A program made the translations under genes and the position numbers. Positions 1 to 38,924 of a stretch of 38,924 nt of DNA are shown piece by piece. Under the pieces are notes generated by a model that was given only the letters and a program-made list of their open reading frames with translations, had not been told where the DNA came from and searched no databases. Every line of letters begins with the position of its first letter. The stretch's first letter is position 1. The stretch is from contig LFSM01000109.1 in assembly GCA_001512745.1 (NCBI GenBank), forward strand, positions 1,943-40,866. The letters are read 5' to 3'. Source of the DNA: Clostridiales bacterium DTU032. GTDB taxonomy: Bacteria; Bacillota; Clostridia; Saccharofermentanales; DTU023.

Positions 1-125
1 TAATGCTGGAAGAAGATGCAGGTGCACTTCTGATTTCTATGGACATACCTGAAGAAACAAAACCCAGACTGCGAGAGACGAGCACATGGTTGCTGCTGGA
101 GCAGTGTGGAGGAATAAGGGAATGA
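1..125 (+). CDS. 3' end of an unidentified upstream gene
   Basis: An open frame (codons in phase with position 3) enters from the left edge and stops with TGA at 123-125, giving about 40 visible C-terminal residues ending in LLLEQCGGIRE. The tail is too short and generic for me to name a family. Its stop overlaps the ATG of rel at 122 in an ATGA arrangement, and the rel ribosome binding site lies inside it, so the two genes are very likely translationally coupled in one operon. Confidence 0.6.
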   Translation, partial: MLEEDAGALLISMDIPEETKPRLRETSTWLLLEQCGGIRE

Positions 126-2494
126 AAGAAGTCGAAGACAAGGGAAAAATAAGGGATGCAATTCCGCCGTTAGAAGCGGATGCCTACATCGCTCATGCTG
201 ACAAGGAAGTACAGCATATCGTTGAAGTCTGGAAAGAATACACGGGCAGGCAGGATGCTTCGCTGATTTTGCGTGCCTATGAATATGCCAAAAAAGCCCA
301 TGCGCATCAGAAGCGTGCTACAGGTGAACCATACATAACTCATCCGGTTGCAGCAAGCAAAGTATTGCTTGATTTACAACTGGACGACAATACGCTGGCA
401 GCCGCCCTCTTGCATGACACAGTCGAAGATACCGATACTACTCTGGAAGATATCAGGAGAGAATTTGGTCAGGAAGTCATGTATCTGGTTGACGGAGTTA
501 CCAAACTATCCCGAATATCTTATTCTTCACAGGAAGAGGAGCAGGCGCAAAACTTCCGCAAAATGTTCCTTGCTATGGCGAAAGATATTCGTGTGGTTTT
601 AATCAAACTGGCTGACCGTCTGCATAATATGCGTACGATGAAGTACAAAGATCCTGATAAGCAGATTTCCACTGCCAGAGAAACTCTGGATATATATGCC
701 CCTCTAGCTCATCGTTTGGGTATTTATAAAATTAAGTGGGAACTGGAGGATCTAAGTTTACGATACCTTGATCCCGACGCCTACTATGAGTTAGTCGGCA
801 ATATCGCACAGCGTCGTGGAGACCGGGAGAGATACCTGGTGGAAATCGTTGCAGAGCTGCGTGATCGTATTTCTGAAATGGGTATTGAAGCTGATATCGA
901 AGGCCGTCCCAAGCATTTTTACAGCATCTACCGCAAGATGAAGGCGCAGAATAAAGACATAGAAGAAATCTATGATATCTTCGCCACGCGGGTAATAGTT
1001 CCTACAGTGGGGGATTGCTACGCAGTTCTGGGTCTGGTACATGAACTCTATAAGCCTATGCCCGGACGTTTTAAAGATTACATCGCTATGCCCAAAACGA
1101 ACGGCTATCAATCTTTACATACTACTGTTGTCGGCAGCCGGGGTATCCCCTTTGAGGTGCAGATACGTACAGCCGAGATGCATTACACTGCTGAATATGG
1201 AATTGCAGCTCATTGGCGCTATAAGGAAGGCAGGCAGGATCAGAAGGTTACTTCAACTGAAATGCGTCTTAATTGGCTGCGGCAACTGACTGAATGGCAA
1301 AGCGACACACGAGATGCTTCAGAGTTTATGGCAACTCTGAAAGAGGGCCTGATAACAGATGAAGTCTTTGTATTTACGCCTCAGGGCGACGTGATCGATT
1401 TGCCGGCTGGAGCTGTTCCTGTTGATTTTGCTTATCACATCCACAGTGATATTGGAAATTCAATGTACGGGGCTAAAGTCAACGGACGTATGGTTCCTCT
1501 GACCTATGAGCTGCAAAACGGTGATATTGTCGAAATTCTTACTTCAGATAAAGTTCGTGGTCCTTCACGCGATTGGCTTGCCATCATTAAAAGCGGCACG
1601 GCACGCAATAAGATATCAACCTGGTTCAAACGCGAGCGCCGTGAGGAAAATATGGTACGGGGCAGGGAAATACTGGAGCGAGAAATAAAAAATTCAGGTT
1701 TCTCACCTGCAGATTTACTGCAAAAAGATATCATCGCTCCTGCGCTGAAACGCTATTCCTACAGCACTATTGATGACATTTATGCTGCTATAGGTTATGG
1801 CGGCCTCCAGGCCAAGCGTGTTTTACCGCGCTTGCGTGATTCCTATCTGCGCACTCTGCCGGCAGAAGAACTGGCGGAAAGAGGCTACATGACTACCGGC
1901 CGGGGGCAGATCGTCTACAGTCCGGAACAGATTCTGACTGAAGAAAAGCTGTTAAAAGGCGGAGAAGCTACTGTTATCAACAAAACAAAAAAGAAGTCTG
2001 ACAGCGACAAGGAAATTCCTGTAAAAGTACAAGGTTTGGATAATGCTTTGGTCAAGCTGTCAAAATGCTGCAACCCGGTACCGGGAGATGCAATTATCGG
2101 CTTTATAACCAGAGGCCAGGGTGTAGCAGTGCATAGAATGAATTGCACTAATATCCGTCATATTCTGGAAAGATTTGACAGTTCTCAGGAGGATGCAGAG
2201 CGTGCTGCGCGTTTGATAGATGTATCCTGGAACGACAGCAGTTTGCACAGTACTTACCCGGTGGATCTTCAAATTATTGCCCGCGACCGTACCCGTTTAC
2301 TGGCTGAGATTTCAGCTGCAATAGCTGAAGAACATGCATCTGTGCAATCAGCATCCATGTCTTCAGCCAAGGATATCAGCGCCAATATTATGATGACGGT
2401 GAATGTCGAAAATCAACAGCAATTTGACCGGCTGGTAGGCCGGATTAAAGCGATTGACAGTGTGGTCAGAGTTACACGCGGTCACAACTCATAG
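122..2494 (+). CDS. rel: Bifunctional (p)ppGpp synthetase/hydrolase Rel (RelA/SpoT homolog)
   Basis: Makes and degrades the stringent-response alarmone (p)ppGpp in the cytoplasm. The N-terminal HD hydrolase domain carries LLHDTVEDT and KLADRLHNMRTM. The synthetase domain carries RPKHFYSIYRKM, GRFKDYIAMPKTNGYQSLHT and VQIRTAEMHYTAEYG. The RFKD form is the one known from bifunctional Rel/SpoT enzymes, whereas RelA-only enzymes have an acidic version. TGS (EVFVFTPQGDVIDLP), a Cys-containing region (KCCNPVPGDAIIGF) and a C-terminal ACT domain follow, so the protein is full length at about 790 residues. I chose ATG 122 rather than an ATG at 86: GGAGGA at 108-113 sits 8 nt before 122, while 86 has no ribosome binding site. 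The 3' end overlaps the convergent rnj gene by 6 bp. Confidence 0.97.
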   Translation: MKEVEDKGKIRDAIPPLEADAYIAHADKEVQHIVEVWKEYTGRQDASLILRAYEYAKKAHAHQKRATGEPYITHPVAASKVLLDLQLDDNTLAAALLHDTVEDTDTTLEDIRREFGQEVMYLVDGVTKLSRISYSSQEEEQAQNFRKMFLAMAKDIRVVLIKLADRLHNMRTMKYKDPDKQISTARETLDIYAPLAHRLGIYKIKWELEDLSLRYLDPDAYYELVGNIAQRRGDRERYLVEIVAELRDRISEMGIEADIEGRPKHFYSIYRKMKAQNKDIEEIYDIFATRVIVPTVGDCYAVLGLVHELYKPMPGRFKDYIAMPKTNGYQSLHTTVVGSRGIPFEVQIRTAEMHYTAEYGIAAHWRYKEGRQDQKVTSTEMRLNWLRQLTEWQSDTRDASEFMATLKEGLITDEVFVFTPQGDVIDLPAGAVPVDFAYHIHSDIGNSMYGAKVNGRMVPLTYELQNGDIVEILTSDKVRGPSRDWLAIIKSGTARNKISTWFKRERREENMVRGREILEREIKNSGFSPADLLQKDIIAPALKRYSYSTIDDIYAAIGYGGLQAKRVLPRLRDSYLRTLPAEELAERGYMTTGRGQIVYSPEQILTEEKLLKGGEATVINKTKKKSDSDKEIPVKVQGLDNALVKLSKCCNPVPGDAIIGFITRGQGVAVHRMNCTNIRHILERFDSSQEDAERAARLIDVSWNDSSLHSTYPVDLQIIARDRTRLLAEISAAIAEEHASVQSASMSSAKDISANIMMTVNVENQQQFDRLVGRIKAIDSVVRVTRGHNS

Positions 2495-4252
2495 AAGGTT
2501 GATTGAAACAATAACAACCGGACGCCGGCGTGTATATTCAAAGAGCGCTTTTTGTATCTCATTCTTAATGTTTTTCTCAGTTAAGGCGTAAACCAGCGGT
2601 TTTCCTCGTTTTCTCTGCTTATTGCCCATATCATCAAGACGCTCACGGCAAATATCCACAATGTGATGCATCTCACTTGAATAGATGAAGCCTCGGGTTT
2701 GAATATCGACTTGTCCCAGAATTTCATCTTTTTCCTTATCCAGTGTCAGGGCAATAGTTACAACACCGTCATCAGCCAGGAGACGCCGGTCATGTAATAC
2801 ATATTCGTCAATATCTCCCATTCCGGATCCGTCGATGGGGATACCTTCACCTTCAGTAAAACCGGCGAAAGACATGCGGTCGGGATAAAGCTCCAGGATA
2901 TCTCCATTCTTCAAAATAGCTATATTTTCTGAAGCAGTTCCCATATCATTGATCAGCTTGGCATGTGTATAGAGCATGCGGTACTCACCGTGAGCAGGGA
3001 TAAAGAATTGTGGCCGAACCAAACGGTTCATCAGCAGCAGCTCATCGCGGAAGGCGTGACCTGAGGCGTGAACGTCAGCTAAAGCGTGATATATAACGTC
3101 TGCACCTTTTCGGAACAAGGCGTCGATAACCTTATAAATGGCGGTCTCATTTCCGGGAATCATTGAAGACGAAAGAACAACAGTGTCTCCGGTCATTATC
3201 TCAACGCTGCGATGCTCAGAAAAGGCTAATCTGGTCAGAGCGGCCATAGGTTCGCCCTGGCTGCCGGTAGTAAGCAGCACCAGCTGTTCCGGTGTATAGT
3301 TATCCAGTTCATTCAGATTAATGATAGTTTTCGGGTTATAATCCACATATCCCAGTTCAGTAGCAGCATTGAAAGTGTTAAGCATACTGCGTCCAAGGAT
3401 CAGCACCTTACGGTTATACCTTTCCGCTGCAGTGATAACCTGCTGCAGACGCCAGACGTTGGAAGCAAAGGTTGTAATAATTATGCGTCCACTGGCATTG
3501 GCGAATATCTCTGAAAAAGCATCGCCGACTTTGGACTCAGACATGGAGTGGCCTTCACGTTCGATATTTGTACTATCTGAGATCAGAGCCAGTACCCCTT
3601 GGTTACCCAGCTCAGCAAAGGTGCCGAGATCAATCGGATCGCCTTTGATCGGAGTATAATCCACCTTGAAATCACCAGTCACAATTGCAGTTCCTGCAGG
3701 ACAGCTCAGCGCAAGAGAAACTGAGTCAGGTACTGAGTGATTAATGTGGATGAAGCGGACAGAAAATTTCCCCGCATCTACAATATCTCCGGCTTTAACC
3801 TGACGCAAGTCAGCTTTAAGCAAAAGTTTTTTATTGCGGCTTTCCAACTTGTTCTCAATCAGTTTAATAGTCAGGGGTGTGGCGTAAAGCGGAACATCGA
3901 ATTCATCAATGAACCAGGGGATTGCGCCAATGTGATCTTCATGTCCGTGAGTGATAAATAAGCCCTTGATTTTGTGGCGATTTTCACGCAGATAGGTAAA
4001 GTCGGGAATAATTACGTCTACCCCCGGCATATCACTGTCCGGGAAGCCCATGCCACAGTCAACAATGACGATTTCGTCCTCATATTCAAGAACAGTCATA
4101 TTCTTTCCCACTTCATGCATGCCGCCAAGCGGAATAAGGCGGAGTGGGTGATCATTTGATTCTTCAGGCAGATCCGATCCATTACGGTAGGGACGTGTCA
4201 GGTTTTGATCTTTCTTTTTTTTGCGGGAAGATTTTCCCGATGAATTAGTCAT
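2489..4252 (-). CDS. rnj: Ribonuclease J (metallo-beta-lactamase/beta-CASP)
   Basis: RNase J is the 5'-3' exo- and endoribonuclease of Gram-positive mRNA decay and rRNA maturation. The protein is 587 residues. It has a basic, Lys-rich N-terminal tail (SSRKKKKDQ), then a metallo-beta-lactamase fold with HTHGHEDHIGAIP, the GDFKVDYTP motif, a beta-CASP region and the late HASGHA motif (ALADVHASGHAF). A C-terminal domain ending in VVIVSINLL completes the usual architecture. The start ATG (reading leftward from 4252) is preceded by TGGAGA at good spacing. Its stop lies inside the 3' end of rel on the other strand. Only one paralog is visible here; a second RNase J elsewhere cannot be excluded. Confidence 0.95.
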   Translation of the reverse strand: MTNSSGKSSRKKKKDQNLTRPYRNGSDLPEESNDHPLRLIPLGGMHEVGKNMTVLEYEDEIVIVDCGMGFPDSDMPGVDVIIPDFTYLRENRHKIKGLFITHGHEDHIGAIPWFIDEFDVPLYATPLTIKLIENKLESRNKKLLLKADLRQVKAGDIVDAGKFSVRFIHINHSVPDSVSLALSCPAGTAIVTGDFKVDYTPIKGDPIDLGTFAELGNQGVLALISDSTNIEREGHSMSESKVGDAFSEIFANASGRIIITTFASNVWRLQQVITAAERYNRKVLILGRSMLNTFNAATELGYVDYNPKTIINLNELDNYTPEQLVLLTTGSQGEPMAALTRLAFSEHRSVEIMTGDTVVLSSSMIPGNETAIYKVIDALFRKGADVIYHALADVHASGHAFRDELLLMNRLVRPQFFIPAHGEYRMLYTHAKLINDMGTASENIAILKNGDILELYPDRMSFAGFTEGEGIPIDGSGMGDIDEYVLHDRRLLADDGVVTIALTLDKEKDEILGQVDIQTRGFIYSSEMHHIVDICRERLDDMGNKQRKRGKPLVYALTEKNIKNEIQKALFEYTRRRPVVIVSINLL

Positions 4253-4319
4253 AAATTCTCCATTTTTCTATTGTTAAAGGGAAGCTGCAAGACTGGCAGG
4301 CCCCGTTTATTAGTTATTA

Positions 4320-4336
4320 ATACCATACTATGGTAT
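4320..4336. promoter_or_regulatory. 17-bp perfect palindrome between rnj and rpsT
   Basis: ATACCATA, a central C, then TATGGTAT forms two exact 8-bp arms. It lies about 70 bp upstream of the rnj start and about 90 bp upstream of the rpsT -35 box. The shape fits a dimeric repressor operator. No regulator for it is recognisable in the window, so the role is inference. Confidence 0.35.
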
Positions 4337-4425
4337 ATTTTAAACGCATTTGTCACAAGTGTATCGGGAAAAATTCCGGGATACGAATAGACTTAATTCG
4401 TTTATGGGGAAAAAACAATCAGGAC

Positions 4426-4455
4426 TTGAAACAACTGTGCATATCATGCTAAAAT
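4426..4455 (+). promoter_or_regulatory. Sigma-A-type promoter for rpsT
   Basis: TTGAAA at 4426-4431 and TAAAAT at 4450-4455 are separated by 18 nt. The promoter sits 35 nt upstream of the rpsT GTG start, giving a short leader that contains the AGGAGG ribosome binding site at 4477-4482. Confidence 0.6.
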
Positions 4456-4489
4456 GCACTTTGTTCGCAAAGAAACAGGAGGAATTGCT

Positions 4490-4750
4490 GTGCCTAATAT
4501 TAAATCTTCAGAAAGACGCGTACGCTCTAATGAACGTAAGGCGGAAAATAATAAGAGATTAAGGTCTGAACTTAAAACAGTGGTAAAAAAAGCTATTAAC
4601 GCCCAGGAACAGGATCTCGTCAATAAGGACGATATCGTCAGACAGGCGCAAAAGAAGCTTGACCATGCAGTAAGCAAAGGCATTATTCATAAGAATACAG
4701 CTGCTCGCCGCAAGGCTCGTATTGTACGGACCCAGCCTCTGGCAGACTAG
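4490..4750 (+). CDS. rpsT: 30S ribosomal protein S20
   Basis: S20 is a primary 16S rRNA-binding protein of the small subunit. From GTG 4490 the product is 86 residues, the normal length. It begins with PNIKSSERRVRSNERK, is rich in Lys and Arg, and has the family C-terminal segment HKNTAARRKARI. An ATG at 4454 would add a 12-residue extension unlike the family and is rejected. AGGAGGA at 4477-4483 is 6 nt before the GTG. The gene is monocistronic, with its own promoter and a strong terminator. Confidence 0.95.
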   Translation: MPNIKSSERRVRSNERKAENNKRLRSELKTVVKKAINAQEQDLVNKDDIVRQAQKKLDHAVSKGIIHKNTAARRKARIVRTQPLAD

Positions 4751-4803
4751 CTCTTTTGCTTTTTTAGTCTTCCGGAAATACCTTCGGATGATTCGACTTG
4801 AAG

Positions 4804-4835
4804 CGCAATAGACCCTGGTGAGGGTCTTTTTTGCG
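4804..4835 (+). terminator. Intrinsic terminator after rpsT
   Basis: GACCCT (4811-4816), loop GGTG, AGGGTC (4821-4826), then six T. Outer CGCAA/TTGCG arms could extend the stem. It separates rpsT from the LCP gene. Confidence 0.85.
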
Positions 4836-4854
4836 TTATTTACTAAATTTAACA

Positions 4855-4863
4855 TGCTATAAT
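4855..4863 (+). promoter_or_regulatory. Extended -10 promoter for the LCP-ruv-queH cluster
   Basis: A consensus TATAAT at 4858-4863 is preceded by TG one base upstream (TGCTATAAT), the extended -10 form. The -35 position at 17 nt spacing is weak (GTTATT). It is 34 nt before the LCP start and downstream of the rpsT terminator. Confidence 0.55.
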
Positions 4864-4897
4864 TGCTTCATGTATTAAGATTGGATGGTATAAACGA

Positions 4898-5866
4898 ATG
4901 AAAGTAAGCAAGGGATATATAGTCAGCGGAACACTGCTTGGCTTAGCCCTGTCATTAGTTGTCTTCGTCATGGGATATTCTCTCATAATATTAAATAACG
5001 TTAAATACGAAAATACGGGAGTGACAATACCGATCGAGACCAACCTGCAAACAGTGGAAGCTCCGGATAACATGAAAGAGGGTATGGAAGTACCTGTATT
5101 TGATGAAGAAAAAATATGGAATGTTCTGCTGATCGGATCTGATGCCCGGCCAGGCGACACAAGCTTTGGCCGTTCTGATGCAATGATACTGATGACGGTA
5201 AATGAGAAAACCGGCAAGATTCATTTGACCTCGCTGATGAGGGCGATTTATGTCAGTATTCCGAATGAACCGGATCCCCGTTATATATATAACTACACTC
5301 CCAACTATATGCTTAATGCTGCTCATGCCTGGGGCGGTCCTGAATTATTACTCAAAACTGTTCAAAGGAATTTTCGTGTTGACGTTCCTAATTATATAGC
5401 GGTAGATTTTCAAGGATTTACAGAGGTAATCGATGCTGTCGGCGGGGTTACCATTAACCTGACTGAAGCGGAGGCTTACCATCTCGGTCTGGCTCCTGGA
5501 CCACAGTGGATGAATGGCGCAACTGCACTTGATTATTCCCGTATTCGTAAAATCGACAGTGATTTTAACCGTATGGGCAGGCAGAGAACGGTCATCGCTG
5601 CCCTCATCAACAAAATGCGGACAGTAGATGTTGTTACCTTGGCTAAAACAGCCGAAGCAATTGCACCTTCTCTTACTACTAACTACAGCAAAAACGAATT
5701 ACTTGGCATCATAAGCAAGTCACCCTCCTACCAGAAATATGATATGGACGAGTTGATGCTGCCTTTAGAACAATACGACGCCATGGTTTATATCAATGGC
5801 ATGGAAATGTATGATATTGACTGGGCACGCAACATTGATGCCTTACACGCACATATGAGGAAATAA
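4898..5866 (+). CDS. LytR-CpsA-Psr (LCP) family cell-wall glycopolymer transferase
   Basis: LCP enzymes attach teichoic acids or other glycopolymers from a lipid carrier to peptidoglycan outside the membrane. The 322-residue protein has a short cytoplasmic N-terminus and one membrane segment (about residues 9-32). An extracellular LCP domain follows, with VLLIGSDARPGD, GRSDAMILMTVN, the conserved LTSLMRAIYVSIP region and RIRKIDSDFNRMGRQRTVI, whose Arg and Asp residues bind the pyrophosphate. Family members usually read SxxRD at the LTSLMRAIYV position; here it is SLMRAI, so that Asp is absent. There is no extra C-terminal domain. The start follows an extended -10 promoter; the ribosome binding site is weak. 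It ends 6 nt before ruvC. Confidence 0.85.
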   Translation: MKVSKGYIVSGTLLGLALSLVVFVMGYSLIILNNVKYENTGVTIPIETNLQTVEAPDNMKEGMEVPVFDEEKIWNVLLIGSDARPGDTSFGRSDAMILMTVNEKTGKIHLTSLMRAIYVSIPNEPDPRYIYNYTPNYMLNAAHAWGGPELLLKTVQRNFRVDVPNYIAVDFQGFTEVIDAVGGVTINLTEAEAYHLGLAPGPQWMNGATALDYSRIRKIDSDFNRMGRQRTVIAALINKMRTVDVVTLAKTAEAIAPSLTTNYSKNELLGIISKSPSYQKYDMDELMLPLEQYDAMVYINGMEMYDIDWARNIDALHAHMRK

Positions 5867-5872
5867 CAGCCT

Positions 5873-6382
5873 ATGTTGATTCTTGGAATCGATCCCGGAT
5901 ATGCCATTACGGGTTTTTCCCTGTTGTCGTATGCCAATAATCGCTTTAAAACTATTGACTATGGTGTAGTACGTACAGAGGCGGGTACTCCCTTTCCACA
6001 GCGACTGCTGGCAATAGATCAGGCCATTCAGGCTTTGATTGAGAAGTATAAACCGACTTGTATGGCTGTGGAAGAGGTTTTCTTCAGCCGCAATACTACG
6101 ACTGCCATGGGCACTGCCCATGCGCGGGGAGTGGCTGTCGTTTCCGGCGCCAGAGCAGGAATTCCAGTTTTCGAATACACACCGATCCAGGTGAAAAAAG
6201 CAGTAACAGGATATGGCCGTGCGGATAAAGAACAGGTCCAGTATATGGTGTGTCAGCTTTTGGATTTGCGTCAGATTCCTCAGCCCGACGACGCTGCTGA
6301 TGCGCTAGCCGTAGCTATCTGTCATGCGCACTCTGGTAACCGCACCGACGCTTTAGCTGTAGGAAATCATTTATTTGATTAG
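5873..6382 (+). CDS. ruvC: Crossover junction endodeoxyribonuclease RuvC
   Basis: Resolves Holliday junctions made during homologous recombination, guided by RuvAB. The protein is 169 residues, the usual size. The acidic catalytic set is visible: D7 in LGIDPG, E67 in AVEEVFF, and D140 and D143 in QPDDAADALAVAICHAH. It starts 6 nt after the LCP stop, with AGGA near 5858, and is followed 12 nt later by ruvA, so ruvCAB is a compact operon. Confidence 0.96.
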   Translation: MLILGIDPGYAITGFSLLSYANNRFKTIDYGVVRTEAGTPFPQRLLAIDQAIQALIEKYKPTCMAVEEVFFSRNTTTAMGTAHARGVAVVSGARAGIPVFEYTPIQVKKAVTGYGRADKEQVQYMVCQLLDLRQIPQPDDAADALAVAICHAHSGNRTDALAVGNHLFD

Positions 6383-6394
6383 AAAGTTCAGAAT

Positions 6395-7003
6395 ATGATA
6401 GCTCGAGTTAGTGGCAAATTATTGCAGAGAAAAAATGATTCGGTGGTAATTAATCTGTATGGCCTTGGTCTGCGCATCGAATCTGCGCCGCGTATTATTG
6501 CACAGCTGCCTGCTGCAGGTGAAGAAGTGACACTTTATACGCATTTGCATGTGAGAGAAAATGAACTGACTCTTTTTGGCTTCAATTTGGAAGAAGAGAT
6601 GCACCTCTTTTCGCTTCTGATCACAGTAAGCGGAATCGGCCCGAAAACTGCCTTGCAGATATTGGAAGCACTGGATCCCGGCAGCTTTGCTCTGGCGGTT
6701 TTACAGGGTGATGTCACAAGCCTGACCCAGGCAAAAGGTATCGGTAAGAAAGGTGCTGAGCGAATTATACTTGAGTTAAAAGATAAAGTAGCTAAAAGTG
6801 AGTTCGCAGCTGAGGCTGAATTCCTGGCCAGACCGGATCAGTTTGCCGCCAGCAGTGCTGTTAAGGATGCTGTTAACGCTCTGGTGGTTTTAGGCTATTC
6901 TGCTAAAGAATCTGAAACTGCCATTAAGAGCCTTTCTGTCACCGAGGATGATGATGTCGAAAGTCTCTTGCGCAAAGCATTACGTAAATTGTCCAAGTGG
7001 TAG
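6395..7003 (+). CDS. ruvA: Holliday junction branch migration protein RuvA
   Basis: Forms the tetramer that binds the four-way junction and loads RuvB. The protein is 202 residues. Domain I is an OB-fold at the N-terminus. Domain II carries two helix-hairpin-helix motifs (SGIGPKTALQIL and AKGIGKKGAERIILELKDK). Domain III, which contacts RuvB, ends in ESLLRKALRKLSKW. Length and order match the family. It lies between ruvC and ruvB with gaps of 12 and 14 nt. Its ribosome binding site is weak, suggesting coupling to ruvC. Confidence 0.96.
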   Translation: MIARVSGKLLQRKNDSVVINLYGLGLRIESAPRIIAQLPAAGEEVTLYTHLHVRENELTLFGFNLEEEMHLFSLLITVSGIGPKTALQILEALDPGSFALAVLQGDVTSLTQAKGIGKKGAERIILELKDKVAKSEFAAEAEFLARPDQFAASSAVKDAVNALVVLGYSAKESETAIKSLSVTEDDDVESLLRKALRKLSKW

Positions 7004-7017
7004 ATTGAGGAATTGAT

Positions 7018-8163
7018 ATGTACGAAATTTTTAGTCAGATGGATCAAGGCGACGATTCTTTTGTCGATGAACGCCTGCTTTCACGTAAGACTATCAGCTC
7101 TGACGGGAGAGAAGATGGCCTTCGTCCAACACGTTTCGACGAATATTTCGGCCAGGAAAAAATCAAAGACAATATAAATGTATCGATTGAAGCTGCTCGG
7201 GCCAGAGAAGAGGCCTTGGATCACGTCTTACTTTACGGTCCGCCCGGACTGGGAAAAACCACCCTGGCAGGTATTATTGCCCAGGAAATGAATGTTGAAA
7301 TGCGTATTACATCTGGGCCTGCCATCGAGAGACAGGGTGATCTGGCTGCACTTTTAACTAATCTTCAGGATAAGGATGTTCTCTTTATTGATGAGATTCA
7401 TCGTCTTAACCGTAGTGTGGAAGAGATTCTTTACCCCGCTATGGAAGACTATGCCTTAGATCTTATTATCGGCAAAGGCCCCTCAGCGCGGTCTGTACGT
7501 TTGGATCTGCCACATTTTACTTTGGTTGGTGCAACGACCAAGGCCGGATTGCTTTCTTCACCTTTACGTGACCGCTTTGGCATGGTCTACAGGCTGGACC
7601 TATACAACGAGGATGAGATCGCTCAGATTCTTTTGCGTAATGCTGCCCGGCTTGATGTAGGTATCGATCGGGACGGACTTGAACTGCTATCCAGCCGGTG
7701 CCGCGGCACGCCCCGTGTCGCTATTCGCTTGCTGCGTCGTATGCGGGACTTTGCACAGGTGCGGGGAGATAATGTGATTAACCGGGAAATCTGTCAACTG
7801 GGCCTGCAAGCTCTGGAAGTGGATGAGAGAGGGCTCGACTCTACCGACCGCATGCTGATGCTCACTATGGCGACCATGTACAATGGAGGTCCTGTGGGCC
7901 TTGACACCATGGCAGCTGTAACTGGCGAGGATTCCACAACGATAGAAGACATTTACGAGCCTTATCTGATGCAATTGGGCTTTTTGATCAAAACCCCGCG
8001 TGGACGCGTTTTGACTCAACAGGGATTTGCGCATCTGGGACTTGAGTATCCGAAGAATGGCGTCATGCAGGCAAATGGCAAGCAAGTCTCTTTGCAGGAT
8101 CTGATGAATTGGGAATCTACAGAAGAAATGAAAGAAGATGATGCAGGCGATGACGCGCAATAG
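7018..8163 (+). CDS. ruvB: Holliday junction branch migration ATPase RuvB
   Basis: AAA+ motor that drives branch migration with RuvA. Walker A is GPPGLGKTT (about residues 74-82), Walker B is [11 protein letters not shown], sensor I is VGATTKAG, and the arginine finger region is SPLRDRFG. The winged-helix C-terminal domain is present ([20 protein letters not shown]). At 381 residues it is some 35-45 longer than typical RuvB because of an acidic C-terminal tail ([15 protein letters not shown]). GAGGA at 7007-7011 sets the start. The 3' end overlaps queH by 26 bp. Confidence 0.96.
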
Positions 8164-8731
8164 ATTATTGTTTCATATTTGCTGTGGACCATGTTCGATG
8201 GCTCCGCTCGAGCTCCTGCTGGCTGAAGGACGTGACTGCGAGCTGTTTTTCTTCAATCCAAATATTCACCCAGCTGTAGAATGGCAGCGCCGTCTTGATA
8301 ATGCTGTTACAGCGGCAGAGCATTATCAGCTCTTGCTGCATATTTATCCCGGAAGTGATGAGGCAGCCTGGAGGGAACGGGCTGGAGACGGTAAAGAACG
8401 CTGCGCATTCTGTTACAGGACGCGTATGATGAAAACGGCTGAATTTGCCGCTAATAATGGTTTTGACAGCATAAGCAGCAGCCTTTTGGTCAGTCCCTAT
8501 CAGGACAGGGAAAGCATCATTGAGGCCGGTAAAACTGCTGCCGCTGCTTATGGTCTTGAGTTCGAAGCTCATGATTGGCGGGAACAATACAGGCATGGAC
8601 AGGATCTGGCGCGGGAGCTGGGGCTTTACCGTCAAAAATACTGCGGCTGTATTGTATCTCTGGAAGACTCCAAATTTTACGATAAAGTGTGTGCCGAGCA
8701 TGCTAAGCTGATCGAAGCTGATCTGATCTGA
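8138..8731 (+). CDS. queH: Epoxyqueuosine reductase QueH (DUF208)
   Basis: QueH performs the last step of queuosine synthesis in tRNA, reducing epoxyqueuosine to queuosine. It is the non-orthologous alternative to the cobalamin-dependent QueG. The protein is about 197 residues and shows the family Cys set: FHICCGPCS near the N-terminus, CAFCY in the middle and YCGC near the C-terminus, known to bind an iron-sulfur cluster and an adjacent metal. The start is either ATG 8138 or ATG 8150; both lie inside the ruvB 3' end and neither has a strong ribosome binding site, so translation is probably coupled to ruvB. No other que gene is in the window. Confidence 0.9.
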
Positions 8732-8746
8732 GCGGCAAAATCGCTA

Positions 8747-10612
8747 CTATACTTTTTCCAGATTAGCCGGATCGAGCGGGCTGACAAGAATGGTTTGAAA
8801 ATTGTCGTAGAGCACTTGTCCGGGTTTGCCTCCACGAGCTTTCCAGACGTGACGCACTTCACAGTAATCTACGGAACTCCTGCTTCCTCCGGCACGATTA
8901 GTCCCTGCATACCAGGCAGCAAGACCGGCTGCTTCCAGAATAGTCTGTTCAGGAAGCTTCTGACCTTCAGCCATGATTACAACATGCGCCCCGGGGGCGT
9001 TTTTAATATGAAACCAGAGATCATCCTTACGAGCCTGACGCAAAGTAATACGATCATTTTGCTTGTTATTTCTGCCAACGATTATCTTAAAGCCATCGCT
9101 TGATAAAAAACGTCGTGGCAGCAACTCATGCCTGCTAGCCTTTTCTGCCTGCTTATTTACCTTCTGCAACTGTTTATATTGTCCGGACCGGCGACGCTTA
9201 CTGGCCGGTCTGCCAGGCTCCTGCTGCAGGTCTTCGCATTCAAGTTTCTTAGCTGTGGGCCTTGGCTTTTCTTCAGACAGTTCATCTTCAATTGCCAGAA
9301 GGTCATCAAAGTCGGAAGCGCAGCTGAGACTGACTTTGATGGACTCCAGATAAGCCAGCTGCGCCATATCCTCTTCCAGAAGCTTCTCTGCCTGTTCCAG
9401 GCGCCGTTTATTGCGGGCGTATTTTTTAAAATAAAGTCTGGCATTGTCTGCAGCTGAATAGCGCGGATCAAGCACTATTTCAATTTCCTTGTTTTCATCA
9501 TAATAGTTCTGGACAATGACACTCTTGCGCGCATCTTTGAGCCTGTGCAGATTGCTCAGCAACAGCTCGCCGTAAAGTTTGTGCTGTTCAGCTTCCCGGC
9601 CTCTGGCGCTGTCCTCCTCATGCAGTTCACGTTTACGCACTGTCTTTCTGGTCTTTTCTTCCAGCCTGCTGCTTAAACTGTGCTTTTTCGTCTGAAAATC
9701 CCTGACGTTTCTGATTTGAGTGTAATAATCATTTACGGCTTCTAGTGTTGATGTATAAGTCTCAAAGTAGGGGAGATGAGTCAGGCGGATACAGTGAACA
9801 TCAATTATCTGCCGCTCTGAATTGACAGAGGAATCGTCATAATAAAGGGCAGGGAAGAGCTTATTATCATTAATTTCCTGACAGATAGCAAGCAGAGCCC
9901 GGTGCAAGCGACCCTTTTCCGCTTCACTTAAAGCCGTGTAGATGTGCTCGCTATCCAGTCCGGCCCGAAAGGCAGCTTCGCGGCCAAGAGCAGGTGAAAA
10001 ACCGGCAACATTTTTATAAACGGCTTTGGCCAGGTTATCATTGGCATTTTGCTGTTGAAAGATTTCCGCTGCAGATAGTTTGAGCAGGTCATCGGGCAGC
10101 AATTTGTTTTGAGGGGGTGGCGGCACATAGGGGTGTGCCGGCAATATTTCGCGGTAGCGGTTAACAGAGTGATCAACATGCCGTAAGGCTGTATGAATAA
10201 CACCGCTTTGATTTAAGAGTATGGTGTTACCGACGCGACTCATAAATTCAATGATCAGGCGTTTTTCAGTCAGATCACCAAGATCATTCAGGCTTTCAAA
10301 ACTCAAGTCGAGGATTCGTTCAAAAGAAGGAGCATCTACTTTAATCAGTCTGGCACCCAATAAGTATTTACGCAGGGTCAGGACGAAGGCCGGCGGAGGG
10401 TTCAGGCCTTTCAGCTTCAGATTTTCTCCAAAATGAAGTTCCGGCATAGAAGGGTTCATTCCCAGAAGAAGCTGTGTTTTTCGCCCGCGATTGTAGAAAG
10501 AGAGTACAACTGTATGACGGTCACTCATGATAATACGCTCAACTTTGGCTCCTGCCAGTTCGCGGTCAAGCTCGTTACGAATATTTTTTATTACAATCCC
10601 ATCAACGGGCAT
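8747..10612 (-). CDS. rqcH: RqcH / NFACT family ribosome-associated quality control protein
   Basis: RqcH (Rqc2/NEMF homolog, also annotated FbpA or fibronectin-binding) binds obstructed 50S subunits and adds C-terminal alanine tails to stalled peptides. The 621-residue protein starts with the NFACT-N domain (MPVDGIVIKNIRNEL, MSRVGNTILLN). HhH and long coiled-coil regions follow (about residues 290-440), then NFACT-R with RKDDLWFHIKNAPGAHVVI and the C-terminal DYCEVRHVWKARGGKPGQV. At the position where Bacillus RqcH is reported to have a functional DR pair, this protein has E98-R99. It is convergent with queH (15-nt gap). AGAGGA lies about 10 nt before the ATG. Confidence 0.92.
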   Translation of the reverse strand: MPVDGIVIKNIRNELDRELAGAKVERIIMSDRHTVVLSFYNRGRKTQLLLGMNPSMPELHFGENLKLKGLNPPPAFVLTLRKYLLGARLIKVDAPSFERILDLSFESLNDLGDLTEKRLIIEFMSRVGNTILLNQSGVIHTALRHVDHSVNRYREILPAHPYVPPPPQNKLLPDDLLKLSAAEIFQQQNANDNLAKAVYKNVAGFSPALGREAAFRAGLDSEHIYTALSEAEKGRLHRALLAICQEINDNKLFPALYYDDSSVNSERQIIDVHCIRLTHLPYFETYTSTLEAVNDYYTQIRNVRDFQTKKHSLSSRLEEKTRKTVRKRELHEEDSARGREAEQHKLYGELLLSNLHRLKDARKSVIVQNYYDENKEIEIVLDPRYSAADNARLYFKKYARNKRRLEQAEKLLEEDMAQLAYLESIKVSLSCASDFDDLLAIEDELSEEKPRPTAKKLECEDLQQEPGRPASKRRRSGQYKQLQKVNKQAEKASRHELLPRRFLSSDGFKIIVGRNNKQNDRITLRQARKDDLWFHIKNAPGAHVVIMAEGQKLPEQTILEAAGLAAWYAGTNRAGGSRSSVDYCEVRHVWKARGGKPGQVLYDNFQTILVSPLDPANLEKV

Positions 10613-10680
10613 AAAATAAAGTCCTCTCTGAAAAACTACGCATTTCAGTGTATCATGAATGAACTAAGGAGCGAGAAACA

Positions 10681-10926
10681 ATGGCGAGTAAATCCGGGAC
10701 AAAAAGATCAAAGGCCAAGAATAGCGGCAGAGAACGTTTTAAGTCATTTATGAGCAGTCCGGCGGGCATCTGGATCGCTGCAATTTTATCAGTTGCCTTG
10801 CTTCTGACCATCAATGCCCTGATAGCCGGTAACAGTCTGGATCTTTTTCTTGGTCTCACTGCATTTGTGATAATTGCAGCAACAGTAGTTGTCTGGGTAA
10901 TCCTCCTGCATCGCCGCACAAAATAA
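10681..10926 (+). CDS. Small two-helix membrane protein of unknown function
   Basis: An 81-residue ORF with a good ribosome binding site (AAGGAG ending about 10 nt before ATG). The N-terminus is strongly basic (MASKSGTKRSKAKNSGRERFK). Two hydrophobic helices follow (about 30-47 and 52-75), and the tail is basic (HRRTK). Both termini are predicted cytoplasmic. I recognise no family. It is divergent from rqcH and ends 2 nt before a perfect hairpin terminator, so it looks like a single-gene transcription unit. Confidence 0.65.
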   Translation: MASKSGTKRSKAKNSGRERFKSFMSSPAGIWIAAILSVALLLTINALIAGNSLDLFLGLTAFVIIAATVVVWVILLHRRTK

Positions 10927-10927
10927 A

Positions 10928-10953
10928 GAAGCATACGCTGCCGCGTATGCTTC
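10928..10953. terminator. Bidirectional hairpin terminator
   Basis: GAAGCATACGC, loop TGCC and GCGTATGCTTC form a perfect 11-bp stem. On the minus strand it is followed by TTTATTTTG, so it mainly terminates the PRPP synthetase operon. On the plus strand it follows the small membrane protein without a clear T run. Confidence 0.75.
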
Positions 10954-11002
10954 CCGGTAAGTATTATTTGCGCATGAGTATATCTGATGCGTTTTTTTAT
11001 TA

Positions 11003-12226
11003 CTAACAATCTGTCATACGACGTTTTTCCAGCAGGGCACTGATCTTAGCAGTCGGATCGATAAGAGTGGAAATGGATGCGTTGTGATTCATGGCATCGA
11101 TGAGCAGGGCCACGAATTTTGCCATATTTACATCAATATACCAGGGAGCTGCCAGCAACTCGGGAGAGCGGTAGATCAAGTTAGTACAGAGTACATTGTT
11201 GATAACACCGTCACTGTGTGCTTTGTTGAATTCCTCCAGACCGTCAGTGAAAAGGCCAAAGGTGGCGATGCAGAAGATCTTGTTGGCTCCGCGCTCTTTC
11301 AGTTTTCGTGACAATTCAATCATAGATTCACCCGAGGAGATCATATCATCAATAACCAGCAGATCTTTACCCTCTACGGAATCGCCAAGGAATTCATGAG
11401 CGACAATGGGGTTGCGTCCATTTTTCATTACAGTATAGTCGCGGCGTTTATAGAAAGTTCCCAGAGGCAGGCCCAGAATGGAGGCGTAGTACATGGTTCT
11501 GTATATTGCGCCTTCATCCGGAGAAACAACCATGGTGTGTTCCGGAGTAATAGTGAAATCGGGTAACTTGTTGAACAGGGCTTTCAGCACCTGATAGGTA
11601 ATCGGCACGTTTTCAAAGCCACTGGTAGGAGCAGCGTTGGCGACCCGGTCATCATGGGCGTCAAAGGTGATGAAGTTGCTTACACCCAGATTGGTCAACT
11701 CGATCAGCATGTTGGCGCAGTCCAGTGATTCACGGGCATTACGGCGGTGCTGACGGCCCTCATAGAGATAAGGCATGATAACGTTTATGCGCCTGGCTTT
11801 TCCCGAAGCTGCCAGAATGACACGCTTGAGGTCCTGATAATGATCATCAGGGCTCATGTGGTTGTCGATGCCACGTAGATTATAGGTAGCAGTATAATTT
11901 GTTACATCACAGAGTAAATAGAGATCGTGACCTCTGATGGTGTTTTCTATAACAGCCTTGCCTTCACCCGAAGAAAAACGAAAAGTGTTGACCGGAATGT
12001 GATAATCGTCTCTCAGAAAACCGATACTTTCTTCTGCTTCAGGAGCTGTCTCTAAATATTCAGCGCGACGTTTAACCAGATAACTATTAACCAGATTGGA
12101 AAAATCGCGCGCGCCTTTCAGACCGATGATTCCGATCGGACCAAGAGCCGGCATCGGGTTATTACCATACTGGTCGTATTTGTAGTAATTCTTGTCATTG
12201 CGAGGCCCAAGTTTGTTTAGATTCAT
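11003..12226 (-). CDS. prs: Long-form ribose-phosphate pyrophosphokinase (PRPP synthetase), catalytically intact paralog
   Basis: Makes PRPP from ribose 5-phosphate and ATP for nucleotide, His, Trp and NAD synthesis. At about 407 residues it is some 90 longer than classical Prs. Numbered from ATG 12226, the catalytic landmarks are: the RFSSGE and RGHDLYL region; MPYLYEGRQHRR for adenine binding; FDAHD with the family His at H191; VVSPDEG at about 234-239; YKRR with the catalytic Lys near 260; and the PRPP loop VIDDMISSGES at about 291-301. A GTG at 12235 would extend it by three codons, but AGAAGG is 9 nt from ATG 12226 and overlaps too closely with the GTG. It lies downstream of its degenerate paralog in the same operon. 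Confidence 0.88.
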   Translation of the reverse strand: MNLNKLGPRNDKNYYKYDQYGNNPMPALGPIGIIGLKGARDFSNLVNSYLVKRRAEYLETAPEAEESIGFLRDDYHIPVNTFRFSSGEGKAVIENTIRGHDLYLLCDVTNYTATYNLRGIDNHMSPDDHYQDLKRVILAASGKARRINVIMPYLYEGRQHRRNARESLDCANMLIELTNLGVSNFITFDAHDDRVANAAPTSGFENVPITYQVLKALFNKLPDFTITPEHTMVVSPDEGAIYRTMYYASILGLPLGTFYKRRDYTVMKNGRNPIVAHEFLGDSVEGKDLLVIDDMISSGESMIELSRKLKERGANKIFCIATFGLFTDGLEEFNKAHSDGVINNVLCTNLIYRSPELLAAPWYIDVNMAKFVALLIDAMNHNASISTLIDPTAKISALLEKRRMTDC

Positions 12227-12264
12227 TTTATACACCCTTCTCTATGTAAAACTTTTACTGTTTT

Positions 12265-13527
12265 TTATATGTCGTAAAAAGATAATTGTCGCTTATCTAC
12301 TGCAGTCTCAGATCGTTGACACATTTCTTTGTGTTTTCTGATCAGGGATTTGATTTTATCTGCCGGCGCCATGAGCTGCGACAAGGAGGCATCGTGATTA
12401 AGCGCATTGATCAGTAGAGCTGTATCATCAGCCATCGGTACAGGAGTGTACCAGGGGGCTGACACTATGGTGGGGGGAAGATAAGACAAGTCAGTTGAAA
12501 AAACTCGTTCAACGATACCACTTGCCCAGGCCTGATGCATGCGGGAGCTTCCATCAGTGAATTGGGCAAAAGAGGTAAAGCAATAGACACGCTTTGCACC
12601 CTGGGCCTTGAGGTATGACGCACATTCAATCAGCCCGTCTCCATTATCCAGCAGATCACCGATCATCAGGATATCCTTGCCTTCTACTGAATCTCCCAGG
12701 TAAGCCAGAGTCTGATGCTCATGTCTTACTCCATCAATGATGTCAAAACTACGTCTTGTGTGGAAAATTCCCAGTTGCAGCTGCATGGTTGATGCGTAAA
12801 AAATGGAACGGTTGATGTTAACTTCATTTGGTGCTACGATCATCATTTTTGACGGGTCCACAACCAGGTCCGAACATGCTTGCAAGATAGTACGTATACA
12901 CTGAAAGGATGTAGGGAAAGATTCAAAATTGTCGTAGGGGACTGCGTTGGCAACACGGCTGTCCGGGGCATCGAAGGTGATAAAATTATCTATCCCTAAG
13001 CTGAATAGCTGCTGCAGCATTCCGCCACAGTCCAGTGACTCCCGCCGACCACGCCGGAAACGCCTGCCTTGGTAAAGATAAGGCATGATGACATTTACCC
13101 TTAAGGCGGAATCCCTGGTTGCTACAATTAGCCTGGTCAAATCATTATAGTGTTCATCCGGACTCATGGTTACCGGACTGCTGTAACGCTCATAAGTTTT
13201 GCCGTGATAAAGAACATCTGTCAGAATATAAAGATCATGGCCCCGCACTGTATCGCAAACAACAGCCTTGCCTTCTCCGGACTTAAAGCGCGAGAGATCC
13301 ACATCAACCCGGTAATCATCGCGCAAATAGCCCGTAAAATCAGTGATTTCCGGAGCTAGCTCTGCGTAAGCTTCGCGCCGGAGCCGCAGCTGACGATTAA
13401 TTCGCTCAGCCAGATGATCTTCTATCTGGGCGCTTATAATAGCAATAGGTCCAAGCGGGTCAAGCATCGTATCATCTTTTAAGATGTTTCTGGATGAGTC
13501 GCCTGCCGGAAACTTTAGTTCATTCAT
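12265..13527 (-). CDS. PRPP synthetase paralog with degenerate active site (likely pseudo-enzyme subunit)
   Basis: A 420-residue homolog of the adjacent prs, collinear along its whole length (FKSGEGKAVV, RGHDLYIL, MSPDEHYNDL, VIMPYLYQG, LGDSVEGKDIL). The catalytic signatures are altered. The ATP-site His becomes Pro (FDAPD, P188). VSPDEG becomes VAPNEV (232-236). KRR becomes TRR (T257). The PRPP loop becomes MIGDLLDNGDG (288-298), losing its first Asp and the small hydroxyl residues. The frame is clean and the ribosome binding site is strong (GGAGGG), so it is not a decaying pseudogene. It resembles the relation of eukaryotic PRPP synthetase-associated proteins to PRPS. I infer a regulatory or scaffold partner of the downstream prs; a different substrate is also possible. 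Confidence 0.8.
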   Translation of the reverse strand: MNELKFPAGDSSRNILKDDTMLDPLGPIAIISAQIEDHLAERINRQLRLRREAYAELAPEITDFTGYLRDDYRVDVDLSRFKSGEGKAVVCDTVRGHDLYILTDVLYHGKTYERYSSPVTMSPDEHYNDLTRLIVATRDSALRVNVIMPYLYQGRRFRRGRRESLDCGGMLQQLFSLGIDNFITFDAPDSRVANAVPYDNFESFPTSFQCIRTILQACSDLVVDPSKMMIVAPNEVNINRSIFYASTMQLQLGIFHTRRSFDIIDGVRHEHQTLAYLGDSVEGKDILMIGDLLDNGDGLIECASYLKAQGAKRVYCFTSFAQFTDGSSRMHQAWASGIVERVFSTDLSYLPPTIVSAPWYTPVPMADDTALLINALNHDASLSQLMAPADKIKSLIRKHKEMCQRSETAVDKRQLSFYDI

Positions 13528-13550
13528 ATAAGTCCCTCCGTATGTGTATG

Positions 13551-13559
13551 ATTATAGCA
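13551..13559 (-). promoter_or_regulatory. Extended -10 promoter for the PRPP synthetase pair
   Basis: Read on the minus strand, TGCTATAAT gives a consensus -10 (13556-13551) with the extended TG. It is about 24 nt before the start of the degenerate paralog. The -35 region is T-rich and weak. It lies in the 63-bp divergent gap shared with ysxC. Confidence 0.5.
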
Positions 13560-13590
13560 GAGTAATATTGATGAAAAAAGGAGCAAAAGC

Positions 13591-14211
13591 ATGTCAGTAC
13601 AATTCAATAAGGTTGAATTAACGGCTGTAGCCGCGCAAACAGAGCAGTTCCCACAGCGTTCACTGCCTGAAGTCATTATGGTAGGTCGTTCAAATGTGGG
13701 AAAATCTACCCTCTTGAATGCCCTCTGTCGCAATAAAAATCTGGCCCGGACCAGCCAGACTCCAGGTAAGACTCAGCTGGTGTTCTTTTTTACAGTTGAT
13801 GACAGCTTTTATCTGGTTGATTTGCCCGGATATGGTTTCGCGCAGGCTTCCCGTAAGCAAGAAGAGAATTTTTCTCGTGTAACAGACCAATACTTCAGCC
13901 AGGAGAGGCAACGCGCCGCAGTTTTGCTCTTGCTGGATATCAGGCGAGGCTTTGGTGATCTGGATCTGCAAATGGTTGATTTTCTTGATTATTATCATAT
14001 TCCCTGGCAGATTGTGCTGACTAAAGCGGATAAATTATCCAGATCCAGACAAAACGACGCCCGCTTCAAAATTATAGCTGAACTTAAAAAAAGAAGGGAA
14101 GCACTGGGCCAGGAGAGTTTTCACTTTGATCGCCCGATCATGGTTTCAGCCAATCAGGCCAACGATCCCGGAACTGATGAGTTGCGACGATTTATCGCAT
14201 CAATTGTGTGA
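13591..14211 (+). CDS. ysxC: Ribosome biogenesis GTPase YsxC/EngB
   Basis: Essential small GTPase for late 50S subunit assembly. The protein is 206 residues. The G motifs are visible: G1 GRSNVGKSTL, G2 region TSQTPGKTQ, G3 DLPGYGFA, G4 LTKADKL and G5 VSANQ. Length and motif order fit the family. AAGGAG precedes the ATG. It is divergent from the PRPP synthetase pair and is followed by comEC after an 85-bp gap with no clear terminator. Confidence 0.95.
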   Translation: MSVQFNKVELTAVAAQTEQFPQRSLPEVIMVGRSNVGKSTLLNALCRNKNLARTSQTPGKTQLVFFFTVDDSFYLVDLPGYGFAQASRKQEENFSRVTDQYFSQERQRAAVLLLLDIRRGFGDLDLQMVDFLDYYHIPWQIVLTKADKLSRSRQNDARFKIIAELKKRREALGQESFHFDRPIMVSANQANDPGTDELRRFIASIV

Positions 14212-14296
14212 TAAAAAGTTAAATTTGACCAGCTATGTCTGCAAACTGCAGGCTAATCTGTAAAGCCAGCTGAAGTTATTTTCTTATGCTTTTTGC

Positions 14297-16570
14297 ATGA
14301 TGAAAATAAGAGAAAATATCACAGAGCGTCTGGCCCTCTGTCTGTTTATTGTGATTGCAGCTCTAAGTCTCTTGGGCTCGGAGCTTTCTTTAAAGGCTGC
14401 AAGTATATTTACTGAGTCGGAATCGCTTAAAGTCAGCGGGCGTGTTATAGAAGTTGCCCTGCCGGCTTCAGGCAGCGATGGCTACCGACGTATAAAACTG
14501 CGAATGAACCGGCACACAGTTATAAGTATGGGACTGAACTTGAATCGCCTGCCGGCAGGCTGCTCAGCGGAAGATATTAAGCGGGGTGCAATTATGACTG
14601 TTAGCGGCATCTACAGCAGGGGAAAGGCCGCACAGAATCCCGGAGCTTTTAGTGAAAAAAACTGGTTCCGGTCGGAGGGTATCAGCGCTAAGCTGACAAG
14701 TACGAAACTTCTTGCCCTGGAGCCGGCAGCCCGCTATTATCGTCCTTTGCATAAGCTGGATGGTTTCCGCCTCCGGTCGCTGGAATTGCTTGAGAAAAGT
14801 TTTGCTCCAAAATCTACCGAGACCGGTCCTTCCGCCATCAGTGACTTCCAGATCAGTCAGGCAGGAATTATGCAGGCCTTGCTGATGGGGCATACCGGAG
14901 GCATGACAGCCTATACGAGTAAGGCGCTGAGCGAAGCCGGAGCCTATCATCTCGTTTGCGTCTCGGGTATGCATCTGATGTTTTTTCTGCTGCCCTTTAG
15001 AAAACTTTCAGCCTGGGCTTCTTTGAACTTCAGGCTGAAGCGCCGCCTGCTTTCTGCTGTGGCTTTGATTCCTGCCTTATTGAGCGGTTTCGGCCATGGA
15101 ATCAACCGGGCTACTTTGCTCTTTTTGCTGGCGTCGTTAGACAGCAGACTACAACGCCGTACGGACAAAATAAACTCGCTTGCTCTTGCAGCTTCTTTCT
15201 TGCTGTTGTTACAGCCCTTTGCAGTTCGTCAGAACGGTTTCTGGATGAGCTTCATTGCAGCCGGCAGTCTCAAATATTTGTCTCCCCAAGGCGAAAGCAG
15301 GCTGGTCAACAAACTGATAAGCTCTCTGGGAGTATTTCTTATTCTCCTGCCTTTGACTGCTAGACAACAACAAGGAGCAAATCTTCTGGCACCTTTTGTT
15401 AACATTATTCTTATTCCCATGGCCACTTACCTGACCCTTGCCGGATTTCTTATTCTTTTTCTTAGTTTTGTCTTCCCGTTTTTTAGTACACAAATTAATG
15501 TATTGGCTTCTTTGCTTACTGATACAGTGCTCAGGCTCTGGCTGAAACTGATACAGATGGTAGCAAATTGCCGCAGTACTTTTCTCTGTTACTCCCAGCT
15601 TGTAATGGCAGCACTATTGATCCTCATTGCTATAGCAATCTATCTTCTCTATCGTTCGGCTTATTACAAACTGGCGCTTTCAGCTATGCTGATTTTTCTT
15701 GCCCTGGCCCTGTTCCCCTTGCCAAGTTATCAGAATGATGATCACTTAGACATAATTTTTCTGGACGTTGGGCAGGGAGATGCAACTTTAATACTGTTTC
15801 CACAGGGTCAGACGATTCTGATTGACGGTGGAGACGCCGGCATGGGTTACCAGCGTATTTTGCCGGCTCTTAGGTCACAGGGCCGTGATCATGTGGATCT
15901 GGCCCTGATTACACATGGACATTCGGACCATGCAGTTGGTGTGATTGAACTGATGAGTCTCGGACGGGTTAAATCTCTATTGCTGCCACAACTGCCTGAA
16001 AAAGAGGAAGCTGAGTCTGGCCAAGTTCCGGCCTTGGAAGACAATCCCTTTGATCAGAATGAGTTTGACTGGATGTCTTATATACTGGAATTTGCTGCTA
16101 AAGAGAAAATTGCAGTGCGTCATAGCTTGGCCGGTGAGCAGTTATCACTTGATACAGCACTAATCAGTTTTATTGCACCTAACACAGAAGACCTGCGTCG
16201 CACAGATGATGCCAACAATAGTTCTCTGGTGTTTTATCTTGATTATCACCGGCATAGCATTCTTTTTACGGCTGATATGACAAAAGAAACCGAAGAACGC
16301 CTTGTGCGGTCAGAAGAGCTGCGGCCCGTTGATTATCTGCATGTTGCCCATCATGGTTCAAGGATGACCAGCCAGACAAAGTTTCTAGAGCAAATCAAAG
16401 CAAGATGGGCGATAATTTCTGCAGGTGAAAACAACCTGCATAATCATCCGCATCCGGACACTTTAGACAGGCTGCGTGAACAAGATATCAGTATTGTCAG
16501 ACTGGACCAAAGTGCAGCTTTCTTCTTGCGGCTTTCAAAGGCAGATAGTAGGATAGTCCTATGGCAGTAA
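14297..16570 (+). CDS. comEC: ComEC/Rec2 DNA internalization channel protein
   Basis: ComEC forms the inner-membrane channel for single-stranded DNA uptake in natural transformation. The 757-residue protein has an N-terminal membrane segment and an OB-like region. The multi-helix Competence domain carries HLVCVSGMHLMFFLLP. A C-terminal metallo-beta-lactamase domain has DVGQGDATLIL, THGHSDHAVG, LFTADM, VAHHGSRMTS and AGENNLHNHPHP. The metal motifs look intact, so nuclease activity is plausible. The start is uncertain: tandem ATGs at 14297 and 14300 have poor ribosome binding sites. Its stop overlaps holA by 10 bp. No other competence gene is in the window, so actual competence is not shown. 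Confidence 0.93.
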   Translation: MMKIRENITERLALCLFIVIAALSLLGSELSLKAASIFTESESLKVSGRVIEVALPASGSDGYRRIKLRMNRHTVISMGLNLNRLPAGCSAEDIKRGAIMTVSGIYSRGKAAQNPGAFSEKNWFRSEGISAKLTSTKLLALEPAARYYRPLHKLDGFRLRSLELLEKSFAPKSTETGPSAISDFQISQAGIMQALLMGHTGGMTAYTSKALSEAGAYHLVCVSGMHLMFFLLPFRKLSAWASLNFRLKRRLLSAVALIPALLSGFGHGINRATLLFLLASLDSRLQRRTDKINSLALAASFLLLLQPFAVRQNGFWMSFIAAGSLKYLSPQGESRLVNKLISSLGVFLILLPLTARQQQGANLLAPFVNIILIPMATYLTLAGFLILFLSFVFPFFSTQINVLASLLTDTVLRLWLKLIQMVANCRSTFLCYSQLVMAALLILIAIAIYLLYRSAYYKLALSAMLIFLALALFPLPSYQNDDHLDIIFLDVGQGDATLILFPQGQTILIDGGDAGMGYQRILPALRSQGRDHVDLALITHGHSDHAVGVIELMSLGRVKSLLLPQLPEKEEAESGQVPALEDNPFDQNEFDWMSYILEFAAKEKIAVRHSLAGEQLSLDTALISFIAPNTEDLRRTDDANNSSLVFYLDYHRHSILFTADMTKETEERLVRSEELRPVDYLHVAHHGSRMTSQTKFLEQIKARWAIISAGENNLHNHPHPDTLDRLREQDISIVRLDQSAAFFLRLSKADSRIVLWQ

Positions 16571-17628
16571 AGAAAAAAATGACATATGCAGGGCTGACCA
16601 AGGAGCTGGAAACTTTACCTTTGCGCAAACTGTATGTACTTCTGGGACATGAAGACTACCTGATTTCATTTTTGCGAGGAAAAATTTATGGCCAGGCTTT
16701 GACAGCTGGCTGTGAAATGATGGATGCCGTAGTTTATGATCTGGACAAGAAAATGTCCAATCTCAATTGGGAAAATTTACAGGCAGACCTTGCCACTCCT
16801 TCCTTTATGTCACCCTATAAACTGGTACATATCAAGCAATCCGGATTGTTTAACCGCGCTTTAACCAGCGACACACTGGCGGAGTGGAGGGGAATCCTCG
16901 AAAGTGTAGGGGAGGGGACAGTACTTCTTTTTGAAGAGCGGCAGGAAGCAGATGAAAGGGCTGTTCGTCTCGATCATAAACTCCTGCACCTGATTGAAGA
17001 ACTGGATGGAGCAGTGGTTCGCCTTGACCTTCAATCGGAGCAGGAATTACTGAACTGGATTGGTGCTCAATTTAAGTTTAATAAGCTCAATATCACGCAT
17101 GAGGCAGCTTTGTCATTGATATCACGTTATGAATCCTCCATGTCCATGATTCAACAAGCTCTCAATATTATATTTCTTTATGCTCAGAATAAGGAACAGG
17201 AATCGATTGATCTGGACACTGTTGATTTTCTCTGCCGGCAGGATCTCAGCGGAACAATTTTCGACCTGACTGATGCTCTTGCTGCAGGCAATACTGATCG
17301 CGCTTTGGATTATCTGGACCGCTTATTAGATCGCAGAGAAGCTCCCTTAGCTATTCTGGCAATGATCTCAAACTTGTTTCGACGCTTGCTGATGGCCAAG
17401 GAATTAAATAATCCCGGGGCAGTCATAGATAGTGGTATAACCAAGAGCAGTTTTTACGCAAACAAGCTCTTGCGGCAAGCTCGTTCCTTTTCTCTGGAAC
17501 AACTGGAAGAAATAGTTGAAGCCTGCTTTCAGAGTGATCTGCTGATTAAGACAGGTGAAATGAAGGAATACGACGCTTTGGTCGTTCTTTTTATTCAAAT
17601 GAGTAATACTGTGGGTAAGTACAGATAA
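16561..17628 (+). CDS. holA: DNA polymerase III delta subunit
   Basis: Clamp-loader subunit that opens the beta clamp. The 355-residue protein shows the family layout. The N-terminal domain has LYVLLGHEDYLISFLRGK. The middle segment has SPYKLVHIKQSGLFNRAL and LLFEERQEADERA. The C-terminal collar has LSGTIFDLTDALAAGNTDRALDYLDRLL and AILAMISNLFRRLL. As usual for delta, there is no Walker A. The start overlaps the comEC stop by 10 bp, a common pairing in Bacillota. Confidence 0.9.
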   Translation: MAVKKKMTYAGLTKELETLPLRKLYVLLGHEDYLISFLRGKIYGQALTAGCEMMDAVVYDLDKKMSNLNWENLQADLATPSFMSPYKLVHIKQSGLFNRALTSDTLAEWRGILESVGEGTVLLFEERQEADERAVRLDHKLLHLIEELDGAVVRLDLQSEQELLNWIGAQFKFNKLNITHEAALSLISRYESSMSMIQQALNIIFLYAQNKEQESIDLDTVDFLCRQDLSGTIFDLTDALAAGNTDRALDYLDRLLDRREAPLAILAMISNLFRRLLMAKELNNPGAVIDSGITKSSFYANKLLRQARSFSLEQLEEIVEACFQSDLLIKTGEMKEYDALVVLFIQMSNTVGKYR

Positions 17629-17685
17629 AAAGGTTGATACAAATCTAAACTCATCTTTCATCAATTAAATTATAAGTTTAAACAA

Positions 17686-17708
17686 GCATGTCTAAGGCAT
17701 GCATTTTT
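17686..17708 (+). terminator. Weak hairpin with T run after holA
   Basis: GCATG (17686-17690), loop TCTAAGG, CATGC (17698-17702), A, then five T. Only five base pairs, so its strength is doubtful, but its position between holA and radC fits a terminator. Confidence 0.3.
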
Positions 17709-17727
17709 GATGAAAGGACTGATGTAT

Positions 17728-18420
17728 ATGAGTAAAAGTGTATTAACGATGAAAGAAATTCCACTAACGGAAAGACCGTATGAGAAGGCCGAAAAACTTG
17801 GTATTTTAGCTTTGAGTGACGCTGAGCTGCTGGCGATTATTTTGCAATCTGGGCAAAAGGGCGTTACGGTTGTGGAATTGTCACACAAGGTATTGCTGGA
17901 AGCAGGCAGTATAGACGGACTATTTGATATGAGCCTGGAGGAGTTGCGATCAATATCCGGAATAGGCAGGGTAAAAGCTCTTAATATTAAAGCAGCTTTG
18001 GAGCTGGGACAGCGGGCAACAGCCAAGCGAGCCGGCCGTAAACGGCATAAAGTACATGGTCCCAATGATCTTTTCGCATATATTGAATCTCAACTGCGTT
18101 TTCAGCCCAGAGAGCAATTTTTCATTATTATGCTGGATACAAGAAATCGAATCATCAGGCATGTATTGATTTCCAGTGGTGGACTGTCATCTTCAGTAAT
18201 CCAGCCGCGCGATATATTTCGGGAGGCAGTGAAGGCCAATGCTGCGGCTATCGTTCTGGTACATAACCATCCGAGCGGAGATGCGATGCCCAGTGAAGCT
18301 GACCGTACATCCACCCAGCGCCTGAGTGAGATGGGACAAATGATGGGGGTACAGGTACTGGATCATATTGTTGTAGGATCTGAAGGCAGTATGAGTTTGC
18401 GCGCCCTTGGACTGATGTAA
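17728..18420 (+). CDS. radC: RadC family JAB/MPN domain protein
   Basis: About 230 residues. The N-terminal UPF0758 region has TMKEIPLTERPYEKAEKLG and a helix-hairpin-helix (LRSISGIGRVKALNIKAALELG). The JAB/MPN-like metal domain has the VHNHPSGDAMPSEAD motif. The name radC is historical: a direct repair role is not supported for the family, and the biochemical function is unclear. Several in-frame starts exist (TTG 17707, ATG 17710, 17722, 17728). ATG 17728 is best because AAAGGA at 17713-17718 is 9 nt upstream. In many Bacillota radC directly precedes mreB; here mreC follows instead. Confidence 0.9.
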   Translation: MSKSVLTMKEIPLTERPYEKAEKLGILALSDAELLAIILQSGQKGVTVVELSHKVLLEAGSIDGLFDMSLEELRSISGIGRVKALNIKAALELGQRATAKRAGRKRHKVHGPNDLFAYIESQLRFQPREQFFIIMLDTRNRIIRHVLISSGGLSSSVIQPRDIFREAVKANAAAIVLVHNHPSGDAMPSEADRTSTQRLSEMGQMMGVQVLDHIVVGSEGSMSLRALGLM

Positions 18421-18536
18421 GTTTGCTTTTGGGCAAGCTTGAAGGTAAGGCAGCTTACATCACTTTGACCTCTGATGTGCTAAACTAATTTGTGTATTTT
18501 CAGATAATAATTACTTAGATTAAGGACGTCGGGACA

Positions 18537-19403
18537 ATGAAAAGAAAAGCTCCGCGTATTTTCATAATTGTTTTAGTCACTGTAGCCATTTTGGCGACCA
18601 TGATTCTTACAGCACTGCCTGGGTCCACACGGACGATTATTACCGATTATTTTGGCCGCGTGTTTGATCCGGTGGTATCATTTTTTCAATCTAGCCTTAA
18701 ATCTGTAGGGAATTTTTTCTCTGCTGTAAGTGAGAACAGGGATCTCAAGGAAGAAGTTGCTAAACTGGAAAAAGAAAATTCTGATTTGCGTCAGAAGGTC
18801 ATTATCAACGAAGAAAAAGTCAAAGCCTATGACGAGCTTGAAGATGCCCTAAATCTAAAAAGCAGATTTAAAGACTATGAGATAGTTGGCGGCAATGTGA
18901 TTAATCGTTCTATTGGTCCTATGTTTGATTTGTTTCGCATAAATCTGGGCCGTGAAGACGGTATCTGGGTAACCAGTGACCGCTCATATCCGGTTCTTGA
19001 TAGTCAGCAGAATTTGGTAGGCAGGCTGTATTCCAGTGAACTGGGATCTTCTCGTGTAGTGCCCTTAATGCATGAGGGCTTTTCTATCAGCGCAAAAGTT
19101 CCAGCTTCAGCCGGTAATAATTTCCGGGTGAGGGGATCAGTTGAGTATAAAAACCGGCGACTTTGTCTGGCGGATCAAATACCTGAAGGCACACCATTAC
19201 AAGTCGGTGATCTGATTGTCAGCTCAGGTGACGGGGGCCTGTATCCGGAGGGGATTGAAATTGGCACAGTAGTTGAGATTATTACTGACAGTCGTTCAAA
19301 TGCCATGCAGGCGTTGATTGAACCTGCTTCACAGCTGGAAGAGCTGAATTATGTCTTCGTCCTGATCGACCATGCGCTTCCGTCAGCTATAGAAGGGAAG
19401 TAA
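18537..19403 (+). CDS. mreC: Rod shape-determining protein MreC
   Basis: Bitopic elongasome protein that links cytoplasmic shape factors to PBP2. The 288-residue protein has one N-terminal membrane helix (about residues 7-27), a periplasm-side coiled coil (about 65-105, ENRDLKEEVAKLEKENSDLRQ) and the paired beta-barrel domain (VIGGNVINRS-like segment, LGREDGIWV, VGDLIVSSGDGGLYPEGIEIG). The length is typical. AAGGA precedes the ATG. It is followed 1 nt later by mreD. mreB is not upstream. Confidence 0.93.
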   Translation: MKRKAPRIFIIVLVTVAILATMILTALPGSTRTIITDYFGRVFDPVVSFFQSSLKSVGNFFSAVSENRDLKEEVAKLEKENSDLRQKVIINEEKVKAYDELEDALNLKSRFKDYEIVGGNVINRSIGPMFDLFRINLGREDGIWVTSDRSYPVLDSQQNLVGRLYSSELGSSRVVPLMHEGFSISAKVPASAGNNFRVRGSVEYKNRRLCLADQIPEGTPLQVGDLIVSSGDGGLYPEGIEIGTVVEIITDSRSNAMQALIEPASQLEELNYVFVLIDHALPSAIEGK

Positions 19404-19404
19404 G

Positions 19405-19989
19405 ATGCCCGGTATTTCCAGACCCATCAATATTTGGCAGCGAGTATTGGTCTATGCTGCCTTACTTGTTGTTCTGGCAAGCATTCAGGTTTTCCCGGGA
19501 CAGTGGACACGGATAGCTGCTCCTGATTTTCTTCTCTTCCTGCCCTTGATAATCGGCTTGACCAGAGCTGGCGGAGAGGGCTTTACCATGGGCTTGATTT
19601 CCGGCTTTATGCGTGATTATCTGACCGGCAGGCTTTATGGATTAGGGATGTTTGAAGGCATGATTATAGGTCTGCTTGCCGGCCTATTTTTCAGTGAAAA
19701 TAAAAAAATGTTCTGGAAGCGATTGCTGCTTTTCTGGCCGGCTGTGACTTTAGTACATATTATTTCTATGACTTTACTATCTTATTTTTTTCCGCTTGAT
19801 AGTAATCTTCCTTTGTCACTGGCAATGATATTAAGAGAATCGTTTGCCGGACTTCCGCTGATGCTTGTAGCAAACTTGTTTGCCTGTGTGATAATATTAT
19901 TTTTCTTATGGCTAGGTTTTTATCAGAAAAAAAAGAAGCATAAAAAAACCGACCTTGAGGGCTACGGAGGCTATGACCGTGCACTCTAA
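19405..19989 (+). CDS. mreD: Rod shape-determining membrane protein MreD
   Basis: A 194-residue polytopic membrane protein with about five or six hydrophobic segments and a Lys-rich C-terminal tail (YQKKKKHKKTD). MreD sequences diverge strongly, so the call rests on the position between mreC and the PBP2 gene, the size and the membrane topology. The motif region ISGFMRDYLTGRLYGLGMFEGMIIGLLAG matches the usual GlxxDlxxgxxlG pattern. It starts 1 nt after mreC; its 3' end overlaps the PBP2 start. Confidence 0.85.
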   Translation: MPGISRPINIWQRVLVYAALLVVLASIQVFPGQWTRIAAPDFLLFLPLIIGLTRAGGEGFTMGLISGFMRDYLTGRLYGLGMFEGMIIGLLAGLFFSENKKMFWKRLLLFWPAVTLVHIISMTLLSYFFPLDSNLPLSLAMILRESFAGLPLMLVANLFACVIILFFLWLGFYQKKKKHKKTDLEGYGGYDRAL

Positions 19990-22312
19990 TGCAAGTGAAA
20001 AAAAAGATAAACGCTTTCGCCGCCTGCAGCATTCGCAGCGTCTGAAGAAAGGCTTTCTGCGTCAGATTCTGTCTAATCGCTATGCGCTGCTAATTGTCAT
20101 TCTGCTCCTTGCTTTTGTGCTGATCTTGCTGCGGACAGCAGAGCTGCATCTTTTTGGCCAGTCAACTCATACGGCCCTTGAATCAAGTGGCAGCAGCAGT
20201 GAGTTGAGCTTGTCAGCTCCACGCGGGGATATTGTTGATCGCAACGGTGTTCCTTTGGCGGTAACTGAAAGCATTAATACAATATCCATAGTTAATGTTG
20301 GCCTGGATAATGCAGCTTTTAATCGCATGCTCCTTGATCTGGCAAACTTGTTTGAAGAAAATGATGTTGATTCAGAAAGTGATTTAAGATCATACTTTGA
20401 CATTTCCCAGGCAGATCGCAAGGCTCATGAAGCGGGAGCCCTCAATGAGGTAAATTTTGTTTTTAAACGATCGTGGGAGGAGTTGGAAGCCTTCCAGACA
20501 GATAAAGATACTTTCAACCTCTATACTTCGGAAGAGGCTTCCAATCTTGCCCAGAGGCAAAAACTGGTGAAGCAGACTCCACGTGAGTTTTTTGAATTTT
20601 TACTCTATGATTTCTTTTCTATAGAGCCTGTTGCTGATGAAGGCAACAGACTTTATTCGGATTATGAGGCTTTCCAAATTATGGAATTGCGCTATCTTAT
20701 TTTGAAGAATAACTGGACTTACTATAGTAAAGTGCCGATTTTATTGGCAAATAATGTGCCTGAATCACTTAGCAGTTTGCTCAATGAACAAAACTATCGT
20801 TTTCCGGGCATAACAGCCAGTCAGCGCTACCTGCGCCGCTATACCAGTGACAGCGATATTCTCTCCCATGCTCTCGGCTATGTCGGGCAGATTTCTTCTG
20901 AGGAATATGATGCGCTCAAAGGAGAAGGATATACCGTCAATGATCTTGTGGGAAAAACAGGGGTTGAGCAGGCAGCTGAGCGCTATTTGCGAGGGCTGGA
21001 GGGTGCATACACGGTAGAAACATGGAGGGATTCCGAATCAGGGTCTCCCGTGGCTTACCCGGGATCAATGGGCAAAGCTCCTCAGGCAGGTAGTGAAGTC
21101 CGGCTGACTCTGGACATCAATCTACAGCGTGTAGCCCGGGATAATCTGGAAAGAAAATTGAGGGAGCTGCGTGGTTTTGAACGTGGGGAAAGAGTGATGT
21201 CTGCACCTGCCGGCAGTGTAATTGCTATGGATGCAAAAACCGGGGCTGTTCTGGTAAATGCAAATTATCCGGATTATCTTGTCTCTGATTTTGTTGAACA
21301 ATATACAGATCCTCTGGCAGCGGCCCGCGTGCAAAAGTATCTGTCGGATACAGATGGTTTGCCCCTGCTGAATCGTGGCATTTCGCAGTCGTACGCACCA
21401 GGCTCAACCTTCAAACCGGTCACAGCAATGGCCGCATTTGAAAACGGCACGATCACAGCTAATGATACAATTTACAGGTGCAATGGCCATGAGGAAATCG
21501 GCGGACTGACCTGGAGCTGCCTTCAGGAACCCATCAACGGGCATGGAGAGTTAAATCTGCAATATGGACTGATGACATCCTGCAACCTCTATTTTTATCT
21601 TTTGGGTGTCGATGTAGGTATTGATGCAATAAGTGAAATGGCGCAACGTTTAGGTCTGGGCGAAAGCACCAACCTTGATATTGGGGGCGAGAACATCGGA
21701 GTAAGGCCCAGCCGGGCTCTGAAGCAGGAAATAAATACGAATCCGAGCGACCAAATCTGGTTTATAGCTGATACGGTTCAGACTTCAATCGGGCAGTTTT
21801 ATAACTCTTATACAATGTTACAGATGGCACGCGCAATCGGAGGAATCGCGACCGACTATCTGGTTACTCCGCATTTTATAAAAGAGGTAGTAGCTGAAGA
21901 TGGGACTGTGCAGGTCCCTGAACAAATAGAACGTATTCCCTTGAATCTGGATGCGTCAGGACGCGACCTTATAAGACAGGGTATGACTTCTCTTACAACA
22001 TGGGATCAGGGAAGAACAGCTGATTTGTTCCGCGACTTTCCTGTATCAGTCGCAGCAAAGACGGGTACATCGGAGGTAGTTGGATCTGACGGAGAAATCT
22101 ACACTAATGCGGTTTTCGTCTGCTATGCTCCGGCCAATGATCCTGAAATTGTGATAGCCAGCATTTTGGAAGATGCATCATATGGTGATCAAAGTGCTGA
22201 TATCGCTTATCGCATACTTTGTGAATATTTTGGACACACGCCCACTCACGACTATATGGGCCTGTATGATGATGAATCAGCACGATTAACTGAAGGATTT
22301 GGTAATTATTAG
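19979..22312 (+). CDS. mrdA: Penicillin-binding protein 2 (class B transpeptidase, elongasome)
   Basis: Cross-links peptidoglycan during elongation, working with RodA and MreC/D. It has a basic cytoplasmic tail, one membrane helix (about 36-54), a dimerisation/pedestal domain starting APRGDIVDRNGVPLA and a transpeptidase domain. The catalytic motifs are APGSTFKPV (SxxK), TSCNLYF (SxN) and AAKTGTSE (KTG). At near 780 residues it is long because of an insertion in the N-terminal pedestal region. Start choice: CGGAGG at 19965-19970 is 8 nt before GTG 19979 but only 2 nt before ATG 19973, and a TTG at 19955 is also in frame. I prefer GTG 19979, with ATG 19973 close behind. Confidence 0.93.
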   Translation: MHSNASEKKDKRFRRLQHSQRLKKGFLRQILSNRYALLIVILLLAFVLILLRTAELHLFGQSTHTALESSGSSSELSLSAPRGDIVDRNGVPLAVTESINTISIVNVGLDNAAFNRMLLDLANLFEENDVDSESDLRSYFDISQADRKAHEAGALNEVNFVFKRSWEELEAFQTDKDTFNLYTSEEASNLAQRQKLVKQTPREFFEFLLYDFFSIEPVADEGNRLYSDYEAFQIMELRYLILKNNWTYYSKVPILLANNVPESLSSLLNEQNYRFPGITASQRYLRRYTSDSDILSHALGYVGQISSEEYDALKGEGYTVNDLVGKTGVEQAAERYLRGLEGAYTVETWRDSESGSPVAYPGSMGKAPQAGSEVRLTLDINLQRVARDNLERKLRELRGFERGERVMSAPAGSVIAMDAKTGAVLVNANYPDYLVSDFVEQYTDPLAAARVQKYLSDTDGLPLLNRGISQSYAPGSTFKPVTAMAAFENGTITANDTIYRCNGHEEIGGLTWSCLQEPINGHGELNLQYGLMTSCNLYFYLLGVDVGIDAISEMAQRLGLGESTNLDIGGENIGVRPSRALKQEINTNPSDQIWFIADTVQTSIGQFYNSYTMLQMARAIGGIATDYLVTPHFIKEVVAEDGTVQVPEQIERIPLNLDASGRDLIRQGMTSLTTWDQGRTADLFRDFPVSVAAKTGTSEVVGSDGEIYTNAVFVCYAPANDPEIVIASILEDASYGDQSADIAYRILCEYFGHTPTHDYMGLYDDESARLTEGFGNY

Positions 22313-22380
22313 TTGATATTATCTGAATTATGTGAGATAAGTATATGATGAGTGCACAAATATCTGAAACGATAATCTTA

Positions 22381-22409
22381 TTGAGAGCCTGGCTGTCTTC
22401 GTTTATAAT
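22381..22409 (+). promoter_or_regulatory. Sigma-A-type promoter for the MGS-like/MBL operon
   Basis: TTGAGA at 22381-22386, a 17-nt spacer and a consensus TATAAT at 22404-22409. The predicted transcript starts near 22416, giving about 70 nt of leader before ATG 22486. Confidence 0.75.
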
Positions 22410-22485
22410 AATCAGGAGATCTGCGTAAAAATATGGGGAGGTGAGGTGTGTTTACATAGTTAGACACGCCGTTTTGAAAAAGAAA

Positions 22486-22875
22486 ATGAAAATTGTATTA
22501 ATGGCCGATATATCACGAACTGAATTACTAGTAAACTTTTGTATTGCTTATCAGCAGATTCTAAATCAGCATGAATTGATTTCACCACTGAATACGGCTC
22601 ATTTAATCAAGGGTGCAACAATTTTGAATGTTACAGCCTACCCGACAGAAGAAACCAGTACCAAGAGTCAACTTGCCGCCAGTGCGCGTTACAATGAAAT
22701 TGACGCTTTGATTTATTTGCGCGATCCTGAAGGCCCTATTACTGAGCCACTAATAGATTTATTCCGTGCCTGTGACACCAACAGCATTCCTTTTGCTACC
22801 AACTCAGCAACAGCTGAAGTTTTAGTTCTGGCTATTAGCAGAGGTGATCTTGACTGGCGCGAGCTGGTTCGCTGA
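22486..22875 (+). CDS. Methylglyoxal synthase homolog with degenerate active site
   Basis: The 129-residue protein aligns end to end with MgsA, especially ARYNEIDALIYLRDP, IPFATNSATAEVLV and RGDLDWREL. Authentic MgsA converts dihydroxyacetone phosphate to methylglyoxal. The key residues are mostly lost here: the AHD histidine is Asp (D8), the phosphate-binding GTTG is LNTA (35-38), the SGPLGGDQQ loop with the catalytic Asp is replaced by TEETSTKSQ, and HEPD is TEPL (86-89). Only the RDP Asp (D80) remains. Catalysis is therefore unlikely; a ligand-sensing role is inference. ATG 22486 is chosen by homology, although its ribosome binding site is poor; a GTG at 22441 would add 15 residues. It is followed 14 nt later by an MBL-fold hydrolase. 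Confidence 0.8.
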   Translation: MKIVLMADISRTELLVNFCIAYQQILNQHELISPLNTAHLIKGATILNVTAYPTEETSTKSQLAASARYNEIDALIYLRDPEGPITEPLIDLFRACDTNSIPFATNSATAEVLVLAISRGDLDWRELVR

Positions 22876-22889
22876 GAGGCTGTTTTTCT

Positions 22890-23573
22890 ATGTCCCGATA
22901 CCAAATCACGCCTGAGATAAGGCGTATTCCTGAAGCATTTCGTTATGGTAACGCATATCTTTTAAAAACTGAAAATGGCAGTATTCTTTTTGATCCTGCC
23001 GTCCCGCCGGAAAAAGTTACTGAAGCCGATGATGTCACTCTCCTTATCGCCACGCATGGTCATTATGATCATGTCGCTTCGGTCAGACAATGGACGGAAA
23101 GAAACAAGGCGGTTTTCTGGATTGCAGACCAGGAGCGGGATCTCTTATTAAATGCCAGAGCCAATGCGTCTCTGATGTTTGGTCAACCCACCAGCTATCA
23201 GGAGGCAGATCGTTATCTGCTGGATGGTGAGCTAATTGAGCTGGATTCAGAATTAAGACTGAAAACTTTTAGCACTCCGGGCCACACTAAAGGGTCAATG
23301 TGTTTTTTGATCCTGCGTCTGGGGGCAAGTGAAGAAGCGGAAGCGCTGGCCTTGATTACAGGTGATACGCTATTTGCAGATTCATTTGGCCGGACAGATT
23401 TAGCCAGTGGCGATTCTAATGAAATGTATCAGTCACTGCAATTTTTGCGCGGGCTTTTAATGGAACTGCCGGCATCTTTGCCGGTGTGCTCCGGACATGG
23501 TATGACTGCAAGCGCCGGTGAACTACTGAATTCGCCGGTCTGGATCTTTGCCGAAACTTTAGTAGGGGGATAA
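22890..23573 (+). CDS. Metallo-beta-lactamase fold hydrolase, glyoxalase-II-like
   Basis: A 227-residue MBL-fold protein. The metal motifs are intact: THGHYDH (HxHxDH), TPGHTKGSMCF for the third His, LITGDTLF for the bridging Asp, and VCSGHGMTAS for the last His. This pattern is shared by glyoxalase II and related thioester hydrolases, but the substrate cannot be read from sequence. GAGAGG lies about 10 nt before the ATG. It is co-transcribed with the MGS-like gene, which hints at methylglyoxal or glycolytic-intermediate metabolism, although the MGS partner seems inactive. It is followed by a structured gap and a terminator. Confidence 0.85.
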   Translation: MSRYQITPEIRRIPEAFRYGNAYLLKTENGSILFDPAVPPEKVTEADDVTLLIATHGHYDHVASVRQWTERNKAVFWIADQERDLLLNARANASLMFGQPTSYQEADRYLLDGELIELDSELRLKTFSTPGHTKGSMCFLILRLGASEEAEALALITGDTLFADSFGRTDLASGDSNEMYQSLQFLRGLLMELPASLPVCSGHGMTASAGELLNSPVWIFAETLVGG

Positions 23574-23602
23574 GAAGTAATCAGCCCCTATAGTTAAACA
23601 AT

Positions 23603-23672
23603 AGTGTCGGTACGGAAAGATGCGGTTCACTCACATTTTACTTCGAGACTGACAAATTGACACTTATTGCAG
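23603..23672 (+). other. Structured non-coding segment with alternative pairings
   Basis: TGTCGGT (23605-23611) can pair with ACTGACA (23648-23654). Overlapping AGTGTC (23603-23608) can instead pair with GACACT (23659-23664). The two helices exclude each other, and a terminator hairpin follows at once. This could be the 3' end of the MBL transcript, a small RNA or a leader. No known riboswitch class is recognised. Confidence 0.3.
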
Positions 23673-23701
23673 CCCTGCGTCTTCAAGTCGCAGGGTTTTT
23701 T
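23673..23701 (+). terminator. Intrinsic terminator between the MBL gene and the Tad-like trio
   Basis: CCCTGCG (23673-23679), 9-nt loop, CGCAGGG (23689-23695), then six T. It separates the MGS-like/MBL operon from the next three genes. Confidence 0.85.
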
Positions 23702-23746
23702 CTATGTCAGGGAGTGATAATTCTATGTAAAAGGAGGTAGAGAGAG

Positions 23747-24028
23747 ATGGCTTTTACTTTGGAATCAGCTGTAGCTGCATCAGCTGGCTTTTACATTCTT
23801 ATTCATTCTCTGGGGCTTTCACTGCCCGTAGCAGATGATGTGCGCTTTAGCGCAGAGATAGTAGGACGAAGCAATACTGCAGTTCAGACAGAAGAAAAAT
23901 TCTATGAATGTAGTTTTTATGAGTATGAGGGTGAATATTTACCCTTGTTGAAAAGCTCGCCGCAACGAATGATCGAACTGGTCTCTCTGGCACACGACTT
24001 GTCGCTTTTCTTCCGTTCAGATGGGTGA
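23747..24028 (+). CDS. Short TadE/pseudopilin-like membrane protein, unknown function
   Basis: A 93-residue protein with an excellent ribosome binding site (AAAGGAGGT, 8 nt spacing). The N-terminus (FTLESAVAASAGFYILIHSLGLSLPVA) has a Thr-Leu-Glu followed by a hydrophobic helix, recalling pilin and TadE N-terminal segments. The rest is acidic with aromatic residues (YECSFYEYEGEYLPLL). I recognise no named family. It is the first gene of a three-gene unit with the DUF5702-like and TadE-like genes (6-nt and 21-nt gaps). A surface or pseudopilus role is inferred from that context. Confidence 0.6.
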   Translation: MAFTLESAVAASAGFYILIHSLGLSLPVADDVRFSAEIVGRSNTAVQTEEKFYECSFYEYEGEYLPLLKSSPQRMIELVSLAHDLSLFFRSDG

Positions 24029-24034
24029 ACGATT

Positions 24035-25450
24035 ATGAAAAACCAGTTTAAGTGTAGCAGAAAACAAAAATACAGGCAGCGGGGCAGTCTTACTCTGGCC
24101 TGTTGCCTGATGTTGCCGGCAATAACCCTGCTGATGATTTCTCTCTTGGTCGGCAGTAGCTGGACACGAGAAGATCTGGACGCAATACGTGCTGCAAAGC
24201 AAAGTGCTGATTCTGCACTTGCAGCTTTTGACCGTGGCTTGTATCGGGATTTCGGGCTCTTTGCTCTGACGGATCAGGAAGTAAATCGGACCTCGTCAGA
24301 ATATCTGCTGCCGGATACTTTTTGCCAGAAGATTACGGTTAAGGAGAGTCTCTATGATAATGATCTGCTCATGGGCGCAATCGCACGACATATGAGTGTG
24401 CGCGCAACTGCAGGCCTGGTCGATGAAGCCATCAGCCGTATCCGCGTGATCAGGGACATTCTGCCGGATAAAATGGCGGATTCTGTAAGCTCATTGGTCG
24501 CTGCCGATCCTGATACAATTAGCCCTGATCTAGAAGAGGATGAGTCAAATGAAGAGTGGTTTTCTGAATATTCCAAGTATATAGATCAGGAGTACCGTGA
24601 AGATTATCATGATTCGCTCCTGGCCCTGTCTCCGGTTTATGTCCCGGATGCCAGCGGAAGCGGTACAGTAGAAGATTTCGATCCTTACAAAGTATCAAGT
24701 CTGGAAAAACTGGCACAGGGCCTTGATACAATGATGTTCACTCTGCCTGAGGGATTCACTGATCAGATACTTTTATCAGAATATACGCTGTCCTACTTTG
24801 GTTCACAGGTAAATTCACTTAAACAAAACGGTAGCACAAAACAGTACCGTACTCCGGATGGAAGACTGCATAGCCAGTTTGCAGAATCCAGACAATATGA
24901 ACAGGAAATGATAGCGACCGGCTCTACAGGTGAAAAAGCTGCCCGGAATGTCAAATACTTCCTCACCGGCTTTCGTATATTGGTCAATCTGCTTTCTACT
25001 ATCCTGTCTTCTGATGAACTTGCGCTTTACGATGCAAAAGCAGCAGCTATTTCTGCTAGTGTTGCAGTAATCTCTCTTGGTTTTATCACGATTCCCCCGG
25101 AAGCGATTTCAGCTGTGTTGATAATTTCTGATTCAATAGCAGGTGGAATCAAAGATAAGAACAAATTACTGGATGGAGAGGAAATTAAACTCTGGCCTTC
25201 AGCAGGAGCCGAAGCCTTCAAGGTCAATTATCGTGATCACCTGCGTCTTTTGATTCTGTTTCAGCCAAAAGAAAAGCTTCTGGAACGGATTTCAGCTGCA
25301 ATTAAGCAAAACTACGGGGACGAATATTTTACAGCTGTGTCCTGTGAAGTAACACGTCCTGCTTATGTTGTTGGTAAGTTTTCACGGCGCGACTTTGCAA
25401 TCACGATTGAGCGCAGATACTTTTCTCGCAAAGAAAAAGAGACCCAATAG
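24035..25450 (+). CDS. DUF5702-like secreted/membrane protein
   Basis: A 471-residue protein with a basic N-terminus, then a TadE/TadG-type hydrophobic segment (RGSLTLACCLMLPAITLLM, helix about 20-40). The following region SADSALAAFDRGLYRDFGLFAL and the later KVNYRDHLRLLILFQPKEKLLERI fit what I recall of the DUF5702 family, found in Bacillota next to TadE-like genes. A second hydrophobic region lies near residues 325-375. The extracytoplasmic part is acidic. The usual Glu after the cleavage motif is Ala here. Ribosome binding may use GGTGA 6 nt before the ATG. The function is unknown; a surface-appendage or secretion role is inferred. Confidence 0.65.
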   Translation: MKNQFKCSRKQKYRQRGSLTLACCLMLPAITLLMISLLVGSSWTREDLDAIRAAKQSADSALAAFDRGLYRDFGLFALTDQEVNRTSSEYLLPDTFCQKITVKESLYDNDLLMGAIARHMSVRATAGLVDEAISRIRVIRDILPDKMADSVSSLVAADPDTISPDLEEDESNEEWFSEYSKYIDQEYREDYHDSLLALSPVYVPDASGSGTVEDFDPYKVSSLEKLAQGLDTMMFTLPEGFTDQILLSEYTLSYFGSQVNSLKQNGSTKQYRTPDGRLHSQFAESRQYEQEMIATGSTGEKAARNVKYFLTGFRILVNLLSTILSSDELALYDAKAAAISASVAVISLGFITIPPEAISAVLIISDSIAGGIKDKNKLLDGEEIKLWPSAGAEAFKVNYRDHLRLLILFQPKEKLLERISAAIKQNYGDEYFTAVSCEVTRPAYVVGKFSRRDFAITIERRYFSRKEKETQ

Positions 25451-25471
25451 ACATAGAAACAAGAGGGAAAA

Positions 25472-26464
25472 ATGAATACAGGACGCAGGAGCACAAAACG
25501 GAAAAATAACATCAAAGCATCAATGGCCCTGGAAATGGCAGTCATTTTGCCTATTATTCTATTTATCATTTTCGTATTTTACGGACATGTGCAGGAAATC
25601 GAACAATCCATATCAGCTCGCCATGCTTTGGATCAGCTGGCCAGTGAAATCGAGCTTCTCTATCCGCTTTCTGATCTGATTTCAAGCGGTGAGGAAATCA
25701 GTGATTCACAATTGCTGCAGATTATCGATGATTTAGGTATTAAAGACCATATTATGGATTTCGCAGTTGATATAGTGGCCAGCTTGCTAGCCGGACCGGT
25801 ACTGAACCAGCGATACAATCACTGGCTGGAAGAGATTTGCGCTGCCCGCAGTCAGGATGTACCTCAGGGCGAGCGCCGGTTTTTTGTGGATTATGTTCCA
25901 GAAAGAAATTTGATTTATTTGGGCATGTCATTTAGCCGGACGTCCTTAATGGCATCCGGTGAAGAGTATGTAAAAAGCTCAGTGCCTCTTTGGTCCAGAG
26001 GAAAATACAATTTCAATAATAATTCAAATACGGATGATGAAGAGGAGGCAGACGATATCTGGAATATGTCAAATTTTCAGCGTGGACTGGAGTTTCAAGA
26101 GATGTACGGCGCTAATCTTCCCACTACTTATCCCACGATTGCCCGCTGGAGTTCAGCCACCGCTACATCGATCAAAAGCATGGATCTTACTGCCCCTTCC
26201 TGGCAGACAAGAGGGGCTGCCGAAGGCCGGGTTTACTCTTTTATAGATAACTTGTCAGCTTTTGAGGGTGGCCCTGAACCCGGGCCTGGCATAGGAGAAA
26301 TAAGAAAAAAGCAGTTGATCTTGATCGTACCTCGAAATCATGCCGGCTGGCTGGATGATGAGGTAATCAGTCAATGGACCAGCTACGCCTCGGGATACGG
26401 TGTAGAATTGGAGGTAAGCCGTTATGGTGAAAGTAAGCGTTATCAGCCGGCAGGAGAAAACTGA
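25472..26464 (+). CDS. TadE-like pseudopilin family protein
   Basis: A 330-residue protein with a basic N-terminus (MNTGRRSTKRKNN) followed by ASMALEMAVILPIILFIIFVFYG. This matches the TadE-type helix: small residues, a Glu near the start and Leu-Pro. An extracellular region with few Cys residues follows. A low-complexity NNNSNTDDEEEADD stretch lies near residue 180. The C-terminal segment KKQLILIVPRNHAGWLDDEVISQWTSYASGYGVELEVSRYG looks like a small alpha/beta unit, and I do not know its family. It is the last gene of the trio; secA follows after 92 bp with its own promoter candidates. Confidence 0.6.
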   Translation: MNTGRRSTKRKNNIKASMALEMAVILPIILFIIFVFYGHVQEIEQSISARHALDQLASEIELLYPLSDLISSGEEISDSQLLQIIDDLGIKDHIMDFAVDIVASLLAGPVLNQRYNHWLEEICAARSQDVPQGERRFFVDYVPERNLIYLGMSFSRTSLMASGEEYVKSSVPLWSRGKYNFNNNSNTDDEEEADDIWNMSNFQRGLEFQEMYGANLPTTYPTIARWSSATATSIKSMDLTAPSWQTRGAAEGRVYSFIDNLSAFEGGPEPGPGIGEIRKKQLILIVPRNHAGWLDDEVISQWTSYASGYGVELEVSRYGESKRYQPAGEN

Positions 26465-26467
26465 GCT

Positions 26468-26525
26468 TTGATTTGTGCTGACTATAAGATAAAATATTGT
26501 CTGTTAGTTGCGAATTTGCTACAAA
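26468..26525 (+). promoter_or_regulatory. Promoter candidates for secA-tkt
   Basis: TTGATT (26468-26473) with TAAAAT (26490-26495) at 16 nt is the first candidate. A second pairs TTGTCT with TACAAA 17 nt later, with an extended TG. Either would start transcription within 65 nt of the secA ATG. Confidence 0.4.
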
Positions 26526-26556
26526 AATTGTTTGTACTTACATATAAGGAGTATCA

Positions 26557-29427
26557 ATGTCTTTACTTGAAAAAATATTCGGCACCTATTCGGAGCGTGA
26601 ACTTAAGAAAAATAAAAAAACTGTAGAAAACATTCTCAGACTCGACCATGAATATCAGAAGCTGAGTGAAAGCGAACTGAAAGGGAAAACCAATCAGTTC
26701 AAAGCCAGACTCGCTGCAGGTGAAACTCTGGATGATATTCTGCCGGAGGCTTTTGCTACGGTGCGTGAAGCATCCAGCCGTGTCTTGGGCATGAAGCATT
26801 TCCCCGTACAGATCGAGGGGGGGATTATTCTGCATCAGGGCAGAATAGCTGAAATGAAAACCGGTGAGGGAAAAACTTTGGTAGCGACCTTGCCTGTGTA
26901 TCTAAATGCCCTGAGCGGCAAAGGCGTACACATAGTTACTGTAAACGATTATCTGGCCAAACGTGATAGTGAATGGATGGGAAAGGTCTATCGCTATCTC
27001 GGTCTGAGTGTGGGCCTGGTTGTACATGGCATTGAGAAGGCGGATCGCAAACGCTCCTATGATGCTGATGTTACCTATGGCACTAACAATGAGTTCGGTT
27101 TTGATTATCTGCGTGACAATATGGTAATGAGCCTTGACCACTGTGTGCAACGTGAACTCAGCTTTGCCATTGTCGACGAAGTTGACAGTATTCTGGTAGA
27201 TGAGGCACGTACCCCGCTGATTATCTCCGGACATGGTACAGAATCATCCGAGCTTTACAGCCGGGCCAACAGCTTTGTGCGTGGTTTACGCAAAAAAGTT
27301 ATAGTGCAGAAAGATACTTTGCGTACAGCTGAAGAAATGGAAGAGATTGAAGCTGATGCAGATTATATTGTTGATGAAAAAGCGAAATCTGCTGTTCTGA
27401 CTAAGCGTGGTATTGAAAAGGCTGAAAGATATTTTGCTATAGAGAACCTTTCAGACCAGGAAAACTATGAGATTAATCATCACTTGAACAATGCGCTGAA
27501 AGCTCACGGCAATATGCATATTGATCAGGATTATGTTGTGAAAGATGGCGAAGTTATCATTGTTGATGATTTCACAGGCCGCCTTATGTTTGGCCGCCGC
27601 TACAGCAACGGCCTGCATCAGGCGATAGAGGCAAAAGAGAATGTTGAGATAAATGCAGAGAACAAGACTTTGGCCACTATCACTTTTCAGAATTATTTCC
27701 GCATGTATCAGAAGCTTTCCGGTATGACGGGAACTGCTCTGACGGAAGAAGATGAATTCCGTCAAATCTATAATCTTGACGTTATAACAATACCTACCAA
27801 TATGCCCATGATCCGCAATGACAAAGCAGATGCTGTTTTCAAAACAGAGAATGGCAAGTATATGGCTTTACTGGAGGAAGTTGCACGGGTCCACAGTACA
27901 GGACAGCCTATTCTGGTTGGTACAGTTTCAGTTGAAAAATCTGAGCTGATCTCCCGGCTTTTTAAAAAATCCGGAATTCCTCACAATGTCCTGAATGCCA
28001 AAAACCATGAACGGGAAGCTGAAATCGTGGCACAAGCCGGCCGGCTGAATGCTGTTACTATCGCAACCAACATGGCCGGACGGGGTACGGATATAATGCT
28101 GGGCGGCAACCCTGAATTTATGGCACGCGAGCAAATGCGCAAGCTGGGCTTTGAAGAAGAAATGATAGAGCAGGCCACTGCCTATAATATTACTGAAGAT
28201 GAAGAGATTCTGACCGCCAGAAAAAAATATGCTGAGCTGGAAAATAAATATGAACTGGAAATTAAAGAAGAAAAGCGCGCTGTGTTAGAAGCGGGCGGAC
28301 TTTATATTCTAGGAACAGAAAGGCATGAATCACGCCGTATAGATAATCAGCTGCGAGGACGTGCCGGACGTCAGGGTGACCCCGGAGTCAGCAGCTTTTA
28401 CTTATCATTGAATGACGACCTGATGCGTCTCTTCGGTGGAGACAGACTGGATCGTATTTTTGCTTCACTGGGAGTGGAAGAGGATGTAGAAATCAGCCAC
28501 CCTATGCTATCCAACGTTATTGAAACAGCTCAGAAACGTGTTGAAGCCAGAAACTTCGGAATACGAAAAAATGTACTTGAGTATGACGATGTCATGAACC
28601 AGCAACGCAACCTCATCTACAAACAAAGGCGCGAAGTACTTGAAGGCCGTGACCTGCATAACTACTATCAACGTATTATCTGCAGTGTGATGGAGAATAC
28701 ACTAAGTAACTTTATCGTGGATAAAGAAGAAACAGGGGACTGGGACTATGTTGGAATCAAAAGCCGCGTAAGTGATATATACGGCGACCTGCCCCTTCTT
28801 TTTGATCTGGAAGAAAAATTGCCCCAGCTGGACAGCACAGAATTTGGAGAAATATTGGCTGATCAGGCCCTGGATCGTTTGGAAGCCAGAGCAAAGGAAC
28901 TGGGTTCAGATGAGCTTTTACGTGAAGCCGAACGTGTGGTTCTTTTGCAAACAGTTGACCGGCATTGGATGGATCATATCGATGCTATGGATGATTTGCG
29001 TGACAGTATAGGGATGCGCAGTTATGCACAGCATGACCCGGTGGTCGAATACAAGCGTGAAGGCTTTGAAATGTTTGAAGATATGACAGAGGGCATTCAG
29101 GAAGATTCAGTTCGCTTGATTATGCGTGCACGCCTTATCGCCACACCGGTAGAACGTAAAGAACCGCAGATTACCAGAGAGGGCAGGGGATCAGAAGGCT
29201 ATTCGGCACAGGCAGTTGCAGCCGGAGCGGAAGCTGCGCCACCTGTTTCACGAGATGTCAGACGCAAACGTGGTAATATGGAGCCTGTCGCCGGCGGTGG
29301 TTTGCAACAAAAACCCGTAACCCGCACTGTAAAACCGGGACGAAATGATCCGTGTTGGTGTGGCAGCGGTAAAAAATATAAAAATTGCCATTTAATAGAA
29401 GATGAGCAAAATGATATAGGAGGCTAG
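26557..29427 (+). CDS. secA: Preprotein translocase ATPase SecA
   Basis: ATP-driven motor for Sec export through SecYEG. The 956-residue protein is full length. Walker A is [11 protein letters not shown], and the DEAD-type motif is [21 protein letters not shown]. The preprotein-binding domain follows, then NBD2 with [14 protein letters not shown] and [18 protein letters not shown]. The helical scaffold has [35 protein letters not shown]. The C-terminal zinc tail [16 protein letters not shown] would bind SecB or ribosomes. AAGGAG precedes the ATG. It lies directly upstream of tkt, with only 2 nt between the genes. Confidence 0.98.
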
Positions 29428-29429
29428 TA

Positions 29430-31415
29430 ATGTTTAACGAACAAAAGATGCAGGAAAGAGCTATTGCTGCTGTAAGAGCTTTGTCAGTAGCTGGTGTGGA
29501 AAAGGCGAAATCAGGTCATCCGGGCTTGCCTTTAGGAGTTGCGCCAATGGCGGTCGAACTTTGGTCAAATCACATGAAACATAATCCTGCTAATCCGGAC
29601 TGGTTTAACCGGGACCGTTTTATTTTATCCGGAGGGCATGGATCCATGCTCATTTATTCTTTGCTCCACCTCTATGGATATGGATTAAAAAAAGAAGATC
29701 TGGAAGAGTTTCGTCAGTGGGGCAGTAAAACACCCGGACATCCGGAATTTGGTCACACCCTTGGTGTTGAAGCAACAACCGGTCCTCTAGGTCAGGGCAT
29801 TACTATGGCTGTAGGAATGGCTATGGCTGAAAACCATCTGGCAGCGCGTTTCAATACTGAGGAACATAAGCTTATTGATCACCATACCTATGTTATCGCT
29901 GGTGACGGAGACTTAATGGAAGGTGTTTCTTCTGAAGCAGCTTCTCTGGCAGGAACATTGAAGCTGGGCAAACTGATAGTACTCTATGACGATAACAGTA
30001 TTACTATAGAAGGTTCAACAGATTTAGCCTTTACCGAGGACGTCGGCAAACGCTTTGAAGCCTACGGCTGGCATGTACTGGAAGTGACTGATGGTAATGA
30101 CTGCAGCGCTATCAGCCGGGCACTTGATGAGGCAAAAGCCCGTGAAGACCGTCCTTCACTGATTAAGGTTAAGACCATTATAGGTTATGGTTCTCCTAAA
30201 GCTAATACCGCCGGAGTGCATGGAGCTCCTCTGGGACCGGATGGTGCTAAAGAAACCTATGAATTCCTTAACTGGGATTCTTCAGATCCTTTCGCTGTAG
30301 CTGAAGATTTAACTGAATGGTTCCAGAAAAAAAAGTCGGACCTGGGCGAATCAGAGAAGGAATGGCTGGAAGTTTACAAAGCCTGGCAGCTGGCCAACCC
30401 TGATTTGGCAAAAGAACTGGCTATGCGATTAGAGCGCAACTATCCGGAAATTGATGTTGATGAGCTCTCTGATGCAGTAAGTAAAGATATCGCTACCCGC
30501 TCAGCTTCCGGAATTATTCTTAACGCTTTATATAAAAAAGGCATCCCTCTCTTTGGCGGCAGTGCTGACCTGGCACCTTCCAACATGACGATGATTGACG
30601 ATCAGGGATCATATAGCTCGGCCAGCCCGGAATGCGCAAATATTCATTTTGGCGTGCGTGAGTTTGCCATGGCCTCTATCTGCAACGGTATGGCTTTACA
30701 TGGGGGAGTACTGCCTTACAGCGCTACCTTCCTGGTTTTTTCCGACTACATGAAGGGGGCAATCCGCCTCAGTGCTTTAATGGAAATTCCGCAAGTCTTT
30801 ATTTTTACTCATGATAGTATCGGGCTGGGTGAAGACGGACCTACCCATCAGCCGGTAGAACATTTGACCATGCTGCGCTCAATTCCCGGTCTCAAGGTTT
30901 TACGCCCGGCAGGCCGTCTGGAAACAGCTGCCGCCTGGAAATATGCTGTTGAAAGCAATAAGCCCAGTGCGCTCATTCTTACCCGCCAGACTGTAGCTTC
31001 AGCCGAAACAAATGCTAAACGTTCCCTGCGCGGTGCTTATGTCGTACGTGATGTTAAGGACTATGAGGCGATTATTATGGCTTCAGGTTCAGAACTTGAA
31101 CTGGCTCTGGCAGCAGCTGATCTCCTGGAAGCTGAAGGCCACCCGGTGAGAGTTGTCTCCATGATGTCCTTTGAGCTTTTTGAAGAGCAGGATGCTGCTT
31201 ATAAGGAGCGGGTGCTGCCGGCAGCAATGCGCAAGCGCCTTGCAGTTGAAGCTGCAGCTGACATGTCCTGGTACAAGTATGTTGGTTTAGACGGCGATGT
31301 CATAGGCCTGAATCACTTTGGTGCCTCTGCTCCGGCGAATATCCTCTTCGAAAAGTTTGGCTTTACAGCAGAGAATGTTGCCCAACGTTGTTTGAAACTG
31401 ATAGAAAAAGACTAA
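29430..31415 (+). CDS. tkt: Transketolase
   Basis: Thiamine-diphosphate enzyme of the non-oxidative pentose phosphate pathway that transfers two-carbon units. The 661-residue single-chain form starts [18 protein letters not shown]. The ThDP/metal motif is [25 protein letters not shown], and the pyrimidine domain has [12 protein letters not shown]-type and [19 protein letters not shown] motifs. The C-terminal transketolase domain is complete. AGGAGG at 29418-29423, inside the secA end, is 6 nt from ATG, so translation is probably coupled to secA. It supplies ribose 5-phosphate, the substrate of the prs enzyme in this window. It is followed by a strong terminator. Confidence 0.97.
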
Positions 31416-31444
31416 GGCTCAAGAAATATAATTGATAAAAAATG

Positions 31445-31481
31445 AACAGCACTCCGTTAATAAGACGGGGTGCTGTTTTTT
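31445..31481. terminator. Bidirectional terminator between tkt and tRNA-Thr
   Basis: AACAGCAC-T-CCGT (31445-31457), loop TAATAAG, ACGG-G-GTGCTGTT (31465-31477): 13 pairs with one wobble. T runs follow on both strands, so it ends tkt on the plus strand and the tRNA on the minus strand. Confidence 0.9.
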
Positions 31482-31555
31482 GGAGCCGAAGGTGGGAGTC
31501 GAACCCACGACCTATTCATTACGAGTGAATTGCTCTACCACTGAGCCACTTCGGC
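31481..31555 (-). tRNA. tRNA-Thr (anticodon CGT)
   Basis: A 75-nt cloverleaf. The acceptor is GCCGAAG/CTTCGGC, the D arm GCTCAGTGGTAGAGC, and the anticodon stem ATTCA/TGAAT with loop CTCGTAA. The T arm is GTGGG-TTCGACT-CCCAC, the discriminator is T, and the CCA is encoded. Anticodon CGT reads ACG. Confidence 0.96.
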
Positions 31556-31565
31556 AAGCCATATT

Positions 31566-31594
31566 ATCTTAGCCGCGGCACTTTGCCTTGTCAA
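31566..31594 (-). promoter_or_regulatory. Promoter of tRNA-Thr
   Basis: On the minus strand, consensus TTGACA (31594-31589), a 17-nt spacer and TAAGAT (31571-31566). It ends about 10 nt before the mature tRNA 5' end. Confidence 0.75.
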
Positions 31595-31596
31595 GC

Positions 31597-31634
31597 AAAA
31601 AGAATAACCCCGCCTTTCGCAAGCGGGGTTATTC
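31597..31634 (-). terminator. Terminator of the ferritin gene
   Basis: GAATAACCCCGC / GCGGGGTTATTC is a perfect 12-bp stem (31602-31613 and 31623-31634) with a 9-nt loop. On the minus strand it is followed by five T. It stands 2-3 bp upstream of the tRNA-Thr -35 box. Confidence 0.9.
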
Positions 31635-31681
31635 CTACGGGACTGCTAATGTCAGTCCTGTGCTTCGAGGAGACGTATATG

Positions 31682-32203
31682 TTAGGAGAGCAGGGGAACT
31701 TCTTCTCCTGACCACTCACGCTTAGCTTTCCGGTCATCAAAGGCGAGCAGGCCTGCAATGTGTCCTTGTGTGCGTTCTACACCCATAACATTATCGTTAG
31801 CGTTCACTTCTTCTTCAACCTGTTCATTTATATACCATTGGAGGAATAAATGGGCTGCTCTGTCGCCATCTTTCTCGGCTTGTTCATCCATTTTGTTAAT
31901 GCTTTTAGTTATGTACTCTTCATGTTTAAGAGCTGCCTGGAACAAATCTAAGATGGAATTCCATTCTTTGGGCGCTTCGGCTAACTGTAAAAGCTCTACT
32001 GGTTCACCTCTCATAGTGAGGTAGCGTACAAAACCTTCGGCATGGGCCAGCTCTTCTTTGTATTGAATTTCCATCCAATGTCCGGCACCTACCCAGTTGT
32101 TCTGATTTAACCATTCGCTCATAGCGAGATAGATAAAAGCAGAATCATATTCAAGTTTGATCTGTTGATTAAATAATTTGTTAAGTTCCTTTGTCATTTT
32201 CAT
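31682..32203 (-). CDS. ftnA: Ferritin (bacterial non-heme ferritin)
   Basis: Iron storage protein that oxidises Fe(II) at a diiron centre and stores it as mineral in a 24-mer. The 173-residue protein has the four-helix ferritin layout. Ferroxidase ligands are visible in NQQIKLEYDSAFIYLAMSEW and EIQYKEELAHAEGFVRYL (E and ExxH), and later QWYINEQVEEEV. AAGGAG is 9 nt before the ATG at 32203. It has its own terminator. Together with PerR and rubrerythrin 5 kb away, it points to an anaerobe handling iron and peroxide. I saw no convincing PerR box directly upstream. Confidence 0.93.
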   Translation of the reverse strand: MKMTKELNKLFNQQIKLEYDSAFIYLAMSEWLNQNNWVGAGHWMEIQYKEELAHAEGFVRYLTMRGEPVELLQLAEAPKEWNSILDLFQAALKHEEYITKSINKMDEQAEKDGDRAAHLFLQWYINEQVEEEVNANDNVMGVERTQGHIAGLLAFDDRKAKREWSGEEVPLLS

Positions 32204-32399
32204 GTGACGAATCTCCTTCTGCTAAGTAAAAATATAAATCCTGAATTTGAATATACCTTAAGTTCTATTCATGTATAAGCTCTGTTACTTGAGTTACATG
32301 ACAAAACACTGATATAGTTGAAAAAATGACTCGAGGGGCTTGGAAATATCCTACTTGTGTTAGAGTTATTATGATAGTGCTGAGAGGTGGATCAGACAC

Positions 32400-34820
32400 A
32401 TGAGGATGATGGAAATTCGTTGCACGGATCCCTTCGGAAAAGCGGGAGCTGCAGGCAGCGGGGATAGAATAATTCTAGCTAAACGTGGAACGGCTATCCT
32501 TTATTTTGATGCGGCAAATTTGGCTTTACCACCCAATGTATCCATACAGGCAGCACTGTGTGCGCGCAACGCGGCCTTGTCTGATCCCGGAAAAAAGAAG
32601 TTTTTCCAGGCATTTTACGAGGATGAAATTCCTTCTCTGCCCAATTCATTTGAAAAAAAGATTGCTGCCATTACAGCAGTGCCCGGTTTGTCTTTTCTTT
32701 TTGCCAATGACATTACACAAAAGCTGCTGCGCGGTGTAATCAGCGATGAAGATAAAGGCTTATTAATACTTCCCGGAGCGGTGGGAGCAGAAGCCAATAT
32801 TCTGGCTCAGCGTCTGGACTGGAATCTTTTGTTAGACGACTCTGCCGATGTAGTCAGCCAACGCAATCACATTTTGCAATTAAAAGAACGCCTTGACTTT
32901 AGCAGGAGTCAACTAGCGGAAACTGCTCAGGGAAAACTCTACCTTACACGGTCTGAATTGATATCTGTCCTGCAGGATCCTGCACTTAAAGGAGGTGTTC
33001 CAACTGACCTGGTATCTGCTGCGGAAGAGATACGACAGCTGGAGCGCCAGCTCCAAAAGCTCAGGGAGAAGGATGAAGAATTGCGTGACGAACAGCGCAG
33101 CTTAATTCTTTTATCGATTAAAAACGACTATGAGAGTCTTCTGAAACTTAGACAGGATCTGGAGGACCTGGAAAGCAATGCATCACACTATGCGCGGAGC
33201 ATCACAGGGCAGGGTCAGGATATCACGGTACATGAGTTAACACAGCTCATAGCCTTATATCAGGATTACCGGGAAAGAGAAACGAAAAAAGAAGCCCAGC
33301 GCGAGGAAGTTGAAAAAATACAGAAAGACCGTTATCAATGGGAACAGAAACGCATTCTATCAGAGTATAAAGTCAAACAATTACAGGAAAAAGTGGCTGC
33401 ATTCAATATTGAACAGGAAAAATTAATCTCTGAGGCAGAAGAGAAAAACGAAAGAGAAAGAAGCAGAGAAAACACAGGACCTTCTGAAGAAAAGGCTATA
33501 GGGGCAAAACACCTTCTTTTATTAGCTGGTCTGGCTCTAATTTTCCTTGCCTTAATGCTTTTCAAGAGTAGGCAGATTATAGCGATTATCTGCTTTGTAC
33601 TGGCCGGACTTGTCCTGACCAGATCTGCTTTTCTCTTCGCCCGCCCCATTTTCAAGAGGAAGACTGAGTTGAGCGGGAGTTTGGCGGACAGCTTGCGTCA
33701 TCCACTGAAAGCTGAGCTTGATAATCGGCTGACAGAACAGCTGGCAGAGCAAACAGCACTATGGCGTACAGCATTAGCTGAAGCCGACCGCCTGGCAGCA
33801 AATCTTAAGCGGAATCAGATTGCCCTGCATTCTCTTGAAGAAAGCCAGATGCAGGCAGCGAATGAGTTCCTGGGACAATTATCTCTATATGCTGATATCG
33901 ATAATATAAATGATGCGGAATATGTGCTGGATGCTCTCCGTGATCAAAGGCAGTCAGAAAGTTCTTACGATAAGTCAGTTTCAGAACTTTTGCGCCAGAT
34001 AGCAGATGTGCGTAAAGGACGAACTGATTCAGATATGCTGCGTGAATACGAACATGCCTGTGAAGAGCTTTATGGCACCATGCTAACAGGAGACAGCAGC
34101 GAAAACCAGAACATTAACCAGCGTTCACAGGCTTTAAATTATGATAAAAACCGGGCCAGAAGAATTGAAATCGAGCGTGTTGAGTTATCACAGGACATTT
34201 CCCGCCATAAACAGCAGCTGAAAGAGAAGAAAGAGTCTTTAAAAGAGGAAGAAGAGTTTTTGGCCCAGACTCCAAAACTCACCCGCAGACGGGATTTTCT
34301 GGAACAGAGTTTATGGCAAGAGATCGAGGACATCGAGCTGCTGGACCTGGCGATAACAGTGCTCGACTTCCTTTATCTTCAATGGGGAGCATTTCCGCTG
34401 GAACATGTCCGCACTCTGACTTTGAATTACAGCAGACGCCTTCAGGGTATGCAATCTGTTGAGCAGGAAAGAGATGATTGCTTAATTGAGGAGCAGCGGG
34501 GAATCAGAAGGGGAGAGCTGGATATTTTTAAAGCTGTAAAAACCAGGGAAAGAGAACTCTCACTGATCAACAATTCTCCTTCAGATGTTGTTTACCTTGC
34601 CTTTCGGATGGCTTTGCTGGATTGGAAAGGAAGAGACCAGCTTACACCCTTGTTAATTTTTGATTTGCCATTATTTAATACTGCCACCCGAATCAACGAG
34701 TTACTTAATCTGCTGGATGAACGTATGTTGGATCTATCAGCACAGTCGATCTTTTTTACATCAAATAATCTTCTGGCAGAAGCCGCCCGTGAACGCCGGA
34801 TTCCGGTACATAGTTTTTAA
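32400..34820 (+). CDS. Membrane-spliced coiled-coil protein, degenerate YhaN/Rad50-like
   Basis: An 806-residue protein with a globular N-terminus (1-150) and long coiled coils (about 155-360 and 430-650). Two adjacent membrane helices break the coiled coil (about 370-410, LLLLAGLALIFLALML and IIAIICFVLAGLVL). The C-terminus resembles an SMC/Rad50 head. NNSPSDVVYLAFRMALLD lies where YhaN-like ATPases have the signature and QLYLALRLAL helix, and LLIFDLPLFNTATRI lies where they have Walker B and the D-loop. IFFTSNN matches the late switch region. There is no Walker A (GxxxxGKS/T) anywhere, the signature lacks its Gly, and the second acidic Walker B residue is Leu. ATPase activity is therefore unlikely. 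It stands alone, with no nuclease partner. The GAGAGGTGG ribosome binding site lies 11 nt upstream. Confidence 0.65.
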   Translation: MRMMEIRCTDPFGKAGAAGSGDRIILAKRGTAILYFDAANLALPPNVSIQAALCARNAALSDPGKKKFFQAFYEDEIPSLPNSFEKKIAAITAVPGLSFLFANDITQKLLRGVISDEDKGLLILPGAVGAEANILAQRLDWNLLLDDSADVVSQRNHILQLKERLDFSRSQLAETAQGKLYLTRSELISVLQDPALKGGVPTDLVSAAEEIRQLERQLQKLREKDEELRDEQRSLILLSIKNDYESLLKLRQDLEDLESNASHYARSITGQGQDITVHELTQLIALYQDYRERETKKEAQREEVEKIQKDRYQWEQKRILSEYKVKQLQEKVAAFNIEQEKLISEAEEKNERERSRENTGPSEEKAIGAKHLLLLAGLALIFLALMLFKSRQIIAIICFVLAGLVLTRSAFLFARPIFKRKTELSGSLADSLRHPLKAELDNRLTEQLAEQTALWRTALAEADRLAANLKRNQIALHSLEESQMQAANEFLGQLSLYADIDNINDAEYVLDALRDQRQSESSYDKSVSELLRQIADVRKGRTDSDMLREYEHACEELYGTMLTGDSSENQNINQRSQALNYDKNRARRIEIERVELSQDISRHKQQLKEKKESLKEEEEFLAQTPKLTRRRDFLEQSLWQEIEDIELLDLAITVLDFLYLQWGAFPLEHVRTLTLNYSRRLQGMQSVEQERDDCLIEEQRGIRRGELDIFKAVKTRERELSLINNSPSDVVYLAFRMALLDWKGRDQLTPLLIFDLPLFNTATRINELLNLLDERMLDLSAQSIFFTSNNLLAEAARERRIPVHSF

Positions 34821-34863
34821 TCAGCCAACTTGATTACTTAATGCTTTACTATCCAGAATTAAG

Positions 34864-34892
34864 TTCAAAATCTACAAAAAAAGTCATATAAT
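34864..34892 (+). promoter_or_regulatory. Promoter of the tdh-kbl operon
   Basis: TTCAAA (34864-34869), a 17-nt spacer and consensus TATAAT (34887-34892). It lies 45 nt before the tdh ATG. Confidence 0.7.
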
Positions 34893-34937
34893 GTATTTAA
34901 AGAAGCAGCAATACGCTTAATGTTGAGGAGGAATGTA

Positions 34938-35990
34938 ATGAGTGAATCAATGTATGCTCTGGTTAAGCCGGAGCGTAAAGAGGGACTTGAGCTCAGCAGG
35001 GTAGCTATACCTGAATGCACGGCTATTGATGTAAAAATAGAGATTTTGAAAACTGCAATCTGTGGTACCGATCTCCATATTTACAACTGGGATGAGTGGT
35101 CACAAACTAATATTAAGCCACCTCTGGTGATTGGTCATGAGTATGTGGGAAGAGTTGTTGAAACAGGATCAATGGTTTCAACGATCGAAGTAGGGGATCT
35201 TGTGTCAGGAGAAGGCCATATAGTCTGCGGAGTTTGCCGGAATTGCCGCGCCGGTCGCCGTGTCTTGTGCCCAAACACGAAGGGTGTTGGTGTGAACCGC
35301 AATGGTGCTTTTGCGGAGTACCTTGTCATTCCTGAACAAAACGTTGTGAAGATCCTGCCCGGTGTTCCCGAAGATATCGTGGCACTATTTGACCCCTTTG
35401 GCAACGCCGTTTATACAGCACTCATGTTTCCGCTGGTCGGTGAAGATGTTTTAGTAACTGGAGCCGGACCGATCGGAATCATGGCAGCGGCAGTAGCTCG
35501 TTTTTGTGGAGCCAGGAATGTTGTTCTGACAGACATCATGCCTGAACGCCTCGAACTGGCACATACCGTCGTTCCTGACATTCGCACTGTGGATACGACT
35601 AAAGAAAAACTACGGGATTTGATGCCTGAACTCAAGATGACAGAAGGCTTTGATATCGGTTTGGAAATGTCAGGTTCCGCTTTAGCGCTGAACGAGATGA
35701 TAAATAGTATGATTACAGGCGGGAAAATTTCCATGCTGGGCTTCCAAAAACCAGGTACAGTAATTGATTGGAATAAAATAGTTATGGGAAGTTTGACACT
35801 ACGTGGAGTTTACGGACGAGACATGTTCGAAACCTGGTATAAGATGCAGGCTTTGGTCCAGGCTGGTCTGGATCTGTCTCCGCTGATCACACATCGTTTT
35901 GACTTCCGCGATTTTGAAAAAGGTTTTGCTGCCATGAATAGTGGTAAGTCCGGCAAGGTTTTGCTGGATTGGACCACTGCCAGAGATTAA
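34938..35990 (+). CDS. tdh: L-threonine 3-dehydrogenase
   Basis: Zinc medium-chain dehydrogenase that oxidises L-threonine to 2-amino-3-oxobutyrate with NAD. From ATG 34938 it has 350 residues. Catalytic zinc ligands are in [16 protein letters not shown] and [10 protein letters not shown]. The structural zinc cluster is [15 protein letters not shown]. The cofactor fold has [20 protein letters not shown]. The HIYNWDEWS segment is typical of TDH rather than other alcohol dehydrogenases. ATG 34920 is in frame, but AGGAGG at 34926-34931 serves ATG 34938 (6 nt). kbl follows after 13 nt and completes the pathway. Confidence 0.94.
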
Positions 35991-36003
35991 GAAAGGGTCT
36001 GAT

Positions 36004-37191
36004 ATGAAAAAGGGACTGAAAATTATCCAGAACAATTTAGATGAGCTGAAAAAATCCGGTCTATATAGCGAGGAACGCATTTTAACAGTGCCTCAGGGAA
36101 GCACGATCGATACTACGGAAACCGAGGGCGTTATCAATATGTGTGCTAACAACTATCTTGGCTTGGCAAACAGCCCGGAGCTGATAGCAGCAGCCAAGGC
36201 CAGCTATGACCGCTGGGGTTATGGCATGTCATCGGTACGTTTTATTTGCGGCACACAAGCACAACATAAGGAATTGGAAAGGGAACTGGCTAAATTCTTC
36301 GGCTTTGAAGACGCTATTCTCTATTCTTCCTGTTTTGACGCTAATGGGGGCCTCTTTGAAACTCTGCTGACTGAGGAGGACGCAATTATCTCGGATGAGC
36401 TCAATCACGCCAGCATAATTGATGGTATCAGGTTGTCCAAAGCTAAGCGTTATCGCTATAACAATAACGATATGGCCCACTTGGAGCAGTGTCTGAAAGA
36501 AGCTGATGCAGACGGAGCCCGCATTAAATTGATCGCCACGGATGGCGTCTTTTCCATGGATGGCATTATCGCTGATCTCAAGTCGATTTGTGATCTAGCT
36601 GATAAATATGATGCTTTAGTGATGGTTGATGATTCCCACGCTTCCGGATTTGTCGGGAAAAAAGGTAAGGGAACACCTGAATATTGCGATGTTATGGGGC
36701 GGGTCGACATTATGACCAGCACTTTGGGCAAGGCTATGGGCGGAGCCTCAGGTGGTTTTACTCTGGCAAATAAGGATATCGTAGCCTGGCTCAGGCAGAA
36801 AAGCCGGCCTTATCTTTTTTCTAACACTCTAGCACCTGCAATCGTTGCTACATCGCTGAAAGTTCTGGATATGCTTGTGCGCGACAGTTATCTGATTGAT
36901 CGGGTTAATGCCAATACCCTATATTTCCGCAAGGAAATTGAAGAACTTGGTCTGGAGATTATTCCGGGTACCCACCCGATTGTGCCGGTTATGGTCTACG
37001 ATGCGAAAAAAGCTCTGGATGTCGCAGATTTCATGCTGAAGAAGGGAATTTATGTTGTAGCCTTCAAATTCCCTGTAGTGCCCCAAGGCCTGGCGCGTAT
37101 ACGCTGTCAGATTTCAGCTGCCCACACCAAGGAAGAATTAGATGCTGCCTTGACGGCTTTTGCTGAAGCTAAGAAAGAATTTGACCTCTAA
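36004..37191 (+). CDS. kbl: Glycine C-acetyltransferase (2-amino-3-ketobutyrate CoA ligase)
   Basis: PLP enzyme that cleaves 2-amino-3-oxobutyrate with CoA to glycine and acetyl-CoA, the second step after Tdh. The 395-residue protein is an alpha-oxoamine synthase: [62 protein letters not shown] and the PLP lysine in [14 protein letters not shown]. An upstream in-frame GTG at 35941 lies inside tdh and is rejected. AAAGG just before ATG 36004, and the family N-terminus ([20 protein letters not shown]), fix the start. The operon ends in a strong terminator. Confidence 0.95.
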
Positions 37192-37220
37192 AAAGCTGTA
37201 TTAAGCATTTCTGGCAAGAA

Positions 37221-37256
37221 AAAAGCTCCTGATCAAATGTAGTCAGGAGCTTTTTT
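37221..37256. terminator. Bidirectional terminator between kbl and rubrerythrin
   Basis: AAAAGCTCCTGA (37221-37232) and TCAGGAGCTTTT (37243-37254) with a 10-nt loop. T runs follow on both strands, so it serves both convergent operons. Confidence 0.9.
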
Positions 37257-37273
37257 AAGCGGGAAATTCAGCT

Positions 37274-37774
37274 TTAGTACTTAATGAATTTATCGCCGGG
37301 GACGCCGCAGATTTTGCATTTGTCCGGCACGAACTTCTCTATATTTCCGCAGACAGGGCAGAGATAGTAGAAGATTTCTTCGGCATCTGAATCTAAATTG
37401 TCGAGAGCTTCCTGATATAGGCCGGCGTGTACTTCTTCGGCTTTCAGGGCATAAGTGAATGATCTTACGGCCTGGGAATTGCCTTCGGCTTCAGCCTGCT
37501 CGACAAAAGGCGGATACATGCTTGTATATTCGTAGGTTTCACCTTCGACACCATCTTTTAGATTTTCAGCAGTGGTGCCGACCTTGCCTGCAACCTTAAA
37601 GTGGCTGATGGCGTGAATAGTCTCAGCATCAGCAGCAGCTCTGAACAGTTTTGCGGCATTGGTGAAACCATCTTTTTCAGCCTTCTCGGCATATGCTGTG
37701 TACTTTCTGTTTGCTTCTGATTCACCTGTAAAGGCTGTCATCAGATTGTCATAAGTTGTTGTTTTTTCACTCAT
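37274..37774 (-). CDS. rbr: Rubrerythrin
   Basis: Non-heme iron peroxidase that reduces H2O2 in anaerobes. From ATG 37774 it is 166 residues. A ferritin-like diiron domain carries ESEANRKYTAYAEKAEKDG, ADAETIHAISH and ALKAEEVHAGLY. A C-terminal rubredoxin-like iron site has CPVCG and CKICG. AGGAGG (37788-37783) is 8 nt upstream, a clear internal start. The same frame is open for 78 more codons upstream, to an ATG at 38008 that lacks a ribosome binding site, so an N-terminally extended form is formally possible. It lies downstream of perR in one unit with a PerR box, consistent with peroxide induction. Confidence 0.93.
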   Translation of the reverse strand: MSEKTTTYDNLMTAFTGESEANRKYTAYAEKAEKDGFTNAAKLFRAAADAETIHAISHFKVAGKVGTTAENLKDGVEGETYEYTSMYPPFVEQAEAEGNSQAVRSFTYALKAEEVHAGLYQEALDNLDSDAEEIFYYLCPVCGNIEKFVPDKCKICGVPGDKFIKY

Positions 37775-38018
37775 TAATTTTTCCTCCTGAGATTTTTCAT
37801 ATTTTCCTAAAAGCATTTCTACAGTTTCGCGAGGGAAGCCTTGAAGCTGATCCTTTTCTAGCAGAGACAGTAGAAATTGCTTTGAGTTTTCTGTCTGGGG
37901 CAAAAGAAATCCTGATTCGCGCAGAAGTTCCTCTGCCATGATATGGTTTGATTTCTCTATGGCGACAGCAAGCTTGCCGGGTAACGTAGCCGCAAATTTT
38001 ACATACATACTTCGCCAT
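37775..38018 (-). pseudogene. Frameshifted rubredoxin-like ORF between perR and rubrerythrin
   Basis: GGAG (38030-38027) is 8 nt before ATG 38018, which opens a frame reading MAKYVCKICGYV, a convincing first half of a rubredoxin-type iron site. After about codon 12 this frame becomes Arg/Ser-rich and stops at 37797. The +1 frame has no good start but carries protein-like, helical sequence (LAVAIEKSNHIMAEELL, LLSLLEKDQLQGF) and runs without a stop into rubrerythrin. The intact ancestral product probably switched frames near 37970-37985. A mutation, a sequencing error or a programmed +1 shift at GTT ACC CGG would all explain it. No second CxxC is visible. Confidence 0.5.
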
Positions 38019-38034
38019 TAAAATATCTCCTATA

Positions 38035-38472
38035 TTATTTTTCAGATTCTTCTTGATCGGCTTTCAAGCAGTCCGGGCAAAGTCCTCTGAAATATACATC
38101 TCTTTCCTCTATCATAAAATCTGCAAGATCTGTTGATTCAATCTCTTGCATATTCAGGCGAAAGTCGAAAAGTTTCTTGCAGGATGTGCATTTGAAGTGT
38201 CCATGGCTTTCGGTGATTATTTCATAACGGCTTTCACTGTCTTCAATTGATAAAGCATTGACCAGACCGGCCTCTTGCAGCAGATGTAATGTGTTATACA
38301 CAGTAGCCTTGGAGAGACTGGGCAGCTCCTTTTGTAAGTCTAAATAAATCTCATCTGCGCTGGGATGTGTTTTATTTTGGACGAGATATTCCAGCAGCTT
38401 CAGTCTCTGATGTGACAAGCGAATGTTTATTGTTTGAAGTATTTCTTTTAGATTATCAATATTATCAATCAT
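38035..38472 (-). CDS. perR: Fur family peroxide-responsive repressor PerR
   Basis: A 145-residue Fur-family winged-helix regulator. The DNA-binding region is RLSHQRLKLLEYL to LSKATVYNTLHLLQEAGLV. The metal-binding part has SESRYEIITESHGHFKCTSC, and a second Cys pair lies in GLCPDC, giving the structural zinc site. PerR and Fur differ subtly. I favour PerR because the gene sits directly upstream of rubrerythrin and behind a PerR-type box. The ATG at 38472 has no obvious ribosome binding site, and I see no better alternative. The gap to the next ORF is 16 nt. Confidence 0.88.
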   Translation of the reverse strand: MIDNIDNLKEILQTINIRLSHQRLKLLEYLVQNKTHPSADEIYLDLQKELPSLSKATVYNTLHLLQEAGLVNALSIEDSESRYEIITESHGHFKCTSCKKLFDFRLNMQEIESTDLADFMIEERDVYFRGLCPDCLKADQEESEK

Positions 38473-38494
38473 AAGGTATTATGTGTATTTAAAT

Positions 38495-38509
38495 TTATAA
38501 GCATTCTAA
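38495..38509. promoter_or_regulatory. PerR box upstream of perR-rbr
   Basis: TTATAAGCATTCTAA matches the Bacillus PerR consensus TTATAATNATTATAA at 12 of the 14 fixed positions. It is centred about 30 nt before the perR ATG and overlaps a TATAAA that could serve as -10, so autorepression is likely. Confidence 0.7.
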
Positions 38510-38604
38510 AAATGTAATAATTCCAGATAACTATATACCAGTAAATATGCTGATTCAAGAGCGGATATTGAAAATACTAATTAAGTGCTTGTAAATGCCG
38601 ATAT

Positions 38605-38636
38605 TTCCCCTGGGAGATAAAGAACTTCCAGGGGGA
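38605..38636. other. Unassigned hairpin
   Basis: CCCCTGG (38607-38613) and CCAGGGG (38628-38634) form a 7-bp stem with a 14-nt loop. Neither strand has a T run after it, so it is not a standard terminator. It lies in the roughly 215-bp gap between perR and tRNA-Lys, where I see no ORF. Confidence 0.3.
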
Positions 38637-38676
38637 GATGTTAGTACTGGCCTAAGTAATAAGATCGTTTAAACGC

Positions 38677-38715
38677 AAAACCCCCGCAGACTTGCTGATG
38701 CCATGTCCACGGGGG
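38677..38715 (-). terminator. Terminator of tRNA-Lys
   Basis: On the minus strand, CCCCCG (38715-38710) and CGGGGG (38686-38681) pair around a 23-nt loop and are followed by TTTTGCG. It lies about 10 nt after the tRNA 3' end. Confidence 0.65.
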
Positions 38716-38725
38716 CTTTCTCCTC

Positions 38726-38801
38726 TGGTACACCATCAGGGATTCGAACCCTGGACCTACTGATTAAGAGTCAGTTGCTCTACCGACTGAGCTAATGGTG
38801 C
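38726..38801 (-). tRNA. tRNA-Lys (anticodon CTT)
   Basis: A 76-nt cloverleaf. The acceptor is GCACCAT/ATGGTGT (first pair G-U), the D arm GCTCAGTCGGTAGAGC, and the anticodon stem ACTGA/TCAGT with loop CTCTTAA. The T arm is CAGGG-TTCGAAT-CCCTG, the discriminator is A, and the CCA is encoded. It reads AAG. Confidence 0.97.
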
Positions 38802-38817
38802 GTATGAGTACCAAGTG

Positions 38818-38847
38818 ATTATAAGAGCAAAATAATGTATTTGTCAA
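38818..38847 (-). promoter_or_regulatory. Promoter of tRNA-Lys
   Basis: Consensus TTGACA (38847-38842), an 18-nt spacer and consensus TATAAT (38823-38818) on the minus strand, about 17 nt before the tRNA. The remaining 77 bp to the window end show no gene I can support. Confidence 0.85.
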
Positions 38848-38924
38848 ACGGAGTTTGCAAGCTGACGGCGTTCCAAAATTGGAGGCGAAAAAACAACAGC
38901 TCCCATTCTGTGCTAAATTTGGAT

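Follow-up and report, generated by a model that had tools for sequence, protein, structure and literature searches.

The window is a stretch of 38,924 nucleotides from a source genome (G000; 1.6 Mb, 88% complete) to which, among named genomes, Mageeibacillus sp. and further Clostridia MAGs lie nearest. An open reading frame at 32400-34820 on the plus strand begins with ATG and encodes a protein of 806 amino acids; re-reading the frame from the window gave exactly these boundaries. It is divergent from a ferritin gene (31682..32203, minus strand), and the intergenic region between the two (32204..32399) carries GAGAGGTG ahead of the ATG, which by sequence only resembles a ribosome-binding site. 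Sequences resembling promoters and terminators around the gene occurred at chance or only modestly above it and were left unused. Downstream on the plus strand lie a tdh-like zinc alcohol dehydrogenase gene (34920-35990) and kbl (35941-37191), which together with ferritin serve as markers of a conserved locus. The earlier note had reported that the usual YhaO/SbcD-like nuclease neighbor is absent, and this is correct: ferritin stands upstream and tdh/kbl downstream instead. No gene in the neighborhood names a cargo. A rubrerythrin-type protein and a PerR-like regulator are encoded at 37274-38472, near ferritin, making this an oxidative-stress/iron neighborhood.

The protein is built of two coiled coils, as judged from sequence, joined by a two-helix membrane hairpin and flanked by what is left of two head lobes, all encoded on the plus strand. 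The N-terminal head-lobe remnant (residues 1-150; 32400..32849) has lost its Walker A site, with RGTAILYFDAANLALPP in place of the GFSLLYGPNESGKST of intact orthologs. The first coiled-coil arm (residues 151-365; 32850..33494) holds the most conserved stretch of the protein family, residues 221-283 (SIKNDYESLLKLR ... ITGQGQDITVHEL), and the second arm (residues 423-655; 33666..34364) holds a conserved motif, IADVRKGRTDSDMLREYEHACEELYG, at residues 534-559. Between the arms, hydropathy places membrane helices at residues 372-390 and 393-411 (33513..33632); by the same measure the hairpin is common, in the same position, to every ortholog checked at the ferritin-kbl locus, intact or degenerate. 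The C-terminal head lobe (residues 656-806; 34365..34817) reads NNSPSD, IFDLPL, and NTATRI at its motif positions, keeps A734, R736, P750, and Q782, and gives a profile match as a lobe alone. From the open reading frame, motif alignment, and profile comparison, we annotate the whole gene as a putative pseudo-ATPase of YhaN type. The earlier reading of head, coil, two membrane helices, coil, and head in YhaN fashion is supported, the hairpin by hydropathy and the descent by locus and profiles. Pfam and NCBIfam searches with the 806-residue protein returned no family and only weak, unrelated membrane matches, and when the degenerate family was searched against PDB sequences, only chance coiled-coil matches came back.

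State of the ATPase motifs

The source genome has one clear paralog (at C62; L024:6376-10315), an intact and longer YhaN with YhaO adjoining, signature MSGGTYDQ, and Walker B LILDD; it is the kind of intact YhaN/YhaO pair for which the earlier note had proposed searching the genome. Within the family, this second, longer YhaO-YhaN class was seen only in genomes with a lesioned locus (10/10; L024, L090, L091, L078, L085, L086). No G-x4-G-K-[ST] (Walker A) sequence occurs anywhere in the 806-residue protein. Its signature-aligned stretch is LINNSPSDVVYLAFRMAL, compared with YMSGGTYDQVYLALRLAL in the intact paralog (NNSPSD where SGGTYD is expected), and its Walker B/D-loop stretch is PLLIFDLPLFNTATRI, compared with PLILDDVLVQFDEKRM (IFDLPL versus ILDDVL). 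Alignment to both the paralog and the intact orthologs puts NTATRI at the D-loop position, and on the H-loop side FFTSNN stands against the paralog's LFSCHE. These comparisons bear out what had been noted of the single sequence, namely a missing Walker A, a broken signature, and IFDLPL and NTATRI at the remaining sites.

We compared the gene across draft MAGs of seven genera of one family, where g1 is the window's own genus and g2 to g7 are the others; because the genomes are drafts, single absences may be gaps. Every ortholog read in g1, g3, and g6 lacks Walker A, which is intact in g2 (four species), g4, g5, and g7. The g1 orthologs are 52-76% identical to the 806-residue protein and those of g3 about 25-31%, and all of those read are without the ATPase motifs; some g3 sequences retain a ghost of Walker A, IYGNRDPSGDSPF, compared with LYGPNESGKSTIL in intact orthologs. 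Degeneration of the motifs, whose conservation the earlier note had left to be checked, is thus common to the orthologs read in three genera. In the C-lobe, structural residues are near-invariant (the YLAxR helix, the P in the Walker B strand, and the Q preceding the H-loop), in contrast to the nucleotide contacts. The curated profile AAA_27 matched none of the 21 degenerate sequences (0/17 and 0/4) versus 8/8 intact orthologs. We conclude that the protein is a predicted pseudo-ATPase in which every ATP-contacting motif has been lost. The loss is old, since it is common to every ortholog read in three genera that form one clade. Of the earlier suggestion that orthologs might carry an intact Walker A lost here by recent mutation, the first half holds, in sister genera; recent mutation is ruled out because the loss is shared by three genera.

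Descent from a YhaO-YhaN pair

An intact YhaO-YhaN pair (Walker A GxNESGK[ST]) occupies the transketolase-ferritin-...-tdh/kbl locus in g4, g5, and g7, and four species of g2 carry an intact YhaO-YhaN beside transketolase. In g6, YhaO overlaps a YhaN without Walker A or a recognizable signature, and among the locus neighbors read in g1 and g3, no YhaO or SbcD adjoins the lesioned YhaN. The g6 YhaO-type nuclease (L038:4326-5615, L041:8989-10293) has all of its metal-binding motifs intact, and the YhaN that it overlaps has no recognizable C-lobe; by its motifs this YhaO is a nuclease whose ATPase partner no longer works. Two more conserved genes (about 281-297 and 470 amino acids) lie directly upstream of YhaO in g4 and g7 (L072:3348-5656, L075:3275-5537, L076:9320-11574); neither is found at the window locus.

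Profile comparison connects the degenerate and intact proteins. A profile of g1 and g3 matched the intact YhaN profile across 609 columns (99.9%), and the g6 profile matched it at 99.7%. Taken alone, the g1/g3 C-lobe matched the intact YhaN lobe at 98.5% (five column-shuffled controls gave ≤1%) and the second YhaN class at 98.7% (shuffles ≤1%). The g1/g3 N-lobe was barely recognizable (9.3%), its weak match being confined to the first ~40 residues with the first strands in register (score 25.3; 200 shuffles scored no higher than 19.3). In g6 the pattern is reversed, with the N-lobe at 99.1% and the C-lobe at 1.2% (shuffled controls ≤1%). Opposite head lobes have thus been lost, g1/g3 keeping the C-lobe and g6 the N-lobe, and the coil-membrane-coil core is kept in all. 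The match between the 806-residue protein and the paralog sequence also falls on the C-lobe. The degenerate proteins of g1, g3, and g6 form one clade with support 99/99, whose long branches make long-branch attraction possible; g1 groups with g3 in the kbl and transketolase trees.

These results support descent of the gene from the YhaN of a YhaO-YhaN (Mre11-Rad50-like) pair that was anchored in the membrane of an ancestor, and the profiles suggest that the C-lobe may have an ABC-type head fold. The protein is like YhaN (AAA_27, PF13514; partner YhaO) in its domain order, its hairpin between coils, and its C-lobe profile, and its relatives at the same locus stand beside or after YhaO. It is unlike YhaN in having no Walker A, signature, Walker B acidic pair, or D-loop, in the loss of the YhaO neighbor in g1 and g3, and in escaping the AAA_27 profile. 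The Rad50/SbcC heads of PDB entries 3qku, 1f2t, and 6s6v are matched in sequence by intact orthologs from the same locus, and no Rad50/SbcC head in the PDB is matched by the degenerate family. The membrane hairpin here would take the place of the Rad50/SbcC zinc hook.

Retention, selection, and repeated lesions

We searched 188 genomes of the order with a profile and found full-length members in 5/5 g1 and 11/13 g3 genomes, together with weaker members in 4/5 g6 genomes; both g3 genomes missing the gene are ≤74% complete, and one g1 copy is split across two contigs. Outside the family, the same search gave short matches only, mostly to the C-lobe of canonical relatives. We found no stop codons or interruptions in the ortholog frames. 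In the three g1 pairs with usable dS (the others were set aside because dS was near-saturated), dN/dS was 0.12-0.20 for the lesioned YhaN and 0.12-0.24 for both head lobes, compared with 0.12-0.15 for the intact YhaN paralog and 0.04-0.06 for kbl and tdh. The dN of the lesioned gene is ~3-5 times that of the flanking metabolic genes, so the constraint on it is moderate. The lesioned YhaN is under purifying selection and not neutral, and because stops are absent and dN/dS is close to that of the intact paralog, it is no pseudogene. The orthologs and dN/dS also rule out a chance open reading frame. The earlier claim of an intact frame of 806 codons is thereby upheld. Conservation is greatest in the middle of the first arm and not at the ATP site: 17 of the 56 near-invariant columns fall within the 63 residues 221-283, and a second peak, at GRxDxxMxREYE in the second arm, lies on the other side of the membrane hairpin.

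Lesions also occur in g2. The P-loop reads GINEIEKTII in G005, GKNESEKTTI in G017 (with Walker B LILNDPF), and FNENKNNELL in G029, where YhaO reads GNSD instead of GNHD and HAD instead of HGD; four close g2 relatives of these genomes keep an intact P-loop. The three lesioned g2 YhaN genes lie at L146:414-2651, L081:3454-5856, and L083:1950-3822. Parsimony on the tree requires three changes, two of them forced by well-supported branches. P-loop lesions appear to have arisen in g2 at least once more, and probably twice more. The substitution of E for the G before the Walker A lysine would be expected to abolish ATP use.

A putative ATP-independent membrane scaffold

The accepted picture of SMC/Rad50-type proteins is that of clamps driven by ATP. 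We lean toward the reading that the 806-residue protein is a YhaN-derived, constitutive, ATP-independent, membrane-anchored scaffold or tether. The YhaN of an ancestral YhaO-YhaN pair would have lost all of its ATP-contacting motifs and become a pseudo-ATPase, YhaO would have been lost in g1 and g3, and the membrane hairpin would have been kept. The arms may still pair with each other as an antiparallel coiled coil, which the hairpin would suspend from the cytoplasmic membrane, and the C-lobe remnant may still fold, offering a docking or dimer surface in place of the ATP-driven clamp. With the coil so suspended and the C-lobe as a docking surface, the protein would thus act constitutively and independently of ATP; we infer a scaffold or tether role, in which it may hold DNA, a repair factor, or another protein. 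Since g6 and g1/g3 kept opposite lobes, no head surface is common to all. In manner of working, and only in that, the protein may be compared with EzrA-like membrane-anchored scaffolds, which carry a long cytoplasmic coiled coil on a membrane segment and have no ATPase; EzrA has one N-terminal helix, and the hairpin here is mid-chain.

A rather unlikely alternative, though the one with most in its favor, is that the protein is a regulatory pseudo-subunit that uses its C-lobe or coils to pair with the active C62 YhaN (SbcC in g3) and tunes or localizes a nuclease complex. An intact YhaO-YhaN pair is present in the window's genome, the C-lobe (the likeliest pairing part) is conserved in g1/g3, and a second, long pair occurs in 10/23 lesioned-locus genomes versus 0/10 intact-locus genomes (Fisher p 0.015, uncorrected for kinship). 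However, in about ten g3 and two g6 genomes the lesioned protein occurs with no second pair, and the C-lobe is lost in g6. Since a YhaO-YhaN pair is missing from most g3 genomes, it is no obligate partner; SbcD, in turn, is present in most g3 genomes but was not found above the cut-off in g1. With no active partner constant, an obligate heterodimer is unlikely, and pairing with an active YhaN is possible in g1. That the gene is instead a decaying YhaO-YhaN relic, its frame surviving while function fades, we consider improbable. The absence of YhaO in g1/g3, the vanished motifs, the opposite lobes lost by lineage, and the staged decay in g2, down to the GNSD and HAD of YhaO, would all suit a relic, but dN/dS near that of the intact paralog, frames free of stops, and an old, clade-wide retention in g1 and g3 would not.

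Unorthodox nucleotide use, with a new binding site replacing the P-loop, is very improbable: constraint does act on the C-lobe, and g1 still has an acidic residue in the Walker B strand (IFDLPL), but that residue is absent from much of g3 (FLMAPT), the g6 C-lobe is unrecognizable, and the Walker A lysine has no common replacement residue across g1/g3. Hardly credible at all is an unrelated membrane coiled-coil protein that merely resembles YhaN. Such a protein would account for the Pfam, NCBIfam, and PDB sequence searches without a match, but not for a locus shared with intact YhaO-YhaN, the C-lobe profile matches to both YhaN classes against their shuffled controls, the paralog match on the C-lobe, or an order-wide search that reaches canonical YhaN C-lobes.

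YhaN-YhaO itself is poorly studied. A literature search on YhaN, pseudo-ATPase SMC/Rad50 proteins, and degenerate SbcC found nothing relevant, and in a full-text search for YhaN and YhaO neither name stood in the title or abstract of the six matches. The family described here keeps its arms and membrane anchor under selection after the loss of all ATP motifs. We give about an even chance to the broader proposal that in a clade of Clostridia, and more than once at one locus, a Rad50-type protein became a structural protein that is anchored in the membrane and independent of ATP. With intact, half-lost, and lost stages at that one locus, the ATP-independent part of YhaN function becomes directly testable. 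If the broader proposal is true, it would show that YhaN's membrane-coil part can serve a function apart from that of the ATP-driven nuclease clamp.
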